Shown: positions 1 to 64,000 of the stretch, one piece after another | Layout: the number at the start of each line of letters is the position of its first letter | Position numbering within the stretch: the first letter of the stretch is position 1 | Assembly (NCBI GenBank): GCA_902583635.1 | Contig: CACHWJ010000001.1 | Coordinates: forward strand, 62,001 to 126,000 | Length of the DNA stretch: 64,000 bases | Direction: 5' to 3' | Source: an uncultured Pelagibacteraceae bacterium | GTDB taxonomy: Bacteria > Pseudomonadota > Alphaproteobacteria > Pelagibacterales > Pelagibacteraceae | Program-made: the position numbers and the translations under genes | The notes under the pieces: model-generated | What the model was told of the DNA's origin: nothing | Databases searched by the model: none | What the model saw: only the letters and a program-made list of their open reading frames with translations

Positions 1-684
1 TAAGTAACCTAACTGTGTGTCTGGAATTCTTAAAAACTCTACAGAAAATCTAAATATCGAGTAAAAAATTAAAAATAAACTTGATATCAAACCTGGTTTA
101 AACAAAAAATTTTTATTTTTAAAGTATAATAAAATAACAAATAAAATTATTCCCTCTAGCAGTGCCTCATACAATTGCGTAGGATGTCTTGGTAAGTTAT
201 CTATTTGAATAAAAGTTACTGACCACGGAACATTAGTTACCTTTCCATAAAGCTCTGAATTTATAAAATTTGATATCCTTCCAAAAAAAATTCCAATTGG
301 AGAAACTAAAGCAACAATATCCATATATGAAAAAGGGTTTTGATTATTTCTTTTTCCAAAAATTATACTCACAATTATAATTCCAATTAATCCACCATGG
401 AAAGACATGCCACCTTCCCATATTTTAAAAATATCAAATAAATTATTTAAATAATATTCAAGATTGTAAAATAATATGTATCCAATTCTTCCACCTAAAA
501 TAATTCCAATTATTAAATAAGTGATATAATCATCAAATTTTTTATTAATATCGTTATTTTTAATAAATATCTTTTTTGCAACAAACCACCCGAAAAAAAT
601 ACCCACAATATAAGCTAATGAATACCATCTGATTTCCAAGGAAAAAATTTCGATTGCAACTGGGTCAAAATTATTGATGAACAT
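1..684 (-). CDS. lgt: Prolipoprotein diacylglyceryl transferase (3' end cut by window edge)
   Basis: Inner-membrane enzyme that transfers diacylglycerol from phosphatidylglycerol to the lipobox cysteine of prolipoproteins, the first step of lipoprotein maturation. The reading frame is open from ATG (684-682) to base 1 and gives 228 residues; the family is about 260-300 long, so the C-terminus lies outside. Several hydrophobic segments are seen. The family signatures GGRIGY (about 64-69), GGMSFHGGLIG (91-101) and FGRISNFIN (134-142) are present, including the essential His of HGGLIG and the Arg of GRxxNFIN. A later stretch, FSVEFLRIPDTQLG, matches the conserved region before the last membrane helix. 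It diverges from ubiK with only 32 bp between starts. Identification is firm. Confidence 0.95.
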   Translation of the reverse strand, partial: MFINNFDPVAIEIFSLEIRWYSLAYIVGIFFGWFVAKKIFIKNNDINKKFDDYITYLIIGIILGGRIGYILFYNLEYYLNNLFDIFKIWEGGMSFHGGLIGIIIVSIIFGKRNNQNPFSYMDIVALVSPIGIFFGRISNFINSELYGKVTNVPWSVTFIQIDNLPRHPTQLYEALLEGIILFVILLYFKNKNFLFKPGLISSLFLIFYSIFRFSVEFLRIPDTQLGYL

Positions 685-703
685 TTTAATTTATACTTAT
701 AAT
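674..703 (+). promoter_or_regulatory. Probable promoter for ubiK
   Basis: TTGATG (674-679) lies 18 bp before a perfect TATAAT (698-703). An ATG at 702 overlaps this -10 box, which argues that the real ubiK start is the in-frame ATG at 717, leaving a leader of only a few bases. The -35 element overlaps the first codons of the divergent lgt gene. Seen by eye, not tested. Confidence 0.5.
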
Positions 704-716
704 GTATATCTCAAAT

Positions 717-968
717 ATGAAAAATTCTAAATTTATAATTGATAAGTTTGCAAAATTGATAGAGCAAGGGTTAGTTTCCTCAAAAGATTTATCAGCAGAA
801 ATCCTAAATATTTTTAAATCTAAAAGAGATGAATTTGTTTTTAAAATGAAATTAACAAGTAAGGATGAATTTGATGTTCTTTCAAAAAGAGTTGAGAACT
901 TAGAAATAAAAATTAAAAAGCTTGAAGATAAAAAAAAAACAAAAACTAAACAGGTAAAAAAATCTTAA
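717..968 (+). CDS. ubiK: UbiK-like (BMFP domain) accessory factor
   Basis: Small protein of 83 residues resembling the UbiK/YqiC (BMFP) family, a trimeric coiled-coil factor that helps ubiquinone biosynthesis in Proteobacteria. The second half carries the family pattern LTSKDEFDVLSKRVENLE followed by a charged coiled coil (KIKKLEDKK), and the first half is a short helical segment. The ATG at 717 is chosen over the in-frame ATG at 702 because the latter sits inside a TATAAT -10 box. The 3' end overlaps the convergent histidine kinase gene by 23 bp. The short length makes the family call good but not certain. Confidence 0.75.
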   Translation: MKNSKFIIDKFAKLIEQGLVSSKDLSAEILNIFKSKRDEFVFKMKLTSKDEFDVLSKRVENLEIKIKKLEDKKKTKTKQVKKS

Positions 969-2265
969 CTCTTAAGCCATCCATTTTAGATTTCTCAAGT
1001 TTAATATTTCCACCATGTGATTTAATAATATCTGATGCGATTGACAAACCAAGTCCAACGCTGGATTTGGAGTCTGCTCTCCCTTTATTGATTTTGTAAA
1101 ATGGTTTAAATACATTGTCGTATTCACTTTTTGCGATACCTGGACCATCATCATCAATTATAATAAAGAGATTTGTATTGTTTTTATTAAGGCTTAATTC
1201 TACTTTATTTGAATATTTTAATGCATTATCAATTAGATTATTTAGACATCTACTGATTAAATTTTTTCTACCGTTAATATAGATTCTAGGTAATAAATTT
1301 TTAGAAATATTATCATTATTATATTTTTTGATTACTCCATCAATTAATTCAGACAAGTTAAACATTTCATCTTTCTCAACATATGATGAGCTTGTGAATT
1401 GAAGATATTCATTTAGCATTTTTTCCATTTCGTTAATATCTTCAGTTAATTTTTCTACTGAATCTTTATCTTTAATAAACGCGAGTTGTAGCTTCATTCT
1501 TGTTAATGGTGTTCTTAAATCATGACTAATACCTGAAAGCATTTCAGTTCTTTGATTTAGATGTCTCTCAATTCTTTTTCGCATTTTATCAAATTCGTGA
1601 CCAGCTTGTCTTATTTCAAGAGCTCCAGACGGCTTATATTCCTCAATATCCTCCCCTTTACCAAATCTTTCTGCAGCACGGGCAAGATTTGTAATTGGTC
1701 TAGTTTGATTTTTTAAAAATATTAGAGATATGACTACCATAATTATTGCAGGTACCGTTATCCACAGTGCAAAAATTCTAGCAGATGAACTTGCAACACG
1801 ATCTTTTGGGACTAAAAATTTAAAATAGCCATCTTTATATTTTATTCTTAAATCAATAAGTTCTTTATAGTTTGTTGAGTCAAACCAGTAATCTCCTATT
1901 GAAAATTTTGATTTTAATTCTCTCCTTAATGTTCGATCGATGGGACTAAACCATCTTTCATTTTGTTGATTTTGTAATTTTTCATTAGTTTTAAGTGTAA
2001 TATTCAAATCTAAAAATAATGAAAAAAGGTTATTTATTTCTTTTTTGTCAACTTTCTCACTTTCATAAGCTTCAATAAATGCACTTATTTCATTTACTAA
2101 TGTTCTTGTCATTCCTTTGTTAGTTTTAATCCAAAGACTGTCAAAAAATACAATTGTGATAACTAGTTGAAGAACAATGACAGGGACTGCTACGATTAAA
2201 AGTGCTCTGTAAAATAGTCTTTTGGGTAAAACTTTTCTTAATAAACTATTCAATCCAGAGAACAT
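946..2265 (-). CDS. Sensor histidine kinase, EnvZ-like
   Basis: Membrane-bound sensor kinase of 439 residues, partner of the response regulator just upstream. The sequence shows an N-terminal membrane helix (about 18-42), a roughly 120-residue periplasmic region, a second helix (about 165-185), a HAMP linker, a dimerisation/phosphoacceptor segment SHDLRTPLTRM with the phosphorylated His at about 248, and a C-terminal HATPase domain with N (NLIDNALKY), G1 (DDDGPG) and G2 (GLGLSI) boxes. The architecture matches the EnvZ subfamily. It overlaps the response regulator gene by 20 bp, so the two are translationally coupled. The stimulus cannot be read from the sequence; osmotic or envelope sensing is only the family precedent. 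Confidence 0.92.
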   Translation of the reverse strand: MFSGLNSLLRKVLPKRLFYRALLIVAVPVIVLQLVITIVFFDSLWIKTNKGMTRTLVNEISAFIEAYESEKVDKKEINNLFSLFLDLNITLKTNEKLQNQQNERWFSPIDRTLRRELKSKFSIGDYWFDSTNYKELIDLRIKYKDGYFKFLVPKDRVASSSARIFALWITVPAIIMVVISLIFLKNQTRPITNLARAAERFGKGEDIEEYKPSGALEIRQAGHEFDKMRKRIERHLNQRTEMLSGISHDLRTPLTRMKLQLAFIKDKDSVEKLTEDINEMEKMLNEYLQFTSSSYVEKDEMFNLSELIDGVIKKYNNDNISKNLLPRIYINGRKNLISRCLNNLIDNALKYSNKVELSLNKNNTNLFIIIDDDGPGIAKSEYDNVFKPFYKINKGRADSKSSVGLGLSIASDIIKSHGGNIKLEKSKMDGLRVKIFLPV

Positions 2266-2923
2266 ATCCCGCTCCTCTTATTGTTTGTAAAAATTTTGGG
2301 TTTTTTGGATCAGTTTCTATTTTTTTTCTTAAACGGGTGATGATTACATCAATTGACCTTTCTTTATCTAAATTAATTAATTGACCAATGTTCTCTCTTG
2401 AAAATGTATTTCCTGGATTATTAATCATTTTTTCTAAAATTATCTTTTCTGTATTATTTATTTTAAATTCTTTTTTGTTTTTAATAATAAGCAATTTATT
2501 CAAATCAATTTTTACATTTTCAAACTCAATAATTCTTTTCTGTTCAGTTTTAATAGTTTTAGTTAAAATATTTTTAATTCTTAAAATTAATTCTTTTGGC
2601 TCAAAAGGTTTAGCCAAATAATCATCTGCCCCTAGCTCAAGCCCTTCAACCCTCTCGTTTGCTTCACCTTTGGCTGTTAAAAGTATAATTGGAGTTTCTA
2701 AATCTTTCTTATGTTCATTGATAAAATCCAAACCACTTTTTCCAGACATCATTATATCAAGGATAATTAAATCAAATTTGATAATTTTTACTTTCTCTGA
2801 TGCGTTTTCAGCGCTATCTGAAGTTGTAACTAAAAAACTATTTTCATTTAAATATTTTTTTACTAGTGATCTAATTCCTTCATCGTCATCCACCAATAAA
2901 ATATGAGCTTTAAATTTATCCAT
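2246..2923 (-). CDS. OmpR-family response regulator
   Basis: DNA-binding response regulator of 225 residues. The receiver domain (about 6-118) has the acidic pair D12/D13, phosphoacceptor D56 in LIILDIMM, T83 and K105 (LAKPF). The C-terminal half is an OmpR/PhoB winged helix ending in the usual TIRGAGYVLW. It is encoded between a MarR-type gene (8-bp overlap) and the cognate histidine kinase (20-bp overlap), so the three are one transcript read leftward. SAR11 genomes carry few two-component systems, so this pair is probably a core regulator, but its targets are not visible here. Confidence 0.93.
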   Translation of the reverse strand: MDKFKAHILLVDDDEGIRSLVKKYLNENSFLVTTSDSAENASEKVKIIKFDLIILDIMMSGKSGLDFINEHKKDLETPIILLTAKGEANERVEGLELGADDYLAKPFEPKELILRIKNILTKTIKTEQKRIIEFENVKIDLNKLLIIKNKKEFKINNTEKIILEKMINNPGNTFSRENIGQLINLDKERSIDVIITRLRKKIETDPKNPKFLQTIRGAGYVLWIE

Positions 2924-3353
2924 TTATAATTTTACTTAAAACATTATCAAAATTTATTACTTCCTCTGAACTTGATTTTAATAATGCATTGTAAATTCTT
3001 TTTTTTTGCTGATCAAAAACTTCGTTAAATATCTTTTCTCCTTTATCGTTCAAAAATACATGCTTAACTCTGGTGTCTTGCTCATCTTTTTTAAACATAA
3101 TAATTTCCAACTTTATTAAATCTTTCAAAACTCTATTAAGACTTTGCTTGGTGACTTTAAGTTTTTTCAATAGTTCAGATATTGAAATACCCTCATACAT
3201 GGATAATAGATGAATAACTTTATGGTGCGCTAAGCCAATAGAATATTTGTCTAATATCTTTTTAGAGTCGGAAAAAGTTTCTCTATAGCTCACAAAAAGT
3301 TTCTCTATTAAATCTTTAAGCTGTTCATCTTTTAAATATAATAGTTCTTTCAT
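2916..3353 (-). CDS. MarR-family transcriptional regulator
   Basis: Winged-helix regulator of 145 residues and first gene of the leftward three-gene regulatory operon. The central region follows the MarR pattern: helix-turn-helix ISISELLKKLKVTKQSLNRVLKDL, then a wing with DEQDTRVKHVFLNDKG, where the Asp-x-Arg motif is characteristic. N- and C-terminal helices would form the dimer interface. It diverges from ilvE across a 70-bp gap, so it may control ilvE, its own operon or both. MarR encoded directly before an OmpR/EnvZ-type pair suggests joint regulation; this is inference from position only. Confidence 0.88.
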   Translation of the reverse strand: MKELLYLKDEQLKDLIEKLFVSYRETFSDSKKILDKYSIGLAHHKVIHLLSMYEGISISELLKKLKVTKQSLNRVLKDLIKLEIIMFKKDEQDTRVKHVFLNDKGEKIFNEVFDQQKKRIYNALLKSSSEEVINFDNVLSKIING

Positions 3354-3368
3354 TATGGGTAAGTTATA

Positions 3369-3397
3369 TTGACATATTAAAGATACAAAGTTATTTT
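3369..3397 (+). promoter_or_regulatory. Candidate promoter upstream of ilvE
   Basis: A perfect TTGACA (3369-3374) is followed after 17 bp by TATTTT (3392-3397). A better -10 match, TATAAT at 3403-3408, lies closer to the gene but is too far from this -35. Either could drive ilvE (start 3424). The gap is shared with the divergent marR-type gene. Confidence 0.45.
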
Positions 3398-3423
3398 TCA
3401 GATATAATTAAATAAATTCAATC

Positions 3424-4305
3424 ATGATACCTTACGATAAAAGATCTGGAAAAATATGGTACAACGATGAGTTGGTAGACTGGTCTGATGTTAAACTTCA
3501 CGTTTTAAGCCATGGTTTACATTACGCGAGTTGTGTTTTTGAGGGAGAGAGAGTTTATGATGGGTCAATCTTCAAATTAGAAGAGCACACTTCAAGATTT
3601 TTTTATTCAGCTAAAAGAATGGGTTTTGAAATCCCGTATTCAGAGGAACAAATTAATATTGCTTCAAATAAAATTATTGCAACACAAAATGTTGAAAATG
3701 GATACGTAAGACCAGTAGCATGGAGAGGTAGTGAGATGATGGCTATTTCTGCACAACAAACAAAAATTCATGTTGCAATTGCAACATGGGAGTGGGGCTC
3801 ATATTTTGATCCGAAATTAAAGGTTGATGGTATACGATTAAATATTTCAAACTGGAGAAGACCTGCACCTAATACGATTCCTTGGGATACTAAAGCATCT
3901 GGTCTTTATATGATTTGTACACTATCAAAACATGAAGCAGAAAAACAAGGTTTCACCGACTCGTTAATGTTAGATCATGAAGGAAATGTAGCTGAAGCAA
4001 CAGGTGCCAATGTTTTTTTCAAAGATAAAAACGGAGAACTTCACACTCCAACTCCAGATTCTTTTTTAGATGGAATAACGAGAAGGACAGTAATTGGAAT
4101 TGCAAAGTCAAAAAATATTAAAGTTCACGAGAGAAAAATAAAACCAGAAGAGTTATCAAATTTTGTTGGATGTTTTTTAACCGGTACTGCTGCAGAAGTA
4201 ACTCCAGTTTCATGCATTGCAGAAAATCAGTTTAAAGTTTGCGATACTATAATTGATTTAAATGAGAGTTATCAAACTTTAGTAAGAAAGAAAAAAGCAG
4301 CTTAA
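3424..4305 (+). CDS. ilvE: Branched-chain amino acid aminotransferase
   Basis: PLP-dependent class IV (fold type IV) aminotransferase, 293 residues, for the last step of leucine, isoleucine and valine synthesis and the first step of their breakdown. The PLP lysine is K157 in WDTKASGLYM. The substrate/cofactor segment EATGANVFF (about 192-200), the LDGITRRTVI stretch and the FLTGTAAEVTPV loop are all family signatures. The start ATG gives the typical N-terminus (a short strand, then W..D..H.L.HGLHYASCVFEG). The 3' end overlaps the convergent pgsA by 4 bp. The enzyme is identified with confidence; exact substrate preference is by homology. Confidence 0.95.
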   Translation: MIPYDKRSGKIWYNDELVDWSDVKLHVLSHGLHYASCVFEGERVYDGSIFKLEEHTSRFFYSAKRMGFEIPYSEEQINIASNKIIATQNVENGYVRPVAWRGSEMMAISAQQTKIHVAIATWEWGSYFDPKLKVDGIRLNISNWRRPAPNTIPWDTKASGLYMICTLSKHEAEKQGFTDSLMLDHEGNVAEATGANVFFKDKNGELHTPTPDSFLDGITRRTVIGIAKSKNIKVHERKIKPEELSNFVGCFLTGTAAEVTPVSCIAENQFKVCDTIIDLNESYQTLVRKKKAA

Positions 4306-4886
4306 TCTTTATTGTCCTCAGACATAGCGTGATCAATTCCTTTACGCATATAATCATATCCAGTAAAAAGTGTTAAAACTGCAGATAGCCATAAAAGAAT
4401 AATACCAATAGTTTGAGCATTATAATCTTGAAAGTTAATGATCTTATTTCCCGTATCTCCTGACAAAAGAAGAGCAATCGAAATCATTTGTAAAACTGTT
4501 TTTAATTTAGCAAGGCTAGAAACAGGAAGTTTAATTTTACCTTTTGCTAAAAATTCTCTTAGCCCTGAAATTAATATTTCTCTAGTAAGGATAATAATTG
4601 CAGCAATTACTTCATAATTTTTGATAGTTCCATCCATTACTAAAAGAATTAGGGCTGTAGCAACAATGATTTTGTCTGCTATTGGATCTAACAACTCTCC
4701 AAGCTTTGACTCTTCACCCATCATTCTTGCTAACATTCCATCAAGAAAATCAGTAAATGACGCTATGACAAATAATATTAAAGCAGTCAAATCACCATAA
4801 AATCCAGGAAGATAAAACGCTAAAACGAAAAAAGGAACAATAATTATTCTACCAATCGTCAAAATATTTGGAATTTTCTTAAGCAT
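4302..4886 (-). CDS. pgsA: CDP-diacylglycerol-glycerol-3-phosphate 3-phosphatidyltransferase
   Basis: Integral membrane enzyme of 194 residues that makes phosphatidylglycerol phosphate from CDP-diacylglycerol and glycerol-3-phosphate. It carries the CDP-alcohol phosphotransferase signature, with the eight spaced residues D-G-x2-A-R-x8-G-x3-D-x3-D seen as DFLDGMLARMMGEESKLGELLDPIADK at about 46-72. About five hydrophobic segments follow. It is the last gene of the leftward uvrB-to-pgsA operon, 2 bp after uvrC; the uvrC-pgsA pair is also adjacent in E. coli. The PG product supplies the diacylglycerol donor used by Lgt. Confidence 0.94.
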   Translation of the reverse strand: MLKKIPNILTIGRIIIVPFFVLAFYLPGFYGDLTALILFVIASFTDFLDGMLARMMGEESKLGELLDPIADKIIVATALILLVMDGTIKNYEVIAAIIILTREILISGLREFLAKGKIKLPVSSLAKLKTVLQMISIALLLSGDTGNKIINFQDYNAQTIGIILLWLSAVLTLFTGYDYMRKGIDHAMSEDNKD

Positions 4887-4888
4887 AA

Positions 4889-6724
4889 TTATTCGTGAAA
4901 GAAATTATATATCTTTTTTGCCACTTTTTCCTCAACACCTTCAACTGACTTAATTTCATCTAAACTTGCAGACTCCACTGATCTTGCAGATCCAAAATGG
5001 TTCAATAATGCCCTTTTTCTTACCGATCCAATTCCATCAATTTGGTCAAGTAAAGATTTACTTATTCCTTTTTTTCGTTTAGCTCTATGAGCACTTATTG
5101 CAAATCGATGTGATTCATCTCGAATTCTCTGGAGAAAAAACAGAGTTGGATCATTTCTTAAAAACTTAAACTCTTTCCCATTGTGAAAAAAGGTTTCATT
5201 TCCACTGTTTCTCAATTTACCTTTGGCAATCGCTACAATAGGAATGTCATGAAGACCAAGTTCATTTAAGCTTTCTCTTGCAACTGAATATTGTCCTTTT
5301 CCACCATCAACTATAACTAAATCAGGAAAGGTTAAATAATTATCCTTTTCTTGAACAGCTCTTTTAAATCTTCTATTTAAAACTTCTCGCATCATACCAT
5401 AATCATCTTGTTCATTCTTTTTGAGTTTAATATTAAATTTTCTATATCTTTTCTTTACAAAACCTTCATCACCGTAAGTAATTAACGCCCCAACGCTATT
5501 AGTTCCCTGAATATGGCTATTATCATAAACCTCAATTAAATTGATATTTGTTTCTAAATTAAATTTTTTAGCAACAGCATCAAATAATTCTCTATTATTT
5601 TGACTTTCATAAAGCTTCCTATTCAAACTATCTTTTGCATTTTTAATTGCTTGATTAATTACTTTTAATTTTGAACCTTTTTTGGCAACCGAAATAGTAA
5701 TTTGTTTACCCTCTTTATTTGAAAGAGTTTTTTCAATTAGAATTTTTTCTTTAATTTCTTCAGATAAAATTATTGATGAGGGTACACTTTTATTTTCATA
5801 AAATTGAGAGACAAATGAGTTAATAATTTCTCCGAGTTTTTCATCTGGGTCATGTTTTGGAAAGAAAGCTTGATTACCCCAATTTTGTTTTGATCTATAG
5901 AAAAAAACTTGGATACAGGCTTTACCAGATTCTTTATACCCAGCTATAACATCTGCTTCGACCAAATTTGCTTCATTTATTCTTTGAGACGACTGAATTA
6001 TATTTAATGCTTTTATTCTATCCCTTAAAATTACTGCTTTTTCAAAGTCAAGTTCTTCACTTGCTTTTTCCATTTGATTAGATAGATTTTTTTGAATTCT
6101 TCTTGATTTTCCAGAAACAAATTCAATAGCATCATCAACCGTTTGTTGATAGTCATCCTTTGTGACATAACCAACACATGGACCAGAACATCGCTTGATC
6201 TGATATAATATACAAGGCCTTTCTCTATTTTTAAATACTGTGTCATCACAAACTCTTAAGTGGAAAATTTTTTGGATCATTTTGATTGTCCAATTTGCTG
6301 ATCCAGCTGATGCAAATGGACCAAAATAAAAGCCTTCTTTAGTTTTTTTACCTCTGTGCCTTTTTATCTGAGGCCATTGATCTTGGTTGCCAATAAAAAT
6401 GAAAGGGAAAGATTTATCGTCTCTAAGAAGAATATTAAATTTTGGTTTAAATTTTTTAATTAAATTTGCTTCAAGCAGTAATGCTTCACTTTCATTGGAA
6501 GTAGTGGTTATCTCTAATTTTCTTGTCTGAGATAACATTCTTTCTGTTCTAATAATGTGATTTTTCTCAGAAATATAACTTTTTAATCTATTCGGTAAAT
6601 TCTTTGCTTTTCCTACATAAAGAATTTCATCTTTGGAATTCAGCATCCTATATACACCAGGAAGCTTAGGTACCAAAGGGAGTTCTTTTTTAATTACTTC
6701 TTTACCTAAATCAGAGCTTATCAT
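4889..6724 (-). CDS. uvrC: Excinuclease ABC subunit C
   Basis: Nuclease subunit of nucleotide-excision repair, which cuts on both sides of the lesion held by UvrB. Visible domains are an N-terminal GIY-YIG nuclease (GVYRML...[10 protein letters not shown]), a Cys-containing central linker ([16 protein letters not shown]), a UVR UvrB-binding motif ([17 protein letters not shown]), a C-terminal RNase H-like endonuclease domain ([23 protein letters not shown]) and a terminal helix-hairpin-helix pair ([21 protein letters not shown]). The ATG at 6724 is preferred to an in-frame ATG at 6754, since it reduces overlap with folB from 44 to 14 bp; it gives 611 residues, normal for the family. Confidence 0.96.
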
Positions 6725-7136
6725 GGCTTCTTTTTTTTGAAATTTGAATACCAACAGAAGAGCAATCTTTCATGATTTCTAATTTCTCAATTTGAAGACT
6801 TATCTTATCAATTCTCTTATCTTTGAATAATTCATCAAATACATCCTCTGCTAATGTTTCAAGAAAATTATAATGTTTATTTTTAACAAGTTTTTTTATC
6901 AACCTTACAATTTTTGCATAGTTTACAATAGATTTAATATCTTTGTCATTCGATGGTTTTTTATCTTCGTAATTGATATCCAAATTAAATTTAACTTTCT
7001 GGGATTTCTCTTTTTCAAAATCAAAATAACCTAGCTTCAGATCTAAAATTAATTCATTTATTAAAACTTTTTTCTCGTAATTAAATAAACTTTTATTTTT
7101 GAAAATTTTGACTATTTTTAAATTATTTTTTTTCAT
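6711..7136 (-). CDS. folB: Dihydroneopterin aldolase-family protein
   Basis: 141-residue protein of the FolB fold (tetrahydrobiopterin-synthesis-like T-fold), which converts 7,8-dihydroneopterin to 6-hydroxymethyl-dihydropterin in folate synthesis. Supporting features are the segment [15 protein letters not shown] followed by [15 protein letters not shown], matching the conserved Y..v...i..........lE.la..i pattern with the catalytic Glu region, and the late strand [10 protein letters not shown]. The N-terminus is about 20 residues longer than usual. It lies 2 bp after the secreted hydrolase gene and overlaps uvrC by 14 bp. The neighbouring pteridine-reductase-like gene supports a pterin role. 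An alternative epimerase activity (FolX) cannot be excluded. Confidence 0.8.
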
Positions 7137-7138
7137 TT

Positions 7139-8059
7139 CTAAATCCTGGACTCAATATACTTTAATATTAATGGATTATAATATTGAAAACAGGTAGCCT
7201 GATCCATACTGTGACCATCTTTAACTTTAAACTTATCTGTTTTCAATTTTCCCAATTTATAACATTTTTTTCCATTAATGGTTAAGTCCTCTGAAATTAC
7301 TATTCTTTTCATACCTTCAATATTATCTAGCCAATCTGAGGTTAGTCCTTCAAATGGATCTTTTGGATGAGTAAAAGCCAATACAGGAACTTTCAATTTA
7401 TTTGATATTTCATTGTAAAGTTTCTCTCTTAATTCTGCTTGAGCAGGTTTTTTAGTTTTAAATTTTGTAAGTGCCACTTCGATTCCAACTTTTTTAACTT
7501 TATATTTTTTAGATAATTTACCAAAGCATGCTTGCATATACGCTATACCTCCAGCAGCTTTTTCTGGATACCTTGAAAAAAATAATAAAGTGGTCAAACC
7601 ACCACAAGAATGTCCGGTAACAAAAATTTGTTTTCTTGGAACTCCCAAGGATACTAATTTTTCTACCAACTTAAGGTTTTGCTCTACACGTTTGTCTAAT
7701 TTTGATTTTCCCTCATATGGCTTTTTTGATATCCACCAAGCTTTACCCATATCACCTTCTATTTTGTGAGCACATAAATTATACAACATGATTTTTTTAC
7801 CTTTAATTTCTTTGTCAATTAGAGAAACACGATTTCGCACTTGATCTATAGTTGTGCAGTCTTTTTGTTTACCATCTAGATTATTTTGACCATGATTGTT
7901 AATTAATATTATTTTATTTTGTAAATTTTTTATCTCTGATAAAGAAATAATTTTAAAGTCTTTTGAAAAAAAACCCTCTTTTCTTATAGAATGATTATCA
8001 GCAAATGAAAATAAAGTAGCAGAAAAAAGTATAATTAGAGTGTAAAAAAATTTTTTCAT
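7139..8059 (-). CDS. Secreted alpha/beta-hydrolase-like protein
   Basis: 306-residue protein with a clear signal peptide ([19 protein letters not shown], cleavage near residue 20) and an alpha/beta-hydrolase core. The nucleophile elbow is GHSCGG with Ser151, followed by a strand and helix of the usual kind. An acid is likely in FTHPKDPFEG, and the catalytic His may be the one in VKDGHSMDQ. No substrate can be named. It has several cysteines compatible with periplasmic disulfides. It overlaps the preceding SDR gene by 4 bp (ATGA) and precedes folB by 2 bp, so it is translated within the uvrB operon although its envelope location sets it apart from repair or folate work. Confidence 0.72.
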   Translation of the reverse strand: MKKFFYTLIILFSATLFSFADNHSIRKEGFFSKDFKIISLSEIKNLQNKIILINNHGQNNLDGKQKDCTTIDQVRNRVSLIDKEIKGKKIMLYNLCAHKIEGDMGKAWWISKKPYEGKSKLDKRVEQNLKLVEKLVSLGVPRKQIFVTGHSCGGLTTLLFFSRYPEKAAGGIAYMQACFGKLSKKYKVKKVGIEVALTKFKTKKPAQAELREKLYNEISNKLKVPVLAFTHPKDPFEGLTSDWLDNIEGMKRIVISEDLTINGKKCYKLGKLKTDKFKVKDGHSMDQATCFQYYNPLILKYIESRI

Positions 8060-8789
8060 TCTTTAACCATTACATCAGGAGTTTGCCAGTTAAGGTTTTG
8101 CCCACTATCAATAGCTAAAACTTGACCTGTAATAGATATATTTTTAATAAAAAAGTCAACAGCATTACAAATTTGTTTTACATCAACTTGTCTTTTTAGA
8201 GGTGTTGCTAAATATTGTTTCCTAAAATGTTTTTCGGATTGCCTTTGGTTTTTTATTGTTGGACCTGGAGCAATTCCGTTAACTCTTACGTTGGGAGCCA
8301 AACTTATAGCACTTGTTTTTGTAAGAGTATAAAGACCAGTTTTACTTATAGTATATGAAAAAAAGTAGGGAGTTAATTTAAAAACTCTCTGATCAATTAT
8401 GTTAATGATATTGTTATTTTTTCCCTTAACATTTCTAGCAAATTCTTTTGATAATAGAGCAGGGGTTCTCAAATTAGTTTTCAAATGTTTATCCCAGCTA
8501 TCTGATGAAAAATTTTCAAGTTTATCATTTTCAAACAATGAAGCATTGTTTATCAGACAATCAAAATAATTTAATTTCGATTTTGCGTATTTGACAATTT
8601 TATTTATATCATTTTCTTTGCTTAAATCACCTTTCACAAGGTAAACTTTAGTACCATTTAACTCTAATTCTTTTTTAAGCTTTTCAGCTTTTGATTTTGA
8701 TTTATTAAAATGGATCAAAATTTCTTTATTTGGACCAGATAACTCTCTAGCAATTGCAGCTCCAATTCTAGTAGCTCCGCCAGTAATAA

Positions 8790-8808
<19 letters not shown>
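8056..8808 (-). CDS. SDR oxidoreductase, pteridine reductase-like (FolM/PTR1 type)
   Basis: 250-residue short-chain dehydrogenase. It shows the Rossmann glycine motif with an Arg (ITGGATRIG, 8-16), the NNAS motif (87-90) and the catalytic set D139-x12-Y152-x3-K156. Asp in place of the usual Ser, at this exact spacing from Tyr, is the hallmark of pteridine reductase PTR1 and FolM rather than of ordinary SDRs. The segment [11 protein letters not shown] after the active site also fits. The likely role is reduction of dihydrofolate or dihydropterins with NADPH. Two genes downstream is folB, which supports a pterin role. It overlaps uvrB by 19 bp and the hydrolase by 4 bp. Confidence 0.78.
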
Positions 8809-12199
<3,391 letters not shown>

Positions 12200-12200
<1 letters not shown>

Positions 12201-12856
12201 TGAAAACGGCTCTGGTCTTTGGTTCAACAGGTCTAATTGGTGGGCACCTTATTTCACAATTAATAAAAAATGATTATTACAATAAAATAAAGTTATTTGT
12301 ACGTTCAGAAATAGTTATTAATGAACCTAAAATTGAAATTATTAAAACTGATTTCAATGACTTAGAAAATCACAAAGAAGATGTCAAAGGAGATGATTGT
12401 TTTTTTTGCATTGGAACTACAAAACAAAACTCCCCCGACAAAAAAGAATACCAAAAAGTAGAGTTAGAAATACCAAAAAAAATAGCACAAATTGCAAGAT
12501 CCAATTCAGTAAATTCATTTATTTTTGTATCTTCAATATATGCCAATCCAAAAAGTTCAGGAGATTATGTAAAATTCAAAGGTTTAGTTGAAGAAGAATT
12601 AAAAAAATTAAACTTCTCAAATTTAGGAATATTAAGACCTTCTTTTTTAATGGGAAACAGAAAAGAGAATAGAACAGGTGAAAAAATAGGTATTCTGACT
12701 TTTAGATTATTGTCCCCATTGTTACTTGGGCCAATTAAAAAAATGAAACCGATTAATTCAGAAAAAGTTGCAAAAGCAATGATAAAAATTGCAAACGAAA
12801 ATTTAAGAAAAACTACTTTTGAGTCTGATGAAATAGTTGAAATATCTTCAGGCTAA
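12200..12856 (+). CDS. NAD(P)-binding Rossmann protein, TIP30/HTATIP2-like
   Basis: 218-residue atypical short-chain dehydrogenase. It starts with the nucleotide-binding motif ALVFGSTGLIGGHL (about 4-17) and contains CFFCIGTT, FVSS and a YVKFK segment that supplies the Tyr-x3-Lys pair. The order and length match the TIP30/HTATIP2-like branch of NAD(P)H-binding oxidoreductases. The ATG at 12200 overlaps the TGA of the preceding aminotransferase by one base, indicating coupling; a TTG at 12197 is also in frame but less likely. The 3' end overlaps the convergent reductase by 9 bp. Substrate unknown. Confidence 0.75.
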
Positions 12857-13870
12857 ATTCAGTCTAATTACTGATTTTGCTGCATCAACAACTGCAATTT
12901 CAGATGCCATGAATTTCATTTGAAGAATATCTTCTGCGTATGTTTGGTCTGTTTGCATTTCTAGTCCAAGATCAGGAACCATAGTCTTTGCACTTGTGTC
13001 TATATAACTTAGAAGTTTAACCATAAAATTAGGTAATTCTCTTTTAGGAAGTTTTTTTACATGGCTTGGAATATTTTTTGCCATTATCTGTGATAATTCA
13101 AGAATACTTCTTACCTCAGATCCAACAATCAATCTTCTGCCTCCAGCTCTTTTATTGGTTAAAGATAAAACATGGGCTTTAGCAACATCTTTTACGTGCG
13201 ATATCATTACTGAAAATTTCGGGGCAGCTGGATATTTTCCTTGAAGTAATTGTTTTGCATATTCCATTGAAGTACATGTTTTTTCATTTAAAAAATCTCC
13301 TAAAACAAAGCCAGGATTGATACACGTCAAACTATTTTTAAGACCTTTACTTTCCATAAGATCCCAAGCAGCTTTTTCAGCTCTTGTTTTTGATACAAAA
13401 TAGTCTGTAGTTTTATCCCATTCTAAGTCAGTCCAATCATTTTCACCAAATGTATAAGGGTTAGATCTGTTTGGTTTTCTGTACATGCATACTATGGAAG
13501 AAGTTTTAACAAAATGTTCAACTCCTGCATTTATTCCTGCATTTAAAACTCTTAAAGTTCCATCTTTTGCTGCTGGGGTGAGTGACTCCCTATCATTTGA
13601 AACTTTTAAAGGAAATGGAGAAGCTACATGTATGATATATTTGCAGCCCATAGCAGCTTCATTCCAGCCTTCATCCTTTAATAAATCTAACTCTACAAAT
13701 GATAATTTCTCAGTTGAAACTTTATTTTCCTCTAATGTTTTTTTTGTTTGTTCAACTGAATTTGAATTCCTAACAGTACCTAATACTTCGTAATCCGAAT
13801 TTAGTAATTCGATAGCAACGTGTTTTGCAACAAACCCACTAATACCAGTAAGCAATACTTTTTCTGACAT
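12848..13870 (-). CDS. NAD-dependent epimerase/reductase, dihydroflavonol-4-reductase-like
   Basis: 340-residue extended SDR. It has the N-terminal motif LLTGISGFVAKHV (TGxxGxxA), HVASPFPL (about 83-90), a catalytic Tyr-Lys pair in DYFVSKTRAEK and a conserved CINPGFVLGD segment, as in dihydroflavonol-4-reductase, cinnamoyl-CoA reductase and related aldehyde reductases. The physiological substrate cannot be inferred from context. It lies 7 bp downstream of the small membrane-protein gene, in a leftward run that begins with trxB, and its end overlaps the convergent TIP30-like gene by 9 bp. Confidence 0.8.
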   Translation of the reverse strand: MSEKVLLTGISGFVAKHVAIELLNSDYEVLGTVRNSNSVEQTKKTLEENKVSTEKLSFVELDLLKDEGWNEAAMGCKYIIHVASPFPLKVSNDRESLTPAAKDGTLRVLNAGINAGVEHFVKTSSIVCMYRKPNRSNPYTFGENDWTDLEWDKTTDYFVSKTRAEKAAWDLMESKGLKNSLTCINPGFVLGDFLNEKTCTSMEYAKQLLQGKYPAAPKFSVMISHVKDVAKAHVLSLTNKRAGGRRLIVGSEVRSILELSQIMAKNIPSHVKKLPKRELPNFMVKLLSYIDTSAKTMVPDLGLEMQTDQTYAEDILQMKFMASEIAVVDAAKSVIRLNLA

Positions 13871-13877
13871 TTAATTC

Positions 13878-14291
13878 TTAAAATTTAAAATATTCTTTTA
13901 TATCTTTTTGAAATAATAGGTAAATACAAGAAATCTGTAACAAAGTATTTAAAATTAAAATAGATCTTACTGTTAATTGATTAAATCCTATTTCTGGGAT
14001 AGGTCCATAAGGAGCAGCAAAACTTACATTTATTGCTCCGATTAAATCAAGTAAACCAACGACATTCCATGACAGCAACAGAACCCATAGTATAGTACTT
14101 GGTTTTTTTATAATGTAGTAAACTAAGAATATGGCTGTTATCCCAATAAAAAAGTCACCTATAAAAGGAACTATCCATTCAGATGGTGCCGAACGTTTAT
14201 TACCAGAAAAAATCCAAAACAGAAATAAACCAGATCCAACTGCTCTGAATGACATCCATCCAGTCACAAAAATAATCCAATTTATTTTCAT
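13878..14291 (-). CDS. Small integral membrane protein, unknown function
   Basis: 137 residues with about four hydrophobic helices (near 5-27, 41-60, 68-90 and 108-127) and few charged residues, ending in a short basic/acidic tail QKDIKEYFKF. The family is not recognised. It lies 3 bp after trxB and 7 bp before an extended SDR, so it is probably cotranscribed with both. The coding nature is supported by the dense packing, a single long frame and the hydrophobic periodicity. Confidence 0.7.
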   Translation of the reverse strand: MKINWIIFVTGWMSFRAVGSGLFLFWIFSGNKRSAPSEWIVPFIGDFFIGITAIFLVYYIIKKPSTILWVLLLSWNVVGLLDLIGAINVSFAAPYGPIPEIGFNQLTVRSILILNTLLQISCIYLLFQKDIKEYFKF

Positions 14292-14294
14292 TTT

Positions 14295-15239
14295 TTAGTG
14301 AGATAAAAATTTTTCAGCTTCAAGAGCAGCCATACATCCCATTCCTGCAGCAGTTACAGCTTGTCTAAACGTTTTGTCTTTTACATCTCCAGCTGCGTAA
14401 ACACCAGGAACATTCGTTTCAGTCGAGTCAGATTTTGTAATTAGATATCCTTCTTTATCCATTTCTAATTGATTTTTAAAAAGCTGAGTTGCAGGATCGT
14501 GACCAATCGCAATAAATACTCCATCAAGTTTTATTTCTTCAATATTATTTGTTTTAACGTTTTTAATTTTTATTCCTTTTACATTTTTAGGCTCATTGTC
14601 TCCGATTACATCTTCAACAACAGAGTCCCAAATAATTTCTATCTTCTTATTTTCCATTAATTTTTTTTGAAGCATTTTTTCAGCTCGCAAACTATCACGT
14701 CTGTGGATCAATTTAACTTTTGATGCAAATTTTGTAAGAAACATTGCTTCTTCAACAGCAGCGTTTCCACCACCAACTACTGCAACTTCTTTGTCTTTGA
14801 AAAAGAAACCATCACATGTTGCACAAGCTGAAACTCCAAAGCCTCTAAATTCTTGTTCTGATTTGATGTTTAACCATCTGGCTTGAGCACCTGTTGAAAT
14901 AATAATACTGTCTGCAGTATATTTTTGTCCACTGTCCCCGATTGCTTCAAAAGGTTGTGATTTTAAATTCACAGATGCAATGTGATCTTCAATCATTTCT
15001 GTTCCAACCGCTTTAGCTTGATCTTTCATTTGATCCATTAACCAAGGACCTTGGATTACATCTGCAAATCCTGGATAATTTTCTACATCAGTTGTTGTAG
15101 TTAGTTGTCCACCAGGTTCTGCACCATAAACTAAAATAGGATTTAACATTGCACGAGCAGCATATACTGCTGCCGTGTATCCGGCTGGACCAGATCCAAT
15201 TATTAACACTTTTGTGTGTTTAGTTGGATTTTGACTCAT
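14295..15239 (-). CDS. trxB: Thioredoxin reductase
   Basis: FAD/NADPH enzyme of 314 residues that reduces thioredoxin. The FAD-binding motif is IIGSGPAGYTAAVYAARA (13-30), the redox-active disulfide is C139-A-T-C142 (SACATCDGFF), the NADPH-binding motif is VVGGGNAAVEEA, and the late FAD segment GVYAAGDVKDKTFRQAVTAAGMG is intact. The length is standard. It diverges from the ELM1-like gene with a gap of only 21 bp. Confidence 0.97.
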   Translation of the reverse strand: MSQNPTKHTKVLIIGSGPAGYTAAVYAARAMLNPILVYGAEPGGQLTTTTDVENYPGFADVIQGPWLMDQMKDQAKAVGTEMIEDHIASVNLKSQPFEAIGDSGQKYTADSIIISTGAQARWLNIKSEQEFRGFGVSACATCDGFFFKDKEVAVVGGGNAAVEEAMFLTKFASKVKLIHRRDSLRAEKMLQKKLMENKKIEIIWDSVVEDVIGDNEPKNVKGIKIKNVKTNNIEEIKLDGVFIAIGHDPATQLFKNQLEMDKEGYLITKSDSTETNVPGVYAAGDVKDKTFRQAVTAAGMGCMAALEAEKFLSH

Positions 15240-15260
15240 ATGAAAGCTATATAGTGATAA

Positions 15261-16205
15261 ATGTCTAAATTAAAAGGTTTATTATTAACACAAGGTATGC
15301 ACGGAATGATTAGCCAAGTCGAGGGTTTGGCTAAAGCTCTTGATATTGATTTCATACACTGCGAGGTTGAAACAAATAATATTTGGAACATTATCCCACC
15401 AAGACTTTCTCCAATTTCACAAAGTATTTATAAAAAAATAGATCAAACAGATTTTGATTTAATAATTTCCTGTGGAAGAAAAAGTGTTATTCCTTCAATT
15501 CACTTAAAAAGTATTTCTAATAAAAAAATAATTAATATCCATATTCAAGATCCAAAAGTTGACTTTAAACATTTTGATTTAATTGTTGCACCAGAGCACG
15601 ATGCAATAGAAGGTGATAATGTAATCAGCACCAGAGGTGCAATTCATTACTTAACAGAGGAAGAAATTTCAGAGAATAAAGAATATTTAAACTCTTTTAT
15701 TAAAAAAGATAATAGAAAAGTATGGGCCTTAGTTTTGGGAGGACCAACAAAATATTACGATTATTCAACAAAAAACATGAAACATATTTTTTCAATGTTT
15801 TATAAATTATTAAAAAAACACGATTTCCAACTTGTAGTTATTCCATCAATGAGAACACCACTAAGTACTATTCATTATGCTAAGGAATTTTTTGGTGAAA
15901 ATCACACTATAATAATGGATGTAGATAAAAAAGCTTACTTGTCAGCACTTGCAATCTCAGAAAATATAGTGGTTACATGCGACTCTAGCTCAATGATCTC
16001 GGAAGCTGCTTTGACTGGTAAACCAATATATGTTGCTAATATTTTACCAAAAAAAAATGATAAAAGATTTCAAAGATTTCGAAACTTGTTTAGAGAATTG
16101 AATATTACAAGAAACTTAGGAGAAGAAGTTAAAATTTGGAACTATGAAAAATTAGACGAAACTAATAGAGTAGCAAAACTTATAAAAGAAAAAATTCAAT
16201 TTTAA
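15261..16205 (+). CDS. ELM1-family (DUF1022) glycosyltransferase-like protein
   Basis: 314-residue protein of the 'mitochondrial fission ELM1' family, common in Alphaproteobacteria and in plants. Recognisable blocks are LLLTQGMHGMISQVEGLAKAL at the N-terminus, DLIISCGRKSVIPSI, the I.DPK segment HIQDPKVDFKHFDLIVAPEHD, LVLGGPTKYYDYS and VTCDSSSMISEAALTGKPIYV. The last is reminiscent of the nucleotide-sugar site of GT-B glycosyltransferases. No bacterial function is established that I know of. The stop overlaps the start of the next gene by one base (TAATG), so it is translated with the 2OG oxygenase-like gene. Confidence 0.8.
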   Translation: MSKLKGLLLTQGMHGMISQVEGLAKALDIDFIHCEVETNNIWNIIPPRLSPISQSIYKKIDQTDFDLIISCGRKSVIPSIHLKSISNKKIINIHIQDPKVDFKHFDLIVAPEHDAIEGDNVISTRGAIHYLTEEEISENKEYLNSFIKKDNRKVWALVLGGPTKYYDYSTKNMKHIFSMFYKLLKKHDFQLVVIPSMRTPLSTIHYAKEFFGENHTIIMDVDKKAYLSALAISENIVVTCDSSSMISEAALTGKPIYVANILPKKNDKRFQRFRNLFRELNITRNLGEEVKIWNYEKLDETNRVAKLIKEKIQF

Positions 16206-16867
16206 TGTCATTATTAAATTCAATAAAAAATAACTCAACAAAACATGAAATTCCTTTCGACCATTGGGAATATAGTGATGCGCTAAGTGAAGGTTCAATT
16301 GAGGAAATAGTTAAAGCAGATATTCCAGATTTAACCAAACTTAATTTGTCATATGATGGGACAAGAGCAATTGATGGTGGTGGCGCAGAATTCAGAGAAG
16401 GAATTGCTTCTGGAGGAAAAGCGATAAAATTTCGATGTTTTGTATCTAAAGAAAATGCTGCTCAGTTTCCACATTTAGTTAAGTTTATTAATGAATTGCA
16501 ATCTAAAGAAACGCATCAAACTATTTCTAAAATGATTGATAGAGATTTATCAAATTCATATGTCAGAGTTGAGGTTATTTGTGATAGAGAGGGATTTTGG
16601 TTAAAACCTCATTGTGACATCAAAGAAAAATTAATGTCAGGATTGATATTTGTAAATAATACTAATGAGTCTGAGGATCTAGGTACGGATTTTTATAATG
16701 AAAAGTTAGAGAAAGTTAAAACTTTACCTTATAGAAATAATTATGGGTATCTTTTTACTAGTGGTCCAAATACCTGGCATGGAATGGAAAAAAAGAAAAT
16801 TTTAAAAGAGAGACGATGTTTGCAAGTAAACTATGTGACTTTTGAAACTGATTGGAAAGTTGAATAA
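16205..16867 (+). CDS. 2OG-Fe(II) dioxygenase-like protein
   Basis: 220-residue protein with the facial triad of 2-oxoglutarate/Fe(II) oxygenases: H136 and D138 in LKPHCDIKEK, a distal His192 in NTWHGMEKK, and a basic residue (R203/R204 in KERRCLQVNY) placed to bind 2-oxoglutarate. Strands around YVRVEVICD and GLIFVNN fit the jelly-roll. The substrate is unknown. It is coupled to the upstream ELM1-family gene by a one-base overlap, which suggests both act on the same surface or sugar-bearing molecule, but that is inference. Confidence 0.72.
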   Translation: MSLLNSIKNNSTKHEIPFDHWEYSDALSEGSIEEIVKADIPDLTKLNLSYDGTRAIDGGGAEFREGIASGGKAIKFRCFVSKENAAQFPHLVKFINELQSKETHQTISKMIDRDLSNSYVRVEVICDREGFWLKPHCDIKEKLMSGLIFVNNTNESEDLGTDFYNEKLEKVKTLPYRNNYGYLFTSGPNTWHGMEKKKILKERRCLQVNYVTFETDWKVE

Positions 16868-16869
16868 TT

Positions 16870-17595
16870 TTATTTTTCCCAATCAAATCTTGGAAATGAG
16901 TCAAAAACTTTAAAAATCCCCTCTGACCATTGATTACAAACCTTTGAATAATTCTCGTCTGTAACATTTAAACACTCAAGAGTAGATAGATTATCAGCGT
17001 CTTTTTTAAGAACCGCAAAATCTATTGGAGGTCCAACAGTAAGATCGCTTTTTAATGTAGAGTCCATAGAAATCAGTGCACATCTTGATGCATCACCAAT
17101 TGAAACATTTGGTTTAATTACCCTATCAAGAATAGGTTTTCCGTATTTTACCTCACCTATTACAAGATACGGTTTACTGTCAGCTGGTCTTATATAGTTC
17201 CCTTGAGGATAAACTAAATATAATTCATGTTGCTGACCTTTAATTTGCCCTCCAACAATAAAAGTGGAACCTAACAAAACATTATCAGTGTTTATTCCTT
17301 GAGGTGATGAATGTTCAATATTTAACGATCCAACATAAGATGCTATTTGTTCAAAATCATTGCAAGTATTTAAATTCATTATGCCTGAAGTACTCTTTAA
17401 ATCTTTTTCAATTGATTTATAAACTGCCTGAGATGTTCCTAAATTTCCTGATGTTACGATTACAACAGTTCTATCGCCTACATCGTGTGTCATCATTTTG
17501 GAATAAATATTTACATTATCTAAACCAGCATTTGTTCTTGAGTCGGAAGCAAAAACAAGACCTTCGTTTGTTTTAATACCTATACAGTAAGTCAT
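16870..17595 (-). CDS. Proteasome-related peptidase Anbu (bacterial proteasome homologue)
   Basis: 241-residue Ntn-hydrolase of the Anbu family. The N-terminus MTYCIGIKTNEGLVFASDSR is typical. After removal of Met the nucleophile would be T1, with D17 (SDSR) and K32 (YSKMM) completing a proteasome-like T-D-K set. Later family segments include VGGQI, LYLVYPQGN and ALISMDSTLKSDLTVGPP. Anbu forms helical or ring-like assemblies in the cytoplasm. It diverges across 113 bp from a circularly permuted ATP-grasp gene, a known Anbu partner, but the alpha-E domain (DUF403) and transglutaminase-like genes that usually complete the cluster are absent here. Confidence 0.9.
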   Translation of the reverse strand: MTYCIGIKTNEGLVFASDSRTNAGLDNVNIYSKMMTHDVGDRTVVIVTSGNLGTSQAVYKSIEKDLKSTSGIMNLNTCNDFEQIASYVGSLNIEHSSPQGINTDNVLLGSTFIVGGQIKGQQHELYLVYPQGNYIRPADSKPYLVIGEVKYGKPILDRVIKPNVSIGDASRCALISMDSTLKSDLTVGPPIDFAVLKKDADNLSTLECLNVTDENYSKVCNQWSEGIFKVFDSFPRFDWEK

Positions 17596-17708
17596 CCCAC
17601 ACTAATAATTAGTTAATTATAACATTTTTTCATAATCAATTAAAAGCATAACAGATATATCTAATATGCATTTGCTTATTTTATTCAAGTATTAAACACT
17701 GAGTTGTT

Positions 17709-19154
17709 ATGGTCTCAAAGCTTTGGAAAAACTATAATTCAAGTCATGCTTACGATGGTTATTTTACTAAAGATAACAAACTTCGAAAGCACGCAACAAT
17801 AATCTCATCTATTTTAGAGAGATACGGCAAAAAAAAGCTTCAAGAAATTGAAAAAAATTGTCAGAGTACCATAAGTGCTAGAGGTATTAACTTTAGAGTT
17901 TATGCTGCTAACAATAGGGCAGAAGAAAAAAAATGGCCCCTAGATATAATTCCAAGAATAATTCCTAAAACGCAATGGAACAAAGTTTCAAAAGGTTTAA
18001 AGCAGCGAGTAAAGGCTTTAAATTTATTCATTGACGACGTTTATAATCAAAAAAAAATATTTAAAGATAAAGTTGTTCCAAAAGAAATTATTTTTAATTC
18101 TCCTTTTTATGTAAAAGAATGTGAAGATTTTTCACCTAAATATAAAGCTTGGTCAAATATTTCTGGTGTTGATTTAATAAGGAATACTAATGGTGATTAT
18201 TTAGTTTTAGAAGATAATCTAAGAGTACCCTCAGGTGTATCTTACATGCTCGAAAATAGAATGGTAATGAGAGATGTATTTCCTGAATTATTTACAAGAT
18301 ATAAAGTTGCATCAATTCATCAATACACAAACAAATTATTCAACTGTATGGTTGAATGTATCCCGAAAAAAACTGTGAACCCACATATGGTAGTTTTAAC
18401 ACCTGGTATTTATAACTCAGCTTATTTTGAGCACTCTTTCTTGGCTGATCAAATGGGAATTGCATTAGTCGAAGGAAAAGATTTATTTGTTGAGAACGAT
18501 ATTGTTTATATGAAAACTGTTAAAGGGCCTCTTAAGGTTGATTGTATATATAGACGTCTTGATGATAATTTTTTAGATCCAAAAGTATTTTTCAAAGGTT
18601 CACTGATAGGAGTACCAGGATTATTTAAGAGCTGGCGTAAAGGAAATGTTGGTATAATTAATGCTATAGGTACTGGAGTTGCTGATGACAAAGTAGTTTA
18701 CTCTTATGTTAATAAAATGATTGTTTATTATCTTGGTGAACAGCCAATCTTAAACCAGGTAGAAACTTACTTATGTCACAATAAAAATGAAAGAAACTAT
18801 GTAATTGAAAATATCTCTAAGTTAGTTGTTAAACCTGCTAATGCTTCAGGTGGTTATGGAATAATGATAGGCCCTAAAGCAGATAAAAAAGAAAGAGATG
18901 AAGTAATTGCCAAAATTAAAAAAAACCCAAGAGAGTATATTGCACAACCACTTGAAACTCTCTCAACAGCACCAACAATTACCGAAAATGATATTGAGCC
19001 TAGACATCTTGATTTAAGGCCGTTTGTTCTAAGTGGAAAAACTACTTATGTGAGCACAGGAGGATTAACGAGAGTTGCACTTAGAAAAGGAAGTACAATA
19101 GTCAATAGTTCTCAAGGTGGAGGATCCAAAGACACACTAATCGTCGACGTATAA
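17709..19154 (+). CDS. Circularly permuted ATP-grasp type 2 protein (Anbu-associated)
   Basis: 481-residue protein of the DUF404/DUF407 circularly permuted ATP-grasp family, predicted to be a peptide ligase-like enzyme. Matching segments include YDGYF near the N-terminus, SARGINFRVYA, WPLDIIPRIIP, DLIRNTNGDYLVLEDNLRVPSG, MVVLTPGIYNSAYFEHSFLA, DCIYRRLDD, LVVKPANASGGYGI and HLDLRPFV. The family is linked to Anbu and alpha-E/transglutaminase genes in many bacteria. Here it pairs only with the divergent Anbu gene. The product made by this enzyme is not known to me; a peptide-like tag or peptide substrate for Anbu is a reasonable guess. It ends 3 bp from convergent carB. Confidence 0.88.
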   Translation: MVSKLWKNYNSSHAYDGYFTKDNKLRKHATIISSILERYGKKKLQEIEKNCQSTISARGINFRVYAANNRAEEKKWPLDIIPRIIPKTQWNKVSKGLKQRVKALNLFIDDVYNQKKIFKDKVVPKEIIFNSPFYVKECEDFSPKYKAWSNISGVDLIRNTNGDYLVLEDNLRVPSGVSYMLENRMVMRDVFPELFTRYKVASIHQYTNKLFNCMVECIPKKTVNPHMVVLTPGIYNSAYFEHSFLADQMGIALVEGKDLFVENDIVYMKTVKGPLKVDCIYRRLDDNFLDPKVFFKGSLIGVPGLFKSWRKGNVGIINAIGTGVADDKVVYSYVNKMIVYYLGEQPILNQVETYLCHNKNERNYVIENISKLVVKPANASGGYGIMIGPKADKKERDEVIAKIKKNPREYIAQPLETLSTAPTITENDIEPRHLDLRPFVLSGKTTYVSTGGLTRVALRKGSTIVNSSQGGGSKDTLIVDV

Positions 19155-19157
19155 AAT

Positions 19158-22100
19158 TTATAAATCCTGAAGAGAAGTAACTTCTAATTTTTTTGTTTTA
19201 AGTGATTTAATTGCCTCTAAACATGCTAGAGCGGTTGACATATTGGTACAATAGGGAACTTTATTTTTAAGTGTTCCTCTTCTAAGTGCTATTGCATCAT
19301 TTAATCTGTGCTCACTATTTCCGCCACCAGTATTAATAACAAGACCAATTTTTTTTGAGTCTAATATATCCACTATATGAGGTGAGCCGCTACTGACTTT
19401 ATTAATAATTCTACATTTCATTCCATGTTTTCTAATGTATTCAGCTGTTCCTCGAGTTGCACATAGTGTGAAATTCAATTTAATTAACTCTTTTGCCAAA
19501 CCTATTCCTTCATCTTTGTGACTATCTTTTAAAGAGATAAACGCTAATCCATCTTTAGGTAAAGAATTAGCAGAGGCTATTTGGCTTTTTGCAAAAGCCA
19601 TTCCAAAGTTTTTATCAAATCCCATTACTTCACCTGTTGATTTCATTTCAGGACCAAGAAGAAGATCACTATTTGGAAATTTATTAAAAGGGAACACAGC
19701 TTCTTTAACTGCATACATTCCTTTAGATTTATCTCTTAAATTAAATTTTGATAATTTTTCACCAGCCATCACACGTGATGCAATTTTTGCAAGGGGTAAT
19801 CCTTTTGCTTTAGATACAAATGGCACAGTTCTACTTGCTCTAGGATTAACCTCAATTACGCAAATTTCATCTTTTTTAATTGCGTATTGAATATTCATGA
19901 AACCTTTGACTTTTAAAGCTAATGCCAATTTCTTAGTTTGGTTTTCAATTTCTTTAATCAAGAATGGTTTTATAGATACTGGGGGCAAACTACATGCTGA
20001 GTCGCCGGAGTGAATACCAGCTTCCTCTATATGTTGCATGATCCCTGCAACATGAACTTGTTTTCCATCTGAGATAGCATCAACATCAACCTCCATTGCA
20101 TGATCAATAAATTTATCGATTAAAATTGGATTTTCCTCAGCAGCCTTAAAAGCCTCTTCTACAAAATTTTTAAGTTGGCTTTTTTCATGAACAATTTCCA
20201 TTGCTCTTCCACCTAACACATAAGAAGGTCTTACCATTAAAGGTAAACCAATTTTTTCCGAAATTTGTATTGCTTGTTTATATGTTTTTGCAATCCCACT
20301 TTCAGCTTGTTTTAATTTCAATTTATTTAACAAATTTCTAAATCGATCTCTGTCTTCAGCTAAATCTATAGAAGTGTACTGTGTTCCAAGAATTGGAAGT
20401 TTGTGGTCATGTAAAAATTTTGCAAGTTTAATTGGAGTTTGCCCACCAAACTGTGCAATTATTCCAACAAGATTTCCTTTTTCTTGCTCTTTTTTAATTA
20501 TGTTAAAGACGTATTCTTCCTTTAGGGGTTCAAAATAAAGTCTGTCACTGGTGTCATAATCGGTTGAGACAGTTTCGGGATTACAATTAATCATGATTGT
20601 TTCAAAACCAGCTTCTTTTAATGAAAAACTTGCCTGACAACAGCAATAATCAAATTCTATACCTTGTCCAATTCTATTAGGTCCGCCTCCTAAAATTATA
20701 ATTTTTTTCTTCGAAGATGGATCTGCCTCACACTCTGAATTAATAGAGAAATTTCGTTGATATGTTGAATACATATAAGGTGTAAAGGACTTAAATTCAG
20801 AAGCACAAGTATCAACCTTTTTGAAAACTGGTAAAATTTTTAGCGCTGTTCTTTTTCTTCTAACAATATCCTCAGAAGTCTTAGTTAATTCAGAAAGTTT
20901 TTTATCAGAAAAGCCAATTGATTTTATTCTATTAAATTCAGCAAAATCCTTTGGTAATCCTTTCTTTTTGATTATAGTTTCATTATCTACGATTTCTTTA
21001 ATCTGCTCTAAAAACCACGGATCAATTTTAGATAATGTGAATATTCTTTTTAAATTAACTTTTTTTCTTATTGCTTCTGCAACAACAAGAAGTTTATTCG
21101 GAATATTTTCTTTAAGTTTTTTTTCAATTTGCTTTTTATTTAAATCAAACACTCTATCTAATCCTGAAAAACCTGTTTCAAGAGAAACCAATGCTTTTTG
21201 AAGCGACTCTTTAAAATTTCTACCAATTGCCATTGCCTCTCCAACTGATTTCATAGAAGTACCTAATATTGCTGGAGAGCTTGAAAATTTTTCAAAAGTA
21301 AATCTTGGAATTTTTGTTACCACATAATCAATGCTAGGCTCAAAAGATGCTGGGGTAACTTTTGTAATTTCGTTTTTTAATTCATCCAGAGTGTATCCAA
21401 CAGCAAGTTTTGCTGCAACTTTTGCAATTGGAAAACCAGTTGCTTTTGATGCGAGTGCTGATGATCTTGAAACTCTTGGGTTCATTTCTATAACAACCAT
21501 TCGTCCATTTTTTGGATTGATTGCAAATTGAACGTTGGATCCACCTGTCTCTACTCCAATTTTTCTTAAGCAAGCAATAGAAGCATTTCTCATCACTTGG
21601 TATTCCTTATCAGTAAGTGTTAGTGCAGGAGCAACAGTTACTGAGTCACCAGTATGAATTCCCATAGGATCAACATTTTCAATAGAGCAGATAATAATAC
21701 AGTTGTCTTTTTTATCTCTTACCACTTCCATTTCAAATTCTTTCCAGCCTTCCAAACATTCTTCAACCAATACTTGGCTAACTGGAGACTCGTGAAGCCC
21801 ACTTTTAATTATTTTTAAGTAATCTTTTTTATTTTTAGCAATACCACCGCCAAGACCTCCAAGTGTAAATGCAGGTCTTATGATTGCAGGTAGACCAATT
21901 TTTTTTAAAATTTTAGAGGCTTGGTTGATATTATTAACAATCTCAGATTTAGGTAAATCTAAACCAATATCAATCATATTTTTTCTAAATTTTTTCCTAT
22001 CCTCTGCATTGGCAATTGCTCTAGAATTTGCGCCTATTAGTTCAATTTTATATTTTCTTAAAATTCCTTTTTTTTCCGCTTCCATTGAAAGATTGAGCGC

Positions 22101-22382
22101 AGTTTGACCACCCATTGTAGGAAGAATTGCATCAGGTTTTTCTTTAATAAGTATTTTTTCTAAAACCTCTAATGTTATGGGCTCGATATAAGTTTTGTCC
22201 GCAACATCTGGATCAGTCATAATGGTTGCAGGATTTGAGTTAATTAATATTACCTTAAAACCTTCATCTTTTAATGCCTTACAAGCTTGTGTACCTGAGT
22301 AATCAAACTCACATGCTTGACCGATAATAATTGGTCCAGCACCTACAACTAATATTTTTTTAATATCTTTTCTTTTTGGCAT
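19158..22382 (-). CDS. carB: Carbamoyl-phosphate synthase large subunit
   Basis: 1074-residue synthetase that makes carbamoyl phosphate from bicarbonate, ATP and ammonia supplied by CarA, for arginine and pyrimidine synthesis. It contains two homologous ATP-grasp halves, each starting with a conserved block ([23 protein letters not shown], and [23 protein letters not shown] around 580-600), ATP-grasp motifs such as GGSNVQFAI and [18 protein letters not shown], and a C-terminal MGS-like allosteric domain ([15 protein letters not shown]). Full length. The start overlaps the end of carA by 23 bp. Confidence 0.98.
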
Positions 22383-23553
22383 TTTTTTTCATATTGTTAA
22401 TAAATTCTTTAAATAGGTAGACACTATCCTGTGGTCCAGGGTTAGACTCTGGATGATATTGTACTGAAAATATTGGTTTGTTTTTAAGTCTTATTCCTTC
22501 AATAGTGTTATCAAAAAGAGATTTATGAGTAACTTCAATTTTTTTAGGTAAAGTTTCTTCAACTACTACAAAACCATGATTTTGACTGGTAATTTCAACT
22601 TTATCATGGACTAAATTTTTAACAGGATGATTGGCCCCTCTATGGCCCAACTTCATTTTTTTTGTTTTACCACCTAAAGCTAAAGCTAAAATTTGATGAC
22701 CTAAACAAATCCCAAAAATAGGTAAATTTTTTTTGATTAATTTATTTAGTATTTCTATTGCATATTTTCCTGTCGCCGCTGGATCACCAGGACCATTGGA
22801 CAAAAATATACCATTTGGCTTAAGATTTATAATTTTTTCTGCAGTAGTTTTGCAAGAAACTACTGTTACTTTACATTTGAAATCTGAGAAATATCTCAAA
22901 ATATTTTTTTTTATTCCATAATCAATTGCAACTACATGAAAAAGGTTTTTTGTATTCTTTTTAAATCCTATTTCTTTTTTCCAAGTTTGAAGTCCTTTCC
23001 AAATATAGTTCTTTTGAGTTGTAACAGTTTCTGCAAGATCAAGATTTTTCAAACCACTCCATTTAATTGTTGAATTTGTTAATTTGCTAACATTGAACTT
23101 ACCGTTTTTTGAGTAAGCAATCGTTCCCTTAGGTGCCCCCTTATCCCTAATAAAGTTTGTTAAACTTCTAGTGTCTAGCCCTGTAATCCCTACAATTTTG
23201 TTTTTTTTAAGCCAAGCATCTAAATGTAAAAGTGCTCTATAATTTGAAGGAGAGGTTATTTCTGAATTAAAGATGACTCCTCTTGTCCAGATTTTATCAG
23301 ACTCAACATCCTCTCTATTTGTTCCAACATTTCCAATATGTGGGAATGTAAAATTTATAATCTGACCTGCATAGGAAGGATCTGAAATAATTTCTTGGTA
23401 ACCAGTTAATGAGGTATTAAAGCAAACTTCTCCAGTTGCTTCTCCTTGATAGCCAATCCCAATCCCTTTAAAAACCCTCTTATTTTCAAGAACTAAAACG
23501 CCTGTATTAATTTGTGAATTTTTTGAGTTTGTTTTTTTTGCTTTTTTGATCAA
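22360..23553 (-). CDS. carA: Carbamoyl-phosphate synthase small subunit
   Basis: Glutaminase subunit of 397 residues that passes ammonia to CarB. The N-terminal domain has [26 protein letters not shown]. The C-terminal class I glutamine amidotransferase domain has the nucleophile Cys in FGICLGHQ, the HRGANHPV segment, NHGFVV and the His-Glu pair in [10 protein letters not shown]. The first 15 or so residues are a Lys/Asn-rich extension. First gene of the leftward carAB operon, divergent from yqeY across 127 bp that contain two inverted repeats. Confidence 0.97.
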
Positions 23554-23617
23554 TTACAACTCATAAGTTAAAGGTTAATACAATAATTGCTCTATTATCG
23601 CAACAGAGATGTATTAT

Positions 23618-23660
23618 AAAATTGTAAAAAAACAATTTTTCTTTTGAAGAAATATTTCTT
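23618..23660. repeat. Hairpin and 14-bp palindrome between carA and yqeY
   Basis: An 8-bp inverted repeat, AAAATTGT (23618-23625) and ACAATTTT (23632-23639), with an A6 loop is followed by a short T-run. A few bases on lies a perfect 14-bp palindrome AAGAAATATTTCTT (23647-23660). They sit in the only sizeable gap between the two divergent operons. They could be an operator or an RNA hairpin in the yqeY leader; AT-rich background makes chance repeats likely enough to stay cautious. Confidence 0.35.
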
Positions 23661-23680
23661 TGAAGTAGATTAAAAAAATA

Positions 23681-24142
23681 ATGTCCTTAAAAGATACTAT
23701 AGAAAACGAATACAAAACTGCTCTTAAATTAAAAGATAAAAATAAGATATCAACCTATAGGTTAATATTGTCATCCATTAAGGATCTAGACATAATTAAC
23801 CGATCTGGACCCAATAAAAAAGATACAGATGATGAAGATATTAAGAAGCTTTTAAAAAAAATGGTTAAACAAAGAGCCGAATCGATTGATATATATAAAA
23901 AAAATAACCGTAATGATTTGCTAGAGGTTGAACAAAATGAATATGATATTTTGACTGGATTTCTTCCTAAGCAACTTGGAGAAGAGGAAACCAAAAAAAT
24001 CTGTGCAGATTTAATTGCTAGACTGGGTGCTAATTCAATAAAAGATATGGGTAAAGTAATGGGGGAGTTGAAGAAAACTCATTCGGATGAAATTGATTTT
24101 GCTAAAGCAGGCCCAATGATCAAAGAATTATTGAATAAATAA
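23681..24142 (+). CDS. yqeY: GatB/YqeY domain protein
   Basis: 153-residue cytoplasmic protein of the YqeY family, related to the tRNA-binding tail domain of GatB. The N-terminal helical part (LKDTIENEYKTALKLKDKNKISTYRLILSSIKD) and the C-terminal part (DMGKVMGELKK, then a helical end) are typical. Molecular function is not settled; a role in tRNA-dependent amidation has been suggested from the GatB link. The TAATG overlap with dnaG and the yqeY-dnaG-rpoD order is the usual alphaproteobacterial version of the macromolecular synthesis operon. Confidence 0.9.
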   Translation: MSLKDTIENEYKTALKLKDKNKISTYRLILSSIKDLDIINRSGPNKKDTDDEDIKKLLKKMVKQRAESIDIYKKNNRNDLLEVEQNEYDILTGFLPKQLGEEETKKICADLIARLGANSIKDMGKVMGELKKTHSDEIDFAKAGPMIKELLNK

Positions 24143-25917
24143 TGAAGTATCCAAAAGAATACCTCGATGAAATAAAGACAAGATTAAAAGTATCAACAGT
24201 TGTCTCAAAAACTGTTTCCTTAAAAAAAAGGGGTAAAGAGTTTGTTGGCTTGTCTCCATTTAAAAACGAAAAAACACCTTCCTTTACGGTAAATGATGAA
24301 AAAGAATTTTATCATTGTTTTGCAACCTCAGAGCATGGAAACATTTTTGATTTTGTTATGAAAATTCAAAATCTTAAATTTGGAGAGGCAGTAAAGCATT
24401 TAGCTCAATTAGCTGGAATGCAACCTTATATGTTTTCGAAACAGGATGAAGAAAGAGAAAAAAAATGGAAAGAGTACCAATCAATTTTTAACCAGTATGT
24501 AGATTTTTATCACGATGAATTGTTAAAAAATGAGAGCTATTCTTTTGCAAGAGATTATTTAAAAAATAGATCTTTAACTAAAGACGAAGTTAAAAAATTT
24601 AAAATTGGATACATAGAAAAAAATCCAAATTTCTTTGAGAAATTTAAAGATAATTATAGTGAGCAAAGTTTAGTTGAAACGGGTTTATTTTACTTAGATG
24701 AAAAAAAAAAAATATATGTTGAAAGATTTAGAGGTAGATTAATTTTTCCAATCAATAATATCTCAGGTCAACCAATAGCTTTAGGGGGGAGAATAATCGA
24801 AAAGGTAGATTATTTGGCTAAATATATAAATTCCCCTGAAACAAATTTTTTTAAAAAAGGGTCTAATTTATATAATTTAGATTTAGCTCGTAAACTTTCT
24901 AATAAAATAGATCATATCTATTTAGTTGAGGGATATATGGATGTTGTTGGTTTAAGCAAAAACAGAATTGATAATGTAGTTGCTAATCTTGGAACTTCTT
25001 TGACTGATAAACAAATTTTAACTCTTAACCAGTTTTTTGATGACATTATTATATGCTTCGATGGTGATGAAAGTGGTTATAAAGCAGCGTTAAGAGCTGC
25101 TGAGAACTCTATTAAAGAATTAAAACCAGAAAAAAATATTTCATTTTTATTTTTACCAGACAAGGAAGACCCCGACAGTTATGTAAATAAAAATGGTAAG
25201 GCTAATTTCATTGATTTTACTAAACAAAGCAAGTTATCAATTCATCAATTTATTTTTAGTCATTATAAAAAACAAACAGAAAATAACCCTTCTTCATTAG
25301 CAATTTTTGAAAAAAAATTGAGAAGTATTGCAGGTACAATTAAAGATGATTTTATAAAAAAATACGTACTAGAATATTTTCTAGAAAAAATTGCAGAATT
25401 AACACCACATTCCAATCAAAATAAGAAAAAATTTTTTGTTAAAAAAACTAAATCACTAGAAACAACCAAGAAGCATTTTAATGACAGTCAATCGCTTACT
25501 GGGGTAGAGCTTAAAGAGTTCTCTTTATTGTATCTGGTAATGAATAATTTAAATTTGTTGCAAGCAAATATACATTTAATCGAAAATATTAAGTTATTTA
25601 CCGAAGTTAATATAAAAATATTTGAACTAATAATTCAGACGCTGAAATCTGGAGAGAAAATTACAATTGAGGATTTAAAGTTAGACAATCAATTGCTAGA
25701 AAAAATAAATAAATTTGCACCCATTAAACATATTCTTAAAAATCAAGCAGAAGATGATCAAAAAATCATCGAATTGTTAGAGGATATTTCAAGAGATTTG
25801 ATGAATTACGATCTTGAGTTTAGAATTCAAGAATTAGAATCGAAGTTCTCTGTCGATATGAGTGAGACCACATTTAATGAGCTAAAAGAGCTGAAAAAAA
25901 AGCAGAATCTCAATTAA
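24142..25917 (+). CDS. dnaG: DNA primase
   Basis: 591-residue primase that makes RNA primers at the replication fork. The N-terminal DNA-binding module is present in sequence, but three of four zinc ligands of the usual CxxH...CxxC motif are changed: S38, K41, C59 and T62. The catalytic TOPRIM domain is intact (IYLVEGYMDVVGL around 262-274, CFDGDESGYKAALRAA around 306-321). The C-terminal DnaB-interacting region is divergent and Lys-rich. It is coupled to yqeY by a one-base overlap and is followed after 67 bp by rpoD. Loss of the zinc site appears to be shared with other Alphaproteobacteria, from memory. Confidence 0.95.
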   Translation: MKYPKEYLDEIKTRLKVSTVVSKTVSLKKRGKEFVGLSPFKNEKTPSFTVNDEKEFYHCFATSEHGNIFDFVMKIQNLKFGEAVKHLAQLAGMQPYMFSKQDEEREKKWKEYQSIFNQYVDFYHDELLKNESYSFARDYLKNRSLTKDEVKKFKIGYIEKNPNFFEKFKDNYSEQSLVETGLFYLDEKKKIYVERFRGRLIFPINNISGQPIALGGRIIEKVDYLAKYINSPETNFFKKGSNLYNLDLARKLSNKIDHIYLVEGYMDVVGLSKNRIDNVVANLGTSLTDKQILTLNQFFDDIIICFDGDESGYKAALRAAENSIKELKPEKNISFLFLPDKEDPDSYVNKNGKANFIDFTKQSKLSIHQFIFSHYKKQTENNPSSLAIFEKKLRSIAGTIKDDFIKKYVLEYFLEKIAELTPHSNQNKKKFFVKKTKSLETTKKHFNDSQSLTGVELKEFSLLYLVMNNLNLLQANIHLIENIKLFTEVNIKIFELIIQTLKSGEKITIEDLKLDNQLLEKINKFAPIKHILKNQAEDDQKIIELLEDISRDLMNYDLEFRIQELESKFSVDMSETTFNELKELKKKQNLN

Positions 25918-25984
25918 TACTACTAATTTAGTCGTGGATTTTTACAGAATTGACATTATATAAGACTTCCAAACTTTTATTGCC

Positions 25985-27808
25985 GTGGAAAGAATTATAA
26001 CAAAATCATTTGCTAGATTAATGGGTCGAGGAACTCATAGAGGATTCATAACCTATGAGGAATTAAGCAAGTCTCTTGGAAAAAGAAATTTATCTGACGA
26101 TAACTTAGCTCAAGCATTTATTCATATTTTAGATGAAAATGTTTCTTTAGTTGAAAAAAAATCTGATTTCAAAGTTTTAAGAAAAAAAGAAAATTCAAAC
26201 AAAGAAGAGGGTAAGACAATAGAGAAAAGTGATGATCCTATCAGAATGTATTTACGCGAGATGGGGGGTGTGGAACTTCTTTCCAGAGAGGGTGAAATTG
26301 CAATTGCAAAAAGAATTGAGGCTGGAAAAGATGTAATGTTAATTGCACTTTCTCAAAGTCCAATTACTGCTCAACAGTTTTTTGAATGGAATGAAAAGTT
26401 ACAAAAAGATGAAATCTTGGTTAGAGAAATTATTGATATAGATACAAATTATATGGAAGACGAGACAACGGGGCCAAGTGCTAAGCAAAAAAATGCAGGT
26501 GAAACTGATAAAGACGAGGGATCTAACGATGAAGATGAAGACTTTAATCCAACCCTTGCCGCGATGGAAACTGAGATTAAGCCTAAAGTTTTAAAAACTG
26601 TCAATACATTAACCAAAGAATATTCAAAACTAATTAAATACCAAAAAGAAAAATTAGATTGTATTTTAAATTCACAAAACTTTTCACCAGCAAAAGAAAA
26701 AGGTCATGATAAAATTGTCAGTGATATTTTAGAAAATATAAAATCGCTTCAACTATCCCCATCAGTTTTAGAGGAACTTGTACAAAAGCATTACATTGAA
26801 AATAAAAAAATAATTTCACTTGAGGGTAATCTTTTGAGGATTGCAATGAATCACAAAATTCCAAGAAGTGAATTTCTCAAATTTTATATAGGAAATGAAA
26901 TTAATCCAAATTTAAAAAAATTCTTAGATACCAATAATATTTGGAAACAATTTTTCAATAAAAATAAAGAAGAATTTAAAAATATTAGAGAGAGGTTAAT
27001 CGAAATAAGCCACAAACTTGGGATATCGGTAACAGATTTTAAAAAAATTGTAAGCAGAGTTCAAAAAGGTGAAAAAGAGTCAAGAATTGCAAAGAAAGAG
27101 ATGGTTGAAGCAAATCTAAGATTAGTTATTTCAATTGCGAAAAAATATACCAACCGAGGTCTGCAGTTTTTAGATTTGATTCAAGAGGGAAACATTGGGC
27201 TTATGAAAGCTGTAGATAAGTTTGAATATAGAAGAGGTTACAAGTTTTCAACATATGCAACATGGTGGATAAGACAAGCAATAACAAGATCAATCGCAGA
27301 TCAAGCAAGAACAATTCGTATTCCAGTTCATATGATTGAAACAATTAATAAAATTGTTAGAACTCAAAGATTAATTTTAAGTGAATTTGGAAGAGAGGCC
27401 ACGCCTGAGGAGTTGGCTCAAAAACTAAGAATGCCATTGGATAAAGTAAGAAAAGTTTTAAAAATTTCAAAAGAGCCAGTTTCATTAGAAAAACCAGTAG
27501 GAGACGAAGAGGACAGTAGCCTAGGTGACTTCATTGAGGACACAAAAGCACTTGCACCTCTAGAACAAGCAATTAAATCAAATCTTGGTGAGGCAACCAC
27601 TAAAATTTTGTCTACTTTAACACCAAGAGAGGAAAGAGTATTAAGAATGAGATTTGGTGTGGGTATGAACACTGATCATACTTTAGAGGAAGTCGGATTG
27701 CAATTTTCTGTAACAAGGGAGAGAATTCGGCAAATTGAAGCTAAAGCTCTAAGAAAATTAAAACATCCTAGTAGATCAAAACAACTTAAAAGTTTCTTAG
27801 AAAGTTAA
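25985..27808 (+). CDS. rpoD: RNA polymerase primary sigma factor (sigma-70)
   Basis: 607-residue housekeeping sigma factor with a GTG start. Region 1.1 is short ([16 protein letters not shown]), region 1.2 has [21 protein letters not shown], then a non-conserved acidic insert (about 160-200). Regions 2.1-2.4 include [57 protein letters not shown], which binds and melts the -10 element. Region 3 and region 4.2 ([27 protein letters not shown], for the -35) follow. A TTGACA lies at 25950-25955 upstream, without a clear -10 partner. The stop is only 3 bp from tRNA-Val. Confidence 0.97.
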
Positions 27809-27811
27809 TAA

Positions 27812-27886
27812 GGGCCGTTAGCTCAATAGTAGAGTACTGCATTGACATTGCAGGGGTAGTTGGAGCGTAACCAACACGGCCCACCA
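27812..27886 (+). tRNA. tRNA-Val (anticodon GAC)
   Basis: A full cloverleaf with encoded CCA. The acceptor stem is GGGCCGT/ACGGCCC, D stem GCTC/GAGT, anticodon stem CTGCA/TGCAG with loop TTGACAT (27842-27848; anticodon GAC at 27844-27846), and T stem GTTGG/CCAAC. Two tertiary-contact loops are odd. The D loop is AATAGTA, with A where G18 is expected. The T loop is AGCGTAA (27864-27870) instead of the near-universal TTCRANN. Only 3 bp separate it from rpoD. Confidence 0.85.
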
Positions 27887-27944
27887 TTATAAAATAACTT
27901 TAATTGATAACTTAAAAAAAATGATATAACTAATCTTAAATTTT

Positions 27945-27984
27945 GGGCCTGTAGCTCAGTTGGTTAGAGCAGTACACTCATAAT
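27945..27984 (+). repeat. attL: duplicated 5' half of a CAT-anticodon tRNA gene
   Basis: These 40 bases are identical to bases 36622-36661, the first 40 bases of the intact tRNA at the right end of the island, from the first acceptor base through the anticodon loop. After them the sequence diverges at once and no 3' half of a tRNA follows, so this copy cannot give a functional tRNA. This is the classic footprint of site-specific integration into a tRNA gene with the crossover in or near the anticodon loop. Confidence 0.9.
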
Positions 27985-28058
27985 TTATGACTCAAAAAAA
28001 TATCTTAAATTCGTATTTAAAATTAACCTCCATTAGAGAATTTTTTTTTCAATAAAAA

Positions 28059-28078
28059 TTTACCAACTATTTACCAAC
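28059..28078. repeat. Tandem TTTACCAAC repeats, left end of island
   Basis: Two copies of TTTACCAAC at 28059-28067 and 28070-28078, 11 bp apart start to start, lie 75 bp inside attL. The same pair in the same orientation occurs near the right end (36498-36518). Such tandem sites beside an attachment core resemble arm-type binding sites for a tyrosine recombinase. Confidence 0.55.
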
Positions 28079-28100
28079 AAACCTGATTATCAAAACATTT

Positions 28101-28250
28101 TTAAATTATATGTTTAATATATGCCAATACATTAATTCCCGACTTCCTGAATAATTTTCCAGAGTTTACTTGCGCTTTCTTTATCCAAACTACATCAATC
28201 CTTGTTTTATCTCTAATTTGCCAAGTCTGGTGCCTAGTATGCTGTGGGAA
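28101..28250 (-). pseudogene. Possible gene remnant at the island's left end
   Basis: On the minus strand a 49-codon frame is open between stop codons, with no ATG, and reads like protein rather than low-complexity AT-rich sequence (for example RHQTWQIRDKTRIDVVW and SGKLFRKSGINVLAYIK). The local base composition is also less AT-rich than its surroundings. It is preceded directly by the stop of the small membrane-protein gene. It may be the decayed 3' end of a longer gene removed when the island rearranged. I do not recognise the family. Confidence 0.3.
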
Positions 28251-28255
28251 TTATT

Positions 28256-28456
28256 TTAACGCCTTTTAGCTCGATATTTTTCATTTATACTATCTATATA
28301 AACTCTAATTTTTTCTCTTTCAGTAACATGTTTAGATTCTTCTAATTGATTTTGTAATTTTAATTTTTCAATTTTTTTTTGATATGAGTAATAGATAGGT
28401 AATATGATAGATAAACCAACAATGATTATAGCTAGAAGTATTTGCCAAGTAATCAT
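28256..28456 (-). CDS. Small single-pass membrane protein, unknown
   Basis: 66 residues. One N-terminal hydrophobic helix (about 5-24, ILLAIIIVGLSIILPIYY) is followed by a charged helical, probably coiled-coil tail (KKIEKLKLQNQLEESKHV...). The layout resembles small anchored proteins found in phages and islands, but no family is recognised. It faces away from the rightward small-gene operon, 61 bp from its first start. The amino-acid pattern supports real coding; the short length limits confidence. Confidence 0.5.
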   Translation of the reverse strand: MITWQILLAIIIVGLSIILPIYYSYQKKIEKLKLQNQLEESKHVTEREKIRVYIDSINEKYRAKRR

Positions 28457-28517
28457 ACAAAATTTATTATAAATAAAATATTAATTAATATAAAGAAATA
28501 TAATTATTATAAAGTTT

Positions 28518-28838
28518 ATGAAAAATTTAAATTTTGAGGAATTAATGGATTTATTTTTATCATATAAAGAAAACAAGGATTATAAGGAGGTTTTGAAAAT
28601 AAATTTAGAATTTAAAAGAAGAGTAAATAAAAGAAAACTCATGAATAAAAAACCAATGAAGACTTCATTATCTGGATTAAATCAAACAGAAGAATGGTTA
28701 AACTTAAATAGTTTTCTTAAAGATAAAATAGATGAAAATTTAAAAAATAGAGATGTCTCAAAAGATAAAACTAGCAAAATTAGAAATAAAAATTTAAGAG
28801 AACCCACTGATATAAATAAAAAAAATACCTTGTGGTAA
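28518..28838 (+). CDS. Small basic island protein with C-terminal LW tail, unknown
   Basis: 106 residues. The first part (1-36) is a predicted helical segment (NFEELMDLFLSYKENKDYKEVL); the rest is Lys/Asn-rich and probably flexible. The last ten residues are TDINKKNTLW. The same kind of ending, D-I-x-K-K/R...L-W, closes the next two proteins (SDIKKRKFLW and NDIRKKKKELW). The gene opens a tightly packed rightward run that ends with the DNA methyltransferase; the next start is 6 bp after its stop. No family recognised. Confidence 0.6.
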   Translation: MKNLNFEELMDLFLSYKENKDYKEVLKINLEFKRRVNKRKLMNKKPMKTSLSGLNQTEEWLNLNSFLKDKIDENLKNRDVSKDKTSKIRNKNLREPTDINKKNTLW

Positions 28839-28844
28839 CCTTTC

Positions 28845-29543
28845 ATGAAAACAAAAATTAAAATTGGAAGAAATATTCCGTTTGGTTATAAATTAATGAG
28901 TAACAGTAACTTATTACAACCAATAAATCATCAATTACAAATTTTAAAAGAAATTAAAAAAGAAATATTTAATGGAAATTTGTCTTTAAGAAATGGAGCA
29001 AAAGAAATAACAAATAAAACTGGCAGGTATTTATCACATCCTGGCTTAGGAAAGATTTTAAACAAGGAATTTGCTGGTTGGCAAAATATCGCAAAGAAAA
29101 AACAGGAAAAATTAAAAATAGAAAAAAAAAAATTATTAGAAGCAACTAAAAAAAAAATAAGAGAAGAAAAAGAGCTAGAAAAACAAAGAATAAAAAACTT
29201 AAAAAAAATTAAATATAAAAATTGCACTATTTGTGATGAAAGAAAACTTGAGAGTGAATTTATTCAAAATAAAACAAAATACTGTCTTAAATGCAAAATA
29301 CTTCTTTTAGAAATGAGTCAAAATTTATTTTTGTATTGTAGAATTTGTGGTAATAAAAAAAAGCTAGAAGAATTCATTGGCACAAATGGCCATAATAAAT
29401 ATAAAACAAAAACTTGTGGGCCATGTTTTAGAGAATATCAAAGAGAGTGGGATAAAAAAAATAAATATAAAAGATTAAAATATATCAGAAAAAGTAAACT
29501 ATTAGGTAGCTCAGATATAAAGAAAAGAAAATTTTTATGGTAA
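28845..29543 (+). CDS. Recombinase-domain-like and zinc-ribbon protein with LW tail
   Basis: 232 residues, probably DNA-binding. Residues 10-80 (IPFGYKL...LSLRNGAKEIT...RYLSHPGLGKIL...FAGW) follow the pattern of the 'Recombinase' DNA-binding domain of large serine recombinases (PfGY, G.slr..a..l, ..s...v..iL.n..y.g), but no resolvase catalytic domain precedes it. A Lys/Glu coiled coil spans about 81-122. Four CxxC pairs follow, at C127/C130, C147/C150, C165/C168 and C191/C194, enough for two zinc sites. The C-terminus is SDIKKRKFLW. Residues 10-80 are paralogous to residues 15-83 of the next protein. It could be a truncated HNH-type homing protein or a regulator. Confidence 0.65.
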   Translation: MKTKIKIGRNIPFGYKLMSNSNLLQPINHQLQILKEIKKEIFNGNLSLRNGAKEITNKTGRYLSHPGLGKILNKEFAGWQNIAKKKQEKLKIEKKKLLEATKKKIREEKELEKQRIKNLKKIKYKNCTICDERKLESEFIQNKTKYCLKCKILLLEMSQNLFLYCRICGNKKKLEEFIGTNGHNKYKTKTCGPCFREYQREWDKKNKYKRLKYIRKSKLLGSSDIKKRKFLW

Positions 29544-29582
29544 AATTTTAATGTTTTCATACAAGATAATAAATAAAGAATT

Positions 29583-30206
29583 GTGGTAGAATTAATAAAA
29601 GGAAAGAAAAGAACAAGTTCAACAATCCCATTTGGATATGAGTTATCTAATGATAAAAAATTATTAATTCCAATAAAAAGCCAAATCGATAAATTAAATG
29701 AGATAAAGATATTAATTTTAAAGGGCGAATTTTCTCTCAGAGCTGCGGCAGAGAAATTAAAAAAAACTACTAAAAGAAAAATTTCTCACGTAGGTCTTAG
29801 AAGAATTTTAGACAATGAATATCCATTATGGAAAGATACAATAAAAGCTGAAAAAGCTAAAATTCAGTTGCAAAGTAGAAAAGTTAAAGAATTTAAAATT
29901 AAAAAAGAACAAGAGCAAAAAAAAATAGATAAGGAAAAAAGAAAAAAAGAGAACTATCTAAAAATGTTAGAAAAACAAAAAATATATCGTAAAGAAAATA
30001 AAGAGAAGATTAGAAGAGCGCAATTAAGCTATCAAAAAAAAAATGAACAAAAGCTAAAAAAATATAGAGAAGAATATTATGAAAAAAATAAGGAGAAATA
30101 TAAAGAATACAGCAAGGAATATTGGAGCAAAAATGCTTTAAAAAGAAAAAAATATTATTTAATGCAAGATAATGACATCAGGAAAAAGAAAAAAGAGCTA
30201 TGGTAA
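29583..30206 (+). CDS. Recombinase-domain-like coiled-coil protein with LW tail
   Basis: 207 residues with a GTG start. Residues 15-83 (IPFGYELS...FSLRAAAEKLK...ISHVGLRRILDNEYPLW) match the recombinase-type DNA-binding pattern and align with the preceding protein. Residues 86-185 are a very long Lys/Glu/Tyr-rich coiled coil with repeats such as YYEKNKEKYKEYSKEYW, a style common in phage HNH-associated proteins. There are no cysteine pairs and no nuclease core. It ends in NDIRKKKKELW, the shared tail. It is 39 bp after the previous gene and 6 bp before the methyltransferase, so it is probably cotranscribed with both. Confidence 0.62.
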   Translation: MVELIKGKKRTSSTIPFGYELSNDKKLLIPIKSQIDKLNEIKILILKGEFSLRAAAEKLKKTTKRKISHVGLRRILDNEYPLWKDTIKAEKAKIQLQSRKVKEFKIKKEQEQKKIDKEKRKKENYLKMLEKQKIYRKENKEKIRRAQLSYQKKNEQKLKKYREEYYEKNKEKYKEYSKEYWSKNALKRKKYYLMQDNDIRKKKKELW

Positions 30207-30212
30207 AATTAA

Positions 30213-31052
30213 ATGAATACTTTTAAATTAGTAAATAATGATAGAATGAAATTGCTTAAAAAACTCAAAAGCAACTCAGTTCAATTAATCATTACTTCGC
30301 CACCTTATAATATTGGAAAATCTTACGAAAAAAAGAAACCACTAAATTATTATTTGCAAGAGCAAGAAAAAACCTTAAAGGAGTGCTTTAGAGTTCTAAA
30401 TAAAAAAGGTAGTTTATGTTGGCAAGTTGGTAGTTATTTTGAAAAGTCTGAGTTATTTCCTTTAGATATTTATATTCATCAAATTTGTAAAAAAATTGGT
30501 TTTAAATTAAGAAATAGAATTGTTTGGCATTTTGAACATGGGCTTCATTCGTACAAAAAGTTTTCAGGAAGATATGAGACTATTATGTGGTTTACAAAAA
30601 CAGATGATTACTATTTTGATTTTGATGACATAAGAGTACCACAAAAATATCCTGGAAAACTTGGATATAGAGGAAAAAAAAAAGGAAAATATACTGGAAA
30701 TGTAAAAGGTAAAAATCCTTCAGATGTATGGATTTTTCCTAATGTAAAAAGTAATCATAAAGAAAAAACAATACATCCTTGCCAATTTCCAATTGAACTT
30801 GCAGAAAGACTTGTTTTATCAATGAGCAAAAAAAATGATTTAGTAATAGACCCTTATGCTGGCGTAGGCACAACTTTAATTGCAGCTTTAAAAAATAATC
30901 GAAAAGCTGCTGGCTCAGAAATATTAAAAAAATATATAAATATTACAAAAAAAAGAATTAATTTACTTAGAAAAAATAAATTACCTTATAGAAAAATGAA
31001 TACCCCAATAAAAATGGTAAGTGGAAATTCAAAGTTGTACACCAGAGGTTAA
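30213..31052 (+). CDS. DNA methyltransferase (N6-adenine or N4-cytosine, beta-type motif order)
   Basis: 279-residue amino-methyltransferase. The catalytic motif IV is TSPPYN (28-33) and the AdoMet-binding motif I, DPYAGVGTT (213-221), comes late, so the order IV...I is that of the beta class (as in CcrM- and DpnA-like enzymes). The region between carries the putative target recognition segment. SPPY is typical of N4-cytosine and some N6-adenine enzymes, so the modified base is uncertain. It is last in the rightward small-gene operon (6-bp gap) and overlaps by 4 bp the convergent nuclease-like gene, so the two operons meet tail to tail. Probably the self-protecting methylase of the island. 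Confidence 0.9.
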   Translation: MNTFKLVNNDRMKLLKKLKSNSVQLIITSPPYNIGKSYEKKKPLNYYLQEQEKTLKECFRVLNKKGSLCWQVGSYFEKSELFPLDIYIHQICKKIGFKLRNRIVWHFEHGLHSYKKFSGRYETIMWFTKTDDYYFDFDDIRVPQKYPGKLGYRGKKKGKYTGNVKGKNPSDVWIFPNVKSNHKEKTIHPCQFPIELAERLVLSMSKKNDLVIDPYAGVGTTLIAALKNNRKAAGSEILKKYINITKKRINLLRKNKLPYRKMNTPIKMVSGNSKLYTRG

Positions 31053-31876
31053 TTTAAAGATAAAGGAGTGATTTTAATATCTTGCCATTCAGCATTAGGT
31101 TTATCTTCAATTCTATAATTGTTATTATTTAATTCTTTAAAATTAATAATTCTAGGACTTTTTTTATTTTGAACCCACAAATGAATAATAAAATTATCTT
31201 TAACAGATTGAGCAAAATTCCATTCACCTCTTGTTAAAAAAAACATACCATTAGCATAAGATGAAGCTTTAACTTCTATAAAGATTTTTTTTGTATTATT
31301 TTCCCATGACTGAACATCGTAACCTAATAAATTATTTTCAAAACTATCCCAGCTAGGTTCTTTATTAATTTTTGATTTTTTTAGTCTATTTTTCTCATAA
31401 ACCATTGTTTTTTTTTCTCCAGATCTACCTAATTCTAATTTAATACTTTTATCCAATTTTCTTACAAATTCAGATATTTCATCCCACCATTTTTGTATAT
31501 TTTCACTCTCTTTATCGAATCCTAATTTATCTAACAAACCAGCTTCCCTTAATAATTGCTCAAAATTTTCAGATATAAATTTTAAAAAAAAAGTTCTTCC
31601 TCCAGTTATCCTAAATAGATAACCTGGTTTAGCTTTTTTCAAGTAATTTGATAAAATTTGTTGAAGAATATACTTTCTTTTATCTATATCATCAGATTTA
31701 GTAAAATTTTCTAGCAATTCTATTCCAACAATATCAATAATTCCCTTTCCAGATTTTACATCGAGAGTTGTCTTATAAGACTCTAAATAGTTAAGATTTT
31801 TGTATTTTAGAAAATTTTTGTCATTTATAATTTCTATGGCTGCTAATAAAGAACTTTTATTGAGTGATATAGGCAT
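31049..31876 (-). CDS. DUF3883-type restriction-endonuclease-like protein
   Basis: 275 residues. The C-terminal half resembles DUF3883, a PD-(D/E)xK-like domain found in restriction and defence proteins. A helix with VYEKNRL (159-165) precedes D187 in LLGYDVQSW and the E201-V-K203 pair in KIFIEVKAS, then FLTRGEWNFA. This gives a plausible D...ExK nuclease centre. The N-terminal 110 residues are helical and unassigned. Its start overlaps the helicase stop by one base (TAATG), so the two are made together, as expected if nuclease and motor work as a complex. The nuclease call is by motif, not proven. Confidence 0.7.
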   Translation of the reverse strand: MPISLNKSSLLAAIEIINDKNFLKYKNLNYLESYKTTLDVKSGKGIIDIVGIELLENFTKSDDIDKRKYILQQILSNYLKKAKPGYLFRITGGRTFFLKFISENFEQLLREAGLLDKLGFDKESENIQKWWDEISEFVRKLDKSIKLELGRSGEKKTMVYEKNRLKKSKINKEPSWDSFENNLLGYDVQSWENNTKKIFIEVKASSYANGMFFLTRGEWNFAQSVKDNFIIHLWVQNKKSPRIINFKELNNNNYRIEDKPNAEWQDIKITPLSLN

Positions 31877-33735
31877 TAATGTAAAAATTCATTAATAATC
31901 CCTTGTAAATCTGAGTCTGAAATATTTTCATCAATTGGATCTACACCTTCAGACTCTTTGAGAGACATTTGTGTTAAATCAGGGTCATTTAAAAATCTTC
32001 CCATATCATCTATTTTTCTTTGTAAAGAGTGATTTACCGCTAAATCAATATTTTTTAAAGTTTTAGGTATTTTGTTTTGTAGAACTTGTATATTTTTCTG
32101 GTCATTATTTCCCAATCTACAAATTCTATCTATAGACTGTAGATATTGATCAGCTTGAAAACTTCTATCTAAATAAATTGCATTATGACAAGCATGATGC
32201 AAACTTATTCCTTCTGCACATGAAGCATAGTTTGCAATTAAAACCATACAATCAGAATTTATGTCTTTAAATTTTTTTATTTTATATTTTCTAGTTTCAA
32301 GCTCTTCATCATCATTGCCCATTTTTACACCGCCGTGTATAAATTCAGCATTTAAATCTTTTAGTAGATAATTTCCAAGATATTCTATATTCCACTTAAA
32401 ATAACTCCATATAACAGTTTTTTTTCCTTCTTTAGCAAGACGTCTAGCCTCTTTGCATGCATATCTGATCTTAGACGATCCTCCATCTTGTTCTTCTTTA
32501 ACTAAAGCTCTATGAATATTAAAATCAATGTTTTCACCTAAAATAATATCTCCTTCTTCTTCCTGTCTACGTGTAACCAAAACAGGATTACTTGAAATTT
32601 GGATGAGTTTAATAATTGATTGTCTTATTTTTTTTGAATTAGAATAATTGATAGTAGAATTTTTTTTTAGTGAAGCTAGTAATGGGTTTAAAACTTTGGT
32701 GTATAAAGCCATTTGAGGTTTAGACATATCTACATTTATTAGTTTTATATTTGGCTCTTTAAGACCAAGTTCTTTCTTCGTTGTTCTAACCCAAAATCTG
32801 CCACCTGTGTATTCAGGACCTGGGTATAAAAATTGAAATTGAGTATTTATATCCTCTAATCTATTTGGAGCAGGTGTACCTGATAAAATATCTTTCCTTA
32901 CAAAATTTACTCTATAAGCCAAACTTAAGACAGCTTGAGATCTTTGAGCACCTTCGCTTTTAATTTTATGACTTTCATCTAAAATAAAATGAACTCTATT
33001 TTTATTAACAAAATTAGCAATTAGATTTCCCTTTGAAATTAACATTTCATAATTAATAATAAAGTTTTTTGCTCCTGAATTGAGTTTTTTCTTTATTGAG
33101 TTATATGTGCCAGTAAGCTCAACTAATCCCTCTTCCTTTAATTTACAATTGTCGTTCAAGCAGTCTTCAAATCCATCTTCCCAACCAAGAAAAGCATTTT
33201 TTGGTGCTACTACGAGCAAACTGTTTACATTAGCTTTTTTGTTATTTCTTAAAAGCAAATGTGCTGCCAATGTTACAGCGGTTTTCCCAGATCCTTGTAC
33301 TGAAAAGTTTGCACCATTAGAGAGTTTTAACAATTGTTTTAAATCTCTTATTTGAAATTCTGTTAATTGTATTTTTGAAAAACCATAAGAACTTAATCTT
33401 TTTATTTCTGTATCATTCAACTCAATATTAAAATTTTTTGATGAGATGAGGTTTTGGTTTTTGATCGTTTCTTGAATTTTTTGTTCTGCTTCTTTGCTAC
33501 AAACTAATTCAAATTTATTAATATCTCTTAAATCTGCTAAGTCATTCAAAATACTTAAAAAAGAAACCCATTCTGCAGTAATTGAAAACTCTTTTTCTTC
33601 TTTAAATGAATTATCTTGAAATTGCTTTATAGTTTTAATTAACTCTTGCCAAACATAGTCTTTAAAATCATTAGATCTTTTTATTTTTACATAAAATTGA
33701 TTATTTTCAGAAACTTGAGAAATGTGCAGTATCAT
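31876..33735 (-). CDS. SNF2-family DNA helicase/translocase
   Basis: 619-residue superfamily 2 ATPase. Seen are a Q-like segment (LTEFQIRDLKQLLKL, 124-138), Walker A VQGSGKT (146-152), motif Ia VVAPKNAFLGWE, the DEAH-like box LDESH (252-256), motif III SGTPAP (285-290), a helicase C domain with VIWSYFKWNIEYL and FIHGG, motif V NYASCAEGISLHHACHNAIYLD and motif VI QSIDRICRLGN. The first ~120 residues are a separate, unrecognised domain. It is 11 bp downstream of the ParB-like gene and one-base coupled to the DUF3883-type gene. SNF2 motors of this type drive DNA translocation in several restriction and anti-phage systems. Confidence 0.88.
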   Translation of the reverse strand: MILHISQVSENNQFYVKIKRSNDFKDYVWQELIKTIKQFQDNSFKEEKEFSITAEWVSFLSILNDLADLRDINKFELVCSKEAEQKIQETIKNQNLISSKNFNIELNDTEIKRLSSYGFSKIQLTEFQIRDLKQLLKLSNGANFSVQGSGKTAVTLAAHLLLRNNKKANVNSLLVVAPKNAFLGWEDGFEDCLNDNCKLKEEGLVELTGTYNSIKKKLNSGAKNFIINYEMLISKGNLIANFVNKNRVHFILDESHKIKSEGAQRSQAVLSLAYRVNFVRKDILSGTPAPNRLEDINTQFQFLYPGPEYTGGRFWVRTTKKELGLKEPNIKLINVDMSKPQMALYTKVLNPLLASLKKNSTINYSNSKKIRQSIIKLIQISSNPVLVTRRQEEEGDIILGENIDFNIHRALVKEEQDGGSSKIRYACKEARRLAKEGKKTVIWSYFKWNIEYLGNYLLKDLNAEFIHGGVKMGNDDEELETRKYKIKKFKDINSDCMVLIANYASCAEGISLHHACHNAIYLDRSFQADQYLQSIDRICRLGNNDQKNIQVLQNKIPKTLKNIDLAVNHSLQRKIDDMGRFLNDPDLTQMSLKESEGVDPIDENISDSDLQGIINEFLH

Positions 33736-33746
33736 CTTTATTTAAA

Positions 33747-35048
33747 TTAAAGATCTTTATCTTTAATAAGTTTTTCAGCTTTTCTAACTACATCTTTTAA
33801 AATTTTCTTTATGTCTCCTTTGTACCTTTCTGGATACTTCATCGAATTCATCGCAGTAACTTTTTGTAAAGCAGACCTAGAATAATTTAATGAAGCCTTA
33901 TCATCACCTGATTGTTCTAATACCTCAATACAAGAGTTTAGAATTTCGATATGTTTATCACCAGATTTTACAGGGACCTGATCAACTATTGTGGCATCTA
34001 TTGCATTTGCTGGATCAACACGCCTCAATCCCCTCATAACATCACTATTATCATCCTTTTTGCTTCTATTATCTTTTACAGAAGTGTATCTACTTTTTAA
34101 ATGACTCAAAACATTGCTAAGATTATTTTTTTTCTGCAATGCCGAAGCAATCTTATAATCTCTATCACCAAAATTACCTGAGTTTACAGATATTATTCTT
34201 GCAATTTTGTATATTAAATCTTTTTCCCCTTTATTTTTATTCCTATGAGCTCTTTCCTCTGTATTTTTCCACAATTGCTCTTGATTTTTAACTTTATCGT
34301 AATCACCAGGACTCTTATGATCATTGTCTAAACAATTATCTATGACGGTAATCAGATTGTATAATCTTTCAATCTCAGGCTCTGTTCTTCCCATGTTGGT
34401 TGCTATTTGCTTATTTGAAAGTTTTAATCTTTTTCTTTCATCTTGAACTTCTAGACATAATGAAATCCAATTATAATCCTGTTTATTTTCTTTAATAACC
34501 TGAAGGAAATTTTCAATTTCTTTAACATCGGTGTCATTAAGATGCTCTTCAATAACAGCACATGGAACTCTTCTATAATTATTGTATTTTTTTTGATCAG
34601 ACTGATATATTTCTCTAATGGCAGCCATTCTTCTGTTTCCATTAATTAGCATTCCATTTGAGTCAATTAACAGAGGCGAGTCTTCTCTAAATGTATTTGT
34701 TGTTTTTAATACTTTGTGAATATTTGCTGTGTTGTCCTGAGAAAGCTTAAACAAAATTTTGTGTTGAATTTTTTGTTGTTGATTATTTTCAAGACCTTTT
34801 TCGAAATAAGATTTAGATAGACTTGAATTAGTTATAAGATGTGATCTTTGAGCGTCTCTAGTTCTACCGTTATTTAAATGGTAAATTGGAATGCCAATAT
34901 CTAACCAAATTATTGGACAAGGTTTAAACTTGTCTTTTATTTTAAAGGTTTCTTTATGACTTATCTTTTTTTTTAGGTTTTCGCGAATTATTTTTTTTCT
35001 CTTTACAATATCAACAACATTGATTTTAAAATTTGTTTCTTCAATCAT
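33747..35048 (-). CDS. ParB/Sulfiredoxin-fold protein with HTH
   Basis: 433 residues, first gene of the leftward ParB-like/helicase/nuclease operon. A ParB N-terminal-like domain is suggested by IGIPIYHLNNGRTRDAQRSHLI (51-72) and by LLIDSNGMLINGNRRMAAIREI (126-147), equivalent to the ParB box where an NTP is bound (dG.vi.G.rR..A). A KorB/ParB-like HTH region follows (LSNKQIATNMGRTEPEIERLYNL, 210-232). The C-terminal 200 residues are charged and not recognised. ParB-fold proteins act in plasmid partition but also as CTP/ATP-dependent sensors or nickases in defence systems. No ParA partner is present, so partition is less likely. Confidence 0.75.
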   Translation of the reverse strand: MIEETNFKINVVDIVKRKKIIRENLKKKISHKETFKIKDKFKPCPIIWLDIGIPIYHLNNGRTRDAQRSHLITNSSLSKSYFEKGLENNQQQKIQHKILFKLSQDNTANIHKVLKTTNTFREDSPLLIDSNGMLINGNRRMAAIREIYQSDQKKYNNYRRVPCAVIEEHLNDTDVKEIENFLQVIKENKQDYNWISLCLEVQDERKRLKLSNKQIATNMGRTEPEIERLYNLITVIDNCLDNDHKSPGDYDKVKNQEQLWKNTEERAHRNKNKGEKDLIYKIARIISVNSGNFGDRDYKIASALQKKNNLSNVLSHLKSRYTSVKDNRSKKDDNSDVMRGLRRVDPANAIDATIVDQVPVKSGDKHIEILNSCIEVLEQSGDDKASLNYSRSALQKVTAMNSMKYPERYKGDIKKILKDVVRKAEKLIKDKDL

Positions 35049-35139
35049 AAAAATTTCGAAGCTACCTTATTTAAACCAAAATTTCGACCAAATAAAAACA
35101 ATTAAATGTAATTTTATAAAATTATAAATGTATTGGATT

Positions 35140-35216
35140 TCAATCCTTTTCTATCGTATTCCGCTGTTTTTATTATCTCCCTTGTTGCGTAATTCGAATC
35201 AAACGAAAAGGATTGA
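35140..35216. promoter_or_regulatory. 12-bp inverted repeat between divergent island operons
   Basis: TCAATCCTTTTC at 35140-35151 and its exact reverse complement GAAAAGGATTGA at 35205-35216 are separated by 53 bp, in the gap between the ParB-like operon and the rightward operon starting at 35280. The placement suggests an operator pair or the boundary of a DNA loop controlling both operons, with the ParB-like protein as a possible ligand. The gap itself is noticeably less AT-rich in its centre (35155-35200). Confidence 0.45.
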
Positions 35217-35279
35217 TACCATTACCAACTACAAATTGTTAACCCTCAAAAAATCAATCAACAATAGGAGTTCGAATAT

Positions 35280-35465
35280 ATGGAAATAGGCCGTGCCTGT
35301 AAGTACTGTCACGTGAGTGCTTACGTTGCGTATGATAACTGCGACCCCGTTTATAAACAATCTTTTAAATTCGAAATATTACCAGGTGAACACAACAGTT
35401 TAGTCTGGGATAAAATCATAAAAATATTTAAGAAAAACGGATACAAAGTAGAGCTCAAATCATGA
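35280..35465 (+). CDS. Small island protein with Cys pair, unknown
   Basis: 61 residues with a good Shine-Dalgarno sequence (AGGAG, 35266-35270) ahead of ATG. It has a CKYC motif (8-11), another Cys at 21, and a C-terminal amphipathic helix WDKIIKIFKKNGYKVE. That ending resembles the end of another short island protein at 36322 (LINVLEKNGFKIK). It overlaps the next gene by 4 bp (ATGA). No family recognised; the ribosome-binding site and coupling support expression. Confidence 0.55.
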   Translation: MEIGRACKYCHVSAYVAYDNCDPVYKQSFKFEILPGEHNSLVWDKIIKIFKKNGYKVELKS

Positions 35466-36025
35466 AAAGAGTTTTACTTATTATTTTATTACATCTATCT
35501 CTTTTTTTTCTTGTATTTGTTTATCAAGCCCAAGCTTCTGAAGAAGAATGGAAAATAGATAGATATGAAAGCCTTGCATTTGCAAGAGTTTACGGTGAGG
35601 TAATACATGGAGATAGTTTAAATTTTTTTATTAATTCTAAAGAAAACTGTGAAAAAGTTTGGCATAATTTTACATTTTATACATATGAACAGCCTGGAGA
35701 TATAAAACAATTATTAAACAAAAATATACCAATAAAAATTAATGATGAAGAAGTAACGGCTCATGTTGATCATATTCAGCCATTCTTAATGGGTTACAGA
35801 GTATTGCTATCTTTAGGATCTTACCCAATTAAAGAATATATTTATAAATTAAACAATTTTTATATTGAGGAAAAAAGATTTGAGATTGAAATAATTGATG
35901 GCATTGACTTTAAAGCCAGTAAATATTTTGATATTCGAAATAATAGCTGGAAACTCGATAAACTTGTCTCTTCAGTATTAGAAGCTAATAAGCTTTGCAA
36001 AGAGATTTTTGATAAAAAATTATGA
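35462..36025 (+). CDS. Exported island protein, unknown
   Basis: 187 residues with a clear signal peptide (MKRVLLIILLHLSLFFLVFVYQAQA, probable cleavage after AQA near residue 25). The mature part mixes strands and helices, with Cys residues near 57 and 181 that could form a disulfide. I do not recognise the family. It is joined by 4-bp overlaps to the small gene before it and to the small membrane-protein gene after it, so the three form one translationally coupled unit. The pairing of an exported protein and a membrane peptide in an island recalls immunity or envelope-modifying cargo, but nothing here proves that. Confidence 0.65.
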   Translation: MKRVLLIILLHLSLFFLVFVYQAQASEEEWKIDRYESLAFARVYGEVIHGDSLNFFINSKENCEKVWHNFTFYTYEQPGDIKQLLNKNIPIKINDEEVTAHVDHIQPFLMGYRVLLSLGSYPIKEYIYKLNNFYIEEKRFEIEIIDGIDFKASKYFDIRNNSWKLDKLVSSVLEANKLCKEIFDKKL

Positions 36026-36228
36026 TAAATGACTTTTTTAATTGGTGTGTATTAGTTCTTGAAATTATGGCTGAATATACTGGTATGTCTTATGAATTAA
36101 TTAACATTCTTATTTTTGTAATTTTGCAACCATTATTAATCCTAATTTTTTTTTATTTATGGCAAAGAGAAAGAAAGAAATTTCGAGAAATTAGTGATTT
36201 TCATGAATATCATAAATCAGAAAAGTAG
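36022..36228 (+). CDS. Small single-pass membrane protein, unknown
   Basis: 68 residues with a short amphipathic N-terminus, one strong hydrophobic helix (about 27-47, INILIFVILQPLLILIFFYLW) and a charged cytoplasmic tail (QRERKKFREIS...). It is coupled by a 4-bp overlap to the exported protein gene upstream. No family recognised. Confidence 0.55.
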   Translation: MINDFFNWCVLVLEIMAEYTGMSYELINILIFVILQPLLILIFFYLWQRERKKFREISDFHEYHKSEK

Positions 36229-36321
36229 TAATTTTGCTTTAGTGTGATATAAATTAACTAGTCTTGATTTAGAACATAACTCTACTTGCTAGGACTATAA
36301 ATAAAACGCTAAAGGAGAAAC

Positions 36322-36495
36322 ATGAAAGTAAAAATACAATCAATAAAAGACTTTTTTAAATCAAAAGAAAAAAAAGGTTTCAAACCTATATTTTTTGAAA
36401 GCATTGGAGGTCAAAACACTTCAAGAGATGAGAAGCTTAAAAATTTGATAAATGTGCTAGAAAAGAATGGATTTAAAATTAAGAATAAAAAATAA
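36322..36495 (+). CDS. 57-residue island ORF with strong ribosome-binding site
   Basis: Short frame starting at ATG 36322, preceded by AAAGGAG (36311-36317) at ideal spacing, the strongest Shine-Dalgarno in this region. The product is Lys-rich and ends in LKNLINVLEKNGFKIKNKK, which resembles the end of the 61-residue protein encoded at 35280 (IIKIFKKNGYKVE). The two may be distant paralogues. No family recognised. The frame stops 3 bp before the right TTTACCAAC repeats. Confidence 0.5.
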   Translation: MKVKIQSIKDFFKSKEKKGFKPIFFESIGGQNTSRDEKLKNLINVLEKNGFKIKNKK

Positions 36496-36497
36496 TT

Positions 36498-36518
36498 TTT
36501 ACCAACGGATTTACCAAC
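36498..36518. repeat. Tandem TTTACCAAC repeats, right end of island
   Basis: Copies at 36498-36506 and 36510-36518, 12 bp apart, in the same orientation as the pair near the left end (28059-28078) and 103 bp before the intact tRNA. A related ATTACCAAC occurs at 35221-35229. Apart from these, the stretch from 36496 to the tRNA start shows no gene. Confidence 0.55.
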
Positions 36519-36621
36519 GAATGCAAAGTTTGTGTATAAAATTATAAAAAAATACAATCTATCGTTTGTAAAGTTAACTTGTGTGAATTTTAAAATTGGT
36601 GTAATACCTAATAAATTTTAA

Positions 36622-36698
36622 GGGCCTGTAGCTCAGTTGGTTAGAGCAGTACACTCATAATGTATTGGTCCCAGGTTCGAGTCCTGGCGGGCCCACCA
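36622..36698 (+). tRNA. tRNA with CAT anticodon (tRNA-Met or tRNA-Ile2), attR
   Basis: Complete cloverleaf with encoded CCA: acceptor GGGCCTG/CGGGCCC, D arm GCTC-AGTTGGTTA-GAGC, anticodon stem GTACA/TGTAT around CTCATAA, and T arm CCAGG-TTCGAGT-CCTGG with normal loop bases. The anticodon CAT fits elongator Met, or Ile2 if the first base is changed to lysidine; the sequence alone does not settle it. Bases 36622-36661 repeat attL exactly, so the 5' half came with the island and the gene was restored on integration. It ends 6 bp before the convergent mlaC stop. Confidence 0.93.
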
Positions 36699-36704
36699 AA
36701 AAAA

Positions 36705-37289
36705 CTAATTTTTAGAAAACTCTTCCAGTGTTTTGAATAGAGCATTAATATCACCATCATTAGAATTTAATATTGATGAAAATTCTTCTTTTTGCGTCCT
36801 TGCCAAACTTAATCCCTCAATAATTAAATCTCTTATTAATGGATTTTCAGGATCTTTTGTATAAATCCTCCAATCAATTTTTACCTCAGGTCTTTCAGAT
36901 GTTTTAACCAACAAACTCTTAACAATAGTATAATTTTCGTTTAATATTTTTTTATCTTTCACCTCTATTTCAGGATTTGTATATTCTGCAAGTCTACTAG
37001 AAAAACTTTTAAGAAAATAGGACTCAAATAATTTTAAATATTTGATTTTTTGATTATTATTTAAATTTTTTCTTGCTGAACCCAATGAGTAATAACCAAC
37101 TCCCCTTATATCGACAGTTTCCTTTGCTATATACTTAAGCTGATTTATTTTTTCTTCTTTAGAAATATCTTTAGATAAAATTTGAGAAGCTCTATTGACT
37201 GTGGACTGAACAAACACGTCTGGTTCGATAGAGTGAACACTTATTGTATTTAAACTGAATATAAATAAAATTAAGAGAACTTTTTTCAT
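36705..37289 (-). CDS. mlaC: MlaC-family periplasmic phospholipid-binding protein
   Basis: 194 residues with a signal peptide (MKKVLLILFIFSLNTISVHS). The mature protein matches the MlaC/Ttg2D family: DIRGVGYYSLGSARKNLN, a helix FESYFLKSFSSRLAEY, then strand segments IVKSLLVKTSERPEVKIDWRIY and LIRDLIIEGLSLARTQKEEFSSIL. MlaC shuttles phospholipids between the outer-membrane MlaA complex and the inner-membrane transporter. It is 21 bp downstream of mlaA in a leftward operon. The MlaFEDB transporter is not in this window. Confidence 0.92.
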   Translation of the reverse strand: MKKVLLILFIFSLNTISVHSIEPDVFVQSTVNRASQILSKDISKEEKINQLKYIAKETVDIRGVGYYSLGSARKNLNNNQKIKYLKLFESYFLKSFSSRLAEYTNPEIEVKDKKILNENYTIVKSLLVKTSERPEVKIDWRIYTKDPENPLIRDLIIEGLSLARTQKEEFSSILNSNDGDINALFKTLEEFSKN

Positions 37290-37310
37290 TAATAAAGAAA
37301 TATATAATTA

Positions 37311-38111
37311 TTATTGACTATCTATTTCTTCCCACTCTTCTTCATTTTTGTATATAACCTCAATATTCCCCCTAGTTTGATTTTCAATTTTATTTTCTCT
37401 ATCTTGTAAATATAAACTTTTTACTGAGGCATAAAAATCTACTGAATTTTTTTCAAGATTATCGATTGAATCAATATTATTAGCTCTAAACTCAATACCA
37501 CTTAAAGCTTTTGAGGTAATAAAAAGACTTTCACTTAAAAACTCATTATTACCATGAACTGAAGCATTATACCAAGGATCTCCTCCCATAACGTTAGCGA
37601 AAGATCCAGCAGTATCCCTCACTGTAGAAGGTCCTAAAACTGGAAGAACTATATAACAACCTGGACCCACACCCCAAGCTCCTAGAGTTTGACCATAATC
37701 TTCTTTAACATATTTTGGAAAACCCATTTTATTAGCCACATCAATAATTCCTAATAGTCCAACTGTTGTATTCACAACCAGTCTTCCAGTATTAATCGCT
37801 GCAGTTTTTACATCTCCTTGTAAAACATTGTTCGGTATTGTTATTAAAGTTGATAAATTTCTTACTGCATTACTTGTACCTTTTTGAATTGGATCTGGTA
37901 ACTTTCTATATCCTTTTGCTATTGGTTTAATGATAGCTTTATCTAAACCCTGATTAAACGAAAAAGTAACTCTGTTAAGTTTTTCAAAACAATCTTTAAT
38001 TTTTTTGGGCTGTTCATTTTTCGATAAGATTAATTCACCATCTGATGCTGCTATGGCGTTAAAAGACAGTATAAAAATTGAAAATAAAATTATTAAAAAT
38101 TTTTTGTTCAT
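37311..38111 (-). CDS. mlaA: MlaA/VacJ-family outer-membrane phospholipid transport protein
   Basis: 266 residues of the MlaA (VacJ) family, which removes phospholipids from the outer leaflet of the outer membrane. Matching blocks are FEKLNRVTFSFNQGLDKAIIKPIAKGYRKLP, LSTLITIPNNVLQGD, RLVVNTTVGLLGIIDVA, DYGQTLGAWGVGPGCYIVLPVLGPSTVRD. A signal peptide is present (LIILFSIFILSFNAIAAS) but ends in an AxA-type site without a lipobox cysteine, so the mature protein may not be a lipoprotein, unlike E. coli MlaA. Cotranscribed with mlaC. Confidence 0.92.
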   Translation of the reverse strand: MNKKFLIILFSIFILSFNAIAASDGELILSKNEQPKKIKDCFEKLNRVTFSFNQGLDKAIIKPIAKGYRKLPDPIQKGTSNAVRNLSTLITIPNNVLQGDVKTAAINTGRLVVNTTVGLLGIIDVANKMGFPKYVKEDYGQTLGAWGVGPGCYIVLPVLGPSTVRDTAGSFANVMGGDPWYNASVHGNNEFLSESLFITSKALSGIEFRANNIDSIDNLEKNSVDFYASVKSLYLQDRENKIENQTRGNIEVIYKNEEEWEEIDSQ

Positions 38112-38200
38112 GGTAATTTATATAATATAAAAAATAAGATTATTAAATAACATTTAAATTTAAAAAATGTCTATAAAGTGTTTATAAATAGACTAAATTT

Positions 38201-38947
38201 ATGCCTAAATCGAGTATAGATACAACCCTGAATTATTCACCTAATTTTGATGTTAAAAAAAGGGGATTAAAAGAAATTAAATTTATTATTTTTCATTACA
38301 CTGGGATGAAAAAAGAAAATCAAGCAATTAATAAATTAATTAATCATAAATCAAAAGTCAGTAGTCATTATTTAATTAAAAATAATGGAAAAATATTAAC
38401 ATTAGTTCCTGAATTATATGTTGCTTGGCACGCTGGTGTTTCGTCTTGGAAAAAATATAAATCAATAAATAAATATTCTATAGGGATTGAGATTAGCAAT
38501 CCAGGACATGAACATTCTTACAAAAAATTTTCGAAAAAACAAATTAAATCAATTTTAAAATTAAGTAGTTATTTAATTAAAAAATATAAAATTAAATCAA
38601 ACTTTATTTTAGGTCACTCTGATATTGCTCCAGACCGTAAAAAAGATCCAGGTGAAAATTTTCCATGGAAATACTTATCAAAAAAAAATATTGGTTATTG
38701 GCATGAGTTGAATGACATAAAAATTTTAAAAAAAAGAAATCAAAAAGTCAGTAAACTAGAAAAAGAAGAATTTTTGAACAATTTATATAAAATAGGATAC
38801 CCAAAAATTATATTCTCTAATCAACGTAAATACTTTCGATTATTAACAATTGCATTTCAGAGAAGGTATAGACAAAAACTTGTAAACGGCTTAATTGATC
38901 AAGAATGTTATTTTATAAGCAAAAACTTATTGAAAAAACCGAAATAA
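38201..38947 (+). CDS. N-acetylmuramoyl-L-alanine amidase (Amidase_2, AmiD/AmpD-like)
   Basis: 248-residue zinc amidase that cleaves the bond between MurNAc and the peptide stem. Zinc-binding and catalytic motifs are seen: FHYTGM (His32), AWHAG, IGIEISNPGHE (Glu) and GHSDIAPDRKKDPG, with His and Asp ligands. The C-terminal part (YRLLTIAFQRRYR) resembles the peptidoglycan-binding tail of AmiD. No signal peptide or lipobox is evident, so it may be cytoplasmic like AmpD or exported otherwise. It diverges from mlaA and lies upstream of rnpB. Confidence 0.88.
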   Translation: MPKSSIDTTLNYSPNFDVKKRGLKEIKFIIFHYTGMKKENQAINKLINHKSKVSSHYLIKNNGKILTLVPELYVAWHAGVSSWKKYKSINKYSIGIEISNPGHEHSYKKFSKKQIKSILKLSSYLIKKYKIKSNFILGHSDIAPDRKKDPGENFPWKYLSKKNIGYWHELNDIKILKKRNQKVSKLEKEEFLNNLYKIGYPKIIFSNQRKYFRLLTIAFQRRYRQKLVNGLIDQECYFISKNLLKKPK

Positions 38948-38984
38948 ATTTTCTTGATATTTTTTAGTTTAGTTATAAATTCTA

Positions 38985-39342
38985 AGAGCCAGATAAATGA
39001 CTTATCGCTTTACATGTTAAAGAGGAAAGTCCGGGCTCTACAAGGAAACAGTGCCAGGTAATGCCTGGCGGGGGCAACCCTAGGGATAGTGCCACAGAAA
39101 ATAAACCGCCATAACATGGTAAGGGTGAAAAGGTGTGGTAAGAGCACACCGGTTCTATTGGTAACAATGAACGCTGGAAAACCCCACTGGGAGCAAGACT
39201 AAGTAGAGATGACATTGTTTTAAAACTAAAAGCCTTCCTTGGCTAGTCATCAGGGTTAGTTGCTTGAGCTTAAGAGTGATCTTAAGCCTAGACAAATGAT
39301 AAGTTTAAATGACAGAACCCGGCTTATAATTTATCTGGCGCT
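38985..39342 (+). ncRNA. rnpB: RNase P RNA (class A)
   Basis: The catalytic RNA for tRNA 5' maturation. Conserved core elements are seen: GAGGAAAGTCCGGGCTC near the 5' end (39020-39036), ACAGTGCCAGGTAATGCCTGGCGGGGG (P10-P12 area), GGTAAGGGTGAAAAGGTGTGGTAAGAGCACACCGG, and the 3' ACAGAACCCGGCTTA core (39313-39326). P1 pairs GCCAGATAAA (38988-38997) with TTTATCTGGC near the 3' end. A TATAAA (38974-38979) sits at the -10 position. Ends are estimated from P1. Confidence 0.93.
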
Positions 39343-39470
39343 TAATATTAATAATAAAAAATAAGTTTCACAAACTATATAGGATAAGTTTCTTTGTTTG
39401 TTCTCATTTATATAATTTAGAGACAATTTTCTTTCTTAATAAAAGAATAATAGGACTAAAATATTAGGTA

Positions 39471-39499
39471 TTGACGACGAGTTGTAAAACCCATAATAT
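39471..39499 (+). promoter_or_regulatory. Promoter of the dcw cluster
   Basis: TTGACG (39471-39476) and TATAAT-like TAATAT (39494-39499) are separated by 17 bp, close to the sigma-70 consensus. The -10 lies inside the MraZ box array, so MraZ binding would block the polymerase. The 128 bp between rnpB and this promoter hold nothing else I recognise. Confidence 0.7.
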
Positions 39500-39523
39500 C
39501 CCATAAATTCCCATTATATGGGA
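39489..39523 (-). promoter_or_regulatory. MraZ-box operator (TGGGN repeats)
   Basis: Read on the minus strand there are three TGGGN repeats at exact 10-bp steps (plus-strand ACCCA 39489-39493, TCCCA 39499-39503, TCCCA 39509-39513). A fourth TGGGA follows in inverted orientation at 39519-39523. TGGGN repeats spaced 10 bp are the known target of MraZ, which represses its own operon in studied bacteria. They overlap the -10 and the start region. Confidence 0.75.
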
Positions 39524-39542
39524 ATAAAGGAATTTATGTTTT

Positions 39543-40001
39543 ATGTTTTTATCAACATACGAAAACAAATTAGACAAAAAAGGGAGAGTATCTGTGCCTG
39601 CTAGTTTTAGGTCACACTTATCAAATCTAGGTTACAATGGAGTAATTTGTTATCCCTCTTTTAATAATTCTTCAATAGAAGCATGTTCCCAAGACAGAAT
39701 TGAAAAAATTTCTTCGGTAATTGACTCTTTAAATCCTTTTGAGGAAAAAAGGGATTATTTTGCTACATCTATTTTAGCTGAAAGTATTAATTTACAATTT
39801 GATAATGAAGGCAGAATATCACTTCCATCTAAATTACTAAAACACGCCAAAATTAAAAGTAGCATTTTGTTTGTTGGACAAGGTCAAACTTTTCAAATAT
39901 GGGAACCAACAGCATTTGAAAAATTTAAGGTAAATGCAAGAAAAAAAGCGAATATTAATCGAGCTAATCTTAAATGGGAGCTTCAACAAAACAAACAATA
40001 G
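39543..40001 (+). CDS. mraZ: Transcriptional regulator MraZ
   Basis: 152-residue DNA-binding protein with two AbrB-like (SpoVT/AbrB) repeats, at about 5-50 (FLSTYENKLDKKGRVSVPASFR) and 77-122 (SINLQFDNEGRISLPSKLLKHA). MraZ forms rings and binds TGGGN repeats in its own promoter, here seen 20-54 bp upstream of the start. First gene of the dcw cluster, 10 bp before ftsZ. The ATG at 39543 gives the conserved start MFLSTYENKLD; an upstream ATG at 39536 is out of frame. Confidence 0.95.
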   Translation: MFLSTYENKLDKKGRVSVPASFRSHLSNLGYNGVICYPSFNNSSIEACSQDRIEKISSVIDSLNPFEEKRDYFATSILAESINLQFDNEGRISLPSKLLKHAKIKSSILFVGQGQTFQIWEPTAFEKFKVNARKKANINRANLKWELQQNKQ

Positions 40002-40011
40002 GGGATAAAAG

Positions 40012-41493
40012 ATGACAATTAACTTTAAAGCACCAGAGATAAAAGAACTTCAGCCACGATTACTAGTTTTAGGAGTTGGTGGTGCTGGAGGAAATGCAAT
40101 AAATGAAATGATTGAAAATAATATGCAAGGAGTAGAGTTTATTGCAGTCAATACTGATGCTCAAGACTTAAAGCTAAGTAAAGCAAAATCTAGAATTCAA
40201 ATAGGTTTAAATCTAACAAAAGGTTTGGGTGCAGGTGCAAAACTTGATATTGGACAAGCTGCTGCTGACGAGTCTTTAAATGAAATTGTAAACACTCTAC
40301 AAGGTGCAAATATGGTTTTTATCGCTGCCGGTATGGGAGGTGGAACAGGCACTGGTGCTGCTCATGTTATTGCAAGAGCTGCCAAAGAATTAAATATTTT
40401 AACGGTTGGTGTTGTGACTCTTCCATTTTTATATGAAGGCCCCTCTAGAATGAGAAGAGCTCAACATGGTCTAGAAGAATTACGAAAACACGTTGATACG
40501 ATTATTGTTATTCCTAATCAAAACCTTTTTAAAATAGCTAACGAACAAACAACATTTGAAGAGTCTTTTAATCTTTCAAATAACGTTTTAATGCATGGCG
40601 TCCAAAGTGTTACAGATTTGATGGTAAGGCCTGGTATAATTAATTTAGATTTTGCTGATGTTGAAACTGTTATGGCTTCAATGGGTAAAGCAATGATGGG
40701 AACAGGAGAAGCTGAAGGTGAAGGTCGAGCAATGCAAGCTACAGAAATGGCAATTAACAATCCTTTAATAGATGATTATACGTTAAAGGGAGCTAGAGGT
40801 TTATTGGTGAACATTACAGGTGGTAAAGATCTAAAACTTTTTGAAGTTGACGAAGTGGTGAATAAAATTAGATCTGAGGTTGATACTGAGGCAGAGGTAA
40901 TAATTGGAGCAATAACAGATGCAGAGCTTGAAGGTAAAATTAGAGTTTCAATTGTTGCAACTTCACTTGATGGTCAACAACCAGAGTCAAAATCAGTTGT
41001 AAATATGGTCCATAGAATTCATAATCGAAACCCTGGTTATTCAGATTTTTCTAATATTGGATCATCTGCATCTTTTAATTTTTCAAACACAACATCATCA
41101 AGTCCAATTACACATGGTGCAAATGCTTTGAAGCTTGAAAATGAAATAGTTCAGGAGCAACAAAGCGACACAACTCAAACAAATGTTACAAATGAAGAGG
41201 TTCTGCAAAGCTCAAATAATGAGACAGAAAGCATTATCGAAGACGTATCGGTAAATGAGATGGAGAAATCTTTTACACAAGAAGCTTTTGAGACAAAAGA
41301 TGAGACTAATGTGTCAAAAAATGTCGAGGAAGATGTTTCAAACGATTTAAAAGAATTTGGAGTAGATTCAGACTCTCCTGATTTATTTAGCTCTGAGACA
41401 GAAAATTCTAGTCCAGAAGATTTATTGTCCTCTGAAAGAGAAGAAGAGGATGATCTTGAAATACCAGCATTCTTGAGAAGACAAAAAAATTAA
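40012..41493 (+). CDS. ftsZ: Cell division protein FtsZ
   Basis: 493-residue tubulin-like GTPase that builds the division ring. The N-terminal GTPase domain has LGVGGAGGNAINEM (20-33) and the tubulin signature GMGGGTGTGAA (107-117). The T7 loop region is seen in the LDFADVETVM segment. The C-terminal linker (about 340-475) is acidic and low complexity, and the protein ends in the conserved tail DDLEIPAFLRRQKN used to bind FtsA and other partners. It lies directly behind mraZ at the head of the cluster, whereas ftsZ normally follows ftsA at the tail. Confidence 0.97.
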   Translation: MTINFKAPEIKELQPRLLVLGVGGAGGNAINEMIENNMQGVEFIAVNTDAQDLKLSKAKSRIQIGLNLTKGLGAGAKLDIGQAAADESLNEIVNTLQGANMVFIAAGMGGGTGTGAAHVIARAAKELNILTVGVVTLPFLYEGPSRMRRAQHGLEELRKHVDTIIVIPNQNLFKIANEQTTFEESFNLSNNVLMHGVQSVTDLMVRPGIINLDFADVETVMASMGKAMMGTGEAEGEGRAMQATEMAINNPLIDDYTLKGARGLLVNITGGKDLKLFEVDEVVNKIRSEVDTEAEVIIGAITDAELEGKIRVSIVATSLDGQQPESKSVVNMVHRIHNRNPGYSDFSNIGSSASFNFSNTTSSSPITHGANALKLENEIVQEQQSDTTQTNVTNEEVLQSSNNETESIIEDVSVNEMEKSFTQEAFETKDETNVSKNVEEDVSNDLKEFGVDSDSPDLFSSETENSSPEDLLSSEREEEDDLEIPAFLRRQKN

Positions 41494-41511
41494 TGGTCTT
41501 CAAAGAAATAA

Positions 41512-42522
41512 ATGGACGCCGCCATAACATCGAAAATGCAAAAGCATTATCCGGTGTTGCTAAAAGAAATTATTAGCATTATTTCCCCTCAATATGGCGG
41601 CACATTTATTGATTGCACCTTTGGTCAAGGAGGATATTCAAATAAAATCCTAGAATTTGATAAAACTAAAGTAATTGCTTTAGACAGAGATCATGAAAGT
41701 AAAAAAATTGCATTAAAATTAGAACAAAAATTTAATGATAGGTTTAAGTTTAAAAACATAAAATTTAGTCAATTAAATAATCTAAAACTAAAAAATGAAA
41801 ACATTAAAGGTGTTATATTTGATTTAGGATATTCTTATACTCAAATAAAAGATCCAAATAAGGGATTATCTTTCGACTCAGTTGGCAAATTAAATATGCA
41901 ACTAGGTTTAAATTCTTTTTCAGCTGAAGACGCAATAAACAAACTAGACCAAAAAGAATTGGAAAAAATTTTTAAGTTTTTTGGCGATGAGAAAGAAGGG
42001 AAGCATATAGCTAAAAATATTGTTAAATCGAGAATTAAAAAAAAAATAGATACCCAAGATCTGGTTAAAATAATTGATAATTCAAAAAGAAGGAAAAACT
42101 TTAGAATTAATAATTCAACAAAATCATTTCAAGCTTTAAGAATATTTGTTAATAAAGAGATTAGTGAATTGATTTATGGATTGATAAATGCTGCAAAAAT
42201 TCTTAAAAAAGATGGTGTTTTAGCAGTAGTAACATTTCATTCTTTGGAAGATAAAATAGTTAAATATTTTTTTAAAGGTCTTTCAGAAAATAAAAGTATT
42301 TCTAGATATAGTCCTTTAACTGAACAAAAAGAGACACTATTTGATTTAATTAAAAAAAAACCAATTATACCAAATGATAAGGAGTTAAATGAAAACCCTG
42401 CCTCAAGATCTGCAAAGTTGAGATATGCAATAAAAAAAACTGACTTCTTCGATTTTGAAACTGATATTGAAAAACGATTTAAAAATTTAATTGAAATAGA
42501 AAATTTTGGAGAAAAATTGTGA
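41512..42522 (+). CDS. rsmH: 16S rRNA (cytosine-1402-N4) methyltransferase
   Basis: 336-residue RsmH (MraW). Signature stretches are [22 protein letters not shown] (AdoMet motif), VIFDLGYS, the segment [27 protein letters not shown] and [10 protein letters not shown]. The ATG at 41512 is given, but a second in-frame ATG at 41536 (MQKHYPVLL) matches the usual N-terminus and may be the true start. A GC-rich inverted repeat, GCCGCCATA (41518-41526) and TATGGCGGC (41593-41601), flanks this second start. It is 18 bp after ftsZ and overlaps ftsL by 3 bp. Confidence 0.95.
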
Positions 42523-42824
42523 AAAAAATTGGATTATTATCAGTCATTTTCATATTAATTTTATTCACAGCAGTAATAAAAAATACAGCCAAACAAATTG
42601 AGGACGAATTATTTACAACAAGGGAAAATTTAAGAGTATTAAAATCTGAATACGAAAATATTTTGTTAGAGCACGATTATCTAAGCTCTGCTGAAAAACT
42701 ATTGGAATTTCAATCTTTGTATTTTGAGGATCAACTAATTCAAAAAAGTATAAAAAATATCAAAATCTATAATATTTCTGAAAATCGAAAAAGTATTAAG
42801 GAGCTAAAAATAATCCTGGAATAA
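42519..42824 (+). CDS. ftsL: Cell division protein FtsL
   Basis: 101-residue bitopic membrane protein. It has a short cytoplasmic start, one membrane helix (about 4-20, [17 protein letters not shown]) and a periplasmic coiled coil ([29 protein letters not shown]), the standard FtsL layout. Sequence is poorly conserved in this family, so position between rsmH and ftsI is a large part of the call. The GTG start overlaps the rsmH stop (GTGA), and its own TAA overlaps the ftsI start (TAATG). FtsL works with FtsQ and FtsB to activate FtsWI; no ftsB is seen here. Confidence 0.85.
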
Positions 42825-44509
42825 TGATAAAGTCTAAATCAAATTTAACAATAGCAGATCATGAAAATGATTTTACATATAAAAAGAAAAAAACTGGACT
42901 AAATATTCAATTTAATAGAGTTGCCTTTATTTTTTTCATTTTTTTTATAATTTATACGATTTACTCTATTCATTTAATAAAACTTGGTACACGTTATATA
43001 AAAGTGGATAAAACAAGCTATCCTTCAGTTCATGACAAACTTTATAGAGCTGATATTGTTGATATTAACGGCAATTATTTAGCAAAAACAGTAAACTCAA
43101 TTGATATTGGTTTAAAAACTTCAGAAGTTATAAATCAAAAAAAATTATTACTCAGTTTAAATTTAATTTTTCCAGATAAAGATTTTAATGAAATTGAAAA
43201 AAAAATAAATCAAAAAAAATTTTTTTATCTTGAAAAAAAAGTCTCTGAGGAAAATTATGAAAAATTGATGAAACTCGGAGATAAGTCCTTGAAACCTGAG
43301 GAAAAAGTTTTAAGGATATACCCACAAAAAAATCTTTTTAGCCATATTATTGGTCAAATAGATAATGATAATATTGGAATTTCAGGATTAGAGAAATCTT
43401 TAAATGAACTTCTAATAAAATCTAGAAAACCTGTCAAGTTGACAGTTGATAAAGATCTCCAATTCCTTATTCGTGAAGAATTAACCAAGTATCAAAAAAT
43501 TTTTAAAAGTAAGGGAAGTGCTTCAATTTTAATGGATATTCATAATGGAAATATTTTGTCTTTAGTCTCATTACCTGACTTCGATCCCAATAAAAGACAA
43601 AATTTAACTGATATAAATTATATAAACAGAGTAACGAAAGGGACATATGAGTTAGGTTCAGTGTTTAAGGCATTTACATTTGCAAGTGCGTTAGACGAAA
43701 AATTAATTAAACCAGAAACTGAATTTTTAGATCTTCCAAAATCAATCAATTGTTACGGCTTCCCAATAAGAGAATATGATAATAAAATTCCATCTGATTT
43801 AACCGCAGAACAAATTTTTATAAGATCTGGAAATATTGGTTCAGTAAGAATTGCTCAAAAAGTTGGTCCAGAAAAATTCAAGTCATTTTTAGAAAAAATA
43901 GGGGTTCTTACTGATATTCAGTTCGATATAGAAGAGGTGGCACCTCAAAAAAATTATAATTTTGGAAAATGTAAATTAGCAACAGCATCTTTTGGTCATG
44001 GAGTAGCTACAACAATTCTCCAACTTGCTAAAGGTTATGCAATTTTGTCTAATGGTGGATTTGATGTAAAACCAACTCTTCTTCAAAGTAGTAGTGAAAA
44101 TGTTGTGAAAAATAAATTATTAAATGATGGTGTCTCAGAACAAGTTGTAGATGCTCTTCGAAAAATAGTTAGTACAGAAGAAGGAACTGCAAAATTTGCA
44201 GATGTAGAATATTTTAAAATAGGTGGAAAAACAGGAACCGCAGATCAACCTAAAGATGGAGCATACTCAGAGGCTAAAATAAATACTTTTGCATCTATAT
44301 TCCCTACTTCAAACCCTCAATATGTATTTATAGTAATGTTAGACACCCCACAAAAAGCGAAAGACTATTATTATAGATATAGACATAGAAAAGGTGGATG
44401 GAAAGGAACTTTATATAACACTGCTGGTTGGACTTCTGTAGAGGTAGCAGGCAAGATTATAGATAAAGTTGGGCCTATTTTAGCCACAAAATATATAGAA
44501 ATTAAATAA
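42824..44509 (+). CDS. ftsI: Peptidoglycan transpeptidase FtsI (PBP3)
   Basis: 561-residue septal class B penicillin-binding protein. It has a short cytoplasmic tail, one membrane helix (about 31-52), an N-terminal pedestal domain, and the transpeptidase domain with the active-site SxxK in GSVFKAFT, SxN-like RSGNIG and KTGT in GGKTGTADQ. It makes septal cross-links with the glycosyltransferase FtsW encoded further down. One-base overlap with ftsL; 2 bp before the murE-murF gene. Confidence 0.95.
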   Translation: MIKSKSNLTIADHENDFTYKKKKTGLNIQFNRVAFIFFIFFIIYTIYSIHLIKLGTRYIKVDKTSYPSVHDKLYRADIVDINGNYLAKTVNSIDIGLKTSEVINQKKLLLSLNLIFPDKDFNEIEKKINQKKFFYLEKKVSEENYEKLMKLGDKSLKPEEKVLRIYPQKNLFSHIIGQIDNDNIGISGLEKSLNELLIKSRKPVKLTVDKDLQFLIREELTKYQKIFKSKGSASILMDIHNGNILSLVSLPDFDPNKRQNLTDINYINRVTKGTYELGSVFKAFTFASALDEKLIKPETEFLDLPKSINCYGFPIREYDNKIPSDLTAEQIFIRSGNIGSVRIAQKVGPEKFKSFLEKIGVLTDIQFDIEEVAPQKNYNFGKCKLATASFGHGVATTILQLAKGYAILSNGGFDVKPTLLQSSSENVVKNKLLNDGVSEQVVDALRKIVSTEEGTAKFADVEYFKIGGKTGTADQPKDGAYSEAKINTFASIFPTSNPQYVFIVMLDTPQKAKDYYYRYRHRKGGWKGTLYNTAGWTSVEVAGKIIDKVGPILATKYIEIK

Positions 44510-44511
44510 TC

Positions 44512-47349
44512 ATGTTTTTAGGCGATCACTTCCAACAAATAAAAAAAAAATATCATAGCACTTTTTTTTCTGGGATTTGTTTTGACCATAGAAAAATAAA
44601 AAAAAATTATATTTTTTTTGCAATCAAAGGAAATAATTTAGACGGTAATAATTTTATACCATCAGTTATAAAAAAAGGTTGTAAAATAATTGTTACTGAG
44701 AAAAATTTTAAAGAATGGAAAAACGGTGTTTTATTTATTCATACAAACAACATAAGAAAATTACTAGCTCAAATTTCTTTCAGTATTTTTAAAAAAAAGC
44801 CTAACAATTTAATTGCTGTGACAGGTACGAATGGTAAATCTTCAGTTTCAAATTTTTATTATCAAATTCTACGTCTCAATAATAAAAAAGTTGCCTCTTT
44901 AGGAACATTAGGAGTGAAATCAAATAACTTTAATTTAAATTTATTTAATACAACAATTGATCCTATTTATTTAGGAAAAATTTTAAATAAATTAAAAATA
45001 AGGAAAATAGAAAATGTAATCATGGAGGCGTCAAGTCATGGATTACATCAAAATAGATTAGATGGACTCTTGTTCAATTCAGCTATATTTACTAATTTAT
45101 CCCAAGACCATTTAGACTATCACAAAAATTTTAAAAATTATCTTAATGCTAAACTTTATTTGTTTCAAAATCTGATAAAAAAAAATGGATTTGTTATAAC
45201 TGATGATAAAATACCTCAATTTAAAAAGATTAAAAATATTACTTTAAAAAAAGAATTAAAATTATTAACCCTTAAAAATAAATATTTCCAAATTTTATCC
45301 CATAATTATAAAAATGAAGCTCAAATATTAAAAATAAAACATAAAAAATTAATACATGAAATAAGAGTAAATCTTGTAGGAAAAATTCAACTAAAAAACA
45401 TTTTGATGGCTGTCATGGCAGCTTCAAAAAGCAATTTAGACTTAAAAAAAATATTTAGTGTAATTCCTAAACTATCTTCTGTTGAGGGTAGATTTGAACA
45501 AATAGGAAAAATTAAAAATAAATCTTTAGTCTTCCTTGATTACGCTCATACACCAGATGCCTTACAAACTTGTATTCTAAATATTAGAGAACAATTCCCT
45601 GACAAGCATATTTCTTTGCTCTTTGGATGCGGTGGTGACAGAGATAAAGATAAAAGATCAAAAATGGGCAAAATAGCTGATAAATATGCGGATAAAATTT
45701 ATCTTACAGATGATAATCCAAGACATGAAAGGCCTAAGAAAATTAGAAATGAGATTAAAACGGGTATAAAAAAAAGTCAAATTATTGAAATTTCTAATAG
45801 AAAAGAAGCAATTGTAAAAGCAATAAATAACTTAAATACTGGAAATATTTTAATCGTTGCAGGCAAAGGCCATGAAAAAACTCAGCAGATTGGTAATAGA
45901 AAAGTTTTTTTATCAGATAGGCAAATAATTTTAAGTTCAATTAAAAAAAAGAACTTTAAATTATCTAAAAATTTAAAATTGAATATTTTTAATGAAAGAT
46001 TTGATCAAAATATTCTATCATCTAAATCAGTAATTAATAAAGCCAGCATAAACTCCAAGAGTATTAAAAAAAATGATATTTTTTTTGCAATTAAAGGAAA
46101 AAAAAATGATGGTAATAAATTTGTTGAACAAGCAATTCAAAATAAAGCGTCAATAACCGTAGTAAATAAAATTCAAAAGAAACTACCTATTAATAAACAA
46201 GCATGCTCAACAAACCCTTTAGGTTTGCTTACAGAAACAGCAAAAATTTTTAGGAAAAATATTTCTACAAATATTATTGCCATAACTGGCAGTTGTGGAA
46301 AAACATCTTTAAAGGAATTGTTGGGTGACACTTTAAATAAAGTATCTAAAACAACTATTTCTCCAAAATCATATAATAATAAATATGGTGTTCCCTTAAG
46401 CCTTTTTAATATAAATCAAAATGATGATTATGGTATTATCGAAGTTGGAATGGATAAAAAAGGAGAAATAGATCAACTCTCAAAAATTATTCAACCTGAT
46501 ATAAGTGTAATCACAAATATTAATTACGCACATGCCAAAAATTTTAAAAACTTAAGACAAATAGCTTTAGCAAAAGCTGAAATAATTGATAATACTAAAG
46601 ATAATGGCTATATAGTCCTTAACGCTGATGATGCCTTTTTTATTTTACACAAGAAAATAGCACTTAAAAAAAAAATCAAAGTATTATCTTTTGGAATAAA
46701 AAACCAATATGCAGATGTTAAACTACATAATATTATAAAATTCAAAAAAAAATACAAAATCTGTATTAAAATAAATAAAATTAAAAAAAATTTTATAGTT
46801 TCAAATGATTTCCAAAATTATATTTATAACATTTTAGCAGCATTAACTGTTAAAAGTGTTTTCATTAATATTTTAAAATTGGATAAAAATATATTTCTAA
46901 ATTTTAGAACTCCAGAGGGAAGGGGGGATATCAAAAAAATTAAAGTGAATAAAAAAATTATAAACTTAATTGATGAAAGTTATAATTCAAATCCATTGTC
47001 ATTAAAGACTGCAATATTAAATTATGACAAGATCAAAGCAAAAAAGGCTAAAAAGTATCTTATACTTGGTGATATGTTGGAGCTGGGGCGTCATTCAAAA
47101 AAACTTCATGAATCTATAGCACCAGTAATTAATAGAACAAATATTGATAAAGTTTTTGTCAAAGGAAAGCAAATTTCTTTATTATATAATAAAATTTCTA
47201 ATCTTAAAAAAGGCTCAGTTTTAAAAAATAAATTCCAAATAAACGATCTGATTGAAAATAACTTTGATAATGATGATTTCTTAATGATAAAGGCCTCAAA
47301 TGCGACAGGTTTCAATAAGATAGTAAAAGAATTAAAAGGTACAAATTAA
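44512..47349 (+). CDS. murE/murF: Bifunctional MurE-MurF fusion ligase
   Basis: 945 residues carrying two complete Mur ligases in one frame. Residues 1 to about 480 are MurE: ATP motif AVTGTNGKSSV, EASSHGLHQNRLDG, FTNLSQDHLDYHK, and DDNPRHE near 401, the signature of the meso-diaminopimelate-adding enzyme. Residues from about 490 are MurF: DIFFAIKGKKNDGNKF, ATP motif ITGSCGKTSLKELLG, EVGMDKKGEID, NINYAHAKNF and LIDESYNSNPLSLK. Together they add meso-DAP and then D-Ala-D-Ala to the UDP-MurNAc peptide. No stop or frameshift lies between them. mraY begins immediately after the stop codon. Confidence 0.95.
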   Translation: MFLGDHFQQIKKKYHSTFFSGICFDHRKIKKNYIFFAIKGNNLDGNNFIPSVIKKGCKIIVTEKNFKEWKNGVLFIHTNNIRKLLAQISFSIFKKKPNNLIAVTGTNGKSSVSNFYYQILRLNNKKVASLGTLGVKSNNFNLNLFNTTIDPIYLGKILNKLKIRKIENVIMEASSHGLHQNRLDGLLFNSAIFTNLSQDHLDYHKNFKNYLNAKLYLFQNLIKKNGFVITDDKIPQFKKIKNITLKKELKLLTLKNKYFQILSHNYKNEAQILKIKHKKLIHEIRVNLVGKIQLKNILMAVMAASKSNLDLKKIFSVIPKLSSVEGRFEQIGKIKNKSLVFLDYAHTPDALQTCILNIREQFPDKHISLLFGCGGDRDKDKRSKMGKIADKYADKIYLTDDNPRHERPKKIRNEIKTGIKKSQIIEISNRKEAIVKAINNLNTGNILIVAGKGHEKTQQIGNRKVFLSDRQIILSSIKKKNFKLSKNLKLNIFNERFDQNILSSKSVINKASINSKSIKKNDIFFAIKGKKNDGNKFVEQAIQNKASITVVNKIQKKLPINKQACSTNPLGLLTETAKIFRKNISTNIIAITGSCGKTSLKELLGDTLNKVSKTTISPKSYNNKYGVPLSLFNINQNDDYGIIEVGMDKKGEIDQLSKIIQPDISVITNINYAHAKNFKNLRQIALAKAEIIDNTKDNGYIVLNADDAFFILHKKIALKKKIKVLSFGIKNQYADVKLHNIIKFKKKYKICIKINKIKKNFIVSNDFQNYIYNILAALTVKSVFINILKLDKNIFLNFRTPEGRGDIKKIKVNKKIINLIDESYNSNPLSLKTAILNYDKIKAKKAKKYLILGDMLELGRHSKKLHESIAPVINRTNIDKVFVKGKQISLLYNKISNLKKGSVLKNKFQINDLIENNFDNDDFLMIKASNATGFNKIVKELKGTN

Positions 47350-48435
47350 ATGCTTTACCAATTTTTACTTAACTTTGTTGACACATTTGGTTTTTTAAAT
47401 GTTTTCAAATACATCACTTTTAGAACTGGTTTGTCTCTATTTACATCATTAGCTATTGTCCTAATTATTGGTGGACCTTTTATTAAGTATTTTTCTAGCC
47501 AAAAAATTTTAAATCCTATTCGAGATGATGGGCCTGAAGAGCACATTGTAAAAAAAATTGGAACACCAACAATGGGTGGTGTAATTATTTTAATAGGTTT
47601 ATTAGTTTCAGTTTTGTGTTGGGGGGACTTCACAAATATAAATATTCTTTTTTGTATTTATATTGCTATTTCGTTTGGTGTTCTAGGCGCTTTTGATGAT
47701 TATAAAAAAATTAAATACAGCAATTCTTCTGGTGTATCTTCAAAATTTAAAATAATTTCTCAGATTATCTTAGCAATTATAGGAGTTTGTTTTTTTGTTT
47801 TTTATGTGGAGAATCAGAATATAACAAACTTATACTTTCCATTCTTTAAAAACTTAATTATTAATTTGGGATGGTTCTTCATACCATTCGCTGTGTTTGT
47901 TTTAATTGGTTCATCTAATGCAGTTAATTTAACTGATGGTTTAGATGGGTTAGCCACAGTTCCAGTTATTTTGGTTGCAGGATGCTTTGCATTTATAAGT
48001 TATGTAACTGGAAATATTGTTTTTTCTGATTACTTACAAATACCATACATAGAGGGTACAGGTGAAATCTCAATTTTCTGTGGAGCAATCATAGGATCTT
48101 GTTTAGGTTTTCTATGGTTCAATGCTCCACCGGCTAAAATATTTATGGGAGATACTGGATCCTTGTCCTTAGGAGGATCTCTTGGAGCGGTTGGAATAAT
48201 AACCAAACATGAAATTGTTCTTGCAATAACCGGTGGACTTTTTGTGCTCGAAGCAGTTTCTGTGATGGTTCAAGTTATTTCCTTTAAACTAACTGGAAAA
48301 CGAATTTTTAGAATGGCACCAATTCATCACCACTTTGAGAAGAAAGGTTGGCCTGAATCAACAGTAGTTATAAGATTCTGGATCATTTCTATCATTTTAG
48401 CAATGATAGGATTAGCGACTTTAAAGTTAAGATAA
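47350..48435 (+). CDS. mraY: Phospho-N-acetylmuramoyl-pentapeptide transferase
   Basis: 361-residue polytopic membrane enzyme that links UDP-MurNAc-pentapeptide to undecaprenyl phosphate, forming lipid I. About ten membrane helices are evident. Catalytic and binding motifs are KKIGTPTMGGVIIL, the Asp pair in GAFDDYKK, NLTDGLDGLA, FMGDTGSLSLGG and the C-terminal MAPIHHHFEKKGWPE. It starts at the base after the murE-murF stop and shares one base with the murD start. Confidence 0.97.
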   Translation: MLYQFLLNFVDTFGFLNVFKYITFRTGLSLFTSLAIVLIIGGPFIKYFSSQKILNPIRDDGPEEHIVKKIGTPTMGGVIILIGLLVSVLCWGDFTNINILFCIYIAISFGVLGAFDDYKKIKYSNSSGVSSKFKIISQIILAIIGVCFFVFYVENQNITNLYFPFFKNLIINLGWFFIPFAVFVLIGSSNAVNLTDGLDGLATVPVILVAGCFAFISYVTGNIVFSDYLQIPYIEGTGEISIFCGAIIGSCLGFLWFNAPPAKIFMGDTGSLSLGGSLGAVGIITKHEIVLAITGGLFVLEAVSVMVQVISFKLTGKRIFRMAPIHHHFEKKGWPESTVVIRFWIISIILAMIGLATLKLR

Positions 48436-49733
48436 TGAACAAAATCAATAATATTTTTTTAAAAAAAAAAATATTAATTTATGGATTAGGAAAAAGTGGA
48501 ATATCTACTTATAATTTTTTAAGACAGAAAGCTAAAGTAAATTTGTTTGATGACAATCCTCAAAATAATATCAGATTAGATAAAAAAAAACTTTCTTTCA
48601 CCAAAATACTTAAAAGTGATTTTGATTTCATAATAATAAGCCCAGGTATAGACTTTTCCAAATGTAAATTATCAAAATATTTAAATCAAAATTATTCTAA
48701 AGTTTATACAGATCTAGATGTTTTTAACTCATTTTTTGAGAATGATAGTGTTACGATCACTGGCACTAACGGAAAATCGACTACTGCAAAACTTTTATAT
48801 GATGTTTTAAGGGATCAAAAAAAAGATGCTAGGCTTGTTGGAAATATTGGTAACCCCATTCTATCAGAAAAAAAAATTATAAAAAAAACTTTTTTTGTAA
48901 TTGAAGCATCTTCTTATCAGCTTGAATATAGTAAAATTTTTAAATCAAAATATTCAGTAATTCTTAATATCACACCTGATCACATTGAAAGGCATAAAAA
49001 TTTTAAAAATTATATAGAGGCTAAATTTAGATTGTTAGATTCACAAACTACGAAATCAGTTGCTTTTGTAAAAAGAAACGACCCTGTCATTATCAAAAAA
49101 TTGAGAAGCAAAAAATATAAACAAAAAATAATTAAAATAAATACTTTACTCCAACCTCCAATTTTTAAAAAAATTAGAAACAAGTATTTCTTGTCATCTG
49201 GTAATAGAGAAAATTTAATTTTTGTTTTAAAGATATGCCAAATTTTAAACCTTAATAATGAAAAAATATTAAGAACAATAAATAAATTTAAAGGACTAAA
49301 ATATCGTCAACAAGTAATTTTTGATAATAATTATTTAACTATAATTAACGACTCAAAATCTACTAGCATGGCTTCATCAGAGAACCTTCTTAAAAACCTT
49401 ACTAATGTTTACTGGATTTTGTGTGGTATACCAAAAAAAGGAGACAAGTTTAATCTTACTAAATTTCAATGTAAAAATTCCAAAGGTTATATATTTGGCA
49501 AACATCAAACAGAATTTACTAAAAATCTTAAAAATAAATTAACAATTAAAAAGTTTAAAAATTTAAAAGACACACTTAATCAAATATTTTTAGAGATTAA
49601 ATATAATAAAGGAGAAAAAAATACAATTTTATTTAGTCCAGCTGGAGCATCATTTGACAATTTTAAAAATTTTGAGGATAGAGGCTTATATTTTAATCAA
49701 ATAATAAAAAAATATTTAAATGCGAACAGATAG
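48435..49733 (+). CDS. murD: UDP-N-acetylmuramoylalanine-D-glutamate ligase
   Basis: 432-residue cytoplasmic ligase that adds D-Glu to UDP-MurNAc-L-Ala. The N-terminal Rossmann part has ILIYGLGKSGIST, the ATP motif is TITGTNGKSTTAKLL (about 114-128), ASSYQLEYS and NITPDHIERH are family motifs, and INDSKSTSMAS and ILCGIPKKG follow in the C-terminal domain. It overlaps ftsW by 14 bp. Confidence 0.95.
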   Translation: MNKINNIFLKKKILIYGLGKSGISTYNFLRQKAKVNLFDDNPQNNIRLDKKKLSFTKILKSDFDFIIISPGIDFSKCKLSKYLNQNYSKVYTDLDVFNSFFENDSVTITGTNGKSTTAKLLYDVLRDQKKDARLVGNIGNPILSEKKIIKKTFFVIEASSYQLEYSKIFKSKYSVILNITPDHIERHKNFKNYIEAKFRLLDSQTTKSVAFVKRNDPVIIKKLRSKKYKQKIIKINTLLQPPIFKKIRNKYFLSSGNRENLIFVLKICQILNLNNEKILRTINKFKGLKYRQQVIFDNNYLTIINDSKSTSMASSENLLKNLTNVYWILCGIPKKGDKFNLTKFQCKNSKGYIFGKHQTEFTKNLKNKLTIKKFKNLKDTLNQIFLEIKYNKGEKNTILFSPAGASFDNFKNFEDRGLYFNQIIKKYLNANR

Positions 49734-50841
49734 TTTTCTTTATAAATTTTATTATCAATGGTGGAAAAATATTGATAAATCTATTTTTTTTATAATTAGT
49801 TTATTATTTATTATTGGTCTCTTCTTTTCTTTAGTCTCTACTTCTTTAATAGCCTCTGATAAATTAAATACTAATAGTTACTTTTTTTTTTTTAAACACT
49901 TAGTATATGTTGTTATTGGGATATTTATTGTTTTTATATTTTCTTCTTTGAAAAAAGAACAATTAATTAAATATTCAATTGTACTTTTTTTTGTTTCTTT
50001 AATTTCATTAGTATTAGTTCCAATTATAGGTGTTGAGATCAAGGGCTCTAAGAGATGGATAGATCTGTTTTTTTTACCAAGGTTTCAACCTATAGAAGTT
50101 CTAAAGCCTTTTTTAATAGTTTTTTTGGCAGCCATTCTTTGTTCTGAAAAAACTAATATAATGATTAAGTACTTATTAACGACAGTAACTATCTCAATTA
50201 TATCTATTTTACTAATAGTTCAGCCAGATATAGGGCAAACTTTATTAGTAGTTTTCTCTTGGTCTGTTTTAATTTTTACATCAGGGATTAATATATTTAT
50301 TCTTTTAGCATTTTTCTGCTTAGCAATAATTTTGCTAACATATTTAATAATATATGTACCTAAGTTTGACTACATACAGGGACGTATACTCTCTTTCTTT
50401 GACAGGGAAACTGGAACTCACAATTTCCAATCTGACAAAGCGATAGACTCTATTACTAGTGGAGGTTTTTTTGGTAAAGGAATTGGAGAAGGGGTACTTA
50501 AAAACAGAGTGCCTGAGGCGCATACGGACTATATAATCTCTGTAATTTCTGAAGAATTTGGAGTGGTGTCAATAATTTTAATTTTATTATTATTTTTAAT
50601 TTTCATTTATATGGTCTTTAAAAAAATTAGTTTTGAAACAGATGATAAAATCAAATTAATATTAATTGGTTCAATAAGTTTAATATTGATGCAAGCAACA
50701 ATTCATATTGGTGTAAATATTAGATTATTTCCAACGACTGGTATGACTTTACCTTTCTTAAGTTATGGAGGATCATCAATTATAAGTACATCAATATTAG
50801 CAGGCATTATATTAAATTTGACTAAAAGAAAAATAAATTAA
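49720..50841 (+). CDS. ftsW: Septal peptidoglycan glycosyltransferase FtsW
   Basis: 373-residue SEDS-family polymerase with about ten membrane helices. Seen are KGSKRWIDLFFLPRFQPIE (conserved loop), QPDIGQTLLV, then PEAHTDYIISVISEEFG, the conserved large periplasmic loop and the SEDS Asp region, and TGMTLPFLSYGGSS at the C-terminus. It works with FtsI. FtsW is distinguished from RodA by its place in this cluster. Confidence 0.94.
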   Translation: MRTDSFLYKFYYQWWKNIDKSIFFIISLLFIIGLFFSLVSTSLIASDKLNTNSYFFFFKHLVYVVIGIFIVFIFSSLKKEQLIKYSIVLFFVSLISLVLVPIIGVEIKGSKRWIDLFFLPRFQPIEVLKPFLIVFLAAILCSEKTNIMIKYLLTTVTISIISILLIVQPDIGQTLLVVFSWSVLIFTSGINIFILLAFFCLAIILLTYLIIYVPKFDYIQGRILSFFDRETGTHNFQSDKAIDSITSGGFFGKGIGEGVLKNRVPEAHTDYIISVISEEFGVVSIILILLLFLIFIYMVFKKISFETDDKIKLILIGSISLILMQATIHIGVNIRLFPTTGMTLPFLSYGGSSIISTSILAGIILNLTKRKIN

Positions 50842-50844
50842 TTA

Positions 50845-51912
50845 ATGAAAAAAAAAATTTTGATTACTACAGGTGGATCGGGCGGTCATGTATTACCGGC
50901 TTTGACAATTTATGATCATTTAAAAACTGACTACGATATATTTATTTCAAGTGATCAAAGAGGATTAAAATATTTAGAAACAGAAAAGTACAAACTTTTT
51001 ATTGTCGATACTCCAAAACCAAAAATTTCTATTTTTTTTCCTCTTGTAATTTTTAAAATATTTTTATTAACAATAAAATCATTAAGTATTTTAAAAAAAG
51101 AAAAAATTTCAATTTTAATTTCAACTGGTGGATATATGTCTATACCATTATGTTTAGCTGCAAAATTATTGAGTATTAAAATTTATTTAATTGAACCAAA
51201 TATGGTTATGGGTAGAGCAAATAAATTTTTTTTAAATTTTTCAAAAATTATTATTTGTTACTCAAAAAATATTATTAATTTTCCTAAAAAATTTGAAAAT
51301 AAGTTAAGAATTCTTAAACCTTTGGTAAGAAAAAAATATTATGCAGAATTAAAAAATATCGAAGAAAAAAGGTTATTTACTATTACAATTATAGGAGGCA
51401 GTCAGGGAGCCAAAATTTTTGATAATTTATTACATCAGACTTTAGCTAAAATTTCAAAAAGTATAAAAATAAAAATTATTCACCAAACAAATAATAGTAA
51501 TCAAAATTTTCTTATAAATTTTTATAAAGAAAATAAAATTGAACACCATGTTTTTGTGTTTGAAAAAGATCTCAATAAACTTTTAATTAAATCTGATTTA
51601 TGTATTACAAGAGGTGGTGCTTCAAGTTTAGCAGAATTGTCATTATTAAAAGTCCCATTTATCTCTATCCCCCTTCCATTTGCTATGGATAACCATCAGT
51701 ATGAAAACGCAAAATTTTATGAGGATCACAACTCTTGTTGGATTGTAAATCAAAAAAATTTTGACAAACAAAATTTTGAAGATCTTTTGTTTAAAATAAT
51801 TAAAAATAAAGAGGAATATTTGGTTAAAAAAAAGAATTTAGAAAATTTAAATTATCAAAATACATGGAATAATGTTAATCAAAATTTGTTATCAATTTTA
51901 AATGAAAATTAA
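50845..51912 (+). CDS. murG: Lipid II synthase (GlcNAc transferase) MurG
   Basis: 355-residue GT-B glycosyltransferase on the inner face of the membrane that adds GlcNAc to lipid I. The N-terminal glycine loop TTGGSGGHVLPAL (about 8-20), the STGGYMSIPLCLAA segment, TIIGGSQGAKIFD (second G loop) and ITRGGASSLAEL, the UDP-GlcNAc binding stretch, are intact. It ends with an 11-bp overlap into murC. Confidence 0.95.
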   Translation: MKKKILITTGGSGGHVLPALTIYDHLKTDYDIFISSDQRGLKYLETEKYKLFIVDTPKPKISIFFPLVIFKIFLLTIKSLSILKKEKISILISTGGYMSIPLCLAAKLLSIKIYLIEPNMVMGRANKFFLNFSKIIICYSKNIINFPKKFENKLRILKPLVRKKYYAELKNIEEKRLFTITIIGGSQGAKIFDNLLHQTLAKISKSIKIKIIHQTNNSNQNFLINFYKENKIEHHVFVFEKDLNKLLIKSDLCITRGGASSLAELSLLKVPFISIPLPFAMDNHQYENAKFYEDHNSCWIVNQKNFDKQNFEDLLFKIIKNKEEYLVKKKNLENLNYQNTWNNVNQNLLSILNEN

Positions 51913-53296
51913 ATTAGCAAAAACTGAGTTAATACATTTTATTGGCATTGGTGGTATTGGTATGAGTGGTTTAGCTTTAATAATGAAAGGCAAAGGTTTT
52001 AGGGTCCAAGGTAGCGATATCTCTATTAATAAAAATATTGAAAGGCTCAAAAAAGAAAAAATAAAAGTTTTAATAGGACATAAAAAACAAAATATAAATA
52101 AGGCAACAATATTAGTTATATCTTCAGCTATAAAAAAAAATAATCCGGAAATGTTAGAGGCAATTAAGAAACAACTGCCTATTTATAAAAGAGGCGAAAT
52201 GTTAGCAAATATTGTATCTTTAACAAAAAATATTGTTGTTGTGGGCTCTCATGGTAAGACTACTACCACATCTCTTATTGCTTCTATTTTCCAAGAAACC
52301 AAAATAGATCCAACTATTATTAATGGAGGTGTAATCAACTCTATAAATAATTCTGCAAAACTTGGGAAAAGTGAATGGTCAATATTAGAAGCCGATGAGT
52401 CAGACGGTAGCTTTGTTCATACTCCCCCAACTTATGCAATTATAACAAATATTGATAGAGAACACATGGATTATTATGTTTCTATGGATAAATTAAATAA
52501 ATATTTTGTAAATTTTGTTAACAAAGTTCCATCCTTTGGAAAATCATTTATTTGTTTAGATAATAAAAATAATAGAAACTTATTAAAAAAATTAAAAAAT
52601 AAAAATTTTTATACTTATGGTATAGACGACAAATCTAACTATAGTGTTAAAAATATTAAGCAATTTAGAGAATATTCAGAGTATGATTTAAAAATTAGAT
52701 TGCCCAATAAGAAAATTATAATATTAAAAAAAATAAAAATTCCATTATTAGGCTTACATAATATTAAAAATTCAGTAGCCGCAACTGCTGTAGCACTTAA
52801 TGTGGGCTTAAGTATTTCGAATATAAAAAAAGGACTTAAAAACTTTAAAGGTGTTCAAAGAAGATTTAATAAAATTTTTACCTTCAATAAAGTTGATTTT
52901 TTTGATGATTATGCCCATCATCCAACTGAAATTAAAGAAGTTCTTAACGGAGTAAAAAAAGTTTATTCAAATTATGAAAAAATATGTATTTTTCAACCAC
53001 ACAGGATATCAAGATTAAAAGATTTAAAGTCAGAATTTGCCTCTGCATTTAAAGATGCAGACAAAGTAATTCTTTTTCCAATATATACTGCAGGTGAAAA
53101 AATTAAACTAGGTTTTAGTTATTATAATTTTGCAAAAGAAATTATAAGAAAATCTAATGTCGAACTATTTCTATTGAATGACAAATATCAATTAGCAAAT
53201 TATATAAAACATAATGTTTATGGAGATAAAATAGTAATAGGTATGGGGGCGGGTTCCATTTCATCATGGATGAGAGAAATGCCTAAATTTTTGTAA
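51902..53296 (+). CDS. murC: UDP-N-acetylmuramate-L-alanine ligase
   Basis: 464-residue ligase that adds L-Ala to UDP-MurNAc, the first peptide-stem step. The N-terminal Rossmann motif is FIGIGGIGMSGLA, the ATP loop is VVVGSHGKTTTTSLIAS (about 112-128), EADESDGSF and NIDREHMDYY are conserved, and DDYAHHPTEI and IFQPHRISRLKDL lie in the C-terminal domain. One-base overlap with murB. Confidence 0.96.
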   Translation: MKIKLAKTELIHFIGIGGIGMSGLALIMKGKGFRVQGSDISINKNIERLKKEKIKVLIGHKKQNINKATILVISSAIKKNNPEMLEAIKKQLPIYKRGEMLANIVSLTKNIVVVGSHGKTTTTSLIASIFQETKIDPTIINGGVINSINNSAKLGKSEWSILEADESDGSFVHTPPTYAIITNIDREHMDYYVSMDKLNKYFVNFVNKVPSFGKSFICLDNKNNRNLLKKLKNKNFYTYGIDDKSNYSVKNIKQFREYSEYDLKIRLPNKKIIILKKIKIPLLGLHNIKNSVAATAVALNVGLSISNIKKGLKNFKGVQRRFNKIFTFNKVDFFDDYAHHPTEIKEVLNGVKKVYSNYEKICIFQPHRISRLKDLKSEFASAFKDADKVILFPIYTAGEKIKLGFSYYNFAKEIIRKSNVELFLLNDKYQLANYIKHNVYGDKIVIGMGAGSISSWMREMPKFL

Positions 53297-54201
53297 TGAG
53301 TGATTATTTAAAAGAATTATCATCAGAATTTAGCGAAAATCTAAAATTAAATTATGATTTAAAGAAGAAGAATTGGTTTAATATTGGTGGCAAAACTAAG
53401 ATTTATTATAAAGCTAAAAACTTAAAAGAATTAATCAAGTTTTTAAAAAAGATAAATAATAAAGAAAAGATTTTTATTTTAGGAGGGGGCTCAAATACAT
53501 TAATTACAGACAATGATTATGACGGCGTTGTAATTAAGTTATTAAATAACTTTAATAATATTTCTTTATTAACTGAAGAAATTATAATTGCAGGTAGTGC
53601 TGTTAGCGACAAATCGCTATCAGAATTCGCAATTAATAATGGGCTGGGGGGCTTTGAATTTTTATCATGTATTCCAGGCACGGTTGGTGGTGGCATTAAA
53701 ATGAATGCAGGATGTTTTAATAAAGAATTTAAAGATATCCTCATTTCTATTCAAGCATTAGATAAATCAGGCAAGGTTTTAACTATTCCGGCCAAGGATA
53801 TAGATTTTAAATATAGAGAAAGTGGATTATCAGATGATCTTATATTTTTGAGTGCATCCTTTAAGGGATACAAAAAAGATAAAGCTCTAATAAAGAGGGA
53901 AGTTCAAAAATTAGTTGAAAAAAAAGAACTAGCTCAACCTACAAGAATAAAAACTAGTGGAAGCACGTTTAAAAACCCTATCAACCAAACTGACAAAAAG
54001 GTATGGCAACTAATTAGAGAGTCCGTACCACTTGAAAAATCATTTGGAGATGCATCAATTTCAGAGAAGCACTGTAATTTTTTTGTAAACAAAGGTAATG
54101 CTAAATTTGAAGATATGAAAAATTTAATCGAATTTGTAGCAGATTGTGTTTTAAAAAAAACTGGGATCAAGCTTGACACAGAAATTAAAATAATAGAATA
54201 A
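53296..54201 (+). CDS. murB: UDP-N-acetylenolpyruvoylglucosamine reductase
   Basis: 301-residue FAD enzyme that reduces enolpyruvyl-UDP-GlcNAc to UDP-MurNAc with NADPH. The FAD-binding segment is IFILGGGSNTLITD (about 55-68), LSCIPGTVGGGIKMNAGCFNKE is conserved, the tyrosine/arginine pair is in FKYRESG, and the catalytic Ser lies in RIKTSGSTFKNP. C-terminal FGDASISEKHCNFFVNKGNA is present. It uses the shorter type-II-like form without the extra E. coli loop. One base separates it from ddl. Confidence 0.95.
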   Translation: MSDYLKELSSEFSENLKLNYDLKKKNWFNIGGKTKIYYKAKNLKELIKFLKKINNKEKIFILGGGSNTLITDNDYDGVVIKLLNNFNNISLLTEEIIIAGSAVSDKSLSEFAINNGLGGFEFLSCIPGTVGGGIKMNAGCFNKEFKDILISIQALDKSGKVLTIPAKDIDFKYRESGLSDDLIFLSASFKGYKKDKALIKREVQKLVEKKELAQPTRIKTSGSTFKNPINQTDKKVWQLIRESVPLEKSFGDASISEKHCNFFVNKGNAKFEDMKNLIEFVADCVLKKTGIKLDTEIKIIE

Positions 54202-54202
54202 G

Positions 54203-55117
54203 TTGAAAAAGAAAATTTTAATAATATCAGGGGGAATTTCAAAAGAGAGATTAATTAGTCTTGATACTGGATTGCAAGTTGCAAAAGAATTAAGAAAAAA
54301 TTTTTATAATGTAAAAATTTCTGAACCAAATAATAATTTAGAAAAGATAATCAACAAATTTAATCCTGATGTAATTTTTAATGCATTGCACGGACAGTTT
54401 GGAGAAGATGGTTATATTCAAACTATACTTGAAAGATTCAATATTCCATATACTCATTCAGGTGTAATTCCATCTGCAATAGCAATGGATAAAGAAATAT
54501 CTAAAAAATTATTCATAAAATATAAAATAAATACTCCAAAATTCTTTACATACTCATTTGATAAAAAAAATTTACAACTATTTAAACTAATTGATAGCAA
54601 GTTAAAATTTCCAGTTGTTGTCAAACCATTTAATGAAGGATCAAGTGTAAATGTATTTATTTGTTACAGGAAAAATATATTTAAAATTTTAAATTCGCTT
54701 AAAAATTATAAAAAAGTGATGATTGAAGAATTTATAGGTGGTCGAGAAATACAGGTTGCAATCTTAGGAAATAAAAAATTAGGAGCTATAGAATTAAAAC
54801 CAAAGCGAAAGTTTTATGATTACCAAGCCAAATATAACACAAATGCTAAAACACAACATATAATCAAAATTGACTTACCTAAAAAAAAATTAAATGAAGT
54901 ATTAAAGACTGCTCTTAAAGCCCATAAAATAATAGGATGCAAAGGAGTTACTAGATCAGACTTTAAATATTGTAATGGTAAATTTTATTTATTAGAGATT
55001 AATACTCAGCCCGGAATGACAAAACTTTCTTTAGTTCCTGAAATAGCTGCTCATCACGGAATGAGCTTTATAAAATTAATAGAATGGATATTAAAAGATG
55101 CATCAACAAAGAGGTAA
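54203..55117 (+). CDS. ddl: D-alanine-D-alanine ligase
   Basis: 304-residue ATP-grasp enzyme that makes the D-Ala-D-Ala dipeptide used by the MurF domain. It begins with a TTG codon giving MKKKILIISGGISKERLISL. Conserved parts are NALHGQFGEDGYIQTILERFNIPYTHSG, FPVVVKPFNEGSSVNV, EEFIGGREIQVAIL, and metal/ATP-binding LLEINTQPGMTKLSLVPEIAAHHGMSF. The EGSSVNV and TQPGMT loops fit a D-Ala, not D-lactate, ligase. Overlaps ftsQ by 20 bp. Confidence 0.95.
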   Translation: MKKKILIISGGISKERLISLDTGLQVAKELRKNFYNVKISEPNNNLEKIINKFNPDVIFNALHGQFGEDGYIQTILERFNIPYTHSGVIPSAIAMDKEISKKLFIKYKINTPKFFTYSFDKKNLQLFKLIDSKLKFPVVVKPFNEGSSVNVFICYRKNIFKILNSLKNYKKVMIEEFIGGREIQVAILGNKKLGAIELKPKRKFYDYQAKYNTNAKTQHIIKIDLPKKKLNEVLKTALKAHKIIGCKGVTRSDFKYCNGKFYLLEINTQPGMTKLSLVPEIAAHHGMSFIKLIEWILKDASTKR

Positions 55118-55769
55118 AATAATTTTAATTTATTTTTTTCTATTTTTAATACTTGGTTCAATTAACAACAATTCATTAAATAGAATTCAAATTGAAAAAA
55201 TTAAAAATGTCAAAATTTCAGGATTAAATGAAAAGGAAAAAAAAAATCTTTTAGAAAATATTTTAAACTTAAATTTAGGGAATATTTTTATATTTAATGG
55301 TAATGAAATTTCAAAAATAATAAATTCTAATAGCTTGGTAGAGAATTATGAAATATTTAAAAAATATCCTCACACTCTCGATATTAAAATTGAAAAAACC
55401 AACTTTCTTGCAAAAATTAATATTAATGGCAAAACCTCTCTTGTAGGTACAAATGGTAAGTTATCTGATATAAAATTTTTAGATAAAGATTTACCATTCA
55501 TTTTTGGTAAGCCTGAGATTAGTGAATTTATTAAATTTATAAATATAATTGAAAAATCTAAGTTTTCACTTAATGAAATTAAAAACCTATATTTTTTTCC
55601 ATCTAAAAGATGGGATTTACAACTAAAGAATAACAAAATTTTAAAATTATCAAAGGATCATACTAGCTTATCTCTAGACCAAGCTTTTGAACTTTTAAAC
55701 GACAGTAATTTTAATAATGTAAAAATTATTGATGCAAGAATTAAAAATCAAATTATTTTGAATGACTGA
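55098..55769 (+). CDS. ftsQ: Cell division protein FtsQ
   Basis: 223-residue bitopic membrane protein. One membrane helix (about 7-22, KIILIYFFLFLILGSI) is followed by a POTRA-like domain (about 32-100, KIKNVKISGLNEKEKKNLLENIL...YPHTLDIKIEKTNFLAKI) and a beta domain with LVGTNGKLSDI and LPFIFGKPE, as in FtsQ. The N-terminal cytoplasmic tail is much shorter than in E. coli. Position between ddl and the ftsA-like gene supports the call. Overlaps both neighbours (20 and 8 bp). Confidence 0.87.
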   Translation: MHQQRGKIILIYFFLFLILGSINNNSLNRIQIEKIKNVKISGLNEKEKKNLLENILNLNLGNIFIFNGNEISKIINSNSLVENYEIFKKYPHTLDIKIEKTNFLAKININGKTSLVGTNGKLSDIKFLDKDLPFIFGKPEISEFIKFINIIEKSKFSLNEIKNLYFFPSKRWDLQLKNNKILKLSKDHTSLSLDQAFELLNDSNFNNVKIIDARIKNQIILND

Positions 55770-56466
55770 TGAGTTAAATTTAGAAGTTTACTTAAGTATT
55801 TCTCAAAAAAAATTTGGTATTTACTTATTAGATAAAAAGAACTTAAAAAATATTTATAAGGAAGAATTCTATCTTGAAAATGATACAGATTTAATTGATT
55901 ATAATTTACTGATTAATTTTCTTGATAATAATATTTTTAAAATAGAAAAATCAATTGGAAAATTTTTAAAAAACATAGTTGTTGTAATTGATGATAATAA
56001 AATTTTAGAATTTTCTCTTGGAATTAAGAAGAAAATTTATGGAGAAAAAATTAATAAAGAATATCTAGAAAGTTCCTTAATGGAACTAAAAGATTTATTT
56101 AAAAAGAACTATCAAAATTATAGAATTATACATTTTATAATAAATAGATATTTAATTGATGGAACTAATTACACTTCATTTAATCATGAAATTGAAGGCA
56201 GCCAAGTTTGTGTAGAGGTTAAGTTTATTTGTTTGCCAAATATTTTGATCAAAGAAATCGGTAATATTTTGGAAAAATATCAAATAAAAATAAACAATTT
56301 TTATCATACAGAATATATAAAAACTGTATTTAAAGACAGCCAAACTGATTTATCAGAGATGGTTTATAAAATTCAGAGCGGCTACAATCCAAGTGAAATC
56401 GTATTAGTCTCAAAAAGTACTAAAAAAAAAGGCTTTTTTGAAAAATTTTTTCAACTATTCAGTTAA
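55762..56466 (+). CDS. Half-length FtsA-like protein lacking the ATP-binding half
   Basis: 234 residues in the ftsA slot, between ftsQ and lpxC; FtsA is usually about 400-420. Residues 5-85 fit the N-terminal IA half (LEVYLSISQKKFGIYLL), 88-163 fit the SHS2/1C domain (YLESSLMELKDLF...YRIIHFIINRYLIDG...VCVEVKFICLP), and 164-190 fit the return to IA (EIGNILEKYQIKINNF). Alignment then stops: the actin-type phosphate motif DIGGGT and subdomains IIA/IIB are missing. The end, KKKGFFEKFFQLFS, is a basic amphipathic helix like the FtsA membrane tail. It may be a minimal FtsZ membrane tether. The match is by eye. Confidence 0.7.
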   Translation: MTDELNLEVYLSISQKKFGIYLLDKKNLKNIYKEEFYLENDTDLIDYNLLINFLDNNIFKIEKSIGKFLKNIVVVIDDNKILEFSLGIKKKIYGEKINKEYLESSLMELKDLFKKNYQNYRIIHFIINRYLIDGTNYTSFNHEIEGSQVCVEVKFICLPNILIKEIGNILEKYQIKINNFYHTEYIKTVFKDSQTDLSEMVYKIQSGYNPSEIVLVSKSTKKKGFFEKFFQLFS

Positions 56467-56521
56467 ATCTGTCTTATCTGGTAACATTACTTGTATTTAA
56501 ATTTTTATAGATGCAATCTAA

Positions 56522-57451
56522 ATGTTAGGTGTGTCTTATTTAACTCAAAAAACGATAAAAAAAGATATCAGATTTAGTGGCATAACTCTACATAGTGGAC
56601 TTAACGTAAATATTTGTATTAAACCAGCTAAACCTGATTTTGGGATAGTGTTTAAAAGAGTAGATTTAAAAATAAATAATTTTGTTTATCCAAACTTTAA
56701 TAATGTAACAAATACAGCTTTAAATACGACTGTGGAAAACGAATTTGGTGTTAAAGTTTCAACTATTGAACATTTGATGTGTGCTCTTTTCGGACTAGGC
56801 ATAGATAATGCATTAATCGAAATTGATAATGAGGAAGTACCAATCTTAGATGGATCAGCAAAAGTTTTTGTAAGCAAAATAATTACATCTGGATTTGAGG
56901 TGAGCAATTCTCCTATTAAAATTATAAAAATTAAAAAAGAAGTAAATTATTCAGAGGGTGAGAGATATATAACTATTAAACCTTCGACATTAAGTCTAGA
57001 TATTGATTTTGAATTAAAATACCAAAACAAAATTATTGGAAATCAAAAAAATAAAATTAAAGTTTATGAGGATAATCTTGAGGAAATTTACAATTCTAGA
57101 ACATATTGTTTATTTGAAGATATCGAAATGATAAAGAAAAAAGGTTTGGCTAAAGGTGGAAGTTTAGATAATGCAGTGGTTGTAAAAGGAAATGAAATTT
57201 TAAACCCAGAAGGACTGAGAAATTCCAAAGAGTTTGTAAATCATAAGATACTGGATTGTATTGGAGATCTTTATACTACTGGTTACAGAATTGTAGCTAG
57301 TATCAAATGTTCACAGGGTGGTCACTATTTAACAAATCAATTGCTCAGAAAAATTTTTAAAGATAAAGAAAACTTTTCTATTTTGGAAATTAAAGAAAAG
57401 AATCTTCCTCATACATTATTAAATAGAAACTTTTTGAAATCGATTGCATAA
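56522..57451 (+). CDS. lpxC: UDP-3-O-acyl-N-acetylglucosamine deacetylase
   Basis: 309-residue zinc enzyme for the committed step of lipid A synthesis. Zinc and catalytic motifs are seen: STIEHLMCALFGLGIDNALIEID (zinc His and the FGLGI pattern), EEVPILDGSA, and NHKILDCIGDLY, with His and Asp ligands. The N-terminal QKTIKKDIRFSGITLHSG is conserved; the ATG used adds about six residues before it. It follows the ftsA-like gene after 55 bp, as lpxC usually follows ftsZ; here ftsZ is not between them. Confidence 0.96.
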   Translation: MLGVSYLTQKTIKKDIRFSGITLHSGLNVNICIKPAKPDFGIVFKRVDLKINNFVYPNFNNVTNTALNTTVENEFGVKVSTIEHLMCALFGLGIDNALIEIDNEEVPILDGSAKVFVSKIITSGFEVSNSPIKIIKIKKEVNYSEGERYITIKPSTLSLDIDFELKYQNKIIGNQKNKIKVYEDNLEEIYNSRTYCLFEDIEMIKKKGLAKGGSLDNAVVVKGNEILNPEGLRNSKEFVNHKILDCIGDLYTTGYRIVASIKCSQGGHYLTNQLLRKIFKDKENFSILEIKEKNLPHTLLNRNFLKSIA

Positions 57452-57499
57452 TATTAAAGTTATTATTTAATTTTCTGAAAGAAAAAGTATAAATCAAAT

Positions 57500-58357
57500 A
57501 TGGTTAAAATAAAATTATTTTTGTCATTAATTTTATTTTTGATTTTTATATCCTGCTCAAAAAACGTTGAGAAGGACTCCTCAATTAAAGAAAAAAGTTT
57601 AGATCTACAGGTTTTAGAGGCTTACTCAGAGGGAAAAAAATCCTTAGAGGAAGGAGATGTTTTGTTTGCTGCTAAAAAATTTAATGAAGCAGAAGTATTG
57701 TTTCCCCAATCTAAATGGGCACCAAGGGCGGCATTAATGGCTGCATATTCTTACTACACACAAGATTATTATTTAGATGCAATAGCAGAATTGGATAGAT
57801 TTTTAATAGTTTATCCAAATTACAAAGATATGGATTATGCATATTATTTAATGGGCCTATCTTATTATGAGCAAATAGTTGATGAAACAAAAGATCTAGA
57901 ATCAATTATTAAAGCTAAGGAATATTTTGAATTACTAATTAAAAATTATCCTAATACAGAATACTCGATAGATGCAAAATTTAAAAATGATTATATAGAG
58001 GATATTCTTGCCTCGAAAGAAATGTATGTCGGCAGGTATTACGTTCAAAGAAAAAAATGGATACCAGCGATTAATAGATTTAGAAGTGTTATTGATAATT
58101 ACGATACCACAATCTACACTGAAGAAGCACTTTATCGCCTTGTCGAAATTAATTATAAAATTGGACTTAAGTCTGAAGCAGAAAAATATGCTAAATTATT
58201 AGGATATAACTATCAATCGTCTAAATGGTATGAACAATCATATATTTTATTTAATAAAAGTTATGAAAAAAACAAAAGAAACAAAATTAAAAAAGCAAAA
58301 AAGAAAAATAAATCATTAATAAAAAAAATAAAATCTCTTATTAATTTAAATGAATAA
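57500..58357 (+). CDS. bamD: Outer-membrane assembly lipoprotein BamD
   Basis: 285-residue lipoprotein of the Bam complex that inserts outer-membrane beta-barrels. The signal peptide ends in a lipobox LIFISC (Cys near 19), a substrate for Lgt encoded in this same window. The mature part is a series of TPR-like helices (AYSEGKKSLEEGDVLFAAKKFNEAEVLFPQS, APRAALMAAYSYYTQDYYLDAIAELDRFLIVYP). The C-terminal 25 residues are a strongly basic Lys/Asn tail. The last 8 bp overlap ligA. Confidence 0.93.
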   Translation: MVKIKLFLSLILFLIFISCSKNVEKDSSIKEKSLDLQVLEAYSEGKKSLEEGDVLFAAKKFNEAEVLFPQSKWAPRAALMAAYSYYTQDYYLDAIAELDRFLIVYPNYKDMDYAYYLMGLSYYEQIVDETKDLESIIKAKEYFELLIKNYPNTEYSIDAKFKNDYIEDILASKEMYVGRYYVQRKKWIPAINRFRSVIDNYDTTIYTEEALYRLVEINYKIGLKSEAEKYAKLLGYNYQSSKWYEQSYILFNKSYEKNKRNKIKKAKKKNKSLIKKIKSLINLNE

Positions 58358-60380
58358 AAAAAGTACAATAAAACTAATTTATAAAAAAAAATTAGATTTA
58401 TTCCAAAAATATAACAAATTTTATTTTGATAAAAACCAACCACTTGTATCAGATAGCGAGTATGACGAATTAAAAAAAGAAATTTATTTAATTGAAAAAA
58501 ATAATATTTTTTTAAAATCGAAAAATTCTCCCTTAAAAACAGTAGGTCATAAACCTTCTAAAAATTTTAAAAAAGCAAATCATAAAGTCCGAATGTTATC
58601 TCTAGCAAACGCTTTCTCAGAGGAAGATTTAATTAATTTTGAAAAGAAAATTACTAATTTTCTCTCAAAAAAAGAGGGTTTTAAAATTTCATATAGTGCT
58701 GAGCCAAAAATTGATGGCATCTCAGCTTCTTTAACATATAAAAATGGAAATTTTGTAAGAGGTCTTTCTAGGGGAGATGGTAAAGAAGGTGAGGATATAA
58801 CTGAAAATTTAAATACCATTAAAGATATTCCAAAAAAAATATCATTAAAAGATTTTCCCAAAGAAATTGATATTAGGGGCGAAGTTTTTATCCAAAATAG
58901 TGATTTTGAATATTTAAAAGATAAATTTGCAAATCCAAGAAATGCAGCTTCAGGTTCATTGAGACAAAAAAACCCTGAGGATACAAAAAAAATTCCTTTA
59001 AAATTTATCGCTTATACTTTTGGTTTTGAGAATGGCCTAAAAGTTGAAAATCAATCTGATTATTTAAGCCAATTGAAAATATGGGGTTTTAAAATTAATC
59101 CATTAAATAAACTGATCAGTGGAGTTAAAAATTTAATTGATAACTATAATGATATAGAAAAAAAAAGAGCTGATTTAGACTTCGATATAGATGGAATTGT
59201 TTACAAAGTTAATGATTTTGCACTGCAAAAAAGATTAGGAAATGTAGCTAATGCCCCAAGATGGGCTGTTGCACATAAATTTTCTTCAAATAAGGCAGTA
59301 TCTCAAATTAAAGATATCGAAATTCAAATTGGAAGAACTGGTGCCTTAACTCCAGTTGCAAAAATTAAACCTATAAATATTGGTGGTGTACAAGTTTCCA
59401 ATGCAACTTTGCACAATGAAGATGAAATTATTAGAAAAGACATTAGAATTGGTGATACAGTAACAGTAGAAAGAGCTGGCGATGTAATACCTCATGTTAT
59501 TTCAGTGGACGTATCAAAAAGAAAAAATAATTCAAATAAATTTATTTTTCCAAAAAAATGCCCATGTGGTTATAATACTATTAAAGAGTTTAACAAACTC
59601 ACTAAAAAATTTGATGCAGTAAGAAGGTGTCCTGATAGAGGCTTTGAGTGTAATAGAATAGCAAAAGAAAAACTTAAACATTTTGTATCTAAAGAAGCTT
59701 TTAACATTGATGGATTAGGAAAAAAGATTGTAGAAAAATTTTGGGAACTTAACTTAATTAAACTTCCACAGGATATCTTTAAACTAGATTATAAGAGAAT
59801 TGAAAAATTAGATGGTTGGGGTAGGTTGTCAGCAGATAATTTAAGATATTCAGTCGATGAAAAAAAACAAATATCTTTGGAAAGGTTTATTTATTCTCTT
59901 GGCATAAGACATATTGGATTAGAAAATGCTAAATTATTAGCAAGATACTTTGGATCTTTTCACAACCTTAAAAACCTATCAAAAAAAAATAATTATAACG
60001 AATTATTAAATATTGATGGGATTGGAGAAACTCAATTAGTTTCTATTAAAAATTTTTTTTCTAAGGATATTAATATTAAAATTTTAAATGAATTAGACAA
60101 GTTGCTTAATATACAACAAGCAAAAAATATAAGCAAAAAAGGAATATTAAGAGATAAGTCTTTTTTGGTTACTGGAAAATTAAATAATATAAGTAGAGCT
60201 GAGGTAAAATCGTTAATTGAAGAAAATTCTGGTACAACTGTAAGCAGTGTATCCAAAAAGTTAAATTATTTAATTATTGGCGAAAAACCAACTAAGAGTA
60301 AAATAGAAGACGCAAAAGCACTTAAGATAAAAGTTATAAATCAAGATGAGTTTTTAAAAATATTAAATAAGACTAGCTAG
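58350..60380 (+). CDS. ligA: NAD-dependent DNA ligase
   Basis: 676-residue LigA, which seals nicks at Okazaki fragments and in repair. The domain order is the NMN-binding Ia region (FDKNQPLVSDSEYDEL), adenylation domain with K120 in AEPKIDG, OB fold, a four-Cys zinc finger (CPCGY...RRCPDRGFECN), helix-hairpin-helix repeats (FNIDGLGKKIVEKF, LARYFGSFHNL) and a C-terminal BRCT domain (KSFLVTGKLNNISRAEVKSLIEENSG). The zinc finger spacing is altered from the usual CPxC...CxNxxC, but cysteines remain. It ends convergent with pepP, overlapping by 18 bp. Confidence 0.97.
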   Translation: MNKKSTIKLIYKKKLDLFQKYNKFYFDKNQPLVSDSEYDELKKEIYLIEKNNIFLKSKNSPLKTVGHKPSKNFKKANHKVRMLSLANAFSEEDLINFEKKITNFLSKKEGFKISYSAEPKIDGISASLTYKNGNFVRGLSRGDGKEGEDITENLNTIKDIPKKISLKDFPKEIDIRGEVFIQNSDFEYLKDKFANPRNAASGSLRQKNPEDTKKIPLKFIAYTFGFENGLKVENQSDYLSQLKIWGFKINPLNKLISGVKNLIDNYNDIEKKRADLDFDIDGIVYKVNDFALQKRLGNVANAPRWAVAHKFSSNKAVSQIKDIEIQIGRTGALTPVAKIKPINIGGVQVSNATLHNEDEIIRKDIRIGDTVTVERAGDVIPHVISVDVSKRKNNSNKFIFPKKCPCGYNTIKEFNKLTKKFDAVRRCPDRGFECNRIAKEKLKHFVSKEAFNIDGLGKKIVEKFWELNLIKLPQDIFKLDYKRIEKLDGWGRLSADNLRYSVDEKKQISLERFIYSLGIRHIGLENAKLLARYFGSFHNLKNLSKKNNYNELLNIDGIGETQLVSIKNFFSKDINIKILNELDKLLNIQQAKNISKKGILRDKSFLVTGKLNNISRAEVKSLIEENSGTTVSSVSKKLNYLIIGEKPTKSKIEDAKALKIKVINQDEFLKILNKTS

Positions 60381-62072
60381 CCACTTTTTTTCATTCGAAT
60401 TTAAATATTTTGATATTTTAGAATACACATTTAAATGATATTTGAATAAATAATTTTTTTCAAAATTTGTTAGTAGGTTGTGATTGATTAAATCTATTTC
60501 AATAGGTGCCATTGTCAAATTTTCAAAAACTAAATTTTTATTTTGCTTTTTTACATAGACTAAATTTTCAATTCGAATTCCAAATTGGTTTTTTTTGTAA
60601 AAACCAGGTTCATTACTTAAAATCATACCTTCTTTAATTTTTACCCTGTTTGTCTTTGATATTGATTGAGGTCCTTCGTGAACATTAAGAAAAAATCCAA
60701 CACCATGGCCGGTTCCATGGGCATAATCTAAGTTACTCTTTTTCAAAAACTTTCTAGCTCTACTATCTATTTTTTTTCCAATATCATCTTTTTTGAGATT
60801 TGAAGTTGCTACTGCAATGTGTCCTTTTAATACTTTTGTGAAAATATTTTTTATATTTTGACTTTGTTTTGAAAAGCAAAGAGTTCTAGTAACATCTGTT
60901 GTTCCATATTTATATTGTCCACCAGAGTCACATAAAAATATATCTTTATTTTTTATAATCCTGCAGTTCTCTGGTTTAGCACGATAATGAACTATTGCTC
61001 CATTTCTTCCTGTTCCTGCAATAGTATCAAAACTAGGATAAAGATAATTACTGTTTTGTTTTCTAAAATCTTCCAATTTGTTTTGTGCCTGAACTTCAGT
61101 GATAGATTTTTTATTAGTTTTTTTTATCCAATATAAAAATTTGGTTAGTGCTACACCATCAGATATATGTGATTTTATCATATGATTGATTTCAATTTTA
61201 TTTTTAATTGATTTAAAATAATAAATTGGATCTTTTTTTCTTTTAATCTTGAACTTTGATTTAATTAAATTTTCAAAATAAATAGAACATGTGTTTTCAT
61301 CAATAATAAAGCTAGTACCTTTTAATTTTGGGATTTCTTTAATGTCTATAATTTGTTTTGAATTTATAATTTTTTGGTTAATTAGTTTTTTACATTTTCT
61401 TTTATTAGTTATTAAATAAAATCTTTTTGTCTTGCTAACAATTAATCTTGAGTTTGGCATCGGAGTATTAGGACCATCTTTTCCTCTAATATTCAAAGTC
61501 CATGCTACATTTTCTGGTGCACTAATAAATAAATAATCTGACTTGTTTTTTTTTAGATATTTTGAAATTTTGTTTAGCTTAGAGTTTTTACTTTCCCCAA
61601 CAATATTTTTATTTAGATGAAAGAATAGATTTGTATCATTTATTTTAGATTTCTGTATTTGATCTATTAAGTTTTCATCTATAAATTTTATAAAATTAAA
61701 TTTTAAGAAATACTTTTTAATTTGACTATAAGTAAATAGTTTTGGATCGACACCGAGAGTAAGTTTTTTAAATAAATTACAATTTATTAATTTTTCTGAA
61801 CTTATTATTTTAAAATTTTTACCAGACTCTATTTGGCTTTGAATTGTATATCTTCCATCTGTAAATAAATAATTTTTATTTTTTAGAATTATTGCAAGAC
61901 CAGCAGATCCACTAAAATTCGATATGTTTTTAAGTCTGTTTACTTTTGAATATTCTGTAAAATAATCATCATTTTTTGGAACAACATAACCATCTATGTT
62001 ATGTTGTTTAAATTTATTTCTTAAAATTCTAATTTTATTTATCACTTTATTCTTTTTTGATATCTTATCCAT
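60363..62072 (-). CDS. pepP: Xaa-Pro aminopeptidase (M24, aminopeptidase P)
   Basis: 569-residue metallopeptidase that removes the residue before a proline. The C-terminal M24 'pita-bread' domain has the five metal ligands: Asp in LCDSGGQYKYGTTDVTRT (two Asp), His in HGTGHGVGFFLNVHEGP, Glu in LSNEPGFYKK and Glu in GIRIENLVYV. Two creatinase-type N-terminal domains precede it, with HYRAKPE at the start of the catalytic domain. The ATG at 62072 overlaps uvrD by 31 bp; a GTG at 62045 would give the neat 4-bp GTGA overlap and may be the true start. Confidence 0.93.
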   Translation of the reverse strand: MDKISKKNKVINKIRILRNKFKQHNIDGYVVPKNDDYFTEYSKVNRLKNISNFSGSAGLAIILKNKNYLFTDGRYTIQSQIESGKNFKIISSEKLINCNLFKKLTLGVDPKLFTYSQIKKYFLKFNFIKFIDENLIDQIQKSKINDTNLFFHLNKNIVGESKNSKLNKISKYLKKNKSDYLFISAPENVAWTLNIRGKDGPNTPMPNSRLIVSKTKRFYLITNKRKCKKLINQKIINSKQIIDIKEIPKLKGTSFIIDENTCSIYFENLIKSKFKIKRKKDPIYYFKSIKNKIEINHMIKSHISDGVALTKFLYWIKKTNKKSITEVQAQNKLEDFRKQNSNYLYPSFDTIAGTGRNGAIVHYRAKPENCRIIKNKDIFLCDSGGQYKYGTTDVTRTLCFSKQSQNIKNIFTKVLKGHIAVATSNLKKDDIGKKIDSRARKFLKKSNLDYAHGTGHGVGFFLNVHEGPQSISKTNRVKIKEGMILSNEPGFYKKNQFGIRIENLVYVKKQNKNLVFENLTMAPIEIDLINHNLLTNFEKNYLFKYHLNVYSKISKYLNSNEKKWLASLI

Positions 62073-64000
62073 CCGGGACTTCTGGTTCCTTCTTGTACTT
62101 CAAAATCTTGGTTAAATTCAAAATCTTCTTCATTATTTACTTCATCATCAAAAAATGAATTTTTTTCTAAATTTTTTTCTGGCAACTCTTCGATGAATCT
62201 GGATGCCATACTATCTATCCAGTCACCTTGATAAAACCTATTCATAGAAAATGAAATAATTGCGTTTTGTTTGGCTCTTGTAATACCTACATAAGCAAGT
62301 CTTCTTTCTTCCTCGAGGCCCTTTTGACCCTTTTCTTCAATAGATTTTTGATGTGGGAACAATCCTTCTTCCCATCCTGGTAAAAAAACTACATCAAATT
62401 CCAAACCTTTTGCAGCATGCATTGTCATCATATTAACCTTTTCTCCATCCCATTCTTGATCTACAGATGTTGCGAGTGATACATGTTCTAAAAAACTTTC
62501 TAATGTATCAAACTCTTTCATGGCACTGAGTAATTCTTTAATATTCTCTAGTCTGTTTTCGTTATCTAAATCTTTTTTATTTTTAAGCATTGCTGAATAA
62601 CCCGATTCATCTAGGACAATTTGTAATAATTTAACATGACTTGATTTTTTAATTTTCAAATTGTTTCTCCATTTATTTAAAGAATTAATAAATAAGCTTA
62701 GACCAATTTTAGCTTTTGGTTTAATGAGGTTCTTTTCTAGCATCTTAATAGATGCTCTTTCTAAATTTAAACTATTTTCTTTTGCAAATTCATGAATATT
62801 TTTTAATGTACTATCACCTATTGCTCTTTTGGGGTTGTTTACAATTCTCTCGAAAGCTAAATCATCTTTTTCTTGATGAATTAATCTAAGATAAGCAACA
62901 CAATCCTTAATTTCTGCTCTTTCATAAAATTTTGTTCCTCCTAAAATTCTATAAGGCATCCCAATTTTAAGAAATCTTTCTTCAAATTCTCGAGTTTGAA
63001 ATATAGCTCTTACAAGAATTGCAACATTATTATACGTAAATTTTTTCTTAATATTTTTTTCTATCTCATCTGAAACTCCGATAGCTTCATCTTTACCGTT
63101 TTTGAAACAGTTTAATTTTACTAAATCTCCTTCTTGCATTGTTGTTGTTAATGTTTTCCCAACTCGATTTTGATTATTAGATATAAGATTAGATGCAACA
63201 GATAGAATATTTTGTGATGACCTATAATTTTGCTCAAGCCTTATAACTTTTGTATTTTCATAAACTTGATCAAATTCGAGAAAATTTTTAATTTCAGCCC
63301 CTCTCCAACTGTATATGGATTGATCATCATCTCCTACACAACATATATTTTTATTTTTTTCTGATAAAATATTAAGCCATCTACTTTGAATAAAATTTGT
63401 ATCTTGATATTCATCTACGAGAATATATTTAAAATTCTTGGAATATATTTCTCTTATATCTGCATAATTTTCTAAGATTTTTACAGTATGTAAAATTAAA
63501 TCACCAAAGTCACAAGAATTTAAATCAGTCAATTTTTTTTGATATATTTTATATAGAGGTAAGATAGTTTTTTCATAAATATCTTTTTTGTTAATAATAA
63601 CCTCAGAAGGATAATATCCTTTGTTTTTCCAACGATCAATAATTGCTAATATAAATCTTGGGGACAGTTGTTTAATATCTATATTCTCAGCTTTACAAAT
63701 ATTTTTAATAAGTCTTATTTGATCGTCTGTATCTATTATTGTGAAATTTGAATTTAGATTTGCAGCAGATGCGTGTTTCCTAAGTAGTTTTGCACAAATA
63801 GAGTGAAAGGTTCCAAGCCAAGAAAGTCCAATTGCAGCAGATCCCAAAATATTACTAACTCTATTTTGCATTTCTTTTGCAGCTTTATTTGTAAAAGTTA
63901 CTGCTAAAATTTGATTAGGAAATGCTTTTTTTTCTTTAATAATATTGGCAATTCTGGAAGTTAGAACTTTAGTTTTACCTGAACCAGCCCCAGCAACAAT
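62042..64000 (-). CDS. uvrD: UvrD/PcrA-family DNA helicase (5' end cut by window edge)
   Basis: Superfamily 1 3'-5' helicase of repair and replication restart. The frame is open to base 64000, giving 653 residues; only about 25-30 N-terminal residues are missing compared with E. coli UvrD. The Walker A motif GAGSGKT is at the very edge, followed by AVTFTNKAAKEM (motif Ia), the DEYQDTN box (motif II), VGDDDQSIYSWRGA (motif III), LEQNYRSSQNIL (motif IV), MTMHAAKGLEFDVVFLPG (motif V) and EERRLAYVGITRAK (motif VI). The C-terminus is acidic and ends in PGWIRYQKRIK. Confidence 0.95.
   Translation of the reverse strand: MVAGAGSGKTKVLTSRIANIIKEKKAFPNQILAVTFTNKAAKEMQNRVSNILGSAAIGLSWLGTFHSICAKLLRKHASAANLNSNFTIIDTDDQIRLIKNICKAENIDIKQLSPRFILAIIDRWKNKGYYPSEVIINKKDIYEKTILPLYKIYQKKLTDLNSCDFGDLILHTVKILENYADIREIYSKNFKYILVDEYQDTNFIQSRWLNILSEKNKNICCVGDDDQSIYSWRGAEIKNFLEFDQVYENTKVIRLEQNYRSSQNILSVASNLISNNQNRVGKTLTTTMQEGDLVKLNCFKNGKDEAIGVSDEIEKNIKKKFTYNNVAILVRAIFQTREFEERFLKIGMPYRILGGTKFYERAEIKDCVAYLRLIHQEKDDLAFERIVNNPKRAIGDSTLKNIHEFAKENSLNLERASIKMLEKNLIKPKAKIGLSLFINSLNKWRNNLKIKKSSHVKLLQIVLDESGYSAMLKNKKDLDNENRLENIKELLSAMKEFDTLESFLEHVSLATSVDQEWDGEKVNMMTMHAAKGLEFDVVFLPGWEEGLFPHQKSIEEKGQKGLEEERRLAYVGITRAKQNAIISFSMNRFYQGDWIDSMASRFIEELPEKNLEKNSFFDDEVNNEEDFEFNQDFEVQEGTRSPGWIRYQKRIK

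Follow-up and report, generated by a model that had tools for sequence, protein, structure and literature searches.

AbiR of Lactococcus pKR223 consists of two loci that flank the LlaKR2I restriction-modification (R-M) genes, an arrangement that recalls the Sau3AI/MutH-linked branch of the gene set described here. SNF2 helicases fused to DUF3883, a restriction endonuclease (REase) domain, occur in R-M operons (PMC3710099); PbeA is a fusion of an HKD nuclease and an SF2 helicase (PMC6459918; PMC10853773); and NTP binding among ParB-type folds varies beyond CTP (PMC12704722). We analyzed an island of seven genes in a window (the whole stretch of DNA under study) of 64,000 nucleotides, which belongs to a SAR11-type genome; the best relatives of the island lie in Pelagibacteraceae single-cell genomes. 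To our knowledge, few defense systems are known from SAR11, an abundant marine group. On balance, we lean toward reading the island as the SAR11 branch of an unnamed, widespread, ATP-dependent and restriction-like defense system organized around a ParB-SNF2-NOV_C module, and the defense or restriction interpretation of the original prediction is supported.

The island is flanked by tRNA-Val (27812) and tRNA-Met (36622), in surroundings (rpoD, ftsZ, a mur/fts cluster) that we take to be core genes. An ORF check of the window confirmed all seven open reading frames at the coordinates originally given to them, and the features are as follows.

28518..28838, plus strand: P1, 106 aa, no family assigned, C-terminal ...TDINKKNTLW
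28845..29543, plus strand: P2, 232 aa, pelagiphage-type N-terminal domain and Cys4 part, tail ...SDIKKRKFLW
29583..30206, plus strand: P3, 207 aa, P2 paralogue without the Cys4 part, tail ...NDIRKKKKELW
30213..31052, plus strand: beta-type DNA methyltransferase with TSPPY motif, predicted N4-cytosine (PF01555 N6_N4_Mtase, 4.7e-58)
31049..31052, no strand: TTAA, the stop codons common to the convergent methyltransferase and NOV_C genes, read from the sequence
31049..31876, minus strand: NOV_C/DUF3883 PD-(D/E)xK nuclease, 275 aa, predicted effector (PF13020, 2.5e-15)
31876..33735, minus strand: SNF2 motor, 619 aa (PF00176 SNF2-rel, 2.3e-16)
33747..35048, minus strand: ParB-type clamp protein, 433 aa, from a structure model (ddrB-ParB, 4.3e-5, under the Pfam cut-off)
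35462..36025, plus strand: small secreted-type protein, with a 51% identical copy adjoining the operon in locus L022 (tblastn)

The P1-P2-P3-methyltransferase operon converges on the ParB-SNF2-NOV_C operon, and the methyltransferase and NOV_C genes overlap tail to tail by 4 bp, a single TTAA providing both stops; the same overlap is present in L022 (91% SNF2 identity) and L024 (47%). Because base 31876 is both the end of SNF2 and the start of NOV_C, and only 11 bp separate ParB from SNF2, the starts of these three genes are coupled. The original prediction had described this convergent layout with its coupled starts, three consecutive small proteins ending in LW, a DNA methyltransferase, an SNF2-type motor and a D...ExK DUF3883-like domain, all of which are borne out by the gene boundaries, tails and domain matches listed above. 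The small secreted-type protein probably moves with the island as a passenger and is not part of its core. A separate stretch of 247 bp (36249-36495) is 84% identical to sequence just past the island in L022; it includes a 57-codon ORF from near 36323 (MKVKIQSIKDFF...), and an Rfam search with it gave no match.

The AF2 model of the window ParB, computed with 33 homologues, has a pLDDT of 87, and every top Foldseek hit is a ParB, Noc or KorB protein. In VIA it matches KorB with a Z of 10.5 over 199 residues, and Caulobacter ParB and Noc with a Z of 9.0 each, the matches spanning the NTPase and HTH domains. The protein combines an NTPase domain carrying the boxes of the ParB CTPase clamp family (NGRT 60, GNRR 137, E179/Q183) with an HTH domain and a helical C-terminus. 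Judged by this model, it is a genuine ParB/KorB/Noc-type clamp fold; of the earlier "ParB/Srx-like" label, the ParB part holds on structural grounds, and the generic ParB/Srx designation gives way to a clamp-type ParB. The SNF2 protein contains Walker A GSGKT 148, DESH 253 and QSIDRICRLG 533, and these motor motifs are retained in 93-94 of 94 homologues. The NOV_C residues D187, E201 and K203 lie within GYDV 185 and IEVK 200, and YD...ExK is retained in all 77 homologues.

Using only the SNF2 alignment, we scanned 85,000 genomes and analyzed the best 80 of more than 570 loci. In these best 80 of more than 570, chosen by SNF2 alone, ParB adjoins SNF2 in 77, NOV_C lies downstream on the same strand in 71, one of two tested methyltransferase types is found within 6 kb in 63, and the full order of m4C-type N6_N4 methyltransferase, small BstYI/BglII-fold protein, ParB, SNF2 and NOV_C is present in 34. 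The gene set predicted from the window therefore recurs outside it, with a matching methyltransferase in the operon in at least 34 loci. The full-order loci are distributed across at least eight phyla, those with the BstYI-fold form including Pseudomonadota, Nitrospinota, Spirochaetota, Bacillota, Bacteroidota, Verrucomicrobiota, Ignavibacteriota and Calditrichota; the module in the wider sense extends to Actinomycetota, Acidobacteriota and one archaeon. On a Paracoccus plasmid, a single operon encodes the methyltransferase (53% identical), a 156-aa BglII-family protein, ParB, SNF2 (37%) and NOV_C (31%), and searches of plasmids found ParB, SNF2 and DUF3883 genes adjacent to one another. The system is rare, since the ParB family is present in just 4 of 398 evenly drawn genomes of the phylum, the window's own included and one without SNF2; SNF2 was not found alongside the ParB-like match in G464.

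The methyltransferase of the window is 53-60% identical to methyltransferases paired with annotated BglII/BstYI REases. In stand-alone R-M pairs with the same subfamily (Acinetobacter, Sphingobium, Komagataeibacter and Spirosoma), the BstYI-like enzymes of all four keep the full set of residues matching BstYI D119, E128, Q130 and K133. In contrast, the ParB-linked BstYI-fold proteins have lost both acidic positions in 39 of 39 cases (most often to Phe or Thr plus Gln), with Gln130 and Gly132 retained. The difference between loss in 39/39 linked and retention in 4/4 stand-alone proteins gives a Fisher value of 8e-6, in which independence is overstated, the 39 readers being related; eight other PF09195 proteins, found independently of the module, keep the acidic positions. 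The substitutions themselves vary, with NNQGK in L025 and L026 and mostly FQQGN or TQQGN in the short readers. The L026 protein can be aligned to BstYI from end to end (8e-42), and Asn replaces both D119 and E128, a different route to carboxylate loss from that of the short readers.

The model of a 154-aa reader has a pLDDT of 94.5, and its significant PDB hits in Foldseek, 16 in number, are all BstYI, BamHI, OkrAI or BglII. Reader and ParB genes are separated by -17 to +97 bp, nearly all by -17 to +17, and this close spacing, together with the conservation of the protein, makes a decaying gene unlikely. The dead BstYI-fold protein probably only reads DNA, without cutting it. The wider system has a fifth core gene, the one for this catalytically dead protein; it is missing from the SAR11 copies. 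Annotators should be warned that such a reader can be called a type II REase: PADLOC scores the dead L026 protein as one at 1.9e-45.

These data bear directly on the possibility that the methyltransferase belongs to an ordinary type II R-M system with a hidden endonuclease and merely adjoins an unrelated ParB-SNF2-NOV_C accessory cassette. The subfamily does occur in plain two-gene R-M pairs, a cognate member is present in the window, and the module has partners among other R-M types as well. However, a competent BstYI/BglII-fold endonuclease is absent from the window and from L022-L024 and dead in the 39 linked loci, no live enzyme of this kind being found in any linked locus, and the methyltransferase and module are linked across many phyla and in SAR11. 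We regard this explanation as improbable.

Beyond the BstYI-fold form, the module pairs with a 5mC methyltransferase plus Vsr, with Sau3AI/MutH-type enzymes and with type III systems. Res partners in the type III-linked branch of Lactobacillales retain their own TPD...ExK, so replacement of a dead nuclease by the module is not general, and a rule of dead nucleases for every branch was rejected. Several further arrangements were observed. On Bacilli plasmids (L009, L012 and L013), ParB adjoins SNF2 proteins that begin with a PbeA-like PLD nuclease (tested in L009 and L013), and in L009 and L013 this PLD-SNF2 lies beside Sau3AI/MutH-type enzymes and 5mC methyltransferases, forming a second effector branch. 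Loci L074-L101, mainly from Actinomycetota, make up a second large branch with a 5mC methyltransferase and Vsr, some with an uncharacterized protein of ~280 aa in the reader slot. A sister branch (L056, L058, L059, L061, L063 and L064) has its methyltransferase gene downstream in most members, and in some members of the branch an uncharacterized gene of 478-548 aa ahead of ParB replaces the BstYI-fold gene.

The SNF2 tree places the four SAR11 copies with L025 and L026 (support 99) within the clade linked to the methyltransferase and BstYI-fold genes. Both of these loci come from marine alphaproteobacteria, carry dead BstYI readers of full length and are the nearest relatives outside SAR11. 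A six-frame HMM search for a BstYI-fold gene in the SAR11 loci (the window and L022-L024) was negative, with a best E of 0.41. The simplest reading is that the reader was lost or replaced in the SAR11 copies. The window copy is a variant of this SAR11 branch, in which the methyltransferase converges on ParB-SNF2-NOV_C and a dead reader is lacking. Searches for P1, P2, the methyltransferase, SNF2 and ParB in 150 close genomes recovered only the window's own genome, plus two distant methyltransferases (33%), and the neighbors in other SAR11 carriers are his genes (L022), other genes (L023) and gltX-lexA-trpC-trpD (L024). At the level of genome comparison, the SAR11 island is shown to have been acquired horizontally. 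Between the window and L022, the core genes have a dN/dS of 0.02-0.09 and P1-P3 one of 0.2-0.4, rough ratios given a dS of 1.25-2.6, near saturation; by these estimates all island genes are under purifying selection. A PDDEXK_1 (RecB/Cas4-like) nuclease gene is coupled directly upstream of ParB in L023 and L024 and lies nearby in L022, L025 and L026, and it is present in only 2 of 51 SAR11 relatives. Neither the window nor its genome (82% complete) yielded this nuclease gene, which was therefore rejected as a part of the window copy.

Three of the 57 genes in the window end in LW, all three consecutive, at a Trp frequency of 0.75%, so coincidence does not account for it; P2 and P3, however, are paralogues (35% identity). 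P1 has a homologue in L022 only (63-68% identity, dN/dS 0.21); family searches assigned it to none, and a search of 149 relatives gave no homologue. The front domain of P2 and P3 is shared with a ~85-aa pelagiphage protein encoded next to terminase, residues 10-74 of P2 being 47.7% identical to an HTVC115P protein. Four CxxC motifs in P2 (127, 147, 165 and 191) form a zinc-binding Cys4 part that resembles the front of EndoVII proteins. P2 was considered as the missing endonuclease and rejected, since its phrog endonuclease VII match (7.8e-6) covers residues 165-214 only, within that zinc-binding front, and no complete HNH was seen. The Trp-tailed proteins evolve fast and adjoin the methyltransferase in two of the four SAR11 copies, the window and L022. 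The original prediction placed them in one operon with the methyltransferase; as core parts the three proteins were rejected, since apart from a single short relative in L023 they occur in no locus but the window and L022. P1, P2 and P3 (ends 28838, 29543 and 30206) and the L023:12182 protein have a common C-terminal tail, [S/T/N]-D-[I/L]-x-K-x(3-5)-[L/T]-W, and our guess is that this Trp-ending tail serves as a docking peptide or coupling signal.

We propose that the methyltransferase would mark self DNA with m4C at a GATC-core, BstYI-like site, and that the dead BstYI-fold protein would sense the unmethylated BstYI-type site. RGATCY occurs in the window 62 times against 61 expected, i.e., it is not avoided, a count that is uninformative here. 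Sensing would load or close the NTP-bound ParB clamp on DNA; ParB would then recruit the SNF2 motor, which would translocate along the duplex, and NOV_C would cut the foreign DNA. In SAR11 another protein may act as sensor, perhaps the methyltransferase, the HTH domain of ParB itself, or P2/P3. Like type I and III systems, such a machine would keep recognition and cleavage apart, but it would be built from a re-used type II enzyme. We tentatively propose, at somewhat below an even chance, that such machines form a restriction class not named before: a nuclease-dead site reader, converted from a type II enzyme, would load a ParB NTP-clamp that engages an SNF2 translocase and NOV_C, with SAR11 holding a derivative without the reader. 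For the window copy the reader step is conjectural, because SAR11 copies are without the BstYI-fold reader. If true, the use of a ParB clamp for signaling in restriction would be new in principle and would give such clamps a possible role beyond chromosome segregation; the system would also trace how a type II enzyme can come to serve as specificity subunit in an ATP-driven machine, and would add an unnamed restriction system across many bacterial phyla and SAR11.

The same components could instead act by abortive infection, the complex responding to altered DNA or to a replicating phage and NOV_C attacking host DNA, with methylation as a safety catch. PbeABCD halts viral DNA replication without visible cleavage of viral DNA and can adjoin methyltransferases (PMC6459918; PMC10853773), and PLD-fused SNF2 relatives of the module match the front part of PbeA; yet the methyltransferase subfamily and BstYI-fold reader suggest site-specific discrimination of self from non-self, and the gene set has no toxin-like component, which leads us to consider abortive infection unlikely, to about the same degree as a plain type II system. 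Less likely still is a mobile-element cassette for anti-restriction or self-protection, akin to polyvalent phage and plasmid proteins with their methylase-SNF2 dyads and DdrB-type ParB domains: these hold the same domain trio (PMC5512222), some copies of the module reside on conjugative plasmids and weak ddrB-ParB and PHROG helicase matches exist, but the window copy has no adjoining virion or transfer genes, long chromosomal contigs account for most of the scanned loci, a NOV_C nuclease and dead REase suit restriction better, and phage records and viral-contig scans gave no match, the viral contigs holding no close relatives of ParB, SNF2, P1 or P2.

The restriction-like reading that we favor can be set against the named systems. 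The original prediction put the set outside DISARM, BREX and type III, among others; our searches agree for these three, and they found no named system with these components. PADLOC (2023), NCBIfam (2026), Pfam and PHROGs name single domains only and no such system, and in the open literature no paper was found that combines DUF3883, ParB, SNF2 and a methyltransferase or describes the set; the ParB-SNF2-NOV_C system thus appears to be unnamed in the databases and open literature searched, with priority not certain. Among the island proteins there was no match to BREX PglZ or BrxC/PglY, nor to Pbe genes among those of the window. A type III Mod and Res pair is likewise not seen, PF00176 being the best motor family, the Res Pfam model weak and a Res nuclease end missing.

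Polyvalent DarB/DdrB-type phage proteins bring methyltransferase, SNF2 and ParB domains together; here these are separate cellular genes accompanied by a nuclease and a dead REase, and ParB is a full clamp with an HTH domain. DISARM likewise unites a methyltransferase, an SNF2-type helicase and a nuclease in a methylation-based system, whereas the window lacks DUF1998 (DrmB), DrmA and DrmC: six of the seven island genes have no Drm match, and SNF2 has weak DrmD/DrmA domain matches (<20 bits), a distant likeness at 18-19 bits to DrmD against an NCBIfam cut-off of 610. PbeABCD and CxC-DndE systems also couple an SNF2-type motor to a nuclease and DNA modification, and the PLD-SNF2 branch of the module has the PLD part of PbeA; the window branch, however, is without a CxC ABC-ATPase or DndE cognate, with ParB instead and NOV_C replacing the HKD nuclease. 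BstYI/BglII type II R-M systems use the same methyltransferase subfamily (53-60%) and the same reader fold, but here the REase is dead or absent and three ATP/NTP-machine genes are added.
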